Source: Devriesea agamarum
GTDB lineage: Bacteria > Actinomycetota > Actinomycetes > Actinomycetales > Dermabacteraceae
Direction of reading: 5' to 3'
Assembly (NCBI RefSeq): GCF_900070355.1
Contig: NZ_LN849456.1
Span: 930,001-994,000, forward strand
DNA: 64,000 nt
The number at the start of each line of letters is the position of its first letter. Within the stretch, counting starts at the first letter, position 1. The notes beneath the pieces are model-generated. The model was not told where the DNA came from. It searched no databases and saw only the letters and a program-made list of their open reading frames with translations. The position numbers and the translations under genes are program-made. Below, piece after piece: positions 1 through 64,000 of the stretch.

Positions 1-2944
1 ATTCCGCCAGATCATCGCCTCTTCCAATTTCACGCCCTTTTGCATCTACCACGCGAAAATGCATTCGTAAATGGGCAGGCAATGTCCCAGGATTAAACTC
101 TGGACCGTATAGCGGGAGATCATCTGGCACTCCAGGCAAGGCCACCAGCTCATCGGCTACCGCTTCACAAAAGGTTTCCCCGTCCTGCGGTCCGTCGTCT
201 AGGAGAGCAGCTGCCACCGCTTTGGCTCGCTCAGGTGCCGGCACCAGATGCCGCCGGATTGGTTTAGGCAGTGTCCGGATCAGTTCGGTAATTAGTTCCT
301 GACGCATTCCCGGAACCAGCCAGTCAAAGCCCTGTGGTTTCAGCCTGTTCAGCACGGCGAGTGGCACCGTCGCCGTCACCCCGTCATGAGGCGACGGTTT
401 GGTATGGGTGCCGGGGTTGTAGGAATAGGTGAGCGGGATCGTGATGTCACCCTGTGTCCAGGTGCTCGGAAAATCTTGCTCGATGCGCCGCGCAGCCTCC
501 TCGGCCTCATCTCCGAGCAGAACGTCTTCGGTAAGGGTGAGCAGGTCGGGCTGATTGCGGCGGGTTTTCTTCCACCAGGAATCAAAATGCCGTCCCGAGA
601 CGACACTCTGCGGAATCCGCGCATCGTAAAAATCGAACAGAGCAGCATCGTCGGCAATCAGCCCACGACGTCGAGTTTTATGTTCGAGCTCTTCCATGCG
701 CTCCAAAAGCCGAGCGTTATCGCGCACAAAATGATGGCGAGTATTCCACTCACCGTCGATCAAAGCATGCCTGATAAAGAGATCCCGCGAGACCTCCGGG
801 TCAATCGCACCGTAGGAGACCACCCGATCGGCAACAATCGGCACGCCGAACAGCGTGACCTTTTCATGGGCCATTGCCGACGCCCGAGAGCTCGACCAAT
901 GCGGCTGACTGTAACTGCGTTTCACCACGTGGGAGCCGGCTCGCTCAATCCATGCAGGATCAATCCGTGCGACCGACCGAGCCCATAGCCGGGACGTCTC
1001 CACCAGCTCCGCCGCCATCACATAATCAGGACGTTTTTTCGCCAGCGCAGATCCGGGCCAGATTGCGAATTTGGCCCCTCGCGCTCCGTGATACTCCCGG
1101 TAACGCTCCTCATACAGCCCAACGTGGCTAAGCAATCCAGACAGAAGCGCCTGGTGAATCGCATCCGGCCCTGCCGGGTGTTCATTGGCGCGTAACCCAG
1201 CGTCAGCTGCCATCTCTTTAAGCTGGGCGTGCAGATCCCACCACTCCCGGATCCGCAAGTAGTGCAGATACTCTTCACGCAGTTCGCGCTTGAGCGCCGA
1301 ATTCGACAGTATCCGTCGCCGTTCCCGCACGTGGTTCCACAAATTCAGGTAGGCGAGAAAATCGCTGGCCTCATCTGAGAACCGGGCATGCAGCTGTTTA
1401 GCGCGCTCCGGCGCATCCAGCGGACGTTCACGCGGATCCTGAATCGCAAGGCCCGCCACGATAATGAGCACTTCACGCAAGCATCCAAGTCGTTCAGCCT
1501 CAATCAGCATGCGCGCCATGCGCACGTCCAGCGGGAATCTCGCTAACAACTGGCCACTGTCGGTCAGACGCCGACCACCAGGGGCGACGCGGTCATCCAC
1601 GATGGCCCCGAGCTCATGCAAAACCCGCAGACCGTCGGCCACCGCCCGCTTATCCGGGGACTCAACAAACGGGAACCGGTCGATATCCCCGAGACCGAGC
1701 GCCGTCATCTGCAAAACAACGGATGCTAGTGAGGTGCGCAGAATTTCTGGTTCGGTAAACTCCGGCCGGGAATTGAAGTCTTCTTCGGAATAGAGTCGAA
1801 TCGCGATACCCGCCTCGGTACGACCGCATCGCCCTGACCGTTGATTGGCGCTGGCTTGCGAAATCGGTTCAATGGGTAACCGTTGCACCTTGGTGCGTTG
1901 GGAGTACCGAGAAATGCGCGCGAGCCCAGAATCAATCACGTAGGTGATGCCCGGCACGGTTAACGACGTCTCAGCCACGTTGGTCGCCAGCACAATGCGC
2001 CGATTGACGGCACCCGGTTTAGGGCTAAAGATTTTCTCTTGGTCTGCGGCGGATAACCGCCCGAACAGAGGCAGAATCTCAACCGCCGAAGCGCGTTGCC
2101 TACCTTGCAGATGATCACCTAGGGCATCGGCAATTTCCCGAATCTCGCGCTCCCCCGGTAAAAACACGAGGATATCGCCGGGCCCCTCGGCTGCGAGTTC
2201 ATCAACGGCATCGCACACGGCCTGCGTTTCGTCTCGCTCAACCGACAACACATCCTCAACCGCGGGATCAGAGGTCTCCAGCTGGTCCAGTTGAGCATCA
2301 ACAACCAGCGGTCGGTAGCGCACCTCGACCGGATAGGTTCGACCCGACACTTCGATAATTGGGGCGGGTATCGCCGTCCCGTCTGCCCCTGGCACAGCGA
2401 AATGGCGAGAAAACCGCTCCGGATCAATGGTGGCAGAGGTGACGATGACCTTGAGGTCGGGCCGTTTAGGCAGGATCCGGCGCAGATATCCGAGGATCAC
2501 GTCGATGTTTAAGCTTCGTTCGTGGGCCTCATCGATGATCAGCGTGTCATACCGGCGCAACAGTCGATCATGCGCAATCTCCGCTAGCAGGATTCCATCT
2601 GTCATCAGCTTTAGCCGCGCGCCCTTAGCCACCTGCCGGGTAAACCTCACTTGGTATCCGACGTTGGCGTCACCGAGCTTTTCACCGAGCTCTGCGGAAA
2701 TACGCTGAGCGACCGACCGTGCAGCGATCCGACGCGGCTGAGTGTGTCCGATGAGTTTTCCGTGCGACCCTCGCCCGAGTTCAAGGCACATCTTGGGCAG
2801 CTGGGTGGTTTTTCCTGATCCGGTTTCACCCGCGATCACCACCACCTGGTGGTCGCGGATCGCCTGCATGATGTCCTCGCGGCGAGCAGAGACGGGCAGG
2901 TGATCGGGATAGGTGATGCGCAAAGGGGCGGAGATCGGATCCAT
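1..2944 (-). CDS. hrpA: ATP-dependent RNA helicase HrpA, DEAH box (C-terminus cut by window edge)
   Basis: The minus strand is open without a stop from an ATG at 2944 to base 1, giving about 981 residues; the rest lies outside the window. The N-terminus shows Walker A (GETGSGKTTQLPK), then TQPRRIAARSVAQR, the DEAH box (IIDEAHERSLN), motif III (VTSATID), and later ATNVAETSLTVPGI and QRSGRCGR of the second RecA domain. An HA2/OB-fold region and the HrpA-specific C-terminal segment begin after that. HrpA is a cytoplasmic ATP-driven helicase acting on mRNA and stalled ribosomes. Actinobacterial HrpA proteins are usually about 1300 residues, so roughly 300 are missing here. No good Shine-Dalgarno site precedes the ATG, but the MDPISAPLRITYP beginning fits the family. 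The gene runs divergently from tdh, with 247 bp between them. Confidence 0.95.
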   Translation of the reverse strand, partial: MDPISAPLRITYPDHLPVSARREDIMQAIRDHQVVVIAGETGSGKTTQLPKMCLELGRGSHGKLIGHTQPRRIAARSVAQRISAELGEKLGDANVGYQVRFTRQVAKGARLKLMTDGILLAEIAHDRLLRRYDTLIIDEAHERSLNIDVILGYLRRILPKRPDLKVIVTSATIDPERFSRHFAVPGADGTAIPAPIIEVSGRTYPVEVRYRPLVVDAQLDQLETSDPAVEDVLSVERDETQAVCDAVDELAAEGPGDILVFLPGEREIREIADALGDHLQGRQRASAVEILPLFGRLSAADQEKIFSPKPGAVNRRIVLATNVAETSLTVPGITYVIDSGLARISRYSQRTKVQRLPIEPISQASANQRSGRCGRTEAGIAIRLYSEEDFNSRPEFTEPEILRTSLASVVLQMTALGLGDIDRFPFVESPDKRAVADGLRVLHELGAIVDDRVAPGGRRLTDSGQLLARFPLDVRMARMLIEAERLGCLREVLIIVAGLAIQDPRERPLDAPERAKQLHARFSDEASDFLAYLNLWNHVRERRRILSNSALKRELREEYLHYLRIREWWDLHAQLKEMAADAGLRANEHPAGPDAIHQALLSGLLSHVGLYEERYREYHGARGAKFAIWPGSALAKKRPDYVMAAELVETSRLWARSVARIDPAWIERAGSHVVKRSYSQPHWSSSRASAMAHEKVTLFGVPIVADRVVSYGAIDPEVSRDLFIRHALIDGEWNTRHHFVRDNARLLERMEELEHKTRRRGLIADDAALFDFYDARIPQSVVSGRHFDSWWKKTRRNQPDLLTLTEDVLLGDEAEEAARRIEQDFPSTWTQGDITIPLTYSYNPGTHTKPSPHDGVTATVPLAVLNRLKPQGFDWLVPGMRQELITELIRTLPKPIRRHLVPAPERAKAVAAALLDDGPQDGETFCEAVADELVALPGVPDDLPLYGPEFNPGTLPAHLRMHFRVVDAKGREIGRGDDLAE

Positions 2945-3191
2945 GGCGGGCGTCAGTCTACCGGGCACATGCCATGGCGTCGCCTATTTTTACGCCCCGC
3001 TCATCAGCTGGAGTTCATGAGCCTAGGTTCATCGGTCTGGGCGTAGAAAAACACCTGGCCCCCACCAGATGTGTTGGCGTGGATTGCATGCCTACCCTCA
3101 CCAAACATTCACCCTCACCCGGCGGGCGATGTTAACGTGACCGAGACGGGGCAACCGCCCTCCCATCACTCTGCGTGCACGAAGGAAGCCG

Positions 3192-4253
3192 ATGAAGGCG
3201 CTGTTGAAGTCCTCCCCTGCCCCTGGTCTGGAACTCGTGGATATCCCAGAACCTAAGGTCGGACCGGGCGACGTGAAAATCCGTGTGCTGCGGGCAGGTA
3301 TCTGCGGCACTGATCTGCATATTCTCGCTTGGGACACCTCTGCCCAAAGCATGTGCGACACGGTGCCGTTCACACCGGGCCACGAGTTTTACGGTGAAGT
3401 GGTCGAGATCGGCGCCGACGTGACGGATGTTCGGCTCGGGGATCGGGTCTCCGGCGAAGGACACGTAGTGTGCGGATACTGCCGAAACTGCCGTGCAGGC
3501 CGCCGCCAGATGTGCATCCGCACTCGCAGCGTAGGGGTGCAACGCGACGGAGCCTTCGCCGAATACGTCACCATTCCCCAGCACAATGTGTGGGTTCACG
3601 AACATGACGGAAAAACTGAGGTGATTCCCCCTGAACTCGGCGCCGTTTTCGATCCACTCGGTAATGCAGTCCACACCGCCTTGAAGTTCCCCTTGATCGG
3701 GGAAGATGTGCTGGTGACCGGTGCGGGCCCGATCGGTCAAATGGCTGCGGCCGTAGCCCGCCATGCCGGCGCTCGATATATCGCAATCACTGACGTCAGC
3801 GCCCACCGCCTGGAGATGGCCAAAAACATGGGTGTGGACCTCACGGTCGACGTGTCGCAAAGCAGTATCCGCGATGCCCAGAGGCGCCTTGGTCTTAAAG
3901 AGGGTTTCGACATCGGCTTAGAAATATCGGGGCAGCCCAGTGCCATCGCCGAAATGATAGAGAACATGAACCACGGTGGGAAGATCGCCCTGCTGGGCCT
4001 ACCTTCTAAGGATTTCACCCTCAATTTCGGGGTGGTGATCACCCATATGCTCACGCTCCAAGGCATTTACGGGCGTGAGATGTATGAAACCTGGAATGCC
4101 GTGGCGGCCATGATGATGACAAGCGCTCACTTACGCGGCCAGATCCTCGCGACAATCTCCGATGTCCTTCCAGCCTCACAATGGGCTCGCGGTTATGAAA
4201 TCGCCCGCTCGGGCAGCGGTGGAAAAGTCGTCCTCGACTGGGAGAATATTTGA
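3192..4253 (+). CDS. tdh: L-threonine 3-dehydrogenase
   Basis: This 353-residue zinc medium-chain dehydrogenase oxidises L-threonine to 2-amino-3-ketobutyrate with NAD+. The catalytic zinc ligands Cys38 (GICGTD) and His64-Glu65 (TPGHE) are present, as are the four structural-zinc cysteines 94, 97, 100 and 108. VTGAGPIGQMAAAVA marks the nucleotide-binding fold. Similarity to E. coli Tdh runs along the whole chain, including GDRVSGEGH, DPLGNAVHTAL and GIYGREMYETW. An AAGGAAG site lies just ahead of the ATG. The next gene, kbl, supplies the partner enzyme that cleaves the unstable ketone product, so function is well supported by context. The two genes are separated by 115 bp, still likely one transcript. 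Confidence 0.95.
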   Translation: MKALLKSSPAPGLELVDIPEPKVGPGDVKIRVLRAGICGTDLHILAWDTSAQSMCDTVPFTPGHEFYGEVVEIGADVTDVRLGDRVSGEGHVVCGYCRNCRAGRRQMCIRTRSVGVQRDGAFAEYVTIPQHNVWVHEHDGKTEVIPPELGAVFDPLGNAVHTALKFPLIGEDVLVTGAGPIGQMAAAVARHAGARYIAITDVSAHRLEMAKNMGVDLTVDVSQSSIRDAQRRLGLKEGFDIGLEISGQPSAIAEMIENMNHGGKIALLGLPSKDFTLNFGVVITHMLTLQGIYGREMYETWNAVAAMMMTSAHLRGQILATISDVLPASQWARGYEIARSGSGGKVVLDWENI

Positions 4254-4368
4254 GTAAAGGTGCGGGCCTGCACCACCCCGGCAGATCAACGCACCCCATA
4301 CTGTGTCACCGTCCGACTGGGGCCGTCACGTGACAACGGCCTGACCATATCCTCACGGGAGAAAAGCT

Positions 4369-5595
4369 ATGTACACCGATCTGAAGTCTCAGTTACACGC
4401 TGAGCTCGACGATATCCGCGAGGCGGGAACCTATAAAGCCGAGCGCACTTTAACCACGCCCCAGTCAGCGCACGTCCTGGCGGCGATGCCGGGACGTTCA
4501 GCACAGAAGGTCCTCAATTTCTGCGCAAATAACTACCTCGGCCTCGCGGACCATCCCGATCTCATTGCCGCAGCAAAGTCATCGCTGGACAGCCACGGAT
4601 TCGGAATGGCGAGCGTGCGATTCATCTGCGGTACGCAGGATACCCACGTCGAATTGGAACGTCGCGTGAGTGAATTCCTGGGCACCGACGACACTATTTT
4701 GTTTTCCTCGTGTTTCGACGCCAATGGGGGTGTGTTTGAATCACTCTTTGGGCCGGAGGACGCGATTGTCTCCGATGAGCTCAACCATGCCTCCTTGATT
4801 GATGGCATCCGCCTATCGAAAGCAGCCCGGTTCCGTTACCGCAACGCCGACATGGACGAACTTCGCGCTCAGTTGGAGACGGTGCGCACCTTGCGCGAAG
4901 GGCGCGGGGCGCGGCGAACTGTGATCGTGACCGACGGTGTGTTTTCCATGGATGGTTATCTGGCTCCGCTGCCTGAGATCTGTGATCTCGCGGATGAGTT
5001 CGGCGCGCTAGTTCTGGTCGATGATTCGCATGCGGTCGGTTTTATGGGGGCAACCGGGGCGGGTACGCCGGAGCATTTTGGAGTGAGTGACCGGGTCGAT
5101 CTCTACACCGGCACCTTCGGTAAGGCTCTCGGCGGTGCCAGCGGAGGTTATGTCTCCGGCCACGCTGAAATCATCGAGTTGTTGCGTCAACGGGCGCGCC
5201 CGTACCTGTTTTCCAACTCGTTGGCTCCTGCCATTGTGGCTGCGACCCTCACGGCTTTAGATCTGGTCGCGCACAGCGGTGATCTACGGACGCGCCTGTT
5301 CGATAACGCCTCCTTGTTCCGGCGCCGGATGAGCGAGGAAGGATTCGATCTGCTGCCCGGTGAGCACGCGATTGTTCCGGTGATGTTCGGTGATGCCGCT
5401 CTGGCTGGGCGCATCGCAGATTCCCTGCTCTCCCACGGCGTCTATGTCACAGCGTTCTCGTACCCGGTCGTCCCGCAGGGTAAGGCGCGTATCCGTGTGC
5501 AGTTGTCCGCCGCGCACACCCCGCAGGATATTGAGGCCTGCGTAGCCGCCTTTGTGTCGGCGCGCGACGAGGTGATGGCGGCGGACAACTGCTGA
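4369..5595 (+). CDS. kbl: Glycine C-acetyltransferase (2-amino-3-ketobutyrate CoA ligase)
   Basis: This 408-residue PLP enzyme of the alpha-oxoamine synthase family splits 2-amino-3-ketobutyrate with CoA into glycine and acetyl-CoA, the second step of threonine breakdown after Tdh. The PLP lysine is Lys252 in [13 protein letters not shown]; the cofactor aspartate and histidine appear in [13 protein letters not shown]. The N-terminal [15 protein letters not shown] is typical of Kbl. Length matches the family (about 400). A GGGAGAAAAG site precedes the ATG. The gene ends only 14 bp before the convergent dhaM stop, with no obvious terminator in between, so read-through antisense to dhaM is possible. 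Confidence 0.95.
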
Positions 5596-5609
5596 ACCGG
5601 TAATGGCAC

Positions 5610-6170
5610 TTAGGCGTTGCCAGTGACCGTGCGCAAATGCTCTTGTTTCGCCTCGCCGGCAATATTGGCATCCTCGGCGACTTGGTCAAGGTCAGCGCCT
5701 GACGCGGCTGCCACGACAGCCCCGATCAATCCTTCGACCAGCGGCGCCGGAGATAACTGCACCTTGGCAGCGATATCCGGGTCGATAAACTCTAAGGCCG
5801 TTTCTGCGGCAAGAACCGCGCTGCCTAGATCCATCAGCACCAGCACACCCTGCGCATCTGCCACGGCTTGAATAGCATCGGCGATGGCCGCAGCGTCGGT
5901 GCCTAGCTCCCACTGTTGTGCGTTATCGCCTCCGCCGCAGTCTGTTGCGCTCTTGGGACCAGGTTGGGGGTCGCACTCTCGAGCGTCTGCGTTGTCATGA
6001 GTATCAGCGGTTTCGTGAGCATCGGCAGTCTCTCGTGATGTGCTGTGCCGACGGATTCCAGCGGCAATGCGGATCGGAAGGTCAGCGCTGCCGGGAATCA
6101 TTTGGCTTGCGAGATCGACAGCAGCGCGTGCCAAAGGGTACGAGTGAGAAACGATCACAATACCGGTCAT
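5610..6170 (-). CDS. dhaM: PTS-dependent dihydroxyacetone kinase, phosphotransferase subunit DhaM
   Basis: DhaM has an EIIA-mannose-type fold and passes phosphate from HPr to the ADP held by DhaL. His9 in IVIVSHS is the expected phospho-acceptor. Only the EIIA-like domain is present; there is no fused HPr or EI part. Between about residues 38 and 85 lies an inserted, low-complexity stretch rich in Ala, Asp, His and Thr (imperfect repeats like ETADAHETADTHDNADA) where other DhaM proteins have a short loop before the GTDA segment. That makes the protein 186 residues instead of about 135. The ATG overlaps the dhaL stop in an ATGA, so the two are translationally coupled. Confidence 0.9.
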   Translation of the reverse strand: MTGIVIVSHSYPLARAAVDLASQMIPGSADLPIRIAAGIRRHSTSRETADAHETADTHDNADARECDPQPGPKSATDCGGGDNAQQWELGTDAAAIADAIQAVADAQGVLVLMDLGSAVLAAETALEFIDPDIAAKVQLSPAPLVEGLIGAVVAAASGADLDQVAEDANIAGEAKQEHLRTVTGNA

Positions 6171-6880
6171 TGGCCATCCTCCGGGTCAGAACCGTTCGGC
6201 GATGTTGTATCGGCCCCGGCATCGGTAGCGGGGGCCAGGGTTTCTGCTGCCGTTGACCATAAAATCGCGGTCGATGCGCTACCGGGATCAATGTGCCCTA
6301 CTGAACGTTCCCCGAGGTAAGAAGCACGTCCCTTGGTTGCGGCGAGATTGCGGGTGGCATCGCGCCCACTGGCCGCGGCTTCGGCTCCACTTTCCAACGC
6401 ACCGGCTAGGTCATCGGGAGCGACAGTAAGTTGCTGCTCCATCGCATCGAGTGCGGGCAGCCAAGCATCTAACATGGTTTTCTCTCCTGCTTGGGCCTTA
6501 CCCCGCTGGCAGATTCCCTCCACGCCGGCGCGCAGAGCCGCACCCCAGGCGCGAGCATCCAGGCTCTCAGCGCTTCCGGCACTGGTTCCGGCGCGTAGAA
6601 AAAACGTTCCGTACAGCGGGCCCGACGCCCCACCGATGGTGGAGACCAGCGTCATTCCGACTTTCTTGAGAAGCTCCCCCGGTGTGCTCAATTCATGCTG
6701 GTCGAGCAGGGATCGTACGGCGGTAAAACCTCGGGCCATATTCGCGCCATGATCTGCGTCGCCGATCGCAGCGTCTAATTCGGTGAGGTAACTGGCCTGA
6801 GCGTCAATGTCATCGGCTGCCCGCCGCAGCCATGCCTCCACCTCGTGAAGCCCTACGGTGTGCTTAGTTGTGTCGGTCAT
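6167..6880 (-). CDS. dhaL: Dihydroxyacetone kinase, ADP-binding subunit DhaL
   Basis: DhaL holds ADP as a fixed cofactor, accepts phosphate from DhaM and gives it to dihydroxyacetone bound to DhaK. The Mg-ADP aspartates are visible as Asp36, Asp41 and Asp43 in LDAAIGDADHG. The start chosen is the ATG at 6880, preceded by AGGAAGG; the frame is open further upstream (to 7021) but that would overlap dhaK and add unrelated residues. The product is 237 residues, slightly long because of an Asp/Ser/Pro-rich tail. It sits 79 bp after dhaK and overlaps dhaM by 4 bp. Confidence 0.93.
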   Translation of the reverse strand: MTDTTKHTVGLHEVEAWLRRAADDIDAQASYLTELDAAIGDADHGANMARGFTAVRSLLDQHELSTPGELLKKVGMTLVSTIGGASGPLYGTFFLRAGTSAGSAESLDARAWGAALRAGVEGICQRGKAQAGEKTMLDAWLPALDAMEQQLTVAPDDLAGALESGAEAAASGRDATRNLAATKGRASYLGERSVGHIDPGSASTAILWSTAAETLAPATDAGADTTSPNGSDPEDGQ

Positions 6881-6959
6881 CGCCGAACCTTCCTCATGCA
6901 TGTTCTGATAGCACTGTTTTCCGACACCCCGGTCAGTTCTTTGACAGGAGTGTGGTTCG

Positions 6960-7958
6960 TTATCGTCCCCAGCGCATTCCTGGGGTCTCAACCGGGGCAT
7001 CCCATAGGCGAATGAGCTCATCGCTGACGGGAAGCACCGTGAGGGAGCACCCCGCCATATCGAGACTCGTGATGTAGTTACCCACCAAGCTGCGCTCGAC
7101 GTGGATTCCCCGTTTGCTCAGTAGCGCATCGATTTCGCCGGACATTAGGTACAGCTCTAACAGCGGGGTGCCACCCATTCCGTTGACCATCATGATGACC
7201 CGGTCGGCATCCGGCATTTCTGCAAGGACCGGTTCTATCAGCTGTTCGGCAATGTCGTGGGCAGGGGCAAGAGGTACCCGATGCCGCCCTGGTTCACCAT
7301 GGATACCAATACCAATTTCAATCTCGTCCTCGGGAAGGTCGAAGGACGGTTTTCCGTGCGCGGGAACCGTGCAGGAGGTGAGCGCCAGCCCGAGAGAACG
7401 ACCTGTGTCGATAACTTTCTGCGCAATGGCTGCAACCTCGTCGAGGCTTTGGCCTTCCTCAGCCGCGGCGCCAGCGATCTTTTCGACGAGAACCGTGAGG
7501 CCCACTCCCCGGCGCCCGGCGGTATATAGGGAATCCTCAACAGCGACATCATCGTTGACCACGACGGATGCGACCCGGACTCCGTGCTCAGCCTCGACGA
7601 TTTCCGCGGCCATCTCAAAATTCATGACGTCGCCGGTGTAGTTCTTCACGATATGCAAAACTCCAGCACCCGCATCGACTGCATGCGTCGCAGCAATAAT
7701 CTGGTCCGGGACTGGGGACGTGAAAACTTCTCCTGCACAGGCGGCATCTAGCATCCCGTATCCGACGAAGCCGCCGTGTAACGGCTCATGCCCAGAACCC
7801 CCACCCGAGACCAGCGCCACTTTGCCCCGTTGCTTAGGTGTGGCCCTGAGAACTACGCGATGCTCGTGGTCAACGCGCAGATGATGAGGGTGGGCCGCCG
7901 CCATACCCCGGAGGGCATCCGCAACGACAGTGTCAGCGGTATTGATGAGCTTTTTCAT
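6960..7958 (-). CDS. dhaK: Dihydroxyacetone kinase, substrate-binding subunit DhaK
   Basis: DhaK binds dihydroxyacetone covalently through a histidine: His220 in GIGIHGEPG. The early VSGGGSGHEPLHGGFVGYGML and NYTGDVMNFEMA blocks are diagnostic. Length is 332 residues, usual for the family. It is the first gene of the dhaK-dhaL-dhaM operon, which converts dihydroxyacetone to dihydroxyacetone phosphate with PEP as final phosphate donor, in the cytoplasm. No DhaR/DhaS-type regulator is seen beside it; the gene upstream on the same strand encodes an ImmA/IrrE-like protein of probable mobile origin. Confidence 0.95.
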   Translation of the reverse strand: MKKLINTADTVVADALRGMAAAHPHHLRVDHEHRVVLRATPKQRGKVALVSGGGSGHEPLHGGFVGYGMLDAACAGEVFTSPVPDQIIAATHAVDAGAGVLHIVKNYTGDVMNFEMAAEIVEAEHGVRVASVVVNDDVAVEDSLYTAGRRGVGLTVLVEKIAGAAAEEGQSLDEVAAIAQKVIDTGRSLGLALTSCTVPAHGKPSFDLPEDEIEIGIGIHGEPGRHRVPLAPAHDIAEQLIEPVLAEMPDADRVIMMVNGMGGTPLLELYLMSGEIDALLSKRGIHVERSLVGNYITSLDMAGCSLTVLPVSDELIRLWDAPVETPGMRWGR

Positions 7959-8033
7959 AATCGAACTCTAGCGCCCTGCTGTGACCCGCAGCTTCACTCT
8001 GCACAATGGTGCACGGTGCCATCGACCGGGTGG

Positions 8034-8465
8034 CTAGGCGGCAAGTTCGAGGTCGGAGCACACCTTAGAAACTGCCTTCCGTTCATCTGCGTTCAGCCGG
8101 TCGAGCCTGGTCGCAACCGTTGCTGGCATCACCCACAGCTCATCAGCGAGTTCTTGCAGGTCACGGGTCCAGCGTAGCGCCCAGACGAGGTCATCGAGTG
8201 AGATCAGCCTGCGAGCTGTTTCCTCCTCGACGCTGCGCTCCTCTGCTGCGCTGCATGGGTTTCGATGCCCGCGCTCTAAGTGAATCGTTTCATGACAGAT
8301 AGCCACGCGGCGCTCTGCCTGAACCAGTCGTGAGCGCAGTCTAATCAGAGCGATGCCGTCCGTTTCAGCGAGACGGCCAGCAGGAAGCTCGCCATATTCG
8401 ACGCGCACATGGGGCCAGTGATCACGAAGATGACGCCAGGGATGATGAAGTTCGCGCGGAGACAT
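8034..8465 (-). CDS. ImmA/IrrE-type metallopeptidase-like protein
   Basis: This 143-residue protein has an HETIHLERGH motif (HExxH type) near residue 58, in the place used by ImmA/IrrE (COG2856-like) proteins. Such proteins usually cut or antagonise the repressor of an adjacent phage or integrative element. It follows the HTH gene at 8517-9101 on the same strand, 51 bp downstream, which is the usual regulator/antirepressor arrangement. The C-terminal half (from about residue 75) looks like a small helical domain. No signal peptide or membrane segment. Assignment rests on the zinc motif, size and neighbour; which protein it cleaves is unknown. Confidence 0.7.
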   Translation of the reverse strand: MSPRELHHPWRHLRDHWPHVRVEYGELPAGRLAETDGIALIRLRSRLVQAERRVAICHETIHLERGHRNPCSAAEERSVEEETARRLISLDDLVWALRWTRDLQELADELWVMPATVATRLDRLNADERKAVSKVCSDLELAA

Positions 8466-8516
8466 ATCGCCATCCTAGGGATGAGCCATGACATACGAAC
8501 TCATCGTGGGGCGCGT

Positions 8517-9101
8517 TCATTCCTCGGGTTCTCCTCCATGCTCACCGCTTTGTGGCTCTTCGCCATGCTCGCCGTACTGCGGTTCTTCTCCCAGCTCTTC
8601 AGATAGGGCATCGAGGTAGTCACGGATCGAGGTTCCAGACATCGCCGCACGATCCTGTTCATCTGCCGCAGCACCAATGGTGGGAGCAGGAGGGACTGGG
8701 CGAACGGTGCCCGGTTTCACCAATGGCACGACGCCGTTTCCATTGTGTGCACCGGCAGCACGCGCTCTATCGAGCCGACGTGCGATCTCAGCAAGCAATG
8801 CCATGTCCGATGCTTGCGAGAGGTGTGTTTCTTCGGTTACCCGATGTAGTTCCTGCTCCTGGGGTCGTAGCCTCGGTTCGTGACCGTCACGCAACCGGGC
8901 GAGATCACCGCGCTCCCAGCCGAGTTCCTTTTCAATCTTGGCTCGGTTGACCTCGAGTGGCCAGCGTTCGCCTCGCTCCAGAGACCGGAGAGTTTTATCG
9001 GTCACGCCCGCACGGTCAGCAAGAGCGTTCATGCTGAGCCTGAGATCTACGCGGCGCGCGGTTACTTTACGTCCAACTCTCTTGAGGGCATCATCAGTCA
9101 T
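8517..9101 (-). CDS. Helix-turn-helix (XRE-type) repressor with repeat-bearing acidic tail
   Basis: An XRE-type HTH occupies about residues 5-60, with the pattern LSMNALADRAGVTDKTLRSLE. The rest is a hydrophilic linker and a C-terminal tail with two 9-residue repeats of the type EEPQxGEHG followed by a third partial copy (coded by 27-bp repeats at about 8520-8590). The start is placed at the ATG at 9101 behind a GGTGGTG stretch; the open frame extends to 9242 but that part would cover the presumed operator. It is divergent from a second HTH gene and followed by the ImmA/IrrE-like gene, so it is the likely repressor of a phage-type switch. 194 residues. Confidence 0.75.
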   Translation of the reverse strand: MTDDALKRVGRKVTARRVDLRLSMNALADRAGVTDKTLRSLERGERWPLEVNRAKIEKELGWERGDLARLRDGHEPRLRPQEQELHRVTEETHLSQASDMALLAEIARRLDRARAAGAHNGNGVVPLVKPGTVRPVPPAPTIGAAADEQDRAAMSGTSIRDYLDALSEELGEEPQYGEHGEEPQSGEHGGEPEE

Positions 9102-9190
9102 GACACCACCACACCAGAAACGCGGAGAAACAGCAAGGGGTTCTTTATAAATCGGCTCGGGCGTTTTACATGGGGAAGTACTGAAAACTC

Positions 9191-9210
9191 GGTTTACAAA
9201 ATGGTAAACC
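9191..9210. promoter_or_regulatory. Palindromic operator candidate between two divergent HTH genes
   Basis: A perfect inverted repeat GGTTTAC-N6-GTAAACC lies in the 202-bp gap between the divergent HTH genes. Related half-sites occur nearby (GTTTTAC near 9166, GGTACACC at 9233-9240). Its position fits a repressor operator acting on both promoters. That a local HTH protein binds it is inference. Confidence 0.5.
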
Positions 9211-9267
9211 CACAGCAAGTTACGTTTCCTCTGGTACACCAAACTACAGAATGATTCTTGATGTTAC

Positions 9268-9297
9268 TTGACATCTTTCCCCTAGTTTCCCTATCGT
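9268..9297 (+). promoter_or_regulatory. Sigma-70-type promoter, probably giving a leaderless mRNA
   Basis: TTGACA at 9268-9273 and TATCGT at 9292-9297 are separated by 18 bp. The expected start of transcription, about 7 bp after the -10 hexamer, falls on or next to the ATG at 9304, and no Shine-Dalgarno site is present. The transcript would therefore be leaderless, common in actinobacteria. Confidence 0.5.
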
Positions 9298-9303
9298 TTT
9301 GTC

Positions 9304-9591
9304 ATGAATATGCTGACTCGCAACCCAATGGACAGCGAACGAGTGGGCGCCACACTCCGCGGGTTCCGAGAGCTACGAGGCTACACAACAGGGCAGTTTG
9401 CTCAGACCCTAGGGATATCCAGATCCCATCTCGCCAACATCGAAGCCGGCCGTAAACGCCTCACCAATGTGCTCTTAGCGCGGGCCGCGAACGCGCTCGA
9501 CATCCCCCAAATTGCCATCATGCGATCCGAGGAGGCCCCAGCAGCTGACATCCCAGCGAGCTCCGTTAAGCAGGGCTCTGCCCCGCCCTAG
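9304..9591 (+). CDS. Small XRE-family helix-turn-helix regulator
   Basis: This 95-residue protein is almost entirely an XRE HTH: TGQFAQTLGISRSHLANIEAGRKRLT at about residues 29-54 holds the two DNA-binding helices. It is short like Cro-type regulators. A strong promoter ends about 7 bp before the first ATG, which suggests leaderless translation; a second in-frame ATG at 9328 is an alternative start. Together with the divergent HTH gene and the ImmA/IrrE-like gene it looks like the control module of a phage or integrative element, but no integrase, portal or other element genes are found in the neighbourhood. It ends at a perfect terminator hairpin. Confidence 0.8.
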   Translation: MNMLTRNPMDSERVGATLRGFRELRGYTTGQFAQTLGISRSHLANIEAGRKRLTNVLLARAANALDIPQIAIMRSEEAPAADIPASSVKQGSAPP

Positions 9592-9633
9592 ACCCCTTGA
9601 TCACGAGAACGGATCGATGCCGAGCGGGGCAGC

Positions 9634-9667
9634 TCTGGTCAGCCCGCGAACTCGCGGGCTGACCAGA
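9634..9667. terminator. Hairpin terminator between convergent genes
   Basis: Two perfect 15-nt arms (TCTGGTCAGCCCGCG and its complement) enclose an AACT loop. It lies between the small HTH gene (+) and the protease gene (-), so it can end transcription from both sides. No long T-run follows. Confidence 0.8.
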
Positions 9668-9693
9668 GAAAACAGCGAAACTAAGGTTGAGGT

Positions 9694-10947
9694 TCAGCTG
9701 TTATACCCGTAGGACAGGCCGTAGTAATTGAGGGCATCGTTAATCGGCTGGAAGTACGACCAGCCACTCACATACCCGCCGTTAAACCGGCAGCCCTGCC
9801 CCTGCGGAGAACCTGAGGTCATACCTACCGCATAACCATTGGAGGTGTAGGCACCGCCCGAGTCCCCCTCGGACACACAGATATCCGCAACACCGAGCCC
9901 GCTCACCTGAGCAACCACATTGCCTCGTTTATCCGTGTAGGTGACTGAGGTGTTGTAACCACGGATCGGACCACAGGTGATACCGGTGGTCGCACCCGAC
10001 TTGCAGGTGTCCGTTCCAATCGGCGCTTTCCACGTGCCCTGGGAAGCGTTCGACGGCAGCTCCCCGCTGACACCCCACTTATTCACATCTGTGCTGACCC
10101 GCGTACCCTCCGCCAACACGATGTATCCCAGATCCCGGTCAGGCTGGCCATCGTAAGAATGGAACGCGGTTTGGCCAGCACGCGAGACTAGCGAACCATT
10201 AGAGGTGTAGATGCCGTTACCGGTATTCACACAGTGGCCTGCCCACACCATGACAGGGGTGCCATCTTGTGCGGTGGCAGGGAAGCCCGCCGAGCAGTAA
10301 CCACCATCGCCGAACAGCATCTTGTCGCCGCCATGAACAGTCGCGGCGGCTTGTACCTGTTCGCCACGAACAACCGTGACAGCATCGCCATAAGATTGCG
10401 CGGCTTCAAGCAGAACCGGATCAGCCTTGTCGCTAAACACCGTCACGACGACCTTGTCCTGCGTAACATCTGGCATCACAGACGACACACCCGTACGGTC
10501 AGACTTCACCGCCGCCAGCTCGCCGACAATCTGGTCAAGCTTTTTCTCACCATACTTTGGAGCCCGAACCACAAGGCCGGCTTCCCTAGCTGCCTCCGCG
10601 GCAGAGGAACCTTCGCTCGCCTGCACCACGAGGTTGTTATCGACGCCGAAGAAGGCCCCGTCGTAACGGTATCCTTCCTGATGCAGTTTTGCGTACGCAT
10701 TGTTCTGGCGAGCCTGCTGCACTACATGTTCTTTTTGGTCTGACACTGAACGCCCGGAGCTCTTCGCCATCACACCAATTTCTTCATCGGTGAAGTGCGA
10801 TGAAATCGTTTTGGCGTCGGCGCTCGAAACGCTTCCGATACTCGACGGCTGGGGCTTGGTATCGCCTGGCGAGGCCAGAGCCGGGCTAGCGGTCATCATT
10901 ATCGCTGCGGCACCAGCGGCGACAGCGAAACTCTTAGTGATCTTCAT
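9694..10947 (-). CDS. Secreted S1 serine protease (streptogrisin/alpha-lytic type) with pro-region
   Basis: A 417-residue prepro-enzyme. Residues 1-25 are a Sec signal peptide (KITKSF, hydrophobic core, ALA-S cleavage). About residues 45-200 form an alpha-lytic-protease-type pro-domain that assists folding and is removed. The mature protease starts near residue 200, with catalytic His238 (WAGHC), Asp272 (DRDLGYI) and Ser363 (EGDSGGAY). Six cysteines (218/239, 315/325, 357/386) fit the three disulphides of this family. It would act outside the cell on proteins. It is a lone gene, with a hairpin terminator downstream and a 618-bp gene-free region upstream, next to accessory genes. Substrate preference cannot be read reliably. 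Confidence 0.93.
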   Translation of the reverse strand: MKITKSFAVAAGAAAIMMTASPALASPGDTKPQPSSIGSVSSADAKTISSHFTDEEIGVMAKSSGRSVSDQKEHVVQQARQNNAYAKLHQEGYRYDGAFFGVDNNLVVQASEGSSAAEAAREAGLVVRAPKYGEKKLDQIVGELAAVKSDRTGVSSVMPDVTQDKVVVTVFSDKADPVLLEAAQSYGDAVTVVRGEQVQAAATVHGGDKMLFGDGGYCSAGFPATAQDGTPVMVWAGHCVNTGNGIYTSNGSLVSRAGQTAFHSYDGQPDRDLGYIVLAEGTRVSTDVNKWGVSGELPSNASQGTWKAPIGTDTCKSGATTGITCGPIRGYNTSVTYTDKRGNVVAQVSGLGVADICVSEGDSGGAYTSNGYAVGMTSGSPQGQGCRFNGGYVSGWSYFQPINDALNYYGLSYGYNS

Positions 10948-11565
10948 GGAGGTCTTCTTTCAGGAGAGAAACAAACGACCCGATACACCACCGGGACCGT
11001 CTACTCGGGAGGAAGAGTCGAAGCGACGGAGCCTCGACGTCCACGTAGACGACCCGAACGTAACAAGACGAGGATTACGGGCGGAACCTCAGTTGGTACC
11101 GTTTGCCCCACACTTTGGTACACATCAGACCTTTCCCCTTCGCGCCGTGTTCCTGCACCTATCGTCTATCGGCTCGCCCCCCATTTATTGGCCCGCACCG
11201 AGCGTGAGGAACTCTCCCCCTTGCCTCGCACGCGGCGTACCGATCGGACGAGGGCGCCTTGTCGAGCAGACAGTGAGCTAGGAGTTCTCGGAGGTCGGCC
11301 CGTCCCTGCCAGTGCGCACCCGTCCCCAGCGCCGGTCATACTCATGTTCACGAGCCCCAAGCATCCACAGGCCGACAGACAGGATCTCCCCTATTGGAAA
11401 TTTTCAGATCGCAGCTCTCCCACACCTATAATTTTCGACCCAGGCAAAGACTACTCACACAACCGTTACCAAGCAGGTTATCCACCCATAGGATCAGCTA
11501 TAGCAAAGTCTTAAACAATGAGACCCAAATAAAATAAGCAAATAGCTTCCACAAGAACCTCGAGG
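10948..11565. other. Gene-free region upstream of the protease gene
   Basis: I see no convincing gene here. Short open frames exist on both strands but lack family features and good ribosome sites. The half next to 10948 should hold the protease promoter; the part from about 11400 is AT-richer than its surroundings. Confidence 0.5.
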
Positions 11566-12495
11566 TTAACGATATAATTCAATCGCACCTAAGCGGATAC
11601 GCACACTTTTTTTGTCGATAGCAATACGGTCATGATAGCGAAGGCACAGGGGTGAGAAAATCGCACCTAAAATACTAAACCATGGAACCGGGTAGTCGAC
11701 GTTTCGCCCAAACGGATCTAACGCAGGGTGTTCAGCGAGAATACGGTGGAAATAATCGAGTCGCCTATCCACTTCGGATAGCCATTCGGCAGCAAGCTGA
11801 GTGTGCGGCCGAAATGCGTGCGCCGCTTGATAAAGAATCCGTTCATGATGAATATTCTGGTCGATACCGAGCCGACCCCCAAGGGCGGGCGTCACGTTGC
11901 CCCCATTCTCCGGCAATCCTACCGCCCATACTGAGGGGTTGGAATTGAGGCGGTCGACCCATACCGAAGCTCGCCCCTGGAACGGCTTAATATCAAGGTA
12001 GACCCCGCCGTGATGATACATAAAATACGCTCGGAGATAATCTGCGCGGTGCACTAAAGACAGGTGTTCATAGGCCGGATGCAATGGATACCCGTCAACA
12101 ATCCACTCGTCGAGATTTTTCGGCGTCACCACAACAACATCAAGATCAGGATTCTCATCACGGACAATTTTTACCGAGTTTAAGCGGTTCGGGGTCATCT
12201 CATTATCGCCAGTCCACATTAAGAAAATCTTTCGCGGCGCGACGCAGCCTTCATCGGAAGAATAATGCGCCGGAAGACGCAAATGATCGATCGGAAACGT
12301 GCTCGAGGTGGGCATAGCAAACGCACCCTGGCCCCATGAGGTGTCTGCATAACGCTCCGGACGATATCGATATCCGAAGGTTCGGGAGTACCCTTGCTGG
12401 ACCTTGAACGTGGCCACGCGGCGCTTAGTGCGTGCACGCTTACGGGCAACGAATCCAAGATGCTTGACCTCGCGGGCGATACTCAACAAATCCAT
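11566..12495 (-). CDS. Glycosyltransferase of the capsular polysaccharide synthesis (Caps_synth) type
   Basis: This 309-residue protein has the marks of the GT32-like/Caps_synth family: PRKIFLMWTGDNEMTPNRL near residue 88 and, further on, HRADYLRAYFMYHHGG followed by the DXD-like VYLDIKP, which binds the metal and nucleotide sugar. A basic N-terminus (RKRARTKRR) precedes the catalytic domain; there is no clear membrane segment, so it is probably cytoplasmic or peripheral. It probably adds a sugar to a surface glycan. It stands alone, without the flippase, polymerase or other transferases of a capsule locus, which suggests an isolated accessory gene. Donor and acceptor unknown. Confidence 0.75.
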   Translation of the reverse strand: MDLLSIAREVKHLGFVARKRARTKRRVATFKVQQGYSRTFGYRYRPERYADTSWGQGAFAMPTSSTFPIDHLRLPAHYSSDEGCVAPRKIFLMWTGDNEMTPNRLNSVKIVRDENPDLDVVVVTPKNLDEWIVDGYPLHPAYEHLSLVHRADYLRAYFMYHHGGVYLDIKPFQGRASVWVDRLNSNPSVWAVGLPENGGNVTPALGGRLGIDQNIHHERILYQAAHAFRPHTQLAAEWLSEVDRRLDYFHRILAEHPALDPFGRNVDYPVPWFSILGAIFSPLCLRYHDRIAIDKKSVRIRLGAIELYR

Positions 12496-13323
12496 GACCC
12501 CATCATCTCAGACCTTGAGGCACATAGATGCCACTGTGCTTGCGATGGAGGGTAAAACGCTAATCGAGGTTGAACTGCGGCAAATACTCAGCTACAGCTG
12601 GACCTGCATCCCACACAGCAGTGAGACCAACAGCTGGACCCCAATCCCCATCTTCGTCCCCATCCTCAGCATCGTCTAGCTAAGGTGGGCGATACGGACG
12701 GTGACATAGATAAAGCCAGCCTCGACATAGATAAAGCCAGCCTCGCCCCGACTTTTCATCGACTCCACAGAACAGGTCGCCGACACGTCACCGTGTACGC
12801 AGCAAACCTTACTGAGCAAACCACGCCACCGTTACAGCTCCGCACACGATAGCAAGAGAAACCCATATTGACATGAACATAAACGCGATAAAGCAAAGAA
12901 TTAAAAAGCTAGGGTCCCGGCACACAGCCAAGTTTTAACACAATGTCCGCGAACACCCTAACCCTTACATCTATTGTTCACGATCAAGCCCACAGCTTCA
13001 GTTCGCCAGCATTTACTTCGGAGCCTGTTTTATTTCACCTTACAGTTCATATCTTCAAAAGGCGCAGCAGAGAATATATCTCACATATCAGCCTTCAGAG
13101 TGTGCACCGCCGCAAACCACGTCGCAGTGATCGAAGTGGCAGATGAGGACGAAGTGCAAGGCTTGGCGCCCGCGGGCACAGCTGGCCAGCGGTAAGCTAC
13201 CGACTTTCTGGTACCCCTGGCCTATACCTGGACCCTACCTACTCCGAGGCAGAACAACCTATGATTCAACTAGTCGGGCCAATTCACGTATGGTCGGCCC
13301 CATGCCAAGAAAAGGAGCCTCCC
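12496..13323. other. Gene-free region, AT-richer, with a short tandem duplication
   Basis: No gene can be supported. Small open frames at about 12404-12679 and 12943-13195 lack features and start signals. The region holds a perfect 21-bp duplication (12703-12744). The right end carries the ribosome site of the next gene. Confidence 0.5.
12703..12744. repeat. Perfect tandem duplication of 21 bp
   Basis: GACATAGATAAAGCCAGCCT plus one C occurs twice head to tail at 12703-12723 and 12724-12744 without mismatch. It is in non-coding sequence. Confidence 0.9.
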
Positions 13324-13695
13324 GTGCATGAACTCTACCTATCGACCCGACGTATCGTCGCACTATTTTTGATCGCTGGCCTCTTGCTATTTGTAGCGTT
13401 CAGCTTCATGCGGGAATCAGGGCTGCCCGCACTGGTGAGCTGTGGAGCTGCTCTCACCGCCATCCTTCCTCTTGGCTTTGCCGCGACGGCATCGACACCC
13501 CGATTTAACCTCGATACGGTGGCTTTCGTTCTCGCGATGCTCGCCGTCGCGGTATGTGCGGGCGGATCTGTTCACAGCGCATTTGATCTGACATATGCCC
13601 CAGCGCTCGTCGCCTCGCTGATCTATGCGACGATGGCGGTCATACTCCGAGTCGAAGCGTCGCCGACTAAGAACACCAAGACCTTGCACTCTTAG
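13324..13695 (+). CDS. Small four-helix membrane protein, function unknown
   Basis: I start it at the GTG at 13324 because AAAGGAG lies 6 bp ahead; the frame is open to an ATG at 13261 without such a site. The product of 123 residues has four hydrophobic stretches at roughly residues 12-28, 35-54, 63-80 and 88-105, with short polar ends, so it should sit in the cytoplasmic membrane. I recognise no family. It stands alone between two gene-free regions. Coding status rests on the ribosome site and the regular spacing of the hydrophobic segments. Confidence 0.6.
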   Translation: MHELYLSTRRIVALFLIAGLLLFVAFSFMRESGLPALVSCGAALTAILPLGFAATASTPRFNLDTVAFVLAMLAVAVCAGGSVHSAFDLTYAPALVASLIYATMAVILRVEASPTKNTKTLHS

Positions 13696-14373
13696 TTATC
13701 CGTCTAATACTTGGCGCAGTAGAAAATCAAGAACACGACGCAAAGCTTCTGGCAAAAAACTTATATAGAAATTTGCATCATCTTTTAAGCTAGTGCATCA
13801 GCTTTTAGGTACCACATCATTTGTTGAACTACCGGCATCCTTGACGGACGTCCTCAGCAACAGCTATACCCTGAAATTCATGGTCCTGTGTTTAAACTAG
13901 GAGAACCCGTTAAAGAACGTTATTGATCGGCAAAGACAGCGATATAGATAAGCAATAACAATCCCGCAAAACACGAGTCACTTTTATCCAAGAAATTCCC
14001 CGCGCCGACCCGATTTTAGATATCACAACCCGCCACTTACCTTGCCCGCATCACAGCAGAGGCTTCACGACTGAAATATATCCCTGGAGGCGCTTGCCAT
14101 TGCTAGACATGCATACCTACCGATAACCGATCCGGGAGTGAGTGGTAAGCGGACCGACAGAAGGTTAGTGGCAGACAATTTCGGCACCTTCATGCCCAGC
14201 AGCCCTGCTTACATCAACTCCTGCGCCTGGCATATCCAGTCCTGCGTCTCAAAGACATCGATTTCACAGTCAACGGACCTGGTAAATACCGTGAACATCT
14301 AGCCTGCGTGCTGACCGACTGCTCGATGCTACTCGTGTGGCGTCCCCCGAGCTCGCGCACCAACGCCCCCCGT
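13696..14373. other. Gene-free, possibly decayed region
   Basis: The left part (to about 14000) is AT-rich and has stops in all frames. From about 14160 to 14385 one plus-strand frame stays open for about 70 codons and reads like protein (for example LRLKDIDFTVNGPGKY) but has no start codon and ends in a stop before the MFS gene. It may be the remnant of a lost gene; I cannot name it. Confidence 0.35.
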
Positions 14374-15645
14374 TTAGACCTTTAACGCACCGGACTCCAC
14401 GCGTCTATCGAGCTGGAGGACTCTACGCGCTAAAAGCGCCGCCATACCAGCTGCGATACCTCCACACATCAACCCAATCCAGCCGCTACCGATCGATGCG
14501 AGTGCTCCACCCGCTGCGGCACCAACCGCCGATCCCAGAGCAGCAACTACTCTGACGGTGCTAAAGGTTTGAGCGAGGACATCGCCTGGAACAACTACCT
14601 GACGTAGCGTCCCATTAGCAACGTTAAAGATCACCGCGACCACCATGACAAGTGCTTCTAAGCAGATCAATACCCCAAATGCGGACGCGCCTTGTGCGGC
14701 TACCCATCCCATGACCGTAAACAAGAGGCCGGCTGCCGCCGTGGATAGGTGCAGGCTCCGCACTATGCCGAGCCGGTTGGTCATAGAACCCGCAACAATG
14801 CCACCGAGAATACCGCCAACAGCCGCGGACGAGGTGAACACCGCAAATAGTCCGCTGGATAGACCCCAAACTTTGAGGATCAAGATCGGCATAATCGTTG
14901 CGGCCATGCCTTCCACCACATTAAATGTAGCCGACAAGGCGGTTGCTGACGCCACCAAACGGTCTGTTAGCACCACCCGAAATCCGTGCGCGAGCTGCGT
15001 CCGGTAGCTAGATTTCTGAGCCGGACCAGCACCTTCACACTGTCGCGGGTCATCATGGTTCACCGCACGCAGAGTAAGAAACGACAGGAGGTAGGCCATG
15101 GCAATGACAAGCAAAACCATTCCCGGTGCTACAGCGGTCGCAAGAGAGGCCGCAATCACCGGCATCACCACGCCACCAGTTGAGATCAGGGTCGATAACC
15201 GCGCGTTATCACGGGTAAGCACATCAGAGCGACCCGCAATATCGGGAAGAACCGCGTAAAAGGCATTGTGGAAAAGGCCTGCCAAGGAGCTCATCAAGAG
15301 CAGTGCAGATAATGCCCACAGAACATTAATCCATTGAAACAGCAGAGCAGCGGCCACAGTGACCGTGAGCAGTGCCCGTGCAAGGTCGAGCCAGGATAAA
15401 ACTGCAATGAGTTGGCGGCCTGCAAAAAACGGCGCTAAAAATAGCGGAACAACCGCTAAGACGGCATACTCAGCAGAGTTCGCCAGCCCAAACAAGTCTT
15501 CGCTCACGTGCAAGACCTGAAGGAAGACCAGCGCCCAAAGAAAAGCCCACGCTTGGTCGCACACAATGGAAAGCGACTGCCCCGCCCAGAAAACTGAACG
15601 ACGCGACATTCTTAAGGATGAAAACATCAACCTCATGCGAGCCAC
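14374..15645 (-). CDS. Major facilitator superfamily transporter
   Basis: A 423-residue protein with about 12 hydrophobic segments, arranged as two six-helix halves. Between them (about residues 200-215) is a short cytoplasmic loop rich in polar residues. The chain resembles the EntS-like MFS_3 exporters, with VGGILGGIVAGSMTNRLGIVRSL as the loop 8-9 type motif. Such proteins export siderophores, macrolides or other small molecules with protons. The first codons overlap by 13 bp a 58-codon open frame upstream (15633-15809), which would couple their translation. Substrate unknown. Confidence 0.85.
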   Translation of the reverse strand: MARMRLMFSSLRMSRRSVFWAGQSLSIVCDQAWAFLWALVFLQVLHVSEDLFGLANSAEYAVLAVVPLFLAPFFAGRQLIAVLSWLDLARALLTVTVAAALLFQWINVLWALSALLLMSSLAGLFHNAFYAVLPDIAGRSDVLTRDNARLSTLISTGGVVMPVIAASLATAVAPGMVLLVIAMAYLLSFLTLRAVNHDDPRQCEGAGPAQKSSYRTQLAHGFRVVLTDRLVASATALSATFNVVEGMAATIMPILILKVWGLSSGLFAVFTSSAAVGGILGGIVAGSMTNRLGIVRSLHLSTAAAGLLFTVMGWVAAQGASAFGVLICLEALVMVVAVIFNVANGTLRQVVVPGDVLAQTFSTVRVVAALGSAVGAAAGGALASIGSGWIGLMCGGIAAGMAALLARRVLQLDRRVESGALKV

Positions 15646-15809
15646 CGTTCCGTCTCTCTTGGTCGACCAATCATGACCCGTATATTGGCAGCCTCTTCAA
15701 TGCCTGTACGGCGGTGATCACCCTCAATGATGGACGATCCGGTCAGGTTAGGCTCGCTCATGGTCGGTGTAGCTGCGTTAGATACCATCGCGGTGGGAGT
15801 CATGTACAT
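15633..15809 (-). CDS. Possible 58-residue protein overlapping the MFS gene start
   Basis: An open frame on the same strand as the MFS gene ends 13 bp inside it. The ATG at 15809 has GAGGA about 11 bp upstream. The peptide is polar and contains SSIIEGDHRRTGIEEA, which faintly recalls the EGxHR loop of ParB/Srx-type domains, too little to assign. It could be a short regulator, a peptide exported by the MFS protein, or chance. The frame is open further upstream to 15938 without a better start. Confidence 0.35.
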   Translation of the reverse strand: MYMTPTAMVSNAATPTMSEPNLTGSSIIEGDHRRTGIEEAANIRVMIGRPRETERWLA

Positions 15810-15995
15810 TCGGTTCGCTATCCTCAGACCAGAGACCGACAAAACACTATTCCTGCAATCACCCAGAAATTGATATACAGTCCACCATATCGGACACGTT
15901 GGTCTTTGTGAACAAGAGGCAGCATCGGGCTCTTGCACATTCCGTCAACAGGTCAAGAGTCAACACCGGAGAGGTCATGTCGGTGGGACAGCCTA

Positions 15996-16733
15996 CTACC
16001 CATCCATATCCCCACTATGAACGATGCCCTTCACGATGCCGTGTGCGAGCGGAATGAATATCGCGAAGGCCGCTAGAGCAGGCACGAAGATCGCGACCCA
16101 TGGAATCACTATGGCGAACGCACAGGTCACCACACCCAATGCGACAAACACCCATCTTAATCTGCGCATACTGATGCGAAACCCGTCACGGTAGCCGTCG
16201 ACGAACCCATACATCCGTTTAGGGAGGAATGCTCGCTGTTCGTCGGTCAGCGGCGCAAACTTTCCCATCGAGTTACCGAGAATGATTAACAACAGACCGA
16301 GGCAGAATGCAAGCACGCTCAGTCCCGCGGTGATTTCTAGGTGAGTCGCAAGGGACAGTATCAGCACATGCACCCCAAACAATGTGACCGAAACCGCTGT
16401 CAGAGCCAATGACGAGGACCATTCGTTAACCTGGTCCGTTTTCCACAACGGCAGCTTTACCGCCCGAGCTACACGGCGACGGATCGGCTGGGCCACGAAA
16501 ATAGTCACCGTCACCAGCACGAGCAGGAGGGGCATGAAAAGCGCGAATACCCACCCAGGATAAGTAAGCGTTGAACCATTGCGCTGGGTGGTTTCGACTC
16601 CGCCAGCTAACGAGGGCCACATCCAAATACTGACTGTGACCATGGCTAGAGTCGTGACGAGAGCTAGTACCCCACCCCGCCAAGGCCGGAGTTTCGTTCG
16701 ATCCTCTGCTACCTGCTCCAATGTGCTCATCAT
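15996..16733 (-). CDS. SdpI-like multi-span membrane protein
   Basis: This 245-residue protein has about six to seven hydrophobic segments: two in the first 85 residues, two near 105-155, and two or three after 190. The segment ILGNSMGKFAPLT resembles the conserved GNxxGK... motif of SdpI, the immunity and sensor protein for the Bacillus SDP toxin. The first codon overlaps the stop of an SdpR-like ArsR gene (ATGA), the same pairing as in sdpRI. Inference: it protects the membrane or senses a peptide by binding the repressor. No SdpC-type toxin gene is present nearby. The SdpI link is drawn from one motif plus the gene pair, so it is tentative. Confidence 0.6.
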   Translation of the reverse strand: MMSTLEQVAEDRTKLRPWRGGVLALVTTLAMVTVSIWMWPSLAGGVETTQRNGSTLTYPGWVFALFMPLLLVLVTVTIFVAQPIRRRVARAVKLPLWKTDQVNEWSSSLALTAVSVTLFGVHVLILSLATHLEITAGLSVLAFCLGLLLIILGNSMGKFAPLTDEQRAFLPKRMYGFVDGYRDGFRISMRRLRWVFVALGVVTCAFAIVIPWVAIFVPALAAFAIFIPLAHGIVKGIVHSGDMDG

Positions 16734-17026
16734 GGTTCTCCTCTTTCTCGTTCTGCGGTGCCAAGGTTCAGCAGGTCCAGGAACGAAGTCAGTGTGTCCT
16801 CAACAACGGTGGTGTTAACCCGGTAGCGGATGCTCACTCCCCGGCGTTCCCCGGAGATCAAGTCGGCACTTTTTAGCGCGTTCAGATGTCCCGAGAGAGT
16901 GGGAGCGGGGATGTTCAGCCGCCGAGCAATCTCCCCGGCCAGGAGTGAATCGTTCTCGCGCAGCACGCGCAAGATGTCTCGTCGCGTCGGATGCGCCAGT
17001 GCATGAAAAACACCGTTGCTAGTCAT
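16730..17026 (-). CDS. ArsR-family transcriptional repressor, SdpR-like
   Basis: A 98-residue winged-helix protein. HPTRRDILRVLRE opens the domain, and IPAPTLSGHLNALKSADLI is the recognition helix region. The C-terminus (RYRVNTTVVEDTLTSFLDLL) matches the SdpR pattern YSLNTTVLQD... closely. The metal-binding cysteines of ArsR/SmtB are missing. The ATG at 17026 has AAGGAA 7 bp ahead; longer starts lack a site. It is the first gene of a two-gene operon with the SdpI-like protein. In Bacillus, SdpR represses its own operon until SdpI captures it; the same autoregulation is likely here. Confidence 0.82.
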   Translation of the reverse strand: MTSNGVFHALAHPTRRDILRVLRENDSLLAGEIARRLNIPAPTLSGHLNALKSADLISGERRGVSIRYRVNTTVVEDTLTSFLDLLNLGTAERERGEP

Positions 17027-18057
17027 CACTCGTTCCTTATTTTGGCAATTATCAAAATTGCATGAATCTGGGCGCCAGAGCGGAGCATTACCAGCAATCA
17101 TCGCCATCTCCCGTGATTGGACGGCAGGGAACGGTGATCTGACTCGTCACCATGGTTGAATGCAGCGGACGAGTGATCGAACCATTTAAATCCGGCGAAG
17201 AGGTCAAACCGCTTTCGGCATCGTCGGGAGGCATTCCATTCGCACGGTAGGCGGCACACGAACCATCGCATACGGCATACGGCAAAATAACGACGGCATC
17301 ACCCTCGCCGTCAACGACATGCCTTCGCGGCAACTGCTGTCAGGCCTCATGCTCGCGACAATCGAAGTCCTATGGCATCGGGCATCGTCGTCATCGGGCA
17401 TAGACCGAGGCAACAATGCGCCATCCAACGTGAACTACTCGTCAACCACGCCCTGGTTCAAGATTTCAAAGGCATCGGTCAACAGATCATTGAGCGCCGA
17501 TGCAGATTTGGTATCGCTCTATGCCTCCCACGCGCGACGCATGGCTGGGGGCGACGCCGAATGCGAGGTAATCTTTCGCCTCCAAAAGATCTACTGCATG
17601 ACTGCCACCACACGCACCTGGCCGTGGTTGAGGTTCCGTGACTAAGCGGCAGCATCGCCGCAGGTCCAATCAGATGGCGTCAGCGTGAAGGTTAAGCTCT
17701 AAAAACATAAGACCACGCGAGAGAAAGAAATGAAGGCGGCTGGCGTTAACATTCTAGCCAGCCGACCTTCTAAGCATCTGACGCGAAAGGTTAGATTCGG
17801 ATTGGCAGCTTTGACATAGGCGGCAACCCACATCATAGATCCTTGGGGTAACCGCCAAAAGACCTACACCGGTTCCATGGTCAGCACAGTTGAATGCATC
17901 TTGGCAGAAAATGCGCCAACACATTGGCCACCACGGTCTGACGCTCGGTCAGGTATACAGCTTCTAGCCAAGCAAGGGCCCTACTTATATGCTTTGAGCC
18001 CCATCATTTCTTAACGAAACGCCAGCTATTTAAACGCAAGCGACTCCGAAAACTTGG
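17027..18057. other. Gene-free region of about 1 kb with possible decayed coding sequence
   Basis: No intact gene is supported. Between about 17200 and 17640 a plus-strand frame reads GGTRTIAYGIRQNNDG and then TLAVNDMPSRQLLSGLM, recalling the C-terminal part of a serine hydrolase, but there is no intact start and the similarity stops; it may be a degraded gene. An imperfect inverted repeat with core CGGCTGGC / GCCAGCCG lies at 17737-17764 and may be a terminator. The rest shows nothing. Confidence 0.35.
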
Positions 18058-18270
18058 TTAGCTAACCTTAGCTCCCCGCTTGATGCACCGGGTGCACATC
18101 CAGACGCGCTCAGCATTTGAGCCGCTGTTGAGCGTAACCTTCTGCAAATTGGGCAGAAAACGACGCTTGGAACGACCGAGAACGCGTCGGTTCTGGGCGT
18201 TCTTACCGAGACGGCTCACTGAATTACCGAATCCGGGACTGCGGTCACACTTGCAGCATACCTTTGACAT
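18058..18270 (-). CDS. rpmB: 50S ribosomal protein L28 (zinc-binding form)
   Basis: The 70-residue product contains the L28 pattern PGFGNSVSRLGKN...RRFLPNLQKV. Cysteines in the first residues (VCCKC) and near the end (CTRC) form the zinc ribbon, so this is the C+ type. The ATG at 18270 is preceded by AAAGGAAAG; the nine extra upstream residues of the open frame are not part of the family. L28 sits in the large ribosomal subunit. It is a single gene here, not beside rpmG as in many genomes. Actinobacteria often have two rpmB copies, one lacking cysteines and zinc-regulated; only the zinc form is in this window. Confidence 0.93.
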   Translation of the reverse strand: MSKVCCKCDRSPGFGNSVSRLGKNAQNRRVLGRSKRRFLPNLQKVTLNSGSNAERVWMCTRCIKRGAKVS

Positions 18271-18621
18271 GTCTTTCCTTTCGCGAATGCTCGGCAAGCC
18301 TAGGTAGGGTCGGAAACCCTGTCAAGGCCAGCAGCGTGATGGCTCTGAACCCGATTTACAAGGATACACCGTAGCGGGCACCCTGCCCTCCCTACCCCCA
18401 GAAGCATGGCCAATGTCACCGTCGAAACGAAACTGCCCTGCCAGAAGATCGGGCCGCTTCGAGTCTGGACCCATGCAGGGATAGTAGGCAGGGGTAACGC
18501 GAGGATGTTCAGGAGACAAGCTGCGACAAGGCAACGATCTAGCCCGCCGAGACCGAGCCTCACAATGAAAGAACCTTGCCCCGCATCAAGCGGTGCAAGG
18601 TTCAAACATTTCAACTCTACG
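18271..18621. other. Gene-free spacer between rpmB and tRNA-Ala
   Basis: Apart from a strong hairpin at 18571-18603 I see nothing. The open frame that covers most of it on the minus strand runs through that hairpin and has no family features. Confidence 0.6.
18571..18603 (-). terminator. Hairpin terminator downstream of tRNA-Ala
   Basis: Arms GAACCTTGC and GCAAGGTTC pair perfectly, and CCGC/GCGG extend the stem inside, around an ATCAA loop. Read on the minus strand it is followed by TTTC, 19 bp after the tRNA 3' end. Confidence 0.75.
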
Positions 18622-18694
18622 TGGAGCTAAGGGGAATCGAACCCCTGACCTCTTCATTGCGAACGAAGCGCTCTACCAACTGAGCTATAGCCCC
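18622..18694 (-). tRNA. tRNA-Ala (anticodon CGC)
   Basis: A 73-nt cloverleaf reads GGGGCTA ... TAGCTCC-A. The acceptor stem holds the G3-U70 wobble pair, the identity mark of alanine tRNA. The D arm has AGCTCAGTTGGTAGAGC, and the T arm GGTTCGAATCC. The seven-base anticodon loop TTCGCAA gives CGC, reading GCG. CCA is not encoded. Confidence 0.96.
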
Positions 18695-18850
18695 GTGCCG
18701 TCAGGCAACTCGACCACTGTAGCACCGCGATGATGCTGCTCACGAACCCGTTTGAAATGGCGATGCTCACATTTCGCCACCCTGTCGGACTGGTCCGCTC
18801 GCCGACGATCCCATCCGCCAGGACCCGGTCATCGACCAAGGATCGCTCGC

Positions 18851-19798
18851 TTACCGAGCAGGATTCACCCGGTGATCTAGTGACTGCATAATGCGTTCGA
18901 TGCTGTCGATGCGGTTTTGTGCCGCGTAGGCAACGTAGGCCGACCGCAAATGCGGCGGTCGTGACCGGGAACGGCTATCGCCCGACAGGGTGTCGGAGGC
19001 CTCCTGTCCGATGCGATCTGGGCCGTTCTCCCGTGCACAGATCACGCCTCCTGCGGCCTCAACGATGAGGAATCCGGCGGCGATATCCCAGGGGGAAATC
19101 CGGGTGATAAACGTGGCATCGGCCCAGCCTGCGGCGACATAGCAGAGTTCAAGCGCGGCCGTTCCAAGTGAACGCACACAGGAAACGGTGCGACGAAGGT
19201 CCGCGAACTGTTCCAGCGAAGTCGAGGTATCGACGTGAAGGTCGTGGACACTGGGAAACGAACTCAGCACCAGCGCATCTTGTGTGGCTCGCGCGCTGTG
19301 TGGCCCTAGGCGCTGACCGTTGAGGAAAGCGCCGTCGCGCGTGGCCGTAAACACCTGGTTCAAGATCGGCGCATCGACCACTCCCGCGACCAGGCGATCC
19401 CCCACTGCAACGCTGATCGAGATGCAAAACAGTGGGAGTCCCGCCGCGAAATTGCTGGTGCCATCAATCGGGTCCACGTAGAACGTTACGAGGTCAGATC
19501 CGTTGTCTGTGAGCGAGGTTGACAAGTTCGATGACTGTTCCGGGAATGATGTCCTTTCCCCGCCTTCTTCCCCAACGATCCGGCATTCCGGGATCGCGGT
19601 GCGCAGGGACTCGACAATGAGGTCCTCGGTGTGCCGGTCGTGGACTGTCACAATGTCGTGCGGGTCACGTTTGTATTCGCGTCCCATATTGTCCCGGTCG
19701 AGGTCGCGCAAATAGTCCGCTGCTTTGCGCGCGGCATCAACAGCAACGGTGAGTAACAGTGCATCCGGTGGGTTGATGGGGCTGTGGCCTCCGGTCAT
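18851..19798 (-). CDS. Inositol monophosphatase family protein
   Basis: A 315-residue Mg-dependent phosphatase of the IMPase/FIG superfamily. The metal sites are visible as GEEGGE (first glutamates), DPIDGTSNF (two aspartates) and WDIAAG (third aspartate). Family members hydrolyse inositol phosphate, histidinol phosphate or PAP. Here an extra loop of about 15 residues separates GEEGGE from DPIDGT, and the C-terminus is longer than usual. The substrate cannot be told from sequence alone; histidinol phosphatase and inositol-1-phosphatase are both common in actinobacteria. It lies between tRNA-Ala and the molybdate operon, same strand, 118 bp after modC. Confidence 0.88.
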   Translation of the reverse strand: MTGGHSPINPPDALLLTVAVDAARKAADYLRDLDRDNMGREYKRDPHDIVTVHDRHTEDLIVESLRTAIPECRIVGEEGGERTSFPEQSSNLSTSLTDNGSDLVTFYVDPIDGTSNFAAGLPLFCISISVAVGDRLVAGVVDAPILNQVFTATRDGAFLNGQRLGPHSARATQDALVLSSFPSVHDLHVDTSTSLEQFADLRRTVSCVRSLGTAALELCYVAAGWADATFITRISPWDIAAGFLIVEAAGGVICARENGPDRIGQEASDTLSGDSRSRSRPPHLRSAYVAYAAQNRIDSIERIMQSLDHRVNPAR

Positions 19799-19916
19799 GA
19801 ACGCCCTTCTTTCTTGGGTCCGGGATCTGGTTCGGAGCCGAGCGCGTGTATCGACCCACTTATCCTTGCACGTCTCGGTGCACTGATGTCAGACCCACAC
19901 CTTGGATCTGTCCCAG

Positions 19917-21038
19917 CTAGGCAGGGAAACTCGGCATTATGCATAGGGCCTCTGGGCCCACACCAAATCTGACGCGTTGCCCTGGGACTAGGCCTAAGGC
20001 CGCTGCTTGCGCGGCGGAGATTTCTGACGCGAGACCATCCGCATGCACGACCACCATGTGTCCCCGGGATTCGATACGATCAATGCAAACCTCTCGCACA
20101 CACGCGTGTTCGTCGCGCTGAGTCTCCGTCCCATTTTCCCTGTCCGCATCGGCGATGATGTCGACTTTCCACGGGGCGAGCGCTAGCTGCACGGGCCGGG
20201 GCTCATGATCGGCGTCGTTCTCAGCGGTCCAATTATTCTCCGCACCCCCATCACCACACGCATGCCAGATACTCGGCATAGGCAGCGGCGTTCCGGTGGC
20301 GTCGTACACCTCACCCGCGCGTAGCTGGGCGTCAATCACGGTGAAACCGGCAAGCAAGGCTCCGAACCTGCTCGCCGGTTGTGCAAGGACTTTGAATGTT
20401 GCCCGCATATCGGTGAGATGACCCTCTTCCAACACCGCCACCTGATCTGCAAGAACAATGGCGTCGGCGACGTCATGGGTGACGACGATAGCTGTCTGGT
20501 TCTGTAACACGTCGGCAAGCACGTCTCTGATCACTGGGGCGGCATCCACGTCGAGTGCTGCCATGGGTTCGTCGAGCAAAATCAGATCGGGCTGGGCGGC
20601 TAATGCGCGGGCAATAGCGGCCCGTTGAGCTTGTCCGCCTGACACTTCATGGGGGCGGCGGGAGGCGAGATTCCCTATCCCCACGGACTCTAAAAGGTCT
20701 CGAGCCTTCGCACGTGCCGCTCCCCTGCCAAGCCCTGCGCAGCGAGGAGCAAATGCAACGTTGGCTTCCAAGCTGAGGTGCGGAAGTAAAAGCGGATCCT
20801 GTCCGAGCAACGCGATGCGCCGTTTGTGTATTGCCACCCCGTCCAGTCGGCGTCCACCGAGGGTGATCCGGCTTAGGGAGCTGTTCAGCGTACCTGCGAT
20901 CACGGCGAGGACGGTGGATTTACCGGCGCCATTGGGTCCGACCAAGGCGAGCGTGTGTCCGGGATGTACGGTGAGGTCGCATAGCAGTCCGCGCGAGGGC
21001 ACCTCTAGGTGTGCGGTGAGTTCATGTTGGCCGGTCAT
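19917..21038 (-). CDS. modC: Molybdate ABC transporter, ATP-binding protein ModC
   Basis: This 373-residue ATPase has Walker A at residues 34-41 (GPNGAGKS), the signature [16 protein letters not shown] and Walker [13 protein letters not shown]. After about residue 220 a TOBE-type region follows, as in ModC, interrupted by a polar insert (about residues 255-290). It powers molybdate import through ModB. Its start lies inside the last codons of modB (17-bp overlap). The operon order is Mo-binding HTH, modA, modB, modC. Confidence 0.9.
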
Positions 21039-22029
21039 GCCGCGCCTTTCTGCCCCCTAATCGGATGCGAGGCCGTGGAGCTTGAATCCGCCGCTCTGGT
21101 CGACCCCCACTCGACGTCCAGCCGCGTCCGCGTCGGCCGTAGGCCACCAGCACCACCAATATGGCGACGACGACGAGCAGAAGTGACAGCGCAGCTGCCG
21201 CGTTCGGGTCAGTTTCGCGCACCCGATAGATTTCCAGTGGCAGCGTACGGGTCACATTTGGCAGAGATCCCGCAAAGGTCAGGGTGGCGCCGAATTCCCC
21301 GAGGGACCGGGCGAAGGCGAGGACCGTTCCGGATAGTACCGCGGGGGCGATCAAGGGGAGAGTGACGTGGGTGAGCACTCTCCAAGGTCCGGCTCCGAGG
21401 CTCGCCGCAACCCGCTCGTGATCGATTGTGCGCGCGGCGAGCGCCCCTTCGAGGCTCAGCACCATAAATGGTAGGGATACGAATGTCTGAGCACAGATGA
21501 CGGCCAGGGTGCTGAATGCCAGATCGATGCCGAACAGGTTCAAGATGGGTGCGGCCAGCCCTTGCCTGCCGTAGGTCATCAGCAGCGCGAGGCCCCCCAC
21601 AACCGGGGGAAGGACCAACGGCAGCAGCACTAACGCCCGCAACAATTGGATACCGCGCCGGTGTGAGCGGGCAAGAACCAGTGCGAGCGGCAACCCGAGT
21701 ATTAAACAGCAGCAGGCAGCAGCTGCAGCCGTGATCACGCTCAGGTGCAGCGCTTGAAGGGAGTCTGGTGAAGTCAGCAGATTCCAGACCTCATCTAAGG
21801 GCACCCGGGAGATCACCCCTAGGAGAGGGACGATCACCACTAGCGCGCCACACACCGCGAGCACTAGCACGACGGACGGCAGGCGAACCGCTGCGGCGGT
21901 ATCGCTATCAGGTGTCGGCGCAGCCACGTCGACTGGGTATTCCACCGGGACCTCAGCCGGTTGTGGCGTGAGGTCCCGGTGGCTACAGGGTTGTCCGCTG
22001 TGGTCGCGGTGTGAAAGGCGCCGGGTCAC
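21022..22029 (-). CDS. modB: Molybdate ABC transporter, permease ModB
   Basis: A 335-residue membrane protein with about six helices between residues 50 and 300. The EAA loop reads [26 protein letters not shown], the contact site for ModC. The first 45 residues are a polar, proline-rich extension not usual for ModB; the start ATG overlaps the modA stop by 4 bp, so translation most likely does begin there. After the last helix the tail is basic and rich in Arg and Gly. Confidence 0.92.
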
Positions 22030-22832
22030 GGCCGTGCAAAACCTGCGTTCTGCAGCACCTTTTGTCCTTCAGGTGAGGTCACCAAGGCGATGAAGTCCTT
22101 GGCAAGTTTTTGGTGCTTAGCTGACGTCGTCACAGCAATGGGGTAGGTAGTGGCGAATTGTTTAGCTTCCGCAATAGCAACACCCTCTGCTTTGCCCTTG
22201 GAGCGACGAATATCGGTGGCGTAAACCAAACCGGCGTCAGCTTGTCCGCTGGTGACCTTACCCAGAACATCCGTCACCGAGTTCTCTTCGCTCTTGGGGT
22301 GCAGGGTGATCTTTGTGGCGTCCAGAATGGATTGCGCGACGTTACCGCAGGGGACGGGCACCGCGCAGCGTACTACGGCGAGGTTCGGCGAGGTCAGGTC
22401 GTTGAGTCCTGATACACGATGGGGATTTCCGGGGGCGACGGCAATTTCCATGACGTTGCTGGCAAACGGAGTGGGTTTACCCGTGATCAGCTTTTGACCG
22501 ACGGCTTTGTTCATGTTCTTTTCGTCAGCTGTTGCAAGCACATCCGCCGGGGCCCCGCCCGCAATCTGGCTAACCAGATCAGATGATCCGGCAGTCGACA
22601 AGCTCACGGTGACGCCGGGATGCTGCTTCTGGAAGTCGTCGGCAAGCTGGCGGAAGGTGGGTTCGAGGGATGCCGCGGCGAACACGGTCAAGGTTTGTGG
22701 TTCGGCTGAGGATGGGTTCTGTGCGCTCGTCCCGTTCGTTCCGCATGCTGCGGTCAGGACGGTCAGGGCCATCGCTGCGCAGATCGCTGCGCCGCGCCGT
22801 ATACGCGCCGACTTAGATACTTGCCGAATCAT
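22026..22832 (-). CDS. modA: Molybdate-binding lipoprotein ModA
   Basis: A 268-residue periplasmic-type binding protein anchored as a lipoprotein: basic start, hydrophobic core and lipobox LTAAC with the lipidated Cys30. The mature domain shows the ModA features [41 protein letters not shown] and, near the end, [10 protein letters not shown]. It captures molybdate or tungstate for ModBC. Start and stop overlap with both neighbours (TGATG with the upstream gene, ATGA with modB). The DmsA homologue in this window needs the Mo cofactor. Confidence 0.93.
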
Positions 22833-23227
22833 CAGCGCCCCACCTCCACGTGAACGGTGGTGGCCTTAACCACTGCGGTGGCGACAACGCCCGGGGTAAG
22901 CCCCAGCTCCTTAACGGCCTCGGTAGACATGAGCGATACGACGCGGTGGGGTCCGCATTGCAGTTCAACCTGTGACATCACAGCGTCGCTGAGGACTTCG
23001 GTCACGATGCCCACGAAACGGTTTCGGGCCGAACGCCCCACATCCGCGGGATCTGCGGGAAGGATCGAGTGCCTGCGCGCAAGCTGCGCGAGAGAAAGCC
23101 CGTCCACAACTTGCCGGCCTGATTCGTCGTGGCCACCGCTCAGCTGTCTCTGATCAATCCAGCGGCGGACGGTATCGTCACTCACCCCGAGGTAGCGCGC
23201 CGCATCGCTAATCCGTATCTGCGTCAT
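22832..23227 (-). CDS. HTH-TOBE molybdenum-binding protein (Mop/ModE-like)
   Basis: This 131-residue protein joins an N-terminal excisionase/MerR-type helix-turn-helix (ISDAARYLGVSDDTVRRWIDQRQL) to a C-terminal Mop/TOBE domain (NRFVGIVTEVLSD... to VVKATTVHVEV) that binds molybdate. It is the first gene of the modABC operon and overlaps modA by one base. Likely role: molybdate-responsive regulator of the operon, or molybdate store. DNA binding is predicted from the HTH only. The family is common next to modABC in actinobacteria. Confidence 0.85.
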   Translation of the reverse strand: MTQIRISDAARYLGVSDDTVRRWIDQRQLSGGHDESGRQVVDGLSLAQLARRHSILPADPADVGRSARNRFVGIVTEVLSDAVMSQVELQCGPHRVVSLMSTEAVKELGLTPGVVATAVVKATTVHVEVGR

Positions 23228-23388
23228 AAACGGATTCTATAGCCCGCATACGCGGACTTCTAAAGCGTGCTGAGAGCCTTACTTGCCAGCTATGTCAGCC
23301 GAATACACCACCCGTTAAGCCACCCCGATAGAAGGCTCAACACCCTGGTGCACGACTCGGATGCGTGAGAGCACCAGAGGTGATGGGC

Positions 23389-24696
23389 TTAGGCGCGTCG
23401 GCGCGCAAGCACCCCGTCCAGGTCAAGCGCTGCGGCCACGGAAGACACCTGCGGATCCGCTGACGTCAGGGCACGGGAATCGCCAGCGTTCGCAGACCCG
23501 GCACTGTTCCGCGCGCCGCGCAAAGGCGCTGCCTCATCGGCTGCTTCCTGCTCTTCAACGTCCTCGCATTCCCACGGAAGAGACGCCCTCAACGTGCGCC
23601 GCTCCTGAAGACGAGCATGAACATCGTGGGCTTGAATGGCTCGCAAGTAGTCCTGATGCCGAGCCTCAAGGTCGTCAACCTCCCCCTGCAGCAGATAGCG
23701 CGGGGCAGGGGTTGGAATAGGAGTCCACTCGTCGTCGGGCAGAACTGACCTCGGAGTGCGAACCACGTCGAGATCGTCCAGATCCTGATCGAGATCCTCC
23801 GATTCAATCTCTGCTTTCGTCTCGGGCACAGCTTCGGACAGTACGGGAACACCTGCGTCATGACCAGTGGAGGCCATCGCCGCAACGCGGGCCTGAAGAC
23901 CGGAACGGGACGGAGGGAACAGACGACGCGTAGCGTGGGACACTCGGGCACCCCGTTCACGAGTGCGCTGAGCACTAGATGCCTGTTCAGCAACCGCAAC
24001 CCGACGCAATTGCACCACGTAAATGGCGGTCACCACGAACGACAGTACGGGAGTCCACCATGACACCACGCCAGTCAGCGCGAGGATCAGGCTGAGAATA
24101 ACCAAGGCGCATAGGCCGAGCAGGACCACACCGCGTATTTTCCGCAATCGCGCTTTGGAAGAAGCAGGTCGAGTACGACTCTCAGTCGCCGCCTTCTCGG
24201 CAGCCCGGTCGGTGTCTTTGCGGGCGGCCCGTCTCCTCATTGCCGTAAAACGCGGACGCGTCACCGGCCCTTTTATGGATACACCCCTGCCCTCAGAGAT
24301 CGCAGCGCCCGCATCACTCTGATGGCTGTTCGTCGACGTTATTTCTGCTGGCGCCACAGCTAGCTCCGAGACTTCACCTGCAGCCACGGTCCGCTCCACA
24401 CCGGTGGTGACACCGAGTAGACGTGGCCTAGAAGTCGGATCACCCGGCCGGGCACGGAGTACCGGATCAGTCATAGCCATCCTCGTCTCATGGTGAGGGA
24501 TGCTTTGCCGCGGGGCATGGATTCTGTCGGTGAGATCCCGTGGTGCGGTCATCGCTCGCTCACGGCTGCGACGATGCGACTGGCCCATCACATCTCGGCG
24601 TACCGCAATATGGGGAATGGCATACACCACCCACATCACGACGAGGACGACCACCAGGACCGCCCCCATGTTAAAACCGCCGGAGGAGAAGCTCAC
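23389..24696 (-). CDS. Membrane protein of the GLPR/SepX type (cell division, predicted)
   Basis: A 435-residue protein with one N-terminal membrane helix (about residues 11-28, VLVVVLVVMWVVYAIP) and a helical hairpin in the middle (about 190-235), with long polar, charged segments between and after. The place beside a RimJ-type acetyltransferase and 5-formyl-THF cyclo-ligase matches Rv0996 of mycobacteria and GLPR of Corynebacterium, the membrane receptor for the gephyrin-like Glp at the septum; Streptomyces SepX is described as related. Sequence similarity is hard to judge by eye, as these proteins diverge; topology and context carry the call. Unusual: no glp (moeA) or galU follows rimJ. 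The C-terminus is acidic, then basic. Confidence 0.6.
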   Translation of the reverse strand: MSFSSGGFNMGAVLVVVLVVMWVVYAIPHIAVRRDVMGQSHRRSRERAMTAPRDLTDRIHAPRQSIPHHETRMAMTDPVLRARPGDPTSRPRLLGVTTGVERTVAAGEVSELAVAPAEITSTNSHQSDAGAAISEGRGVSIKGPVTRPRFTAMRRRAARKDTDRAAEKAATESRTRPASSKARLRKIRGVVLLGLCALVILSLILALTGVVSWWTPVLSFVVTAIYVVQLRRVAVAEQASSAQRTRERGARVSHATRRLFPPSRSGLQARVAAMASTGHDAGVPVLSEAVPETKAEIESEDLDQDLDDLDVVRTPRSVLPDDEWTPIPTPAPRYLLQGEVDDLEARHQDYLRAIQAHDVHARLQERRTLRASLPWECEDVEEQEAADEAAPLRGARNSAGSANAGDSRALTSADPQVSSVAAALDLDGVLARRRA

Positions 24697-24816
24697 CCTT
24701 TCACCGTACTGACCCGCGACGAAATTACAGATTCCCTGTGGGGTGTGTCATTGAAAAGGTTTCGTAAAAGTCGATTCGGTCAGGGCGAAACAGCGGCAAT
24801 CACCCTTGCGTCTGCC

Positions 24817-25443
24817 TCATCGACGGCCCTGCCGACCCTGCCCTGGACGCCGTTCTCGCTCTGCTAATCGCGCACGTAGACCGTGCGGAACCTCTTCCGC
24901 ACACAGCGCGAAACTCCGATGATCCCGCCATGCACCGTCGATATGTAAATAGGCTTTTCGTAGGCCTTCGTCTCGCAGACCAAGCTTCTCAACCACGCGC
25001 AAACTCGGCGCATTTTCCGGTCGGACATTGATCTCGATTCGGTGCAGCCCCTGTTCGCGGAAACAATAATCGGTGAGCAGTGCTACCGCGACTGGTGTAA
25101 TGCCGCGGCCAGCGACAGCACGGTCGATCCAGTAGCCGATTGGCATCGAGGAGAGTGCTCCGCGCACGATATGCCCCCCGGTGACCTGACCAACGAAGTG
25201 CCCCGCGTATTCAATCGCGAACGGAAACAGCAGACCGTGCTTAGCTTGATGTGCCAGAGATTTGCGGTATTCGGTGAAATTTGGCGGGGCGAAACTTCCG
25301 AGCGGGCCAGTCGGCTCCCACGGCTGTAGCCATTGCGCATTCCTTGTCCTGACCTCGCGCCAGGCATTTTCGTCGCGTCGCCGCAAAGGACGCAGCAGGA
25401 TCTGTTCCTCACGCAATTCAACCGGCCAATGGTGGGAGACCAT
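24817..25443 (-). CDS. rimJ: GNAT acetyltransferase, RimJ/RimL type
   Basis: A 208-residue GNAT protein. After VELREEQILLRPLRRRDENAWREVR come the acetyl-CoA-binding core IGYWIDRAVAGRGITPVAVALLTDY and RIEINVRPENAPSLRVVEKLGLRDEG, typical of RimJ-type enzymes that acetylate N-terminal alanine or serine of ribosomal proteins. I start at the ATG at 25443 (AGGAT upstream); the open frame reaches 25539, across the divergent gene. The mycobacterial neighbour gene Rv0995 has the same position next to the GLPR homologue. Actual substrates are unproven; the symbol follows that convention. Confidence 0.8.
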   Translation of the reverse strand: MVSHHWPVELREEQILLRPLRRRDENAWREVRTRNAQWLQPWEPTGPLGSFAPPNFTEYRKSLAHQAKHGLLFPFAIEYAGHFVGQVTGGHIVRGALSSMPIGYWIDRAVAGRGITPVAVALLTDYCFREQGLHRIEINVRPENAPSLRVVEKLGLRDEGLRKAYLHIDGAWRDHRSFALCAEEVPHGLRARLAERERRPGQGRQGRR

Positions 25444-25522
25444 GTCGGGAATCCTAACGCTGCGGGAAACAGAGCACGGGAATTCGAGACGTCGGCGAGG
25501 CTGGCCGTGGCACGATGGGAAA

Positions 25523-26251
25523 ATGCTGAGCGCCACCAATAACCCTATGGATAAAGCTGCGTGGAGGCGATTGATTCGTGCGCGCCGTCGCGCCGCTCTC
25601 GCTCAGCAGATCGCAGCCGCTACACAATCCGAGGATCACCCTGAGTCAGTCACGATGCTGACAACCCACTCATCCCGTAACCTGTCGTCGCCATCTGAAT
25701 CATCCTCAGCAGCATGCCTGGCGAGACATTTAGAAGAGGGCTTAGCAAAAGCGCTGCCGGGGCGCATGGATGCACCTGAATCACTCACTCTGGCCGCATT
25801 TAGCCCCACCCCCACAGAACCGGATCTTCTGCCGGCGTTACGCGAGCTGTCGAATCGGGGGTGCACGCTGATTATGCCGGTGTTCGCGGGAAAGGATCTG
25901 GACTGGGTTCTCTGGGATGGGCATCGCCCGCTGCACGATAGCCCTGCCGCTGCCTTTGGACGCGAACCTGATGGCCCCCGTCTGGGTGTGGATGCACTGG
26001 TCCGAGTTGATGCGGTCATCGCTCCCGCCGTTGCGGTCGATCGATCCGGTACCCGGCTTGGACACGGGAAGGGGTATTACGACCGCGCATTGCGCCATCG
26101 TCGGCACCAGATCCCGATCCTGGTTGTCGTCCACCCAGACGAGGTGTTACCCGCTGGAACCTTGCCCCGGCAGCCACACGATATTTCAGTTGATTTTGCC
26201 GTTACTTCTGACGGCGTCTACGACCTCGAACCCCAGTGCGGCGCACGGTAG
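25523..26251 (+). CDS. 5-formyltetrahydrofolate cyclo-ligase
   Basis: This enzyme turns 5-formyl-THF into 5,10-methenyl-THF with ATP. The ATP/substrate motif GTRLGHGKGYYDRAL and AVDRSG before it are clear, as is the N-terminal MDKAAWRRLIRARRRAL-like start (RRRAAL here). Between about residues 35 and 70 there is a Ser/His-rich insert not usual in the family, making 242 residues instead of about 190-200. Two starts are possible, ATG at 25523 or 25547; neither has a strong ribosome site. It is divergent from rimJ and its end overlaps the convergent YibE/F gene by 50 bp. Homologue of Rv0992c. Confidence 0.9.
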   Translation: MLSATNNPMDKAAWRRLIRARRRAALAQQIAAATQSEDHPESVTMLTTHSSRNLSSPSESSSAACLARHLEEGLAKALPGRMDAPESLTLAAFSPTPTEPDLLPALRELSNRGCTLIMPVFAGKDLDWVLWDGHRPLHDSPAAAFGREPDGPRLGVDALVRVDAVIAPAVAVDRSGTRLGHGKGYYDRALRHRRHQIPILVVVHPDEVLPAGTLPRQPHDISVDFAVTSDGVYDLEPQCGAR

Positions 26252-27575
26252 GCGCAGGAGCCGTCCGAGAGTCTGGCATAGGCGTCGCAGCATGGTCATG
26301 GTCCGAATGGTTAGGATCCGGGTGATCAGGGCCTGAGGGATCGGCGGAGGCCAACGTCTTTGCTTTTGTGTCCGGCAATGAGTGGTCAACTGGCGATATT
26401 GATGCCAGCAGCGCGCCAATGCCAGTAGTCAACGGGATTGCCAAAATCAAACCGATGGACGCGACCAAAGTTCGGAATATTTCCTCTGCGATTTCACCGG
26501 CTCCGAGGGTCTCGAAGAGACTCCTGTCGATGGTGGATGCGATCAGCAAAATCGGCATCGCCGTACCGATATAGGCAAAGGCCAGTGTGTAGACCGTGGA
26601 GGCGATGTGGTCCCGGCCAATCCTCATCGCGGCAGCGAACACCTTTCGACGCGGCGCTGAGGGCATCGCCGCCCGCAGTTCCCATACCGCTGAGGCCTGT
26701 GTAATCGTGACATCGTTGAGAGCGCCAAGCCCTGAGAGGACCACACCGGTCACCAAAATCCCCTGCAAGCCCAAGGTTGGGTCCATGCCGTAAAGAAGCG
26801 GCGGAGCCTCGCCCTGCGCGCCGGTCATACCCGCCGGCCCGGCCGTCAGTGCCGCGAGAAGAACTGTCGCACCCAGACCTCCGAATGTGCCAAGCAGAGC
26901 CGTTGTGGTTCTGATCGAGATTCCGTGGGCCATATATACCGCGGGGAACATCATGGCCACGCTGCCGACCAGACCGACGGCTAAGGGCGGCCTTCCGGAG
27001 AGAATCGCGGGCAACACGAACCAGATCACGATTGCTACCCCGGCGGCGAGTCCCACGATTGCGAACAGCCCCCGGCGCCTTGCAACTAGTCCCACCGCCA
27101 GCAGATATAGGGCTGCAAGCACGATCAGTGGAATGGACCGATCGTGGTCGTAATAAAACAACACGGACTGTTCATGGGTGGCGCTTTTACCGGTCTCCGG
27201 ATCGATGCGGTCCGGTAGCGCAATGGCGCGTAAGCGATCGCCGGGCGCCAAACCGCTTCCGGCTACTTCCGGTGGCACCTGCACCGTCACTGTTTGGCCC
27301 TGTTCAACACCGGCAACGGCCACCGCTTTAACGTTGACCGGTTGACGCGGATGCGCCGGTCCGGGAACCTCGGTCACTTGAACACTGACGAAATGGGCCC
27401 CGGGCGTCAGGAGCGGCGTGCGCAGTTCGTGGCGTGCCGCCGTCGGCCACAGGAATACCATGCCCACCACGGTGGCGATCAGGATAGGAACCGTAATCAG
27501 CGCGAGCACTATCCGTACGCGTCGCACTTGGGTGCGCGGTAGCTCGATGGGTCCGTGCGCGTGGGAATGCGACAC
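26202..27575 (-). CDS. YibE/F family membrane protein
   Basis: The GTG at 27575 follows AAAGGAGAT with correct spacing, giving 457 residues; the longer open frame to 27647 would cover the CIRCE-like element. A His-rich start (SHSHAHGP) and one membrane helix (about residues 23-45) are followed by an extracellular domain with an OB-like look and then about seven further helices. LSGLGALNDVTITQASAVWELR is the most conserved YibE/F stretch. Function is unknown; a transport role is supposed. The C-terminal tail is rich in His and Asp (DHPDPNHSDHDH), perhaps metal-binding. Confidence 0.88.
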   Translation of the reverse strand: MSHSHAHGPIELPRTQVRRVRIVLALITVPILIATVVGMVFLWPTAARHELRTPLLTPGAHFVSVQVTEVPGPAHPRQPVNVKAVAVAGVEQGQTVTVQVPPEVAGSGLAPGDRLRAIALPDRIDPETGKSATHEQSVLFYYDHDRSIPLIVLAALYLLAVGLVARRRGLFAIVGLAAGVAIVIWFVLPAILSGRPPLAVGLVGSVAMMFPAVYMAHGISIRTTTALLGTFGGLGATVLLAALTAGPAGMTGAQGEAPPLLYGMDPTLGLQGILVTGVVLSGLGALNDVTITQASAVWELRAAMPSAPRRKVFAAAMRIGRDHIASTVYTLAFAYIGTAMPILLIASTIDRSLFETLGAGEIAEEIFRTLVASIGLILAIPLTTGIGALLASISPVDHSLPDTKAKTLASADPSGPDHPDPNHSDHDHAATPMPDSRTAPAPTVRRTGVRGRRRRQK

Positions 27576-27640
27576 AGGATCTCCTTTCTGGGTGAGCGTG
27601 AGGCAGCCCTCAATACGCAAACGGCAGCCCCTCCGATAGA

Positions 27641-27667
27641 CTGGCACTCTGTGTCCCAGAGTGCCAG
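27641..27667. promoter_or_regulatory. CIRCE-like HrcA operator
   Basis: CTGGCACTC-N9-GAGTGCCAG fits the CIRCE element (TTAGCACTC-N9-GAGTGCTAA) in spacing and in the core GCACTC/GAGTGC, with perfect arm symmetry that extends to 14 bp each (27638-27670). It lies in the 163-bp divergent promoter region of YibE/F and the FmdB/Ruc gene. In M. tuberculosis the Ruc gene Rv0991c is in the HrcA regulon, which supports the reading. Confidence 0.75.
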
Positions 27668-27738
27668 TCTCAATGCGCAGCGGTCAGCTCATGATCGCAC
27701 TGGCCTGGGATCAGCCCCCTCATCTGATTGGAGACTCC

Positions 27739-28098
27739 GTGCCCACGTACGTGTACGCCTGCAAGGATTGCGGCCACCAGTTCGAGAAGTACCAGAGCTT
27801 TCAGGACGAGGCACTCTCAGAGTGCCCAACCTGTGAGGGGCAATTGCGCAAGGTCTTTAACAGCGTCGGGATTGTGTTCAAAGGATCTGGTTTTTATTCC
27901 ACCGATTCCGGAGCTCGTAGCAAGACCACCGCGACTTCCGGCGATAAGGACAAGGCCGCCGGGAGCTCAGCCTCGTCGTCTGACCGGAAGAGTGGGGACT
28001 CCTCAACATCGAGCTCTTCTGGCGCAGATTCACACGGTTCTTCTGCGCCAGCGTCATCCTCCGGCACCTCGAAAGCGGCGGCCAGTAACGCCGCCTAG
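27739..28098 (+). CDS. FmdB-family zinc protein, Ruc-like heat-shock chaperone
   Basis: A GTG start at 27739 with GGAGA 5 bp before gives 119 residues beginning PTYVYACKDCGHQFE. Two CxxC pairs (CKDC at about 9-12 and CPTC near 34-37) form the FmdB zinc ribbon; residues 65-119 are a low-complexity Ser/Ala/Gly/Lys tail, presumably disordered. This build matches Rv0991c (Ruc), a redox-controlled chaperone of M. tuberculosis. The CIRCE-like operator upstream suggests induction by heat or protein stress through HrcA. An ATG at 27661 in frame overlaps the operator and is not used. Confidence 0.85.
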   Translation: MPTYVYACKDCGHQFEKYQSFQDEALSECPTCEGQLRKVFNSVGIVFKGSGFYSTDSGARSKTTATSGDKDKAAGSSASSSDRKSGDSSTSSSSGADSHGSSAPASSSGTSKAAASNAA

Positions 28099-28276
28099 CT
28101 TTCGGGCGATACGCGGGCGTTTCCCTCGCAGCACCGTCACGTTCCGAAATGTGGGATGAGTGTCGTAATAAACGAGCCGCTCACATCGCACATAAGCATC
28201 CGGCAAAGCCTCCAGCGTCAACCCCGGTCAGCAGCTGCCTTACGGCAGGGCGCTTGAATATTTCGTTGATGTCAGA

Positions 28277-28307
28277 GGTGCCCACTGTCGTCTTGACCGT
28301 GGGCACC
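28277..28307. terminator. Inverted repeat downstream of the FmdB/Ruc gene
   Basis: Perfect arms GGTGCCCAC and GTGGGCACC enclose a 13-nt loop in the 287-bp gap between FmdB/Ruc and the SAF gene. It may end transcription; no T-run follows, so a regulatory role is possible. Confidence 0.45.
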
Positions 28308-28385
28308 ACAGTGCGGGCCAGGCATACTTATCCACTGCCCCCACACGATCCTAAAGCGGCATCATTTCTCACATAGCGTGTCCGG

Positions 28386-29117
28386 ATGGACCAGGTACGA
28401 CATCCACCGCTATCCCACCCAAATTCGTCCCAGCTGAGGGCACCAGCCTCACACACATTGCGTCCGCGAGCATCCGGGAACGACCGCCAGCGAATCCTCC
28501 TCTCATGGCGCCGTGGACTTAGACGCCGACGCCGTCTCATTGCCGCACTACTCTGCGCTATTGCCCTCACCGCTTCAATACATGTCCTCGCGCCGCCACC
28601 AGTAGCCACCGCCACTGTTCTACGTGCCCAACGCGACCTCTCCCCCGGCCATCGGCTCACCGCCAACGATTTCGAGACCAGCACAGTTCCGGCCTCCATG
28701 GTTCCCCGCACCGCACTTCGCTCTTCTAGTCAGGCTGAGGGCCACATCATCAGCGCACCGATTCCCGCCGGTGGCGACATCACCAAAGGCCATTTGAGTA
28801 CTGCAGACGGGATCGCCACCCACCTAGCAGACGGGAAACGGGCGCTATCCATACCCGTGGGAGATCGAATTGCGCTCCGGGCACTCAGCGTAGGACACCG
28901 CATCATTTTGATTGCATCCGCATCACCCGGCAGTACCCCGTCGGAAATCCCCGCCACGGTCCTCGCACTTCCGGACGAAAAGACCTCCAATATGATGGGT
29001 ACCTTACCTGAGACCACCCGAACTTCCGGAGTTTTAGTCTCGGTACGCTCACAAGATTCGCAACTTATTGCGCGCGCTATTCGCGAAGGTTGGATTACAG
29101 TCACACTTATCGGCTAG
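28386..29117 (+). CDS. SAF-domain protein, CpaB/RcpC-like
   Basis: A 243-residue protein with a basic N-terminus (GLRRRRR), one membrane helix at about residues 52-70, and an SAF domain from about 75 to 140 (TVLRAQRDLSPGHRLTANDFETSTVPASMVP and HIISAPIPAGGDITKGHL). The rest continues as in CpaB (RALSIPVGDR...). CpaB-type proteins belong to Flp pilus assembly, but no other pilus gene is near; lone SAF proteins are common in actinobacteria beside mscL or fmdB and have no known role. It would face the outside of the cell membrane. Confidence 0.78.
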   Translation: MDQVRHPPLSHPNSSQLRAPASHTLRPRASGNDRQRILLSWRRGLRRRRRLIAALLCAIALTASIHVLAPPPVATATVLRAQRDLSPGHRLTANDFETSTVPASMVPRTALRSSSQAEGHIISAPIPAGGDITKGHLSTADGIATHLADGKRALSIPVGDRIALRALSVGHRIILIASASPGSTPSEIPATVLALPDEKTSNMMGTLPETTRTSGVLVSVRSQDSQLIARAIREGWITVTLIG

Positions 29118-29178
29118 ATTGCTGTTTCCACGACCTTCGGGTCCACTTCCCTTTCCCCTAGCACCAAGGAGATCTGCC

Positions 29179-29655
29179 GTGAAAGGCTTTAAGAACTTCA
29201 TTATGCGTGGCAACGTCATCGACCTCGCTGTTGCCGTTGTCATTGGCGGTGCCTTCACTGCGCTCGTTACAGCCTTTGTAAAGAATCTGATCGAACCCGT
29301 GGTGAATATTTTCGGCGGCACCAATCCGCAGGGCCTAGAGTTCCAGATCATCTCCGGTAACGCTGGAACTACCGTGAAACTAGGCGCCATCATCGGCGCA
29401 GTGCTGACCTTCCTCATTACTGCGGCGGTCGTCTATTTCGTATTCGTACTTCCCATGCAAAAAGCCCGCGAACTCGCGAACAAGCGACTGGGTATTGCCG
29501 AGGAAGAAGATCCCGTTGCGGACGATATCGCCCTGCTGACTGAAATTCGCGACCTGCTTCAGGCTCAGCAGACTGTGCGTCCGGCTCCGTCAGGCACTCA
29601 CCGTGCCGATGTACCGGGGTCTGTCAACCCGGCGGATAAAACTTCTCAGTCCTAA
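29179..29655 (+). CDS. mscL: Large-conductance mechanosensitive channel MscL
   Basis: The GTG at 29179 has AAGGAGAT ahead and gives 158 residues. KGFKNFIMRGNVIDLAVAVVIGGAF is the classic amphipathic helix and first membrane helix; the second helix is at about residues 70-92, followed by MQKARELANKR. The channel opens under membrane tension to release solutes at osmotic downshock. The C-terminal tail past residue 110 is longer than in E. coli (136 residues). The open frame goes further upstream but without a start signal. Confidence 0.95.
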   Translation: MKGFKNFIMRGNVIDLAVAVVIGGAFTALVTAFVKNLIEPVVNIFGGTNPQGLEFQIISGNAGTTVKLGAIIGAVLTFLITAAVVYFVFVLPMQKARELANKRLGIAEEEDPVADDIALLTEIRDLLQAQQTVRPAPSGTHRADVPGSVNPADKTSQS

Positions 29656-29660
29656 AATAT

Positions 29661-29694
29661 GCAGGTCTCCCGCGCCTAATCGCGAGAGACCTGC
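29661..29694 (+). terminator. Hairpin terminator after mscL
   Basis: GCAGGTCTC and GAGACCTGC pair perfectly, with CGCG/CGCG inside, 5 bp after the mscL stop. Only TTG follows, so the U-tract is weak. Confidence 0.65.
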
Positions 29695-29817
29695 TTGACA
29701 GACCTCCGTGACACCACGCCGGTGGTCACAGATTAGACGACGGCATCCCGGCTAGGTGGAAACAAAGCAGGATCCCCGTAAGAACGACGGAATCCGCGGG
29801 GACGGTACAGTGCACAG

Positions 29818-30723
29818 GTGCGATCTACCGTCCTTTCTGAGGAGTCGAAACTACCGGGCGAGGCGATAGCCGCTGTCCTGGCGTGGTACCGAGACCATGC
29901 GCGCGATCTGCCATGGCGTGAACCATCGGCAACTCCATGGTCCATTCTGGTTTCGGAGATCATGCTCCAGCAGACCCCAGTCGTGCGGGTACTTCCCCGA
30001 TGGCTGGAATGGATACGACGCTGGCCTTGCCCGTGCTCCCTCGCGTCGGCACCACTTGCCGACGTTCTCACCGCCTGGGATCGCCTAGGCTACCCGCGCA
30101 GAGCCCTACGTCTTCATGAATGCGCACAGCGGATATGCAACGACTACGCCGGCATCGTGCCATCATCCGAGGATGACCTGCGTTCCCTTCCGGGCATCGG
30201 CGACTACACCGCAGCAGCCGTAGCAGCTTTTGCATTTCGGCAACGCAGCGTCGTGATCGATACCAATGTCCGCAGAGTACTGGTCCGCTCCATCCTCGGC
30301 ACGCCCTTACCAGCGCCATCACTCACGGCCAAGGAACGTCGCATAGCCGCCGTAAACGTCCCCGACGATGCCGAAACGGCGGCATCGTGGAATGCCGCGG
30401 TGATGGAGCTCGGTGCCCTAGTGTGCACGGCCCGATCAGCCCGCTGCGAGCTATGCCCAATCTCAAGCTACTGTTCCTACGTCGCTGCGGGCCGACCCGA
30501 TCCTGCACCCGATCAGCGTGGACGCCGTCAGCCTTTCGAGGGAACCGATCGACAAATGCGCGGCAAAATCATGGCTTTGCTGAGAACCTCGCAGGCGGTA
30601 GAGCGCCAGCTGATCGACAGACTCGACCCCACAGATCCGACGCGGGTTCAACGATGCCTGGGCTCGCTAATCGAGGATGGTCTAGCGCAACGTCACGACG
30701 ACGATAGGTTCTCCCTGCCCTAG
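29818..30723 (+). CDS. mutY: A/G-specific adenine DNA glycosylase MutY
   Basis: MutY removes adenine mispaired with 8-oxoguanine or guanine. Visible are LPWREPSATPWSILVSEIMLQQT (catalytic Glu), the helix-hairpin-helix with catalytic Asp LPGIGDYTAAAV, IDTNVRRVLVR, and the 4Fe-4S ligands C-x6-C-x2-C-x5-C near residues 203-220. Length 301 fits actinobacterial MutY, which ends with a short C-terminal part in place of a full NUDIX-like domain. The start is a GTG at 29818; the sequence before LPGEAIAAVLAWY is not conserved, so a later start cannot be excluded. Confidence 0.93.
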   Translation: MRSTVLSEESKLPGEAIAAVLAWYRDHARDLPWREPSATPWSILVSEIMLQQTPVVRVLPRWLEWIRRWPCPCSLASAPLADVLTAWDRLGYPRRALRLHECAQRICNDYAGIVPSSEDDLRSLPGIGDYTAAAVAAFAFRQRSVVIDTNVRRVLVRSILGTPLPAPSLTAKERRIAAVNVPDDAETAASWNAAVMELGALVCTARSARCELCPISSYCSYVAAGRPDPAPDQRGRRQPFEGTDRQMRGKIMALLRTSQAVERQLIDRLDPTDPTRVQRCLGSLIEDGLAQRHDDDRFSLP

Positions 30724-30903
30724 CCGCATCAGGGCCGCGGTACCGCCGAGGACAGACATAGCTAAGCCGACAACATCTAGACCAGAACAGCAGCAGCGTC
30801 AGCAGCAGAAAACGGCACCAGGCACTTAGCCCACTGTGAGGTAGTCACAGCCCACGGCGTCCGAGCATCGGCCACAGAGGCGAGGTCCGTGCCGGAGTAA
30901 CGG

Positions 30904-31476
30904 CTACAGATGCAAGATCATTCTGGTGTTGCCCAGCGTATTCGGCTTTACCCGCGCGAGATCTAGGAATTGGGCAACGCCGGTGTCCAGGGACCGAACC
31001 AATTCCAGGAAAACCTGGGGGTCGACGGTGTCCTCTCCCATGGGCTCGAAACCGTGCCGAATAAAGAAGTCCACCTCAAAGGTAAGACAGAAAACGCGGC
31101 GCAGCTCCAGCTCACGGGCCCTATCTATGAGTCTGGTTAGCAGCGCATGCCCCACTCCGCGGGAACGGCAGTCTGCATCGGTTGCCAACGTGCGTACTTC
31201 GGCGAGATCTTCCCACATGACGTGCAGGGCGCCGCACCCGATAATGTCACCGGATGTATTTTCCGCGACGAAAAACTCTTGAATGTCTTCGTAATAAGTG
31301 ACGAGGTCCTTAGCGAGCAGAATCCTCTGCTCAACCAAGGGCTGAACTAGGCGGTTAATCGCTGCGACATCGCGGGGCTTGGCCGGGCGAATGGCTAGGT
31401 CACCGTCGGCAGCGCCCCCGGCGAGTTGGGATCGTGCTGAGGTGGAATTATCGGGGGACGTAGTCATGCCGCTCAC
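30904..31476 (-). CDS. GNAT N-acetyltransferase, ArgA-like (N-acetylglutamate synthase type)
   Basis: A 190-residue GNAT protein: IRPAKPRDVAAINRLVQPLVEQRILL at the start, VRTLATDADCRSRGVGHALLTRLI as acetyl-CoA site, then RRVFCLTFEVDFFIRHGFEPMGE. This pattern is that of the short ArgA of mycobacteria (Rv2747), which makes N-acetylglutamate for arginine synthesis. The frame begins with GTG at 31476, overlapping the DedA stop (GTGA); an ATG at 31467 is the alternative. No other arginine genes are near. Confidence 0.82.
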   Translation of the reverse strand: MSGMTTSPDNSTSARSQLAGGAADGDLAIRPAKPRDVAAINRLVQPLVEQRILLAKDLVTYYEDIQEFFVAENTSGDIIGCGALHVMWEDLAEVRTLATDADCRSRGVGHALLTRLIDRARELELRRVFCLTFEVDFFIRHGFEPMGEDTVDPQVFLELVRSLDTGVAQFLDLARVKPNTLGNTRMILHL

Positions 31477-32399
31477 GTGCCCATTGTGGAGTCTTCACAG
31501 CCGCGAGAGTCAGATAGTCCGCGTTCTGGCACGAGTTTTGAAGCACGTTGACTACCCGACACATGACCGTCTGAGGCTTCTTCGGGTTCATCCCTGCCAT
31601 CGTGGGATGTACCAGTCCCACGGCGTATAGGCCGCTTGTCACTGCGCCCAGGTCCCGCCGTGCCACGTTCACGGCTATGACCGAGATTGGTGCCATGCCC
31701 GGGCCCGCGTTCCTGGTTCGCGCCGGCGTCACGTCCGGGCCGATCTTCGCGGTGCGGGGATGCCCCTGGCTCTATCAGCTGGTCTGCGCGGGCGTCGAGA
31801 ATCCGATGCACTAGGTGCACCACCCGTTCGAGAATAACTGAGACCACCACCGCCAGCACCAACGCAACCGCGATCCCCAGCAGATGATGGTTTGCGAACC
31901 ACTGCCCCGCTAATGCACCGATGCCACAGGAATACAGAGCCCACACGGCGCAGGACAATAGGGTGCGGTGAAAAAACTTGCGGTGCGGGTAGCGCAGGGC
32001 CCCGGCGACAAAATTAACGGCGGTACGCCCCATCGGAATGTAGCGCGCGGTCATGAGGAAAAGCAGGGCTCGCCGTTCCAAACCGCGTTCCGCAGCTTCA
32101 ACGGCCCGCAAACCGCGACCAGAACGCAAAAACCTAAAGCGCTGCCAGCCTACGCGCCGCCCAATCATATAGGCGATATTGTCGCCTGCGACGGCACCGA
32201 TCCACCCACAGATTATGACCAGCCAGATCATGGGTGCACCCTGGGATGCCCAAAGCGAGCCCAGGCCGACCAGAACCGACTCGCTGGGGACGGTTGGGAA
32301 AAAACCGTCCACCAGCGAGAAGATCAGAACCACCGGATACGTCCAGGGCGATCCCGATAAATGCAGGATGAGGTCCTGTAACCATGCGGCAATGCCCAC
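31473..32399 (-). CDS. DedA-family membrane protein
   Basis: The first 210 residues form the DedA (SNARE-associated) fold, with helices near 20-65 and 130-205 and the motifs FSLVDGFFPTVPSES and RYIPMGRTAVNFVAGAL. DedA proteins flip or move undecaprenyl phosphate and other lipids. From residue 210 to 308 follows an unusually long hydrophilic tail rich in Arg, Gly, Glu and His, without recognisable domain. It is coupled to the ArgA-like gene by a GTGA overlap and lies 24 bp downstream of clpC. Confidence 0.88.
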   Translation of the reverse strand: MGIAAWLQDLILHLSGSPWTYPVVLIFSLVDGFFPTVPSESVLVGLGSLWASQGAPMIWLVIICGWIGAVAGDNIAYMIGRRVGWQRFRFLRSGRGLRAVEAAERGLERRALLFLMTARYIPMGRTAVNFVAGALRYPHRKFFHRTLLSCAVWALYSCGIGALAGQWFANHHLLGIAVALVLAVVVSVILERVVHLVHRILDARADQLIEPGASPHREDRPGRDAGANQERGPGHGTNLGHSRERGTAGPGRSDKRPIRRGTGTSHDGRDEPEEASDGHVSGSQRASKLVPERGLSDSRGCEDSTMGT

Positions 32400-32423
32400 G
32401 GTTAGATCGTTCCCAGCGCTCGG

Positions 32424-35021
32424 TTATTCGCCCAGAGGCGTCGTTTCGGGATTGGCGGCTGAGGCCGTTTCAGGCCGATCGACGTCGGGGTGTCGAACTT
32501 CTTCTGCGCGGGCTTCAGTCATGGTCTGAACATTGACGGGTCCATCAACGGTTTCCAACGCACCGTCGTCTCCACGCCGGCGGAAGAAGAACTCACCCAG
32601 CAGACCTTCGCCTTCGGCATCAACCACGATCACATCGCCTGCACGCACCTGACCGAACAGAATTTTCTCGCTGAGGACATCCTCAATGTCGCGCTGAATC
32701 GTGCGGCGTAGCGGACGCGCGCCTAGAACCGGGTCATAACCCTTTTCAGCGAGCAGATGTTTAGCCGACTCGGTCAGCTCAATGTGCATTCCCTTCTCGG
32801 CGAGACGAGTGTCGAGCTTCGCGATCATGAGATCCACGATTTCGACAATTTCCTTCTCGCTGAGCTGCGGGAACACCACGATGTCGTCGACGCGGTTGAG
32901 GAATTCGGGCCGGAAGTGCTGCTTGAGCTCTTCGTTAACTTTGGCCTTCATCCGCTCGTAGTTCGTGGATAGGTCGCCGCCAGCCTGGAAGCCCACCTGC
33001 ACACCCTTGGCGATATCGCGGGTGCCGAGGTTAGTGGTCATGATGATGACGGTGTTCTTGAAGTCAACGTTGCGCCCTTGGGAGTCGGTCAAACGGCCGT
33101 CTTCCAGAATTTGCAGGAGTGAATTGAAGATATCCACGTGTGCCTTTTCAACCTCGTCGAAAAGGACCACCGAGAACGGCTTACGGCGGACTTTCTCCGT
33201 GAGCTGTCCGCCCTCGTCGTATCCCACGTATCCGGGAGGCGATCCGAACAGACGCGACGCGGTGTGCTTCTCACCAAACTCGGACATGTCGAGCTGAATG
33301 AGCGCGTCCTCATCTCCGAACAGGAATTCCGCCAGAGCCTTGGCCAGCTCAGTCTTACCAACACCGGTGGGACCAGCGAAGATAAAGGATCCGCCCGGAC
33401 GTTTGGGATCCTTCAGCCCAGCTCGGGTGCGGCGAATCGCCTGCGACAGCGCTTTAATCGCTTCGTTTTGCCCAACAACCCGCTTGTGCAGTTCGTCTTC
33501 CATGTGCAGCAGACGTGAGGATTCTTCCTCTGTGAGCTTTACAATCGGAATACCAGTGGCCGCAGCTAGCACCTCAGCAATGACTTCTTCCGAGACGGTG
33601 GTGACAACATCCGAGTCACCTTCGCGCCAGGCCTTTTCCTTCTGATCGCGTTCGACCACGAGCTTTTGCTCGGTATCACGTAAAGCGGCTGCCTTTTCAA
33701 AGTCCTGGCCGTCAATCGCAGATTCTTTTTCCTTGCGAACCTGAGCGATCTTCTGGTCAAACTCTTTGAGCTCTGGCGGCGCAGTGAGGCGGCGAATGCG
33801 TAGACGTGCTCCAGCCTCGTCAATTAAGTCAATAGCCTTGTCCGGAAGGAACCGGTCATTGACATAGCGGTCGGCCAGATTAGCGGCAGCGACCAGCGCG
33901 TCGTCAGTAATGGTGACCTTATGGTGGGCCTCGTAGCGGTCGCGCAGACCTTTGAGAATCTCAATGGTGTGAGCAATGCTCGGTTCATCCACCTGAATCG
34001 GCTGGAAGCGACGCTCCAGGGCCGCGTCTTTTTCAATGTGCTTGCGGTATTCCTCGAGCGTGGTGGCACCGATGGTTTGCAATTCACCACGGGCGAGCAT
34101 GGGCTTCAAAATGGAGGCCGCATCAATCGCACCCTCAGCTGCCCCTGCACCGACCAGCGTATGGATTTCGTCGATAAACAGGATAATGTCGCCGCGCGTG
34201 CGAATTTCCTTCAGTACCTTCTTCAGGCGTTCCTCGAAGTCACCGCGGTAGCGCGAACCGGCCACCAGCGAACCGAGATCGAGGGTATACAGCTGTTTGT
34301 CTTTAAGAGTTTCCGGAACATCGCCGCGCACAATCGATTGCGCGAGCCCTTCAACCACTGCGGATTTACCGACACCGGGTTCCCCGATCAGCACGGGGTT
34401 GTTCTTGGTGCGGCGGCTGAGAACCTGCATCACTCGCTCAGCCTCTTTTTCTCGCCCGATCACCGGATCGAGTTTGCCGTCACGGGCCGCCTGGGTCAGA
34501 TTGCGCCCGAATTGATCGAGCACAAGTGATCCCGACGGCTGACCTTCGGCAGGGCCCCCCGCCGTCACCGGTTCCTTGCCCTGATATCCGGACAGCCGCT
34601 CGATAACCTCCTGGCGGACAGCTTGCGGGTCAGCCTTCAAACGGACCAACACCTTGACCGCAACGCCTTCGCCTTCCCGCAGCAGGCCCAACAGAATGTG
34701 CTCGGTGCCGATGTAGTTGTGGCCCAGCTGCAGCGCCTCACGCAGGGAAAGTTCAAGCACCTTCTTTGCACGCGGGGTGAACGGAATGTGCTGGCCGCTG
34801 GGTGCCTGATTGCCTTCCCCGATAATGTCGCGCACTTGCTCGCGGACACCTTCAAGGGTGACACCCAGCGCTTCGAGCGCTTTAGCTCCTACGCCCTCAG
34901 CTTCGTGGATGAGGCCGAGCAGAATATGCTCAGTGCCGATGTAGTTGTGGTTGAGCTGGCGCGCCTCGTCTTGCGCGAGCACTACCACGCGACGGGCGCG
35001 ATCGGTGAAGCGTTCAAACAT
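32424..35021 (-). CDS. clpC: ATP-dependent Clp protease ATPase ClpC
   Basis: ClpC unfolds substrates for the ClpP1P2 protease. I start at the ATG at 35021 (GGGGAGAG ahead); the 18 residues upstream in the frame are not conserved. Two N-terminal Clp repeats (GTEHILLGL twice), AAA-1 with Walker A GEPGVGKS near residue 213 and [12 protein letters not shown], the coiled middle domain with a UVR-type stretch ([15 protein letters not shown]), and AAA-2 with [19 protein letters not shown] are all intact. Length 865 is normal. The tail after about residue 810 is polar and variable. Confidence 0.96.
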
Positions 35022-35090
35022 TTCTCTCCCCGTGTCGGTGAAGCTTTTCGACGAGCCTACGTCCTCGCCGCTCAAATCCCCCTATGTGTT

Positions 35091-35101
35091 CGCGGTGGGC
35101 G
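35091..35101 (-). promoter_or_regulatory. ClgR-like operator upstream of clpC
   Basis: On the minus strand the core CGC-CCACC-GCG followed by AAC, about 70 bp before the clpC ATG, comes close to the ClgR consensus known from Corynebacterium (CGCYNANRGCG) with one core mismatch. ClgR activates clpC and clpP in actinobacteria. Confidence 0.4.
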
Positions 35102-35163
35102 TGACCATTCGTCGCGTAATCCTCAAGTACCCAGCGTCTCCTCACCATGAGCCGTAGGATGCT

Positions 35164-35175
35164 TATGTATACATA
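35164..35175. promoter_or_regulatory. Perfect palindrome, possible FadR/GntR operator
   Basis: TATGTATACATA lies between clpC and the FadR-type gene, 157 bp before the latter. FadR-subfamily operators often contain TGT...ACA half-sites. Two TGATCAT copies follow within 45 bp. Binding is inferred. Confidence 0.35.
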
Positions 35176-35332
35176 TGGCGCCCATTTTGATCATCGAACC
35201 TTTCGTCTGATCATGCGGTGCCCACAACGTCCATCGCTACGGCACCCCATCTGCGGCGAGAAAAATGCCTCTCACCTGGCCGGCGCCTCGTGACCCCTTC
35301 CGTCCCGCCCGCGGCTACTCTCAGGAGGATTC

Positions 35333-36019
35333 ATGGCTGTCACCGATCAGGCCATCGCGGCGATTAAGCAAATGATCGTCGACGGAACACTCAAAGCCGG
35401 CGATCGACTCCCGCCAGAAAAAGAACTCTCTGAAACTCTCGGGCTGTCGCGGAATTCTCTGCGGGAAGCTGTGAAGGCGCTCGAGCTGATTAACGTGCTG
35501 GATGTGCGTCAAGGCGACGGAACCTACGTCACGTCGCTATCGCTGAGCCTTTTGCTCGAGGCAATGTCGTTCGTTTTGGATTTGCATAGCGAAACTTCGG
35601 CAATGGAGCTTCTGGCCGTGCGCCGCATCTTAGAACCCGAGGCAGTGGCGTTGGCGGCAGCCCGGATTTCGCGTGCAGACCTAACGCGGCTGGAACACCT
35701 GGTGGATTCTCTGGTACCAGAATCAGATATTGAACTACTTGTTGACACAGACCTCTCATTCCATCGGATCATCAATGAAGCCTGCGGGAACCCGTATCTG
35801 TCATCACTGCTTGACGGCCTCGCGAATTCAACAGTGAGAGCGCGGCTGTGGAACAGGCTCAAACAAAGTAATGCCGTGGAAAAAGCGCTGGACGAACACC
35901 GCGCAATTTTAGATGCTTTGCACGCCCGACGCGCTGACCTTGCGCGCACCTGGGCATGCCTGCACATCTCAGGTATTGAACTGTGGCTGACGCAAGCAGC
36001 GAGGCCGCCACATCTGTAG
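35333..36019 (+). CDS. GntR-family regulator, FadR subfamily
   Basis: A 228-residue regulator: winged HTH at about residues 5-70 (LPPEKELSETLGLSRNSLREAVKAL, then VRQGDGTYVTS) and an all-helical FCD ligand domain at about 85-220, where Asp, His and His positions (DLSFHRIINEA, DEHRAILDAL) usually bind a metal and a carboxylate ligand. Such proteins sense lactate, pyruvate, gluconate or similar acids. It is alone, between divergent clpC and convergent ADH, so its targets are not evident; lutABC lies 13 kb away. AGGAGG stands 5 bp before the ATG. Confidence 0.87.
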   Translation: MAVTDQAIAAIKQMIVDGTLKAGDRLPPEKELSETLGLSRNSLREAVKALELINVLDVRQGDGTYVTSLSLSLLLEAMSFVLDLHSETSAMELLAVRRILEPEAVALAAARISRADLTRLEHLVDSLVPESDIELLVDTDLSFHRIINEACGNPYLSSLLDGLANSTVRARLWNRLKQSNAVEKALDEHRAILDALHARRADLARTWACLHISGIELWLTQAARPPHL

Positions 36020-36130
36020 TCGGATGCGACGGCCCCACCGCTTTATATAAATTCTCGTGAGCGTACAGTACCTAGGTTCAGCTCAATACCTAGCCGCCGT
36101 GTTCATGGTCACCGGGTTTATGCCGAGGCA

Positions 36131-37189
36131 TCACTGACCTGCACCAGCAAACGTCGAGGTGTCGATGACGAACCGGAAGCGAACATCGCCCTCAACCACT
36201 CGGTCATAGGCCGCGTCGACGTCATCAACACCGATCTTTTCGATGCGTGCTCCCAAACCGTGCTCAGCACAGAAGTCCAGCATTTCCTGGGTTTCAGCGA
36301 TACCACCGATGTTGGAGCCCGACAGGACTTTGCCACCGCCAATTAACGCTCCGAAGTGGAGTGGCTGGGCATCCGGCGGCAATCCGACGACAGTCATGAC
36401 GCCATGCGGCTTCAACAGCCCGAGGTAGGCATCGAGCGGGATGTCCGCACTAATTGTGTTGAGGATCAGATCGAATTCGCCGCGATGCTTATCAAAGAAG
36501 CCTTCTTCGGTGGTCGCGAGCATACGGCTCGCTCCCAGTTCCTTAGCTTCTTTTTCTTTGCGCAGGGTGCGGGAGAGCACCGTGACGTCGGCGCCTTTAG
36601 CGTTAGCGATCTGGACACCCATATGCCCCAGACCGCCCAGGCCCAGCACCGCCACCTTCTGCCCCTCGCGCACGTTCCAGCGAGCTAAAGGCGCATAGGT
36701 GGTAATTCCCGCACAGAGCAGTGGGGCAGCGACATCAAAATCCAGAGCATCGGGGATGCTGCACACGAAGCGCTCGTTGACCACGACCTTTTCCGAGTAA
36801 CCACCCTGAGTGATGCTTCCGTCGACATCAGGCGAGTTGTAGGTTCCCACGTTTCCGCGCAGACAATCCTGCTCCTGGCCATTTTGGCATTGTTCGCACT
36901 CTCCGCAGGAATTCACCATGCAGCCCACGCCGACCCGATCACCGACCTTATATGCGGTGACACTTTCCCCGACGGCCTCGACCACGCCTGCAATTTCATG
37001 TCCGACAGTGAGCGGGAAGTGAGCCTGCCCCCACTCGTTGCGGATGGTGTGGATATCGCTATGACAGATTCCTGCCGCTTTGATCGCGATCACCACGTCG
37101 TCGGGGCGAGGGTCTCGCCGCTCGATTTCGACAACGCGGAACGGCTGGTCCGGTCCGGTTTTTTGCAGTGCCTTAACAGTGAAGGGCAT
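36131..37189 (-). CDS. Zinc-dependent alcohol dehydrogenase (YahK/cinnamyl-ADH type)
   Basis: A 352-residue MDR-family enzyme. The catalytic zinc ligands are in AAGICHSDIHT and VGHEIAG; the structural zinc cysteines in SCGECEQCQNGQEQDC; the cofactor site reads VLGLGGLGHMGVQIA. Enzymes of this type reduce aldehydes with NADPH. The start at 37189 follows GGGAG; the frame continues upstream without signal. A divergent HxlR-type gene 216 bp away is the likely regulator, as often found with aldehyde-responsive HxlR proteins. Confidence 0.9.
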   Translation of the reverse strand: MPFTVKALQKTGPDQPFRVVEIERRDPRPDDVVIAIKAAGICHSDIHTIRNEWGQAHFPLTVGHEIAGVVEAVGESVTAYKVGDRVGVGCMVNSCGECEQCQNGQEQDCLRGNVGTYNSPDVDGSITQGGYSEKVVVNERFVCSIPDALDFDVAAPLLCAGITTYAPLARWNVREGQKVAVLGLGGLGHMGVQIANAKGADVTVLSRTLRKEKEAKELGASRMLATTEEGFFDKHRGEFDLILNTISADIPLDAYLGLLKPHGVMTVVGLPPDAQPLHFGALIGGGKVLSGSNIGGIAETQEMLDFCAEHGLGARIEKIGVDDVDAAYDRVVEGDVRFRFVIDTSTFAGAGQ

Positions 37190-37405
37190 GACATCTCCCG
37201 GGTTGACTTGATGGGGTTCTTCTACACTACCCACGCTCTCATGCGTATCGCCGCATGTTTTCCCTCTGGGCTGAATCGTCCGCCACAGCCACACTGCCCT
37301 GACGCTTTGGTTATGACGGTCTGCATGCACACCTGCATCGAGGACATCTCTACCTAGGCCGGCGACCGTCCAATCGCCGCCACATAATCAGGACAGCAGC
37401 TCAAT

Positions 37406-37816
37406 TTGTTTTATCGATCCGGCGAACGTGATGGACCCCGGTGCGAGGCAGACGCCTCAACGATTCCGACGATGTCCTGCCCCACCCGGGAAGTATTCAC
37501 GCGGGTGGGTGAACGGTGGACCGCCCTGGTCATCCTGGCTCTTACGGACGGACCGCTTCGCTTCAATGCCTTGCGTCAAGCTGTGGATGGGGTGACCCAG
37601 AAGATGCTCACGCAAACACTGCGGTCGATGGAACGCGATGGTTTCGTTACCCGCACGGTGACCCCCACCGTGCCAGTGTCAGTGGAGTACGAACTCGTCC
37701 CTTTGGGGCATCGCCTGGCAACTCCAATCACTGAGCTGCACACCTGGGCTTACCAACACATCAGCGATATTCCGACGGCGCGTATCAGCTACGACCGATC
37801 GGCAGACCGTAGCTGA
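37406..37816 (+). CDS. HxlR-family transcriptional regulator
   Basis: A winged-helix protein with the HxlR pattern: CPTREVFTRVGERWTALVILAL, DGPLRFNALRQAVDGVTQKMLTQTLRSMERDGFV and VPVSVEYELVPLGHRL. The single Cys before the first helix is kept, as in redox- or aldehyde-sensing members. The frame begins with TTG at 37406; an ATG at 37472 would give 114 residues and is equally possible, since no clear ribosome site is visible. It probably controls the divergent zinc alcohol dehydrogenase gene. Confidence 0.82.
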   Translation: MFYRSGERDGPRCEADASTIPTMSCPTREVFTRVGERWTALVILALTDGPLRFNALRQAVDGVTQKMLTQTLRSMERDGFVTRTVTPTVPVSVEYELVPLGHRLATPITELHTWAYQHISDIPTARISYDRSADRS

Positions 37817-37896
37817 CGCACCAACCTCATCTGCGTAGTCCCCGGCCATTTCTCGCCAGCCGACTAAAAACGACCAATAACCATCTGCTACCGCTC

Positions 37897-38880
37897 TCAG
37901 AAGTCTACGGAGACGCCGAGGCCCTGCTCGCGCGCAGCTTTGACCACCTGGGAGGCACAGACAATATCCAGTACGGCAGAACCCACACTGTCGAAAACGG
38001 TGATGTGTTCAGAGTGTGAGCGCCCGGGCTGCACACCCCGCGCGATGAGCCCAAGATCGATGCAATCTTCGGCGCGAATCGTACCGCGCTCAATCGGGCC
38101 GATTAGATCGCCCGCTTCCGCCAGCGCGTCCTGGGTATCCACGGCGATGCGTTCGGCTCGTGCCATGAGGCGTTCGGGGAGTTCAGCCATCTCCGGAGTG
38201 TAGGAACCAATGCCATTGACGTGGCATCCCGGAGCGACCCGGTCGCCGTCGAACACTGCGTCGCGCGAAATCGTGACCGCGGTAATCACGTCGGCACCAT
38301 CAATCGCTTCATCCGCAGTCCGGGCAGCTTTGATACAACAACCCGAATCCTTAAAACGCTTCTGCTGAGCGTCAGCAAAAGCCCGGGCGCGTTCCACATT
38401 GAGGTCGCAGACACGAACTTCGGTCAGCTCCCGCACTGTCAACATCGCTTCAAGCTGGGAGGCCGCCTGTCCACCGGTTCCGATAAGCGCACCGATGCGG
38501 GCATCCTTGCGGGCGAGCAGTTCGGTAGCCGCGCCTTGCACCGCGCCGGTTCTTACTTTGGTCAGCGCGGTGCCGTCGATCAACGCCTCCATGAGACCGG
38601 TGCGACCGTTCATCATGATGACTTGGGCAGGTACGACGGGAAGATCTCGCTGAGAATTATCAGGGAAAACTCCCACGATCTTGATCCCCAGTCCCTCGAT
38701 ATCTGGAACGCTCGCGGGCATGAATAGGGCCTGACCTGGGACCTCGGGGATGTCGATATTGGTGCGCAGCGGGACCCGGGCTTTACCTTCGGAATGAAGC
38801 TTCAGCGCGTGCAGGCAGCAGTCGATCGCTGACCGCATCGGTAAAAGAGTTTCAACTGATTGAGAATCAATGAGCAGCAT
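37897..38880 (-). CDS. Ornithine cyclodeaminase / mu-crystallin family protein
   Basis: A 327-residue NAD(P)-binding protein. Signs are ALTKVRTGAVQGAAT, the Rossmann stretch IGALIGTGGQAASQLEAM, and VTAVTISRDAVFDG. Family members include ornithine cyclodeaminase, alanine dehydrogenase, ketimine reductase and tauropine-type dehydrogenases; sequence does not decide. The start overlaps the end of the TauE/SafE gene by 14 bp, so the permease and the enzyme are coupled and probably handle the same or a related compound. Confidence 0.85.
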   Translation of the reverse strand: MLLIDSQSVETLLPMRSAIDCCLHALKLHSEGKARVPLRTNIDIPEVPGQALFMPASVPDIEGLGIKIVGVFPDNSQRDLPVVPAQVIMMNGRTGLMEALIDGTALTKVRTGAVQGAATELLARKDARIGALIGTGGQAASQLEAMLTVRELTEVRVCDLNVERARAFADAQQKRFKDSGCCIKAARTADEAIDGADVITAVTISRDAVFDGDRVAPGCHVNGIGSYTPEMAELPERLMARAERIAVDTQDALAEAGDLIGPIERGTIRAEDCIDLGLIARGVQPGRSHSEHITVFDSVGSAVLDIVCASQVVKAAREQGLGVSVDF

Positions 38881-39799
38881 GAGGGGCCACCTTTTCGAGT
38901 GTCGAGTCGTCTTCGTTCACGAAACCTTCGGAGGGGTTGCGTGCTGCACGCCACGCCATGAACATCGTGATTGCAGAGTACAGCAGCACGGCGACCACCA
39001 CCCATTTGATTCCAACGGTTGGAAGGCTCGTCACCAGGAAGACGGCGACCAGAACGCCGATGACCCCGAAGATAGCGGAGATCAACGTAATTTTTCGGGC
39101 GTATGAATTCAGGCGGATAAACTCGGATGACCCGATTGGAACCGAGACGGCGCAGGCTCCCATCATGATGGGGAATGCCGCCACTGGGTTCATACCCAAG
39201 GCATATATGGTGGCCATGGTCAGGGCATAGGAACCAATCCCCACATTATTGAGCGCACCGTAGACAAACATCAAAATGGCGGCAATTACGAGTTTCCCAG
39301 CTGGAAGCTCGGTGATAACACCCTGTGACGGAATAATGTTGAGCAGGCTAGCCACAATCAGAAGCGACGCGATCACAAGACCAGTTGCTATCAGCATACG
39401 AATGGTATTGATCGGTAGTTTCACAACAAAACGAGGGCCGATGTAGGCGCCGACAGTCTGGGCCACGATGAGGGTCAAAAGCGTCGCCATGCCCACGTCG
39501 ACCGTCGTGATATAGGCGATCGCCATGGCGAAAACCGGGATGACACACTGGGCGTTCAGGGTGCCGGGGAGTCGGCGATCGTCAACCCATTTGAGTTTTC
39601 GATAAAGAACAGTGGAAATCGCAAAGTCAGAAATTCCAAAGGTGGAGAGAAAGTAGATGATCGTAGACGACAAGCATTGCGCTACCGTGTTCCCGGGCTC
39701 GGTTTTCAGGTCGCGGCGGTGAACCCAGAGGTTGCGAATAAACATCGCAGCAAAGAAGGCGTTAGCGGCAACAATAAGGAGGATGAGCAGGATCTTCAT
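38867..39799 (-). CDS. TauE/SafE-family permease
   Basis: A 310-residue protein with about eight hydrophobic helices in two halves, typical of TauE/SafE (sulfite, sulfoacetate or organosulfur anion export). Glycine/proline-containing pieces such as TVGAYIGPRFVVKL and FVYGALNNVGIGSYAL are the repeated family motif. It is the first gene of a pair with the cyclodeaminase-like gene and lies 175 bp downstream of dmsD on the same strand. A link to sulfur compounds produced or used with the Dms enzyme is possible but unproven. Confidence 0.82.
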   Translation of the reverse strand: MKILLILLIVAANAFFAAMFIRNLWVHRRDLKTEPGNTVAQCLSSTIIYFLSTFGISDFAISTVLYRKLKWVDDRRLPGTLNAQCVIPVFAMAIAYITTVDVGMATLLTLIVAQTVGAYIGPRFVVKLPINTIRMLIATGLVIASLLIVASLLNIIPSQGVITELPAGKLVIAAILMFVYGALNNVGIGSYALTMATIYALGMNPVAAFPIMMGACAVSVPIGSSEFIRLNSYARKITLISAIFGVIGVLVAVFLVTSLPTVGIKWVVVAVLLYSAITMFMAWRAARNPSEGFVNEDDSTLEKVAPHAAH

Positions 39800-39974
39800 G
39801 AGGGGTCTTCATCTCTAGTTGGGGACACACCCATTCCATCCAACACAGAGACATAAAACTAGGACCTATGTCCTCTTTTCGCCCCATAGCCTCACCTTGA
39901 CATATGGCACTGGGCACACCCGGACTAGTAGTCCCGGCAGGCCCAGCGCCGGCAAAGCAAAAACTGGTATTGAT

Positions 39975-40679
39975 TTATTGCCCGTCAGATTGAACCAGGA
40001 ATTCCTGAAGGCTGCTTTCTAACTCCCTCAGCATTATCCCGAGTGCACCGTACAGGCCGTCTGGATCATGCTCGCCAAGGCCTCGGATGATCTCCGGAAG
40101 GAAGGCCGATACGTGATCTCGGTAAAACGCCCTGAGGTCACCCATCACAAGATCCAGTTGAGCATTATCGCCTGCCGCACTAGTTTGCGCCGCACGATCC
40201 CACAACAAACCCATGAAATGTAGTTCGAGCCCGATATGGTCGTCCGGCTCGGTGAGCAGGCGCGGAGCCTGCACACCCCACCGGTCATAAAAGGCACGCA
40301 CCTCAGCCGTTGATGGCTCGAAGAGTAGGTGCTCCCGGCTGGTGTACACCGACTCATATGGGGTCACCAAAACATGCCCTGGACCGGTAAATAATAGGTC
40401 GTAGGTGGCGGCCAAGGTGTCCAATGCGTGTTCGTCCCCGGCATCGGGGAGTTTAGCAAGAAGCTGCTCGGCACCCTTTTGCGACGCAAGTGGCCACTCA
40501 GCCAGGAGATGCTGACGGAGCTCCGTAACTAACTGGCTATCCAGCGGGGCTAGCAGTAACCGTGCCAGCAGAAGGCAGCCGCCCCCAAGGGCATCACATG
40601 CGGACGGGGTGATATCTGGGCCGGAATTTGGTGACACCTGCCAAGGCGTTAGCACCGATTCACATCCCCAATCTCGCAT
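39975..40679 (-). CDS. dmsD: DmsD/TorD-family molybdoenzyme chaperone
   Basis: A 234-residue all-helical protein of the TorD/DmsD (NarJ-like) family, which binds the twin-arginine leader of the catalytic subunit and guards cofactor loading. The family pattern is seen in TPYESVYTSREHLLFEPSTAEVRAFYDRWG and DDHIGLELHFMGLLWDRA. The ATG at 40679 overlaps the dmsC end by 20 bp; the longer open frame to 40832 is inside dmsC and not used. Last gene of dmsABCD. Confidence 0.87.
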   Translation of the reverse strand: MRDWGCESVLTPWQVSPNSGPDITPSACDALGGGCLLLARLLLAPLDSQLVTELRQHLLAEWPLASQKGAEQLLAKLPDAGDEHALDTLAATYDLLFTGPGHVLVTPYESVYTSREHLLFEPSTAEVRAFYDRWGVQAPRLLTEPDDHIGLELHFMGLLWDRAAQTSAAGDNAQLDLVMGDLRAFYRDHVSAFLPEIIRGLGEHDPDGLYGALGIMLRELESSLQEFLVQSDGQ

Positions 40680-41598
40680 ATGCGGAGTAGAACAGTTCTC
40701 GCCCGATGACTTCACCGGCAAAAACACAGATGAATGCGACAATAACAAACTGCAGCATCCATCCCCATGCGGTTCCCTTCGCTTGGCCTCGGGTAGAGCG
40801 CAGGCGATAAAGCGCATATCCGAGCAGAGCAATTCCGATCAGAGATAGCCCGATCCGCAAAAGTACCCACAGTCCGGCGTATTCCGTCATCACCGCCAGT
40901 GAGGTTTGTGCCGCCCGTGAGGACTCAGCGTTCAGCGAGGCCAACTGAGCCACCGTAATCAGCACGATAAACGCGAGCATCACCATGGCGGCGATTAACA
41001 ACCAGGTGAGGGTTGAAATCACCATTCCGGTCAGTTCATCGCCCATCTCATCGTCTTTGGAGCGGCGAACCCGAAGGCGGACTATAAGCGCTGTCGCCAC
41101 AGCCATGCAGCCGAGCAAACCGGTGGTGGCAAAGAACGATGCCGGAGTTTCCCAAGTGTTCCACGCGGGAACGGTAGGCAGCAGATAGAGCGAAGCCATA
41201 GCGGCGACCAGCACAATTCCAAGAATCGCCGTAATCGCCGCAAGGACCTGACGAACAAATGGGGTGAGCCACCTAAAGTACTGGCACAGGGCATAGACAC
41301 CACCGACGACGGCGAACAAAACCCCGGCCAATATCTCTCTGGACATCCCTGAAGACGTCAAGTGATTCATGGCGTTCATTGCATTCATGGGGTTACCCAG
41401 GTGCAAGAAGGATCCGGCAAACCCGAGGATCAGCGTGACGCCCACCGCGTACACCGCAATATCGCTGATGCGTTCGATGGCGGCCACGGGCCAGCGGGTA
41501 CGTCCAACCACATTGACCACGCCCAGCGCCAAGAAGGCACCGACACTCATTTGCCCCAATATTGTGAAGATCAGAAGGGGAATTTCCGTCAGATGCAT
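40660..41598 (-). CDS. dmsC: DMSO reductase membrane anchor subunit DmsC
   Basis: A 312-residue membrane protein with eight predicted helices, starting at the ATG at 41598, 7 bp after dmsB; the long upstream open frame is inside dmsB. EIPLLIFTILGQMSVGAFLALG and HLGNPMNAMNAMNHLTSSGMSREIL are characteristic of DmsC, which takes electrons from menaquinol and anchors DmsAB. The C-terminal FAGEVIGRELFYSAYARLGM also fits the family. Confidence 0.92.
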   Translation of the reverse strand: MHLTEIPLLIFTILGQMSVGAFLALGVVNVVGRTRWPVAAIERISDIAVYAVGVTLILGFAGSFLHLGNPMNAMNAMNHLTSSGMSREILAGVLFAVVGGVYALCQYFRWLTPFVRQVLAAITAILGIVLVAAMASLYLLPTVPAWNTWETPASFFATTGLLGCMAVATALIVRLRVRRSKDDEMGDELTGMVISTLTWLLIAAMVMLAFIVLITVAQLASLNAESSRAAQTSLAVMTEYAGLWVLLRIGLSLIGIALLGYALYRLRSTRGQAKGTAWGWMLQFVIVAFICVFAGEVIGRELFYSAYARLGM

Positions 41599-41605
41599 AG
41601 CAGCC

Positions 41606-42229
41606 TCACCCTCGATGTTCGTTCGCGATGTGGCCCGTGCCCCGACCGGACGGCTGTGCGTCCGGGTGGGGATGAACCACGAGATTCGGATGGGTAATCG
41701 ATGGCGACGGCAACGGTTCAACCCCCGCTTCACGCCCATATTTACGGCGCAAATCCTCAGCTTCTCCATAGTCGAGCGCGCGGCTCGGGCACGCGGCCAC
41801 ACAGGCAGGGGTTTTGCCCGCGGCGATATAGTCCGCGCAGAAGTTGCATTTGCTCATGACCCCGGCTTCGGGGTTGAACTGCGGAGCCGAGTACGGGCAC
41901 GCCATCTCGCAGTAGCGGCATCCAATGCACACATTGGGGTCAACCGACACGATGCCGTCTTCCCCTTTATGCATGGCGGTAGTTGGGCACACTTTCACAC
42001 AGATCGGATCATCGCAATGGTTGCACGAGATCGACGTGTACACGGTGGTGACGTCCTGGTTGAAGGTGGCGTCGGCTCTCTGGGTGGTGCTTCCGGCGGT
42101 GTATTCGCGTACCCGGCGCCAATTCACCCCTTCAGGTAGATCATGTTTATCCTTGCACGCCATCTGGCACGCACTGCACCCCGTGCAGGCAGCCTGATTG
42201 ACGAAAAAGGCGAGCTGTCGGTATCCCAT
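41606..42229 (-). CDS. dmsB: DMSO reductase iron-sulfur subunit DmsB
   Basis: A 207-residue ferredoxin-type protein carrying four cysteine clusters for four 4Fe-4S centres: CTGCSACQMAC, CNHCDDPICVKVC, CIGCRYCEMAC and CNFC...CVAAC. It passes electrons from DmsC to DmsA. The last 35 residues are a variable polar tail. Directly follows dmsA (24 bp). Confidence 0.95.
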   Translation of the reverse strand: MGYRQLAFFVNQAACTGCSACQMACKDKHDLPEGVNWRRVREYTAGSTTQRADATFNQDVTTVYTSISCNHCDDPICVKVCPTTAMHKGEDGIVSVDPNVCIGCRYCEMACPYSAPQFNPEAGVMSKCNFCADYIAAGKTPACVAACPSRALDYGEAEDLRRKYGREAGVEPLPSPSITHPNLVVHPHPDAQPSGRGTGHIANEHRG

Positions 42230-42253
42230 ATGTTTCCTTTCACCCCGCCTGCT

Positions 42254-44725
42254 TTAGGCTTTGTCGACCTGAACAAGATTGGTGTGCTGAGCATTAGATT
42301 TTGAGGCTGCAGTCGGACGCTGGGATGTCAGCGTGTTAGTGCAACCTCCGATATCCACGCCGTCCTTATCCGGGGTGAACCACGCGCCTTGCGGAACGGA
42401 CACCACACCGGGTGCGATTCGCGGGGTCACGAATGCCTCGATGCGAATGCGGCCACGATCATTGAAGACCTCCACCGTGTCCCCCGGCTTTATCTCGCGT
42501 TCCTTAGCGTCCAGAGGATTGATCCACATGGACTGCGGATGCATTTCCTTGAGCCAGGCCACGTTTCCGTAGCTGGAGTGGGTGCGGCCTTTGAAATGGT
42601 GGCCAATCATCTGCAGGGGGTATTTTTCCTGCAAAGGATCACCCGGCATCTCCCAGGTGCGAATGAACTCGGGGATGGGAGTGAGCTCATCCCCCGGCGG
42701 GAGGATCCAGGTCTGCGCCATCTCCTGCACCACGGAGGAGTAGATTTCGATCTTCCCGCTCGGAGTGGGCAGCGGGTTCGCTACCGGGTCCTCTCGGAAA
42801 TTCTTGAGGGGAATCACCGAATCCAGTTTCTTTCGGAAGATCCCCTGCTTTTTCAAGGTGTCGTAGTCAGGCAGATCAGGAATGGTCTCCCGGGATAGTT
42901 CCACCAGGTGTTGCAGCCATTCCTCTTGGGTGCGGCCCTCAGTGAAATTGTCTTTTACGCCGAACCGTTCAGCGAGACTGGTCATCATCTCGTAGATGGT
43001 GCGGCAATCGAACAGAGGAGTAATTGCTTGGGAGGCCAGGATCGTGTACCCCATGTTGCCAGCCGACCCCTGTTTCACGAGGTCAGACTGTTCAGCGTTG
43101 GACACATCCGGGAGAAGGATATCCGCGTAGCGCGCAGAGGCCGTCATCTGGTTATCAATGACGACGATCATTTCCGCTTTGCTCTCATCTTGCAGCAGCT
43201 TGTGCGTTCGATTCACGTCGGCATGCTGGTTGATCAGGGCATTTGATCCGTAGTTCCAGATGAACTTCAGATCGGAGGAGATCTTGTCCGCGCCTTTAAT
43301 GCCGTCGGTCAGCGCCGTCATCTCGTGTCCACGCCGAATAGCTTCGGTCCACATGAAGAACGGCAGTGTCGCTTTCACCGGGTTCTCTCCCACGGGCATG
43401 GGAACCATCCCGAGGTTCGCCGAGCCCTCACGACATCCGGTGCCGCCACCGCTGATGCCGATCTGTCCGATCATTGCGGCGAGCGTCATAATGGCGCGCG
43501 AGGTGTTCTCCCCCGCGGCCTGACGCTGCGGCCCCCACCCTTGGTTGATGGAACACGGCTTCGCCTGCGCGATCTCACGCGCCAACTGTTCAATTCGCTG
43601 AGCGGAAATGCCGGTGATCGGAGCCGCCCATTGTGGAGTCTTGGCGATCTTGTCTCGGCCCTGTCCCATAACGTAGCTGCGGTACGAACTTCCGGCGGGC
43701 GCCCCGGCTGGGAGATGCTGCTCATCAAATCCGACGGTGTAGGTGTCGAGGAATTTTTGGTCGATGAGGTTCTCTGAAATCAGCACGTGGGCTAGTGCGG
43801 CGACTAGAGCAGCGTCAGTTCCGGGGCGAATCGGAATCCACTCATCGGCGAGGTTCATCGCGGTTTCGGAGTACCGAGGATCGATCACGATCACTCGGTG
43901 CCCGCTGCGGCGTTTGACCTCTTGGGTCACAAACACCTCGCCGCCGCCGCTCATCCGCGTTTCGTGCGGATTGTTACCGAACATCACCACGAGCTTCGCG
44001 TTCGCGGTGTCGTCATTGGAGTTGGAATCCATCCACTGGCCGTACTGGTAGTTCATACCCTCGGTAATGCAGCCAGTCGAGTAGTCCCCATACTGGTCAA
44101 GGCTTCCGCCGATGAGATTCATGAACCGCGCGATGATGCTCTTGCCGGGAGGCCACGATGCGGTGACGGTACCGCCAAGAACACCGGTACCGTAGTTTAT
44201 GAAAACAGATTCGTTGCCATATTGCTTAATGATGCGCCGAAGTTCTCGCGCGATGTGGTCGTATGCTTCATCCCACGTAATCCGACGGAACTTTCCTTCA
44301 CCGCGTTTACCCACCCGTTTCATCGGGTACTTAAGACGGTCAGGGTTATAAATGCGTTGCCGAATAGAGCGGCCTCGCACGCAGGCACGCACCTGCTGAG
44401 TGCCGAGTTCGTTATTGCCAGTCGGATCGGGTTCGATCCTCACGATCTGGCCGTTGTCCACCCGCATGAGCAGCGGGCATCGAGATCCGCAGTTCACGTT
44501 GCAGCTGGACCAGATCAGTTTCCCGAAGTCGGCCTTAGCTACGGGCTGGTCCTGACCGTGCCGCGGCAACAGGCCGCATGAGCTAAGACCTAGCGCCCCG
44601 GCAGCGCTTCCTCCGGCAATCCCCGACCAGAAAAGAAAGGACCTTCGAGAGGCCTTTGTTGCGGTATGGGCAACCTCATCCGGCGCATTAGTCCGGAGGT
44701 CGGGCAATGGTGAACGCTCAGGCAC
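42254..44725 (-). CDS. dmsA: DMSO reductase-type molybdopterin catalytic subunit DmsA (Tat-exported)
   Basis: An 823-residue molybdopterin oxidoreductase. The Tat leader has the twin arginine at 27-28 (SRRSFLFWSG) and a hydrophobic stretch. FeS cysteines are 75, 79, 83 and 115. Ser216 in QYGDYSTGC is in the place of the Mo-binding serine of DmsA, which favours S- or N-oxide reduction over nitrate (Asp) or formate (Cys/Sec). It works outside the membrane with DmsBC. Dimethyl sulfoxide, methionine sulfoxide, trimethylamine oxide or selenate are all possible substrates. Promoter region 44726-44835 shows no clear FNR palindrome. Confidence 0.92.
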   Translation of the reverse strand: MPERSPLPDLRTNAPDEVAHTATKASRRSFLFWSGIAGGSAAGALGLSSCGLLPRHGQDQPVAKADFGKLIWSSCNVNCGSRCPLLMRVDNGQIVRIEPDPTGNNELGTQQVRACVRGRSIRQRIYNPDRLKYPMKRVGKRGEGKFRRITWDEAYDHIARELRRIIKQYGNESVFINYGTGVLGGTVTASWPPGKSIIARFMNLIGGSLDQYGDYSTGCITEGMNYQYGQWMDSNSNDDTANAKLVVMFGNNPHETRMSGGGEVFVTQEVKRRSGHRVIVIDPRYSETAMNLADEWIPIRPGTDAALVAALAHVLISENLIDQKFLDTYTVGFDEQHLPAGAPAGSSYRSYVMGQGRDKIAKTPQWAAPITGISAQRIEQLAREIAQAKPCSINQGWGPQRQAAGENTSRAIMTLAAMIGQIGISGGGTGCREGSANLGMVPMPVGENPVKATLPFFMWTEAIRRGHEMTALTDGIKGADKISSDLKFIWNYGSNALINQHADVNRTHKLLQDESKAEMIVVIDNQMTASARYADILLPDVSNAEQSDLVKQGSAGNMGYTILASQAITPLFDCRTIYEMMTSLAERFGVKDNFTEGRTQEEWLQHLVELSRETIPDLPDYDTLKKQGIFRKKLDSVIPLKNFREDPVANPLPTPSGKIEIYSSVVQEMAQTWILPPGDELTPIPEFIRTWEMPGDPLQEKYPLQMIGHHFKGRTHSSYGNVAWLKEMHPQSMWINPLDAKEREIKPGDTVEVFNDRGRIRIEAFVTPRIAPGVVSVPQGAWFTPDKDGVDIGGCTNTLTSQRPTAASKSNAQHTNLVQVDKA

Positions 44726-44835
44726 GGCACTCTCCTATTGGGCAAAGGGATAACGCCTCAACAGTGTCATGAGCTTGGGAACCGCATTAAGGACTTTCGT
44801 CCGTCAACTAACGTATTTTCAGTATGACTCGTCCC

Positions 44836-45429
44836 TCATTTGAGTTTGGCATAGTTCAGCTGCGGCTGACCTGTTTCCGCGGCAACAAAAATCAACGCCA
44901 AACGGTCCAATGCTCGATACGGCTGAGGGGCCCCTCCGCAGGTTCCTCGATTTTGAATGCGATGCGCCAGTTCGCCGATCTGGGACACCGAATCCGCTCG
45001 AGCTTCTCGGGCTGCATCGGCATTGTATTCGCGCCAGGCATCCGCTTCCGCATCGATTGATTCGGCCAGTGCCTGGATATCTCTTGCCAACGCCTGATCG
45101 GGCCTTGCTGCTGCCGCAATGCGCTCCCACCCCGGATTGTGCGTGCGTCCTGCCGTCAGCATCCACCGTCCGAGAACGTACAGGTCCACTGAATATCCGG
45201 CTTCTTCGCCCCAGCGCCATTCCAGGGCATCACGAAGCTCATCTCCAGCGTCACTCAGAATCCACGCGCGAAAATCCTCATCACATTCACCGATAATTTT
45301 CGCTACCGCTCGCCAGCCGCGAGCGCGCCGCTGAGCGATATCTGCCAGTCGCAGGAGGCCGGCTTCCCAATCGTCACGGCGGCCGGCGGGATGCACGCTG
45401 GGACGCGATGCCTGATCCATGGGTTCCAT
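44836..45429 (-). CDS. Hypothetical helical protein upstream of dmsA
   Basis: A 197-residue soluble protein, mostly helical, rich in Ala, Arg, Asp, Glu and Trp (for example RRARGWRAVAKIIGE and EWRWGEEAGYSVDLYVLGRW). No signal peptide, membrane segment, cysteine cluster or known motif. It is on the same strand as dmsABCD, 110 bp upstream of dmsA, and could belong to that transcript or stand alone. I do not recognise the family. An ATG at 45420 is an alternative start. Confidence 0.6.
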   Translation of the reverse strand: MEPMDQASRPSVHPAGRRDDWEAGLLRLADIAQRRARGWRAVAKIIGECDEDFRAWILSDAGDELRDALEWRWGEEAGYSVDLYVLGRWMLTAGRTHNPGWERIAAAARPDQALARDIQALAESIDAEADAWREYNADAAREARADSVSQIGELAHRIQNRGTCGGAPQPYRALDRLALIFVAAETGQPQLNYAKLK

Positions 45430-45543
45430 TTTGTCACCGCGTGATCCCAGCCCTATATGCCACCCGCATAGCCCACAGCCCGACGCGCAAGACGAGGCAC
45501 GCCAGCAACAATCTGTCTGCTTCTACAGCCGTAGCCGACCGGT

Positions 45544-46902
45544 TTAATCCTCCGGGGTCTCGGTTGGCGCCCGATAGTCGTCGGGCAAATCCGGAGTTGG
45601 AGCACACCGGGCATCGTGGACGAGAACACTGGACAGCGTCGGCGGTTCCTGGTCCGCATACGCGTCCCCGATTATCTCGATCAGTAATTCATCGACGGCA
45701 ACGGGTTCGGCGAGACGGTGGATGCGCCGCACCCCGATCGTGTGACCGCTAGCAATTTCGCGTCCGTCCGAGGTGATCACGCGGTGTTCAAGCACCGCCT
45801 GCCCGCGGCGAAGATCCTCCCGCAGTTCGACATGGTCACACACCGTGCCCTGGGGAAGATGCGCGCGCCACCTGTAGGGATGGGCGTTGCCATCATCGTG
45901 AAGGGCTCGCTGCGGCTCAGCTTGGATTTGGTCGCTGTGCTTGGGGGCGATACTCGCCTGCACCGGGCTGCCGAACCGGGCGTCCAGTGCCGCGCGCCAT
46001 TCCCTCAGGCGAGTGAGGTCCGCGGAATCTATCCGGCCGCGACGGTCCGGAGGAATGTTGAGAAGCAGATTTGCTCCCAGCCCTAGCGAACGGTCGTGAA
46101 TCGCGAGCAGGTGCTGGAGGCTCTTCGGCTCATCATCGGGATGCCAGAACCATCCGCGACGTACCGACACATCGCATTCCGGCGGTATATATGCCTGTTC
46201 GCCGAGCATCACCACATCGTCGTCATAGTTATTGAGATCGGTGCGATCGGTGACGTAGGTGCAGGGGTCAGAGGCCAGGCCGTCCTCGTTACCGACCCAG
46301 CGGATTGTCGCGGGCCCCATGTTGAAGATCATCGCCTGCGGCTGGGTCTGCTCGATCAACTCGCCGATTCGATTCCAGTCATAGGAGCGTCCCGCAGATC
46401 CCGCCCCGTCGAACCAGATCTCGGTCAGCTCGCCGTAGTTGGTGCACAGCTCGCGCAGCTGACGCAGGTAGAACTCGTCGTACTCCGTCGGGTTCTCATA
46501 GCAGGGGGCGTTGCGGTCCCAGGGAGAAAGGTAGATGCCAAAACCCAGGCCGTAGCGGCGGCATGCGCGTTCGAGCTCACCGACCAGATCTCCCCGCCCG
46601 CCGCGCCAGGGTGAGGACGCGACCGAGTAGTTAGTGGTCTCCGTAGGCCATAGGCAAAACCCGTCATGGTGTTTAGCCGTTAGGACGACGTAGCCGGCGC
46701 CTAGCTCTGCTGCAACCCGAGCCCACTCGTCAGCGTCTAAGTCGGTCGGGTTGAAGGTGTCTGCTGGTAGGGTGCCGTCACTCCATTCCTGACCGTGAAA
46801 AGTATTGATTCCGAAGTGGAAAAACACTCCGTATCCGGTCTGCTGCCAGGCGAGCTGTGAAGGGGTTGGGCGGGGTCGCACATCCGATGGGCCAGTACTC
46901 AT
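45544..46902 (-). CDS. Alpha-L-fucosidase, GH29 family
   Basis: A 452-residue glycoside hydrolase. The front domain contains GYGVFFHFGINTFHGQEW, AKHHDGFCLWPTETTNYSV and the nucleophile Asp165 in EIWFDGAG, as in GH29. The C-terminal about 130 residues form a beta domain. No signal peptide, so the enzyme is probably cytoplasmic and acts on imported fucosides. No fucose transporter or catabolic genes are adjacent. It diverges from mqo with 173 bp between. Confidence 0.9.
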   Translation of the reverse strand: MSTGPSDVRPRPTPSQLAWQQTGYGVFFHFGINTFHGQEWSDGTLPADTFNPTDLDADEWARVAAELGAGYVVLTAKHHDGFCLWPTETTNYSVASSPWRGGRGDLVGELERACRRYGLGFGIYLSPWDRNAPCYENPTEYDEFYLRQLRELCTNYGELTEIWFDGAGSAGRSYDWNRIGELIEQTQPQAMIFNMGPATIRWVGNEDGLASDPCTYVTDRTDLNNYDDDVVMLGEQAYIPPECDVSVRRGWFWHPDDEPKSLQHLLAIHDRSLGLGANLLLNIPPDRRGRIDSADLTRLREWRAALDARFGSPVQASIAPKHSDQIQAEPQRALHDDGNAHPYRWRAHLPQGTVCDHVELREDLRRGQAVLEHRVITSDGREIASGHTIGVRRIHRLAEPVAVDELLIEIIGDAYADQEPPTLSSVLVHDARCAPTPDLPDDYRAPTETPED

Positions 46903-47075
46903 GACTCCATCGTGTCAGACATCGGATGAGTTGTGCACCGGATCATCGGGACTCGCCGAGGCACCGTGTCCGCTAGCTCACAGCACACGTATAACGACTA
47001 CCCGAGATCTTCCGAACACTCTGTCAGCTAAAGGCGATTAGAATTACCGGGTAGACATCGGAAGGAGCCGAACGG

Positions 47076-48566
47076 ATGAGCGATCACCGCGTAGAGGTCA
47101 TTAAGGCCGACGCCGTACTGATCGGTGGGGGCATCGCCAGCGCAACACTCGCCTCACTCCTGTCGATCCTCGAACCCACCTGGCACCTTGAAGTCTGCGA
47201 ACGCCTGGACGGAGTTGGGCTGGAAAGCTCCGCAGGCTGGAACAACGCCGGCACCGGCCATTCAGCTCTGTGCGAGCTGAACTACACCCCCCAAGACATC
47301 GACGGCAGCGTCGACCCCGCCAAAGCCATCTCCATCAACGAACAGTTCCAGATATCGCGCCAGTTCTGGGCATACCTCGTCGAAAACGACCTGATCGCAA
47401 GCCCGGAAGAATTCATCCGCCCGGTACCGCATATGAGTTTCGTCCACGGCGCCGACAACATCGAATATCTGCGGCGCCGCCACGAAGCACTAGTTCGCAG
47501 CCCCCTATTCGAGGGCATGGAGTTCACCACCGACCACGCCCGCATTGAGCAATGGGCACCGCTGATTACCGCGGGCCGTCCGGTCACTGAAAACGTTGCG
47601 GCCACCTTCGCACCCCAGGGAACAGACGTCGATTTCGGAGCCCTCACCCGCGCACTGTTCAACCACGCCGCCACCGTGAACACCACCGTGTCAACCGGTG
47701 CGGAAGTCATCTCCATACGCAGACTGGGCCGCGACTGGGGCGTCATGGTCAGGGCCACCGACTCCGGCGCCGTGCGCATCCTACGCGCCCCCTTCGTCTT
47801 CGTCGGCGCTGGCGGCGCTGCTCTTCCCCTCCTCCAGCACGCCGGCATCGCTGAAATCCGCGGCTTTGGCGGCTTCCCCATTTCCGGGCAATGGCTGCGC
47901 TGCACCAACCCCGACATCATCCAACGTCACCATGCCAAGGTGTACGGAAAAGCCTCTGTCGGCGCACCCCCCATGAGCGTTCCCCACCTCGACACCCGGG
48001 TAATCGACGGCGAGCGCGCCCTCATGTTCGGCCCCTACGCCGGATTCTCACCAAAGTTCCTCAAAACCGGATCCATGACCGACCTCATCCGGTCGGTCCG
48101 CCCCGGAAACATCCTGCCGAACTTAGCCGTTGCGCGCGACAATCTCGACCTCGTCCGCTACCTCGTAGGAGAACTCACCAACTCCATGCGCGACCGTATG
48201 GACGCGCTGCGCACCTACATGCCCAGCGCCCGCGCCGAGGACTGGGAACTTGTGATCGCAGGCCAGCGGGTCCAAGTAATCGCGCCCGACAAAACCCGCA
48301 AGGGAGTGCTCCAATTCGGAACCCAGCTCATCACCGCAGGTGACCGCTCAATCGGTGGCATGCTGGGCGCTTCACCTGGCGCCTCAACCTCGACCACCAT
48401 CATGCTGAACCTATTAAAGACCGTCTTCCCCGAGCGGATAGACGCCTGGAGACCCGGTATCACCCGGCTCGTTCCCTCCTACGGGACGACGTTGTCCTCG
48501 GATGCTGCAGCCGCCCGGCGCAGCCTTAGTCGCACTGCGGAGGCACTCGGACTGATCTCGGATTAA
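47076..48566 (+). CDS. mqo: Malate:quinone oxidoreductase
   Basis: A 496-residue FAD enzyme on the inner face of the membrane, oxidising malate to oxaloacetate and reducing menaquinone. ADAVLIGGGIASATLASLL is the FAD site; LEVCERLDGVGLESSAGWNNAGTGHSALCELNYTP and VFVGAGGAALPLLQ are typical of Mqo. Length fits. GGAAGGAG lies 8 bp before the ATG. Single gene, followed after 215 bp by lutABC, which also feeds quinone or menaquinone. Confidence 0.96.
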   Translation: MSDHRVEVIKADAVLIGGGIASATLASLLSILEPTWHLEVCERLDGVGLESSAGWNNAGTGHSALCELNYTPQDIDGSVDPAKAISINEQFQISRQFWAYLVENDLIASPEEFIRPVPHMSFVHGADNIEYLRRRHEALVRSPLFEGMEFTTDHARIEQWAPLITAGRPVTENVAATFAPQGTDVDFGALTRALFNHAATVNTTVSTGAEVISIRRLGRDWGVMVRATDSGAVRILRAPFVFVGAGGAALPLLQHAGIAEIRGFGGFPISGQWLRCTNPDIIQRHHAKVYGKASVGAPPMSVPHLDTRVIDGERALMFGPYAGFSPKFLKTGSMTDLIRSVRPGNILPNLAVARDNLDLVRYLVGELTNSMRDRMDALRTYMPSARAEDWELVIAGQRVQVIAPDKTRKGVLQFGTQLITAGDRSIGGMLGASPGASTSTTIMLNLLKTVFPERIDAWRPGITRLVPSYGTTLSSDAAAARRSLSRTAEALGLISD

Positions 48567-48781
48567 AGAGCTAGGTTGCGCCATCACACATATGCGGCGC
48601 ACCATCACGACCTGCGGTTGCCCTAGATATTTCGAGCACCGCATTCATCGGGGGAGGCACATTTGCCACCCCTCACCCGATGACAACAAAACCCCGTCAC
48701 ATCGACGGACAATACGAAAATGCCCAGTCGGGCAACGCGCACGACGTCTTCGTGCCCGATGAGCCCTCGTGAAGGAGACTC

Positions 48782-49567
48782 ATGAAGATCTCGCTCATGG
48801 CGACGTGCCTGGCGGATGTCATGGCGCCGGATGTCGCCCGTTCCACCGTTATATTGCTTGAACGTCTCGGTCACGAAGTTGTCTTCGACCCGGCACAGAC
48901 ATGCTGCGGTCAGATGCATACCAACACCGGTTATTACCACGAGGCTGCGCCTGTGGTGCGGCAATTCGTCGACGTTTTTGAACGTCATCTGGACTCAGTC
49001 GACGCCATTGTGATGCCGTCGGGCTCCTGCACGGGATGCGTGCGCGACCAACACCCGATCGTCGCACGACACGAAAACGATCCAGAGCTAGAACGCCGTG
49101 CCGCAGCTGTCTCGGCAAAAACCTACGAACTCTCAGAACTTCTGATTGACGTACTCAAAGTGACCGACGTCGGCGCATACTTCCCACACAAGGTGACCTA
49201 TCATCCGACCTGCCACTCCATGCGCGTGCTCAAAGTCGGCCCACGCCCGCTGCGTTTGCTGCGAGCCGTCGAGGGAATCGAAATCGTTAACCTCCCCGAA
49301 TCCGACACCTGCTGCGGCTTCGGCGGAACCTTCTCCGTGAAAAACCATGACACCTCCGACGCCATGGTCACCGATAAAGCCAAAAACGTCGTCAAATCCG
49401 GCGCCGAATTCGTCACCGCGGGTGATGCATCCTGCCTGATGAACATTGGGGGAAAGCTGTCCCGGCGCGGTGACCGCCCTCGCCCGATCCATCTCGCGCA
49501 GATCCTGGCGTCCACCAAGGAAGCGCCCTTTGAACCGTCCGCCACCATTCTTGGGAGGGCATCGTGA
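48782..49567 (+). CDS. lutA: Lactate utilization protein A, Fe-S oxidoreductase
   Basis: A 261-residue protein with two CCG-type cysteine domains (QTCCGQMHTNTGY plus SGSCTGCV early; YHPTCHSM and DTCCGFGGTFSVKN later), as in LutA/GlcF-like proteins. With LutB and LutC it oxidises L-lactate to pyruvate. AAGGAGA precedes the ATG. The lutB GTG overlaps its stop (GTGA). Confidence 0.93.
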   Translation: MKISLMATCLADVMAPDVARSTVILLERLGHEVVFDPAQTCCGQMHTNTGYYHEAAPVVRQFVDVFERHLDSVDAIVMPSGSCTGCVRDQHPIVARHENDPELERRAAAVSAKTYELSELLIDVLKVTDVGAYFPHKVTYHPTCHSMRVLKVGPRPLRLLRAVEGIEIVNLPESDTCCGFGGTFSVKNHDTSDAMVTDKAKNVVKSGAEFVTAGDASCLMNIGGKLSRRGDRPRPIHLAQILASTKEAPFEPSATILGRAS

Positions 49568-51102
49568 CCGCCGTCGATCTGCCAATGCCGAAGGTTCGCC
49601 CTCAGCATGCCAGCCCGGGAACCTCCCGCCTCTGGGGAACCGAATCCTTCCCGGCCGCCGCGCACCACGAACTACGCAATGAAACCCTGCGCAAAAATCT
49701 GCGTCATGCCACCACCACCATTCGCGCCAAACGCGCCGCCGTGGTGCGTGAAATGCGGGACTGGCAGCAGTTACGCGCCGCCGGAAGCGGCATCAAATGG
49801 CAGGTGACCGACAACCTTCCGGCGATGCTCGAACAGCTAGAAGCTTCTGTCACTGCCGCGGGCGGAACTGTGCACTGGGCACGTGACGCGGACGAAGCTG
49901 GCGAGATCGTCACCCGACTGGCGCTGGAGCGCGGGGCCCGCGAGGTCTTGAAGATTAAGTCCATGGCGACGCAGGAAATCAGCCTGAATGAAACTCTTGA
50001 AAATGCGGGCATCCACGCGGTTGAATCCGACCTCGCGGAGTTGATCGTGCAGCTGGCAGGCGACACCCCCAGCCACATTCTGGTTCCCGCCATTCACCGC
50101 AACCGGACCGAAATCCGGGAAATTTTCCTGCGCGCGATGCCTGGCCTGTCACCCGACATCACCGATGACCCCGCCGAACTAGCCGGGGCTGCCCGACGAT
50201 TCCTGCGGGAGAAGTTCCTCGACCTCGAAAACGGGGTAGCGATCTCTGGTGCGAACTTCGCCATCGCTGAAACCGGCACCATCGCCATCGTGGAGTCCGA
50301 AGGCAATGGCCGCATGTGCCTCACCCTTCCCAAAACCTTGATCAGCGTCATGGGTATTGAGAAGATCCTGCCCAGGTTCCAGGACTTCGAGGTGTTCTTA
50401 CAGCTCCTTCCCCGCTCCTCCACCGGCGAGCGTATGAACCCCTACACGTCCTTGTTCACCGGCACCACCGACGGCGACGGCCCCCAGGAATTCCACCTGG
50501 TCCTGCTGGATAACGGCCGCACCTCTGTGCTGTCGGACCCCGAGGGGCGCAGTGCACTGCACTGCATCCGCTGCTCAGCTTGCCTGAACGTGTGCCCGGT
50601 GTACGAACGCGCGGGTGGACACGCCTACGGTTCCACCTACCCCGGCCCGATCGGCGCCATTTTGTCGCCTCAGCTGACCGGTATGGAAGGCAAAAACAAT
50701 CCGAACGCCTCCCTGCCCTACGCATCCAGCCTGTGCGGTGCGTGCTACGACGTCTGCCCTGTAAAGATCAATATCCCCTCGATCCTGATTCATTTGCGGT
50801 CGAAGGAAGTCGATCAGCGACGCGAAACTCGCGGCATGTTCCACGGCACCTGGGACGTGGCGATGAAGAGCGTGGGCAAACTAATGAGCTCGCCTCACCT
50901 GTATGACACTGCCGTGCGCAGCTCCGGCCTCGCAGGCAAAATTACCCGCCGCGCGAATGTCGGTAAGCTGCCGCATTTACCGGTGATCTCGGGATGGACC
51001 GACCACCGCGACCTTCCCATGCCGCGCGAGTCCTTTAGATCATGGTGGTCAGCGCGAGAAAAGCAGCAAAAGAAGACCCAGCAGAAGGGTTCTCAGCAAT
51101 GA
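49564..51102 (+). CDS. lutB: Lactate utilization protein B, iron-sulfur protein
   Basis: A 512-residue protein. The N-terminal half is a LUD domain (residues about 70-300, with LENGVAISGANFAIAETGTIAIVESEGNGR); then two 4Fe-4S motifs CIRCSACLNVCPVY and CGACYDVCPVKINIP. Electron-transfer subunit of the LutABC lactate oxidase. The translation start is a GTG overlapping lutA; the stop overlaps the lutC ATG. Confidence 0.94.
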   Translation: MTAVDLPMPKVRPQHASPGTSRLWGTESFPAAAHHELRNETLRKNLRHATTTIRAKRAAVVREMRDWQQLRAAGSGIKWQVTDNLPAMLEQLEASVTAAGGTVHWARDADEAGEIVTRLALERGAREVLKIKSMATQEISLNETLENAGIHAVESDLAELIVQLAGDTPSHILVPAIHRNRTEIREIFLRAMPGLSPDITDDPAELAGAARRFLREKFLDLENGVAISGANFAIAETGTIAIVESEGNGRMCLTLPKTLISVMGIEKILPRFQDFEVFLQLLPRSSTGERMNPYTSLFTGTTDGDGPQEFHLVLLDNGRTSVLSDPEGRSALHCIRCSACLNVCPVYERAGGHAYGSTYPGPIGAILSPQLTGMEGKNNPNASLPYASSLCGACYDVCPVKINIPSILIHLRSKEVDQRRETRGMFHGTWDVAMKSVGKLMSSPHLYDTAVRSSGLAGKITRRANVGKLPHLPVISGWTDHRDLPMPRESFRSWWSAREKQQKKTQQKGSQQ

Positions 51103-51851
51103 GCAACTGGACCGAGACACGACCTACCAGAACCCCGGGTCTCAGCGCCAAAGAAGAAATACTCGGTCGTATCCGCACAGCCCTGGCTGCCGATCCGAAT
51201 CGGGTGCCCAGCACCGAAGCGGATGTCCCCCGCGAATACTACCGAGCTGACCATCCGCAAGAGACCGACACGAACCCAGCCAAAATCCGCGACGTGCTCG
51301 TGGACCGCCTGATCGACTACAAAGCCGGAGTTCGGCGCTGCGCACCCGATGAGGTTGCGCAGATTATTGCTGAGCTGATTGGCGATGCTCGCACGGTTCT
51401 GCGTCCCACCGGTGTTCCCGAACAGTGGCTGGCAGAGATTCCCTCGGAGCGTCTACGTGAGGACAGTTCAGACGGTCACGCACTGACCGCACGTGAACTG
51501 GACGCCACCGACGTGGTGCTCACCGGCTGCCACACCGCCATCGCCCTGACCGGAACCATCGTGCTCGACGGTTCCGAATTGAGCGGTCGGCGTGCCCTGA
51601 GTTTGGTCCCTGACCATCACATTGTGGTGGTTGAGGCCGATCAGATTGTTCTGGGAGTCCCCAAAGCGATCGAACGGATGAATGCCACCCCCACCGTTCC
51701 GTGGACCTGGATTTCCGGACCGAGCGCAACCAGCGATATCGAGTTGAACAGGGTCGAAGGCGTGCACGGCCCGCGCCGCTTAGACGTGGTGATCATCGAA
51801 ACCCCTGCCGCCGAAACAGTGGCTGCGAACACCGATGAGGCCCGGGCATGA
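51099..51851 (+). CDS. lutC: Lactate utilization protein C
   Basis: A 250-residue LUD-domain protein, third part of LutABC. The C-terminal TGCHTAIALTGTIVLDGSE and LVPDHHIVVVEADQIV match the family. The ATG at 51099 overlaps the lutB stop (ATGA); the open frame begins earlier, inside lutB. Its own stop overlaps the start of the epimerase gene. Confidence 0.92.
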   Translation: MSNWTETRPTRTPGLSAKEEILGRIRTALAADPNRVPSTEADVPREYYRADHPQETDTNPAKIRDVLVDRLIDYKAGVRRCAPDEVAQIIAELIGDARTVLRPTGVPEQWLAEIPSERLREDSSDGHALTARELDATDVVLTGCHTAIALTGTIVLDGSELSGRRALSLVPDHHIVVVEADQIVLGVPKAIERMNATPTVPWTWISGPSATSDIELNRVEGVHGPRRLDVVIIETPAAETVAANTDEARA

Positions 51852-52819
51852 GCACCGCAAACTCATCCCGCCGGCCTGGCCCGCGCGGCGCAGAATACCT
51901 GTTGGAAGCAGGGCCATACCGGGCCCTGATCACCGAAGTGGGGGCGACCCTCGCGTCACTGACTTACGATGGGCGCCCGCTCGTGCACGAGGGTCCGCGT
52001 AACCAGCCGATGATGCATCATCGGGGCGCGATTATCGCTCCCTGGCCCAACCGGGTCGGCGATGGCCGCTACACAGTTGAGGGCACGACCTACCAGCTGC
52101 CGTTGACAGAGCCTGCGCGCAGCAATGCTCTGCACGGACTGGTCTCGTTCCAGTCGTACGAACTGCTGGCACTCGAACCGTTGCCGTCAGCGGATGGGGT
52201 GGCCAGCGCGCAGCTGCGCACCATGTTGTACGCCACCCCGAGCTACCCGTTCACCCTCGCGATCACCGTGACTTACGAGTTGCACCCACTCAGCGGCCTA
52301 CGCACCACGGTCCACGCTGAGAATCTGTCCCAGCGTGGAACACCAGCAGCCCCGTATGGCTGCTGCCCCCACCCGTACCTGGTGGCAGGCGAGGACAAAC
52401 TCGAAGAATGGACCCTGCAGTTTGGTGCGCATCGGGTGCTGGAAGTGCGAGAAGACCGGCTGCTTCCCACCGGCATGCTCTCGGTGGACCCGGGAACCCG
52501 CTTCGATTTCAAAGACGGCAAGGTCATCGGGGACATGTTCTTAGACCATGCCCTGACCGACCTGGTGCGCGACGGCGATGGGATCGCCCGCGTGCGCCTG
52601 ACTAGCCGTCTAGGAACCGGCGTTGAAATCGCCTTCGACCGCAAACTGCCCTGGGTACAAATCCATACCGCAGACCGCCCGGAACCAGAGTGGAACCGCA
52701 AGGGACTCGCTGTCGAACCGATGACCTGCCCACCGGATGCTTTCAACTCTGGAACAGATCTGGTGCGACTCTCACCCGGCCAGAGTCATGAGGTGTCGTG
52801 GACAATTAAGGCGCTTTAA
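51848..52819 (+). CDS. Aldose 1-epimerase family protein
   Basis: A 323-residue mutarotase fold protein, related to GalM/YihR-type epimerases: VGATLASLTYDGRPLVH, GAIIAPWPNRVGDGRY, NALHGLV (substrate His), CCPHPYLV (second His) and VEPMTCPPDAFNSG. It interconverts sugar anomers. Placement as fourth gene of the lut operon, with an ATGA overlap, is unusual, since no sugar genes are near. Confidence 0.9.
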   Translation: MSTANSSRRPGPRGAEYLLEAGPYRALITEVGATLASLTYDGRPLVHEGPRNQPMMHHRGAIIAPWPNRVGDGRYTVEGTTYQLPLTEPARSNALHGLVSFQSYELLALEPLPSADGVASAQLRTMLYATPSYPFTLAITVTYELHPLSGLRTTVHAENLSQRGTPAAPYGCCPHPYLVAGEDKLEEWTLQFGAHRVLEVREDRLLPTGMLSVDPGTRFDFKDGKVIGDMFLDHALTDLVRDGDGIARVRLTSRLGTGVEIAFDRKLPWVQIHTADRPEPEWNRKGLAVEPMTCPPDAFNSGTDLVRLSPGQSHEVSWTIKAL

Positions 52820-52853
52820 GCGCTAAGACTGCATCCAATCTGACCGGACGGTC

Positions 52854-52938
52854 GGTTTGACCTGCCATTCGCTTTAATCTGCCGTCCGGTTTGAGCTGCC
52901 ACGCGGTTTGACTTGCCATATGGTTTAATCTGCGCAGG
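52854..52938. repeat. Five tandem copies of a degenerate 17-bp unit
   Basis: Units start at 52854, 52871, 52888, 52905 and 52922, exactly 17 bp apart. Examples are GGTTTGACCTGCCATTC, GGTTTGAGCTGCCACGC and GGTTTAATCTGCGCAGG. A decayed further copy may precede them. They lie between the epimerase stop and a strong terminator. No spacers, so not CRISPR. Confidence 0.9.
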
Positions 52939-52945
52939 ATGCACA

Positions 52946-52983
52946 ACAGTGGCCCGCTCCTAACACCAGGAGCGGGCCACTGT
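52946..52983. terminator. Strong bidirectional hairpin terminator
   Basis: Two perfect 16-nt arms (ACAGTGGCCCGCTCCT and complement) with loop AACACC, between the convergent lut operon and the lysS operon. The T-run is short. Confidence 0.85.
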
Positions 52984-52998
52984 GTTGCTCACCAAGGT

Positions 52999-53229
52999 CT
53001 AGCTGTCTGCCGCCTTATCCAGGTGCTGACCACTCTGGGAAGGCATCTGGTTCGTACTGGGCACGGTAGGTGTCTCGGCCCTCGCAGCCAGCGCATACTC
53101 GGCCTCAATCGCACGCTCAGCTTCACGCTGACGGCGATCAGCCCGCAGCAAAGCCCGAATCACAAACCAAAACAGCAGGCCCACCCCGATGGAGGGAACC
53201 AACGCCCCTAGTTCATACCAGATGTTCAT
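52999..53229 (-). CDS. Small single-span membrane protein after lysS
   Basis: A 76-residue protein with one membrane helix (about residues 7-27, LGALVPSIGVGLLFWFVIRAL), then a basic, Arg/Glu/Ala-rich helix and a polar tail. GAGGAG lies before the ATG. It is 17 bp downstream of lysS on the same strand, a position where actinobacteria often carry such a protein of unknown function. Confidence 0.72.
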   Translation of the reverse strand: MNIWYELGALVPSIGVGLLFWFVIRALLRADRRQREAERAIEAEYALAARAETPTVPSTNQMPSQSGQHLDKAADS

Positions 53230-53246
53230 AGTGCTTTCTCCTCAGC

Positions 53247-54806
53247 TCACGCCTCGTGCGGATCCTGCGCCGTCTCATCGTGCTCCGACATCCCGGCCGT
53301 GGGCTTCACCAGTGGGAAAAGAATCGTCTCGCGGATACCGAGACCAGTCAATGCCATGAGCAGCCGGTCCAGACCCATTCCCATACCGCCGCTGGGCGGC
53401 ATCGCAAATTCCATGGCGGTCAGGAAATCTTCGTCCAGTTTCATAGCTTCATCGTCACCCTGCGCGGCGAGACGGGCCTGCATCTCAAAACGTTCACGCT
53501 GAACGACAGGGTCCACCAGCTCGGAGTAACCCGTCGCGAGTTCAAATCCACGCACATACAAATCCCACTTTTCCACCACGCCGGGCTTGCTGCGGTGTGC
53601 ACGCACCAAAGGTGAGGTTTCAACCGGGAAATCGCGCACGAAGGTCGGCGCCCACAGTTGCTCCCCGAGCCGATGCTCAAACAGTTCCTCAACCAGTTTG
53701 CCGTGACCGTACTTCGGATGATCTAAATCCAGATCCAATCCGTGTGCGATCTGGCGCAAACGCTCCACCGAGGTGTCGGGGGTGATGTCCTCACCCAGTG
53801 ATTCCGACAGCGACTCATACATCGACAACTGCGCCCATTCCCCGCCGAGGTCATATTCGCTGCCATCGGCAAGCGTCACCACCTGCCCGCCGGTGGCGCG
53901 CTGAGCCGCTTCCTGGATGATGTCTTGGGTCAGCCGAGCAATCGAGTTGTAGTCGCCGTACGCCTGGTAGGCCTCAAGCATTGCAAACTCGGGGGAATGC
54001 GTGGAGTCCGCGCCCTCGTTGCGGAAATTCCGGTTAATCTCAAAGACTCGCTCCACACCGCCTACAGCCGCCCGCTTCAAAAACAGTTCGGGGGCAATCC
54101 GCAGGAAAAGATCGAGATCAAACGCATTCATATGCGTTTTGAACGGGCGGGCAGCAGCTCCGGAGGGGATGGTCTGAAGCATCGGTGTTTCGACTTCGAT
54201 GAATCCGCGGTCATCCAGAGAATCACGCAAGCTCTTGACCACCGTTGACCGCAGGCGCAGTGTATCCCTGGCCTGAGGCCGCACAATGAGATCGACATAC
54301 CGCTGCCGGACCCGCGCCTCTTCGCTGAGTTCCGCATGCAAAACTGGCAGCGGACGTATCGCTTTGGCCGCCATCTGCCACGAGTCAGCAAAAACGCTCA
54401 GCTCACCCCGCTTCGACGTTCCTACCCGACCGTGGAAAAACACGTGGTCACCGAGGTCTACATCAGCTTTGTAATCAGCGAGCTGTTCTTGGCCGATCAC
54501 TGCGAGACTCAGCATCACCTGCAACCGGACCCCGGCTCCGTCCTGAATGGTCGCGAAGCACAATTTTCCGGTATTGCGCTGGAAAACGACTCGGCCCGCT
54601 ATGCCCACCTCATGATCGGTTTCTGTGGCAGCATCAAGATCACCGTACTTTTCACGGACCTCGGCGATGCTGGACGTGATCGGAAGCGATACGGGATACG
54701 CCTGTTCACCGCGTTCAAGCAGCCGCGCACGCTTAGCCTTACGCACTGCTATCTGGTCCGCAGTGTTGTCAACATCTAGGGCGTGGCGGTTTACGGTTTC
54801 GTTCAT
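53247..54806 (-). CDS. lysS: Lysyl-tRNA synthetase (class II)
   Basis: A 519-residue enzyme. An OB-fold anticodon domain ([24 protein letters not shown]) is followed by class II motif 1 ([19 protein letters not shown]), motif 2 ([23 protein letters not shown]) and motif 3 ([14 protein letters not shown]). It charges tRNA-Lys in the cytoplasm. The start at 54806 (ATG) is preferred; the frame opens with a GTG at 54872 that adds 22 polar residues. It lies 104 bp downstream of panC in the same direction. Confidence 0.95.
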
Positions 54807-54909
54807 GCCTACGATTCTCTCATTCGTACCGGGCCGCGGCTGCATTGAGTGATCGTGATTGTGATCAGCCACAAGAACGGCAATCTAGCGACTTTTCATA
54901 CACCCACAC

Positions 54910-55755
54910 CTACGCGCGGTCGATCCTCACCACGGTGTTGTCAAGCAGACGCGTGGACCCCACCCTGGCCGCGATCATCACCAGGATCTCGCCGCGATCA
55001 TCTCGCCCCGCCTCCCGCATCGTTAGCGGATCCAGCGCCGCGGCGTAATCCCAATCCACCTGGTCAGCGCTGCGACGTACGTGGTCCTCAACGGCGCGAC
55101 GCACACCCCCGAGTGACGGTCCGGCCTGCTCGACCACCTCAATCAAAGCAGGTAGCACCAGCGCGCGCTCGCGTTCTTGTGGGGACAGATAAGCATTTCT
55201 GCTCGACAGGGCGAGACCGTCAACATCGCGTTGAATGGGAGCCGCTTCGATCTCGACCGGAAGATTAAGGTCAGCAACCATTCGTCGAATAATGGCGAGT
55301 TGCTGCGCATCTTTTTGCCCGAACACCGCAATATCGGGAGCCACCAGAGTAAAGAGTTTGGTGACCACTGTTGCCACCCCATCGAAATGGCCCGGCCTCT
55401 TCTCCCCCTCCCACACGGTGCCCATGTCTCCCGTGGTGACGCTGACCATAGGCGGTAACTGCGGGTACATCTCATCGACCGTGGGGCTAAAAACTAGATC
55501 GACCCCGCCGGCTTCACGGAGCATCGCCAGATCGGCGTCGAGATCGCGCGGATATCGCTCGTAATCCTCGCCGGGCCCAAATTGCAACGGGTTTACAAAG
55601 ATCGACACCGCCACGTGGTCGGCGATCTCCCGGGCGCGCCGCACTAAGCTCAAGTGTCCGTCATGTAAGGCCCCCATGGTCGGGACGAAGGCCAGCGCAC
55701 CGGTCAGTTTCCGCCGAGCGAGGCGCACATCCTTACACGTGTTCACGCAGATCAT
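54910..55755 (-). CDS. panC: Pantothenate synthetase
   Basis: PanC joins pantoate and beta-alanine with ATP. FVPTMGALHDGHLSLVRRA (HIGH-like), SIFVNPLQFGPGEDYERYPR, FDGVATVVTKLF, VFGQKDAQQLAIIRRM and SSRNAYLSPQER are all present in the 281-residue product. The ATG at 55755 has a strong AAGGAGG 9 bp upstream; the frame extends 11 codons more. It follows a DUF2520 gene; between them lies a 30-bp tandem repeat. No panD is found downstream, where lysS follows. Confidence 0.95.
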   Translation of the reverse strand: MICVNTCKDVRLARRKLTGALAFVPTMGALHDGHLSLVRRAREIADHVAVSIFVNPLQFGPGEDYERYPRDLDADLAMLREAGGVDLVFSPTVDEMYPQLPPMVSVTTGDMGTVWEGEKRPGHFDGVATVVTKLFTLVAPDIAVFGQKDAQQLAIIRRMVADLNLPVEIEAAPIQRDVDGLALSSRNAYLSPQERERALVLPALIEVVEQAGPSLGGVRRAVEDHVRRSADQVDWDYAAALDPLTMREAGRDDRGEILVMIAARVGSTRLLDNTVVRIDRA

Positions 55756-55790
55756 AAAGGGTTTCCTCCTTAAAGTTTGGGGTGGCACAG

Positions 55791-55880
55791 TACCCGTTTA
55801 CACGGTGCGGGTTCACGAGGTGACCGTTTATGCGGTGCGGGTTCACAGGTTGTACGTCTATGCGTATGGGTTCACACTTC
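55791..55880. repeat. Three tandem copies of a 30-bp unit before panC
   Basis: Units at 55791-55820, 55821-55850 and 55851-55880, in exact 30-bp register. Units 1 and 2 share 23 of 30 bases; unit 3 is more worn. A GTGCGGGTTCAC core is shared by the first two and GGGTTCAC by all. It lies just upstream of the panC ribosome site, after the stop of the DUF2520 gene. Confidence 0.88.
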
Positions 55881-55908
55881 ATGTGTTCTCTCGCGTTGGG
55901 GCATCGCA

Positions 55909-56979
55909 TCATCTGTCCTCGACACCGCCGGGAGGTCGCTCGGTGACCGCACTCTCGTGTGGGCTACCCGTAAGCGTCTCGATGATTGCGGCGTGTGCTT
56001 GCGGTCCGATTCGACCATGTGCACGGGCAGCATCCGCTGCGGCACGGGCCATGGCGAGATAGGTCTCGGCGATGGCTTGAGGATCGTCGGTGCTGCCGGG
56101 TTCTGCCGGGTTCTGTGCTGCGAGTTCGGCTAGTGCAATGCGGTGTGCTGCGACAGTGCCCGCATCTCCGCGAGATATGGGACCGGTTAACGCATCAAAA
56201 CCACGGCTTAACGCCTCGTCGAGCGCAGCGTGCATCAGGGGGGCGAGCATCGCTCCGGCATCTTCCACGCCGAGTCTCTGCAGCATGGCGCGGGCCTGGG
56301 CGACGAGGACGGTGAGGTGGTTCGCCCCGTGTCCAAGCGCGGCATGGTAGAGGGGGCGGTCTGCTTCAGCGATGGGCATCGGATTGCCGCCGATTTCCAG
56401 AGCGAGCGCCTGGGCAATCGGCAGGAAAGCGGTCCTCGCGGTCACGGCCATAGGACAGCCCTGTAAGCGGGGCAGGTCAATGCTGGTCCCGGTAAATGTC
56501 ATGGCCGGATGCACTGCGAGCACCGCTGCCCCCGCGCGTTCAATTGGAGCAAGGACATCGATACCGTAGCGCCCACTGGTATGCACCACGATCTGTCCGC
56601 CGGGGACGAGTCCGGCTGCTGCTATGCCTTGCGCGAGGTCGGCGAGCTGGTCATCGGGCACCGCGAGCAGAACCACCTCGCTGCGTTCAACGATGGCGGG
56701 AACACCGAGGATGGGCACATTAGGTAGTAAGAGTTCGGCCCGTTCACGGCTAGCATCCGATACGGCGTATGCCCCGGTGATCGCATGTCCCTGGGCGCGA
56801 AGCGCAGAGCCCAGCACGGCGCCGACGCGTCCAGCCCCAATCACCCCGATCCCCATCCTGGCAGCACCGGGGCGGGCCCCGGTTGAGTTCTGGGGGTGGT
56901 TCAAGTCGGTGGATTCGTACGTCATCGGGGCACGTGGATCCGATATCTGGCTCGGCTGTTGAGGCTCGGGGGTGGACAC
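55909..56979 (-). CDS. Rossmann-like DUF2520 oxidoreductase, possible ketopantoate reductase
   Basis: A 356-residue protein. After a polar N-terminus of about 40 residues comes the dinucleotide-binding GIGVIGAGRVGAVLGSALRAQGH, then EVVLLAVPDDQLADLA, HTSGRYGIDVL and HPAMTFTG, as in the COG5495 type, and a helical C-terminal DUF2520 domain. Being directly upstream of panC suggests a role in pantothenate synthesis; PanG, an alternative ketopantoate reductase, is to my knowledge of this family. The start may be the ATG at 56856, after the extension. Function is inferred. Confidence 0.75.
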   Translation of the reverse strand: MSTPEPQQPSQISDPRAPMTYESTDLNHPQNSTGARPGAARMGIGVIGAGRVGAVLGSALRAQGHAITGAYAVSDASRERAELLLPNVPILGVPAIVERSEVVLLAVPDDQLADLAQGIAAAGLVPGGQIVVHTSGRYGIDVLAPIERAGAAVLAVHPAMTFTGTSIDLPRLQGCPMAVTARTAFLPIAQALALEIGGNPMPIAEADRPLYHAALGHGANHLTVLVAQARAMLQRLGVEDAGAMLAPLMHAALDEALSRGFDALTGPISRGDAGTVAAHRIALAELAAQNPAEPGSTDDPQAIAETYLAMARAAADAARAHGRIGPQAHAAIIETLTGSPHESAVTERPPGGVEDR

Positions 56980-57058
56980 CGTTCTAATCTAGCCGCCTCA
57001 GCCTGCGAGCACTTTCCTGAGGTCCTCTGACGCCGGTATTTAGGTGTGACCTTGAAAG

Positions 57059-58924
57059 CTAGCCGTCGGCCTGGGCCGCTGGACCTTCCTCAGACACGTG
57101 GTCTGTGGGCAGGGCTATAGCGGGCTGCTGCCAAGACTTTTGATCACCGTAGCGTCGTCCGTGCCGAGCCGAGGCGGCGAGCTGAGCCACGATGGGTTCA
57201 ACACCTTGACACGGAAGTGCTTCACTGACGACGATGATCCCCGATCCCGCGATATTCACGTGCAAATCCACGACCCCGATCCGGTGAGCTATTGGCCCTT
57301 GTATGAGCTGGATACCTTGAGGCCGGTCACGGGGCACAATCGTCACTCTGCGGTGCCACACTCCAGACCGTATGACAAGCACAGAGTCCGTCATGGAGAT
57401 TCCATGGCGCCGCCATCCCCACGGCGAGAAAAACCGTTCAATGCGCGGGGGCATTACCTGGCAAACATCGCGAGCGTCCTCGCGGAGGTGCCGCACCAAG
57501 TACTCATCGCTCTGGTGTGCCGCACTCAGATGGGTCTTATCTGAATCGTTGGGATTATCTGCATCATTGGACTCGTCTACATCACTGGGCTCATCTGCAT
57601 CATTGGAGTCGTCTACATCACTGGGCTCATCTGCACCATTGGAGTCGTCTGCATCAACGGGCTCATCTGCATCATTGGATACTGGCACCAACGGGCACAT
57701 GAGGTATTTGACCATGGTGAGCATTTCCTCGCGAGTTCCCACGGGCAGTACCACGGTGCGCTCAGACGTATCGATTCCGTAGCCAGCAATGGATGCTTTG
57801 ACCCGGTACCAGTCTGGCCCCCGCCAGAAAAATGGCTGGGTGATCTGAAGCGCCTGAACCCGTTCGGGGATGATGTTGTTGTTATGGGTAGAGAATAGGC
57901 CGCGGCGAATTCGGATGCCGTGTGCGCTGGCCCGAGCGATAAAGCCCCACCCTGATTCCACACGCAAAAACAGCATGCTCGGCCCGGCATACAGCACACC
58001 TAGGATCACCGGAATGGACCACCAGCTCAAACCGTCCGACAACACATCGTGCACCCCGAATGCTGCTGCAACGGCCACCGTCACCACTACTCCGATGACC
58101 AAACTGATATCGCGCATGATGGAATGCAGAATGCGCTTCGAGGGAATATCCGCGATCAGCTGACCTTCGGTCACTCCATCGTGCAGCAACGAATACAGAC
58201 GGCCTTTGCCCCCGGCTTTCGCAACATCCACGCTCTCAGACTCGTCGGCATAACCCAGACTCGGCGCTGCTGCCGACGCGCCTTCTGGCGCCACCGGGCC
58301 AAGGCCTGGTTCCGCATGGGTGGGCTCACCGGTGAGCCCTGCCGGTTGTTCTCCATAGGTGGCAACCGTTTTCCCACCATCGCCGTTAGCGAGAGCCTCG
58401 TGTTGAGCATTGTCGACGCTTACCGAAGCATTGGTGTCTCCGCGGGCGATCTGCATAATCTGGCGCCGGATGCGATCGGCATCAGAGCCCTTCACATAGG
58501 CGAGTTTGAGTTTGGAATCGATTCCACCCGCAACCTCAATCGTGACCGCAGCCAGCCCGAGGACCCTTGCCACAGCGGGCCGTTCTACATCCACGGCTTC
58601 AATTTTTTCGCGCGGCGCTGATTGTGTGGATCTGACCAGCATCCCTGAATGTATGCGTACCCCCGCCTGGTCAATGACGTACCGGGTGCGCCACCATGTC
58701 AAAGCAGACCATCCAGATGCCAGGATCAACCCGATGGCGAATACGCCCAGAATCCACAGCAGGCGCTGCACCGAAAACTCTGAAATCAGCTTTGTGATGC
58801 CCTGATATGCCGCCACAGCCCAGAACACGGCCAGAAGCCGCCACCCTGCCGCTGCAATCGTCAACGGGTGCAGACGCTGCCCGATAGCAGAGTCGACCGA
58901 CGTGTCATTCGCGTTGCTGCTCAT
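57059..58924 (-). CDS. Membrane protein with bacterial PH domains (YdbT type)
   Basis: A 621-residue protein with several membrane helices (pairs near residues 30-80 and 285-330) and three copies of the bacterial PH domain type 2 (about 80-150, 335-400, 515-590). Two low-complexity inserts interrupt it: a polar stretch at about 165-235, and an acidic Asp/Asn/Ser/Glu/Pro repeat at about 415-465. Partner gene upstream encodes the smaller PH protein and overlaps by 4 bp. The pair resembles YdbS-YdbT of Bacillus, linked to resistance to antimicrobial peptides. Role here unknown. Confidence 0.85.
   Translation of the reverse strand: MSSNANDTSVDSAIGQRLHPLTIAAAGWRLLAVFWAVAAYQGITKLISEFSVQRLLWILGVFAIGLILASGWSALTWWRTRYVIDQAGVRIHSGMLVRSTQSAPREKIEAVDVERPAVARVLGLAAVTIEVAGGIDSKLKLAYVKGSDADRIRRQIMQIARGDTNASVSVDNAQHEALANGDGGKTVATYGEQPAGLTGEPTHAEPGLGPVAPEGASAAAPSLGYADESESVDVAKAGGKGRLYSLLHDGVTEGQLIADIPSKRILHSIMRDISLVIGVVVTVAVAAAFGVHDVLSDGLSWWSIPVILGVLYAGPSMLFLRVESGWGFIARASAHGIRIRRGLFSTHNNNIIPERVQALQITQPFFWRGPDWYRVKASIAGYGIDTSERTVVLPVGTREEMLTMVKYLMCPLVPVSNDADEPVDADDSNGADEPSDVDDSNDADEPSDVDESNDADNPNDSDKTHLSAAHQSDEYLVRHLREDARDVCQVMPPRIERFFSPWGWRRHGISMTDSVLVIRSGVWHRRVTIVPRDRPQGIQLIQGPIAHRIGVVDLHVNIAGSGIIVVSEALPCQGVEPIVAQLAASARHGRRYGDQKSWQQPAIALPTDHVSEEGPAAQADG
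57543..57680 (-). repeat. 36-bp tandem repeat inside the large PH-domain gene
   Basis: Three full 36-bp units (57561-57596, 57597-57632, 57633-57668) plus partial copies on both sides code for 12-residue repeats of the type DADEPSDVDDSN. The in-frame length allows the copy number to change without breaking the gene. Confidence 0.88.
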
Positions 58925-59412
58925 AGCGAGGCCATTGCGCTGACCCCGCGAGAGGTGAGCAGATCACGCACGCGCTCCGCCTCAGCTTTAGGCAGCCCTG
59001 ACAAAGAGGCGGATGAATCCGAGGAGGCCGTGGTCAAAGCGACCGTCGCTAAACCGAATCGACGTTCAATGGGGCCTTCACTGACGGTTACCGTCTGGAT
59101 TCGGCCGTACGGAATGATTTCAACCGAGCGAAACAAGATGCCGCTGGCCGTGACCAGATCATCCTCACGGGTGGCATAACCGAGCGCCCGCACACGCCTG
59201 GCCACAAAGATCACCGACTGAATAATCAGAAGCAAAAGTATCGCCGCAATCAGGTGCATCCACCACCAGTTTTGGCGCACCCCGAAGAAAATCAGAACCC
59301 CTGAACCCACGATAAAGAACCCCCACCACGGCAAGTTACCGATATACCGAGCCGGAATCAGACGTGGTGACACCGGGGTGAGCTCGCCGGGAGCAATATC
59401 AGGACGTCGCAT
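58921..59412 (-). CDS. Small PH-domain membrane protein (YdbS type)
   Basis: A 163-residue protein with two membrane helices (about residues 30-45 and 50-70) and one bacterial PH domain (about 75-160; ARRVRALGYATREDDLVTASGILFRSVEIIPYGRIQTV). It pairs with the large PH-domain gene, overlapping by ATGA. The LTPVSPRLIPARYIGNLPW start is typical. Confidence 0.87.
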   Translation of the reverse strand: MRRPDIAPGELTPVSPRLIPARYIGNLPWWGFFIVGSGVLIFFGVRQNWWWMHLIAAILLLLIIQSVIFVARRVRALGYATREDDLVTASGILFRSVEIIPYGRIQTVTVSEGPIERRFGLATVALTTASSDSSASLSGLPKAEAERVRDLLTSRGVSAMASL

Positions 59413-59496
59413 GACTTCATGATGTCAGAGCCCACCGACAGACGAGAACACCTATTAGCGATAGAAGACTTCGACTAACGTCGGCGATCAGCGAGC

Positions 59497-59997
59497 TTAA
59501 GCTTCCGCCGTGTGCTGCTGCCCTTCCGGTCCATCCTGCGGTGGGAGCTTTCCCCAACGCTCAACAATCACGCCTACGGTCGCAAGGACGAGGCCCGCAA
59601 CACCTGCACCGAGGCACGGCCAGAGCGCGGGCGGCATCCCTGAGCGCATCGCGAAGTACACCGCTTCCCCGATAAAAAATCCGCCAACGAGAACTCCCGT
59701 ATATGCAGCGGCCTGAGCGAACACCACGGTGCGCCACGCAGTGATGAGGTCGAGGTTGTGCTTGCGCGGTTGGGAGGTCGGATGCTGTTTACGTTCTTCG
59801 CATTCCTGCATGTAACGCCGCATCGGCAGCCCGACGATAAACAACAGCACGGCGACGACCAGGAAAATGACCGTCGTCATCCATCCCGGCGCAGGCACCG
59901 CCTGTCCGAAGCTCGCAAAAAGCCCACTGACAGTGTTACCGAATACTGCGGCGAGGAATGCCAGCAGCACCAGCATAGGAATCGAGGTGGGTTTCAT
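59497..59997 (-). CDS. DUF3180 family membrane protein
   Basis: A 166-residue protein with four membrane helices (about residues 7-27, 39-59, 87-110, 125-145). RKHNLDLITAWRTVVFAQAAAYTGVLVGGFFIGEA is the DUF3180 core. This actinobacterial family sits regularly after folK. Function unknown. Starts in overlap with the folB-folK gene (ATGA). Confidence 0.88.
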   Translation of the reverse strand: MKPTSIPMLVLLAFLAAVFGNTVSGLFASFGQAVPAPGWMTTVIFLVVAVLLFIVGLPMRRYMQECEERKQHPTSQPRKHNLDLITAWRTVVFAQAAAYTGVLVGGFFIGEAVYFAMRSGMPPALWPCLGAGVAGLVLATVGVIVERWGKLPPQDGPEGQQHTAEA

Positions 59998-60887
59998 TGG
60001 GACCGTCCCTCTGCGGCGGCACCGGGCCAGTTGAGCGTACCGGCGGGCCGCACCCCGTCCCGGTCACAGGCACGCTTCACCAGGTCTGCCACAGCGCCGC
60101 CGAAAGCTCCGGGCACAACCGCCTCGGGGTTTAACGCCAGCCACGGAGACAGCACAAAGGCTCGTTCGTGGGCGCGCGGGTGCGGCAGGGTGAGCACCGG
60201 ATCATCGGTGATCAGATCGCCCCACACAATGACATCTACGTCCAAGGTGCGCGGGCCCCACCGCACCAACCGTTCTCTGCGCGCATCTTGTTCCACGGCG
60301 TGGGCGAGGTCCAGCACAGCATCCGGTCCGAGCTCCGTCTCAATGGCGACCACGGCGTTAAGGAAGTCGTCTTGGTCCACACCGCCAACCGGGTCCGTTT
60401 CAAACACGGGCGAGACTCCGGTGACCCTGACCCCCGGCGCATCATCCAGAAGCTGCACCGCATGGTGTAGATGTGCGCGCCGATCCCCGAGATTTGACCC
60501 GAGTGCCAGCACCGCAGAAACCGGCGGAGCCTGTTTGCGATGCCTGACGACCACGTCGGCAAACGGCACTGGGATCGGGGCATGCGGTTTATGCACTGCC
60601 ACCTCAACGCACCTAATCCGCGGGCGCCCGACAAGTACCGCGTCCGCTATCCGGTCGGCGAGAGTCTCAATCAAGTCCACGCTGCCATCGCTGACCACAT
60701 CGTGCACAGTCTGAGCGACATCAGCGTAATTAACGGTCGCCGTCAGATCATCTCTGCGCGCGGCAGCCCGGATATCGACGTCCATTACCACATCGACCAC
60801 GAATTCCTGGCCGTCCCGTTTTTCGTCTACCAGCACACCGTGGTACCCAAAAGCACGGACACCGAGCAACTCAATCCGGTCTGTCAT
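59994..60887 (-). CDS. folKB: Dihydroneopterin aldolase / HPPK fusion (FolB-FolK)
   Basis: A 297-residue bifunctional folate enzyme. Residues 1-120 are FolB (IELLGVRAFGYHGVLVDEKRDGQEF; catalytic Lys in VEVAVHKPHAPI). From about 130, FolK: AVLALGSNLGDRRAHLHHAV, FETDPVGGVDQDDFLNAVV, RWGPRTLDVDVIVWGD and LPHPRAHERAFVLSPW. It carries out two successive steps to 6-hydroxymethyl-dihydropterin diphosphate, used by FolP. The ATG at 60887 begins the FolB domain; the frame starts 4 codons earlier. Confidence 0.92.
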   Translation of the reverse strand: MTDRIELLGVRAFGYHGVLVDEKRDGQEFVVDVVMDVDIRAAARRDDLTATVNYADVAQTVHDVVSDGSVDLIETLADRIADAVLVGRPRIRCVEVAVHKPHAPIPVPFADVVVRHRKQAPPVSAVLALGSNLGDRRAHLHHAVQLLDDAPGVRVTGVSPVFETDPVGGVDQDDFLNAVVAIETELGPDAVLDLAHAVEQDARRERLVRWGPRTLDVDVIVWGDLITDDPVLTLPHPRAHERAFVLSPWLALNPEAVVPGAFGGAVADLVKRACDRDGVRPAGTLNWPGAAAEGRSQ

Positions 60888-60916
60888 CAGGTCTTTCATA
60901 TGCCTACCCGTCGCCG

Positions 60917-61852
60917 TCAGGATATGTGGTATCCCGATGCCTTCAGCCTAGTGGCAACGGCTACCGCTGCAACAGAGCTGGGAACTTCGTGAACGCGCAC
61001 CGCCCAGACCGGCCGGGATGCAACCAGCGTCGTGACCGCTGCGGTCGCCGCATCTCGATCGACGTCCAGCTGCGCCAAAAACCGTTTGCGAGAGGCACCG
61101 ATCAAAATGGGAAGACCTAGTGCTTCAAGATGGTCGAGTCTGGCGAGGACATCCCAGGTTTGCTCTGTGGTTTTGGCGAAGCCCAGACCTGGATCAGTGA
61201 CCACGTACTCCGTATCGACCCCGCTATCGCGCAGAATATTCAGACTTTCACTCAGTTCCTGGGCAACATCGGCAGCCACATCCTGATACTCGGTGAGTGA
61301 GGTCATGACGTCGCTATGTCCGCGCCAATGCATCGCCACGTAGACCGGTGGTTCACCGAGGCTCGTGCGGCAGGTGGCTACGGTGCGGCCCATCTGAGGA
61401 TCAGCTCGGCCGCCGGACACGTCATTGACGATGAGCGCTCCGGCCCCTACAGCGTCCTCAGCGATGTCTGCGCGCATGGTGTCAATGCTGACCACAACGC
61501 CGTCCGCTGCCAGTGCCTTCACCACCGGCAGAACACGTCGGCGTTCTTCGTCCGGATCGACTCGGGCTGCACCTGGTCGCGTTGATTCACCGCCGACATC
61601 AATAATGTCTGCGCCTTCTTCTAGCAGTTCACGCGCGCGAGACAGAGCGATCTCGTGGTTAAGGTACCGCCCGCCGTCGGAGAAAGAGTCGGGGGTTATG
61701 TTCAGCACCCCCATCACCAGGGTTTTCTCCGGGTGGGTGAGAGCTTCCGGCAGCCCACGAGGACCTTTTGGCCTCCGACGCATTACAGGTAAATCCGCAG
61801 CCTGCTGTTGCAACTCTTCACGCGCGGTGTGGCCCACCAGCTTGCGTATCAT
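60917..61852 (-). CDS. folP: Dihydropteroate synthase
   Basis: A 311-residue TIM barrel: [61 protein letters not shown] and VRVHEV are the standard DHPS motifs. It joins the pterin diphosphate to p-aminobenzoate. The ATG at 61852 overlaps the folE stop (ATGA); the open frame upstream is inside folE and is ignored. About 45 residues precede the barrel. Confidence 0.95.
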
Positions 61853-62520
61853 CGGCGGAGGATGAGGCTCATAGCCTCTGCTCGGGTCGCAGGGTCCCGC
61901 AATTGTCCTCGGACAGCGGATGTCACAGTATTCGCGCCTGGGTTTTGCACACCACGCATCGACATACACATATGTTCGGCTTCGACTACTACGATCACGC
62001 CGGCGGCACCGAGCGCATGGGTCATGGCGTCGGCGATCTGCGAGGTGAGTCGCTCCTGGACCTGGGGGCGTCGAGCATATCCGCGCACGACCCGAGCAAG
62101 TTTGGACAATCCCGCGACCCGGCCTGCGCCACCGGGAATGTAGCCCACATGAGCTCGCCCGTGAAACGGCAGCAGGTGATGCTCGCACATGGAGAACACC
62201 GTGATGTCTCGAACCAGCACGAGTTCCTGGTGGGCAATGTCGAATGTTTTCGCCAGGTGATCGTGCGGATCTTCTGCTAGGCCGCCAAAGACCTCGGTGT
62301 ACATCCGAGCGACCCGGGCCGGGGTTTCCCGCAAACCGTCGCGATCTGGGTCTTCACCAACCGCGATCAGAATTTCCCGGACGGCTGCCTGAATGCGTTC
62401 CTGGTCAACGGCCACCCTCTGATCAGCATCACCGTCGTCTCCCGCACCTGGTGCAAAGGACTGACCCTCGACCGTTGCGGGGGATCTATCGTGCGTATCT
62501 GTGCTCGGATCGCTGCTCAC
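61849..62520 (-). CDS. folE: GTP cyclohydrolase I
   Basis: First enzyme of folate synthesis, 223 residues. Zinc and active site: [20 protein letters not shown] and [27 protein letters not shown] is typical. Residues 1-38 are a polar extension. The start is a GTG at 62520, 3 bp after the ftsH stop; a later start is possible since the first 38 residues are not conserved. Confidence 0.94.
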
Positions 62521-62522
62521 GC

Positions 62523-64000
62523 CTACTCCCCGTTCTGAGGACCCGGTGTTTGAGCGTCGGTCGCTGATCCGGGGTCGCTCGCCTCGCGCGATGAGGTGTC
62601 ACGGGCGCCGGGGATGGAGGGACCGTCACCGCCGGGCTGTGGAAGCTCCGGGGGCGTCGGGGTCAGGGGATCTCCGGCGTCACCCATCTCGGTTCCGGTT
62701 TGTTCATGCGTGGTTCCGACCAGCGGTTCGTGGAAAACTGGCCGGTCGGAGGAGGACTGCCAGATTTCGCGGGGTGCGCGCTTCTTAATGTCCTTGAAAA
62801 TATCGGCGAGCTCTTTTTCGCCGAGGGTTTCCTTATCTAAGAGTTCCAGCACCAAACGATCCAGGACGGCCCGGTTGTCCCTGATAACGGCCCAGGCTTC
62901 ATCGAGTGCATTGTCCAATAGACGACGGACCTCTTCGTCGACGAGCCGAGCAGTCTCATCCGAGTATTGCTGGCCCTGGCCGGACTGCATTCCCACGAAG
63001 ACTTCGTCCTGGCCCGAGCTGAGGGCAATTTGTCCGACCCGATCGCTCATACCGAGCTGGGTGACCATGGTCCGCGCAATCTTGGTGGCGTTTTGCAGAT
63101 CTGAGCTCGGCCCGGTGGTGACGTCGTGGAAGATGCCTTCCTCTACCGCATAACCGCCCATCGCATAGGCGAGGCGATCCAGCAGTTCGTTGCGCGACTG
63201 ATAGTTGCGGTCGGTGGTCGGCACCACCATGGTGTACCCGCCAGCGCGCCCGCGCGGCAAAATCGTTACCTTGGTAACCGGTGCCGAGTTCGGTAGGGCC
63301 GCCGCCACAATCGCGTGTCCACCTTCGTGGTACGCAGTCATCTGGCGGTCTCGTTCGCTCATCACTTTGGAGTACTTCTGCGGGCCCATTGAGACGCGGT
63401 CGATCGCTTCGTCCAGGGCACGGTTATCAATGATCTGGTTGCCTGATCGGGCGGTGAGCAGGGCTGCCTCGTTGAGAACATTGGCGAGGTCCGCACCGGA
63501 CATCCCAATACTGCGCCGAGCAATATTTTCGAGGTCTACATCAGGGGCCAGTGGTTTGCCCTGCGCGTGCACCTGGAGGATCTTCAGTCGTCCCTTGAGA
63601 TCGGGGGCGTCCACCGAGATCTGACGGTCGAACCGGCCCGGGCGCAGAAGAGCTGGATCCAAGATGTCGGGGCGGTTGGTGGCCGCGATCATGATGACGT
63701 TCTGGTGTTCTTCAAACCCGTCCATCTCGACGAGCATCTGGTTAAGCGTCTGCTCGCGTTCGTCGTGACCGCCGCCCATTCCTGCGCCACGATGGCGTCC
63801 GACGGCATCGATTTCATCAATGAAGATGATTGCCGGGGCGTTCTCTTTGGCCGTGTTGAACAGATCGCGCACACGCGAGGCACCCACGCCGACGAACATT
63901 TCGACGAAGTCGGAGCCGGAAATAGAGTAGAACGGCACGTTGGCCTCGCCGGCCACGGCCCGCGCAAGCAAGGTCTTACCGGTTCCGGGCGGGCCGTATA
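62523..64000 (-). CDS. ftsH: ATP-dependent zinc metalloprotease FtsH (N-terminus cut by window edge)
   Basis: 492 codons are visible, starting inside Walker A ([15 protein letters not shown]). The AAA+ domain shows [15 protein letters not shown] (Walker B), [20 protein letters not shown] (second region of homology), and the protease domain has [12 protein letters not shown] (HExxH zinc site) and the third-ligand Asp in [15 protein letters not shown]. FtsH degrades membrane and unstable proteins. The tail of about 75 residues is Pro/Gly/Asp/Ser-rich and disordered. First visible gene of the ftsH-folE-folP-folKB-DUF3180 cluster. Confidence 0.96.

Follow-up and report, generated by a model that had tools for sequence, protein, structure and literature searches.

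We suggest that three adjacent genes in Devriesea agamarum are what remains in the chromosome of a prophage that has otherwise been lost, namely its immunity (lysis-lysogeny) region, which is of the type seen in the temperate actinophages Lton, Madeline and Cashline; on the strength of sequence comparisons, we assign a probability of roughly 0.8 to this reading. The genes lie in a 64-kb stretch of DNA, referred to here as the window, that corresponds to bases 930001-994000 of the single-contig 2.96-Mb genome (Table 1). The sequence-only reading had described a three-gene control module made up of an ImmA/IrrE-like protein, an HTH repressor with an acidic tail and a divergent Cro-like protein, and this description holds: all three frames are open at these coordinates, and the HTH and HExxH motifs are intact. 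Open frames are not required of a decaying remnant, and in this respect they speak against a remnant origin. The GC3 of the module (0.53-0.68) is similar to that of the neighbouring genes and, therefore, a foreign base composition of the module was rejected. On the cro side, the inverted repeat between cro and the secreted protease gene is a possible terminator, although our terminator scan did not report it. The secreted protease has a 60% identical paralogue at genome positions 1185094-1186335 and is rare among relatives (three of 38 other genomes at E 0.001, two of these at more than 50% identity).

Table 1. Features of the module and its borders (window positions).
Feature	Position	Strand	Description
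dhaK	6960-7958	-	Borders the module on the ImmA side
Gap between ImmA gene and dhaK	7959-8033	-	75 bp; holds the dhaK promoter, TAGAGT 6 nt before the ATG
ImmA/IrrE-like (M78-type) metallopeptidase gene	8034-8465	-	143 aa; HETIH at residues 58-62
CI-like repressor gene	8517-9101	-	194 aa; N-terminal HTH and acidic repeat tail
Divergent promoter/operator region	9102-9303	unstranded	202 bp; 44% GC
Palindrome GGTTTAC-N6-GTAAACC	9191-9210	unstranded	Candidate operator
cro promoter candidate TTGACA-18-TATCGT	9268-9297	+	Ends 6 nt before the cro ATG
Cro-like HTH gene	9304-9591	+	95 aa
Inverted repeat	9633-9668		17 bp, perfect, 2-nt loop; lies where cro and the protease gene converge
Secreted protease gene	9694-10947	-	Borders the module on the cro side; convergent with cro

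The phage origin is supported by a search of 50,697 phage records, in which Lton tops the match listings of all three module proteins. The ImmA-like protein matches 264 records, 256 of which are named Gordonia or Mycobacterium phages, all at less than 60% identity; its identity to gp36 of Gordonia phage Lton is 52.5%. The Cro-like protein, which matches HTH_31 (E 2.9e-11), has 35 matching records with best identities of 62-69%, i.e. 62% to Lton, where the match extends slightly beyond the annotated Cro, and 69% over 68 aa to Madeline, Cashline and Ohgeesy. The repressor matches HTH_3 (E 1.2e-5) and eight phage records from six phages, in all cases with its N-terminal domain only; it is 47% identical to the Lton immunity repressor over residues 1-84 and 53.8% identical to the proteins of Madeline, Ohgeesy and Cashline over 65 aa. 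The six phages matched by the repressor also account for the eight best matches of Cro, a pattern that would follow if the two genes move as a unit. Beyond its HTH domain, the repressor ends in the acidic repeats EEPQYGEHG-EEPQSGEHG-GEPEE. In size it is near the prophage repressor of one relative (locus L022, 182 aa; 31% identity over 103 aa); among 57 relatives it has no close counterpart, with four weak matches (best E 9.5e-5), and a search of viral contigs with the repressor returned nothing.

The arrangement of the genes points in the same direction. We inspected the genomic regions of nine phages and one plasmid among the 264 ImmA records. In Lton, the order is cro / immunity repressor - IrrE-like protein - small HTH - integrase, and the gene order and orientation in the window are those of Lton for all three proteins. 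The Cashline region resembles the Lton arrangement, while additional genes separate the repressor from the protease, or from the gene in its place, in Murp, Madeline, Ohgeesy and prophiGD11-1. The gene in the protease position is annotated as metalloprotease or IrrE-like in Lton, Cashline, Madeline and Ohgeesy, as peptidase in prophiGD11-1 and as HTH protein in Murp. Thus, in both the module and the Lton-type immunity regions, cro and the repressor gene diverge and encode homologous HTH domains, with a protease gene located downstream of the repressor gene. However, in the window no integrase, excisionase, antirepressor or small HTH gene follows the ImmA-like gene, the repressor is shorter than that of Lton (194 aa against 282 aa), and the operator words have diverged from those of these phages.

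The assignment of the ImmA-like protein is based on its match to PHROG 87 'metallo-protease' (E 4.9e-12) and on its predicted fold, with the score for Pfam M78 (PF06114) being below the gathering cut-off (17.1 vs 22 bits). The HExxH histidines and glutamate are invariant in the aligned ImmA sequences (8/8 and 6/6). The AlphaFold model (pLDDT 89) has CapP as its best structural match (Z 10.7, rmsd 5.1 over 134 residues) and also resembles IrrE (Z 8.6, rmsd 4.1 over 125 residues; IrrE/PprI chains Z 8.6 to 7.7), where the Z scores were computed among the chains that Foldseek ranked highest and, according to the tool's own warning, middling Z scores are common. Foldseek alone gave E values above 0.05 throughout. 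By the Z scores, the model agrees with the fold of solved M78 proteins. Comparison of the ImmA profile with PDB sequences gave E values of 0.2-0.62 only, and as a single-sequence query against genome contigs and viral contigs the protein confirmed no relative. Elsewhere in the genome, another M78 peptidase-like frame (1406089-1406454) is interrupted by a single in-frame TGA shortly ahead of its HELGH motif and seems to be a pseudogene; at genome position 1946182, a further M78-like stretch has no stop codon.

Because CapP is the best structural match, we considered that the module could be the control pair of an anti-phage defence operon of the CapH/CapP type. The Cro-like protein also has a weak match to the PADLOC capH model (E 2e-7), and the module shares with CapH/CapP and DdrO/IrrE the protease fold and, by analogy, the repressor-protease logic. 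Yet, at E 0.001, PADLOC models found no match among ten proteins flanking the module (3192-16733), and all three module genes match phage immunity regions. We regard this explanation as extremely improbable.

What sets the module apart from its counterparts is its isolation. A tblastn panel of phage integrases, excisionase, antirepressors, terminase, portal and capsid proteins (E 1e-3) found nothing in the 64-kb window other than the module, and none of five Phage_integrase places in the genome is inside the window. These results agree with the earlier description of a module flanked by dhaK and a secreted protease gene and having no integrase, excisionase or structural gene beside it. By contrast, in all 12 chromosomal loci examined, the ImmA gene has a tyrosine or serine recombinase gene at a distance of 4 to 1452 bp; the recombinase family was confirmed by Pfam in eight loci and by tblastn with phage integrases in the other four. 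At least six of the 12 loci (L021, L025, L026, L027, L090, L092) also have antirepressor genes near ImmA. The 12 loci come from seven family members and five other named actinobacteria. The family members derive from a search of 58 genomes, the D. agamarum genome included and none of the other genomes being from the same genus, in which eight others matched ImmA and seven were examined (G044, with 31% identity over 75 aa at E 1.1e-4, was left out); prophage-like loci bearing ImmA occur in seven of 35 other genomes of the family. Similarly, an integrase gene is downstream of ImmA in 14 of 18 viral contigs, the other four ending 24-239 bp after the ImmA match, although the 18 contigs are not 18 independent cases because they include near-identical entries and known phages already counted among the phage records; an integrase is also present in all four viral contigs retrieved with Cro. 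Of all loci examined, only the copy in the window is an orphan. In one relative (L024:9518-9930), a prophage ImmA-like gene is divided between two reading frames, probably by a frameshift.

The close linkage of integrase genes to ImmA homologues in relatives is the observation that the sequence-only reading had named as refuting its view, by pointing to an ordinary prophage remnant. Its own suggestion that the module is the control part of an element lost by deletion is strengthened by the Lton match and by this linkage; for the deletion itself, which we infer to have affected both sides of the module, neither a scar nor an empty site came to light. Specifically, the regions 7851-8060 and 9561-9800 share no word of at least 10 bases, so that no att-like repeat flanks the module, and this speaks against a remnant origin. 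Nor did we find at the module what would mark a prophage as complete or inducible, namely an integrase gene, structural genes and att repeats on both sides.

The intergenic region between cro and the repressor gene gives a mixed picture. The GGTTTAC palindrome proposed as operator occurs once in the 2.96-Mb genome and, when searched for elsewhere, had no further copy. Lton and Madeline also carry palindromes at a similar place in the cro-repressor gap. However, a perfect 7+7 palindrome with a spacer of 0-10 nt arises in 268 of 2000 dinucleotide shuffles (13%) of the 202-bp AT-rich gap, and in 179 of 2000 if the spacer is limited to 6 nt. The palindrome by itself is thus not beyond chance, and its role as candidate operator is statistically weak. 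In the gaps of Lton, Madeline, Murp, prophiGD11-1, Cashline and Ohgeesy, repeated GGGAAC/GGAACA operator words are over-represented (reached by 0-8 of 500 shuffles). By contrast, the window gap has no equivalent of these words, its best repeated 6-mer being ordinary (219 of 500 shuffles), and this mismatch argues against a remnant origin from such phages. The gap contains four GTTTC/GAAAC words, a number reached by 9 of 1000 shuffles, which is a hint only because this count was picked after inspection. The cro promoter candidate has TTTCCC-like elements in its spacer and is the sole promoter-like site in 7900-9750; with 0.6 such sites expected from shuffles, its presence alone proves nothing. 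By inspection, comparable cro promoters with TTCC-type spacer elements are found in Lton, prophiGD11-1, Murp and Cashline, a likeness that favors the phage origin. In these phages, the -10 box lies 7 nt before an ATG, which in Murp and Cashline is upstream of the annotated start.

The same region bears on the idea that the module has been domesticated to control host genes, e.g. dhaKLM or the neighbouring secreted protease gene. M78-repressor pairs that control other genes are described elsewhere, i.e. DdrO/IrrE and CapH/CapP (PMC10233336). Moreover, the repressor, ImmA and dhaK genes point in the same direction, and our terminator scan reported none between the module and dhaK, so that read-through from the repressor promoter across the short gap into dhaKLM is possible. 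However, the only two palindrome sites with one mismatch are by inspection inside coding frames (rsmI and a lipid-kinase-like gene), and allowing up to three mismatches yields 80 sites in the genome against 68 for the reversed control; the palindrome was, therefore, rejected as the operator of a regulon. In addition, dhaK keeps a promoter of its own. Among relatives, a TAnnnT box located 5-8 nt ahead of the dhaK start is present in 13 of 29 loci, a subset of a longer list of matches, against 1 of about 290 control positions. All 13 are among the 17 loci of at least 65% identity, while the remaining four of these and all 12 loci of lower identity have no box. This promoter is conserved in relatives in which the ImmA search showed no copy beside dhaK, and the module thus sits upstream of an intact host promoter. 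In other words, the uniqueness of the palindrome and the intact dhaK promoter give no sign of a new regulon. Together with the lack of close repressor counterparts among the 57 relatives, these findings make the domestication proposed in the sequence-only reading very unlikely.

If the module is a phage immunity remnant, how would it work? Its proteins are, we infer, active. The repressor would repress the cro promoter as well as its own promoter. Once activated, possibly by DNA damage in analogy to ImmR-ImmA (PMC10233336) and to MpaR of Listeria (PMC6872733), the ImmA-like protease would cleave or otherwise inactivate the repressor and, after removal of the repressor, Cro would take over. As no lytic genes are attached, the switch would now yield only its own three gene products and repress incoming phages that have the same operators, perhaps along with some read-through into dhaKLM. 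In the ImmR-ImmA pairs of ICEBs1 and TnSmu1, the gene of an HTH repressor precedes that of an ImmA/IrrE-family protease with an HExxH motif (PMC10233336). The window module has the same order; however, those pairs reside in an ICE, while our tblastn panel found no recombination genes by the module. A toxin-antitoxin pair was also considered and rejected, as phage homology accounts for the genes. The authors of the work on TnSmu1 likewise judged its pair not to be a toxin-antitoxin system; over-expression in E. coli had a minor effect for ImmA and a moderate effect for ImmR (PMC10233336).

The present role of the remnant is likely residual superinfection immunity, or none. A phage-derived module might also have been kept by selection as an immunity cassette, with the repressor protecting the host from phages with the same operators, an explanation compatible with a remnant origin. 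The open frames, the intact HTH and HExxH motifs and the neighbour-like GC3 favor such retention; moreover, phages of this kind are plausibly met, given the frequency of ImmA-bearing prophage-like loci in the family, and superinfection immunity is named as the most likely advantage of prophages in a review (PMC6379469). On the other hand, the repressor alone suffices for protection, yet cro and the ImmA gene are intact too, and a recent deletion would also leave the frames open. We consider retention by selection a tentative explanation, with a chance somewhat below even.

The genome also contains an intact-looking 42-kb prophage at about 589852-632128 with terminase, portal, capsid, endolysin, integrase and antirepressor genes. 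It is bounded by exact 85-bp att-like repeats, the right one of which overlaps a tRNA-Asn gene. A repressor-like HTH gene (631793-632095) runs into the repeat and the tRNA gene, and a fragment that shares the text of this gene and ends in -RPVRTPVAA lies beside the integrase gene. In integration-dependent immunity of the BPs type, as described, the repressor carries an ssrA-like -AA tag and attP is inside its gene beside the integrase gene (PMC5559632, PMC9934374); from its sequence, the resident prophage looks like such a system with its own repressor. Unlike in this type of immunity, the window repressor has no -AA tag, its C-terminus being GEPEE, and no adjoining integrase. As the missing immunity region of the resident prophage the module was rejected, because that prophage has its own repressor-like genes. 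Searches of the genome with ImmA and PF06114 gave no match in 584-650 kb, with the reservation that PF06114 also missed the ImmA-like protein of the window; the absence of TerL_ATPase (PF03354) matches in the genome is uninformative because the terminase of the resident prophage is recognised by PHROG 9. This prophage also has four short HTH frames that resemble one another and stand in tandem immediately behind the integrase gene (591010-592117) and a cluster of many small proteins (622891-628053), two of which were tested and match anti-repressor families, while others are BRO/ANT-like by eye.

The presence of a second element raises the idea that the trio persists owing to a continuing role of its ImmA-like protease, or of its repressor, in controlling when the resident prophage is induced. 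The model for such control is MpaR of Listeria, described as a protease of a cryptic phage element that induces co-resident prophages lacking a protease of their own; short versions of the monocin locus with three to six genes that retain mpaR are also described (PMC6872733). As in the cI-like/MpaR system, a repressor-protease switch in D. agamarum shares the genome with another prophage; however, the window module has no lytic genes, and action in trans is here only hypothetical. That the resident prophage has an integration-dependent look and its own repressor speaks against control in trans. Such control could be envisaged from the co-residence of the two elements, and we consider it very unlikely; if it does occur, the module would amount to an actinobacterial version of the MpaR system pared down to a switch of three genes.

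This type of switch is already known, and only its isolation is unusual. In the literature covered, with subscription journals mostly outside the scope, we found no bare repressor-ImmA-cro module, which is weak evidence of novelty. D. agamarum offers a clean case of a phage switch that is complete although the phage itself is missing, alongside an intact-looking prophage elsewhere in the genome. Apart from this, the module is an ordinary annotation result; as a test case, it allows one to ask whether such a switch persists as protection, as a trans regulator of other prophages, or as debris.
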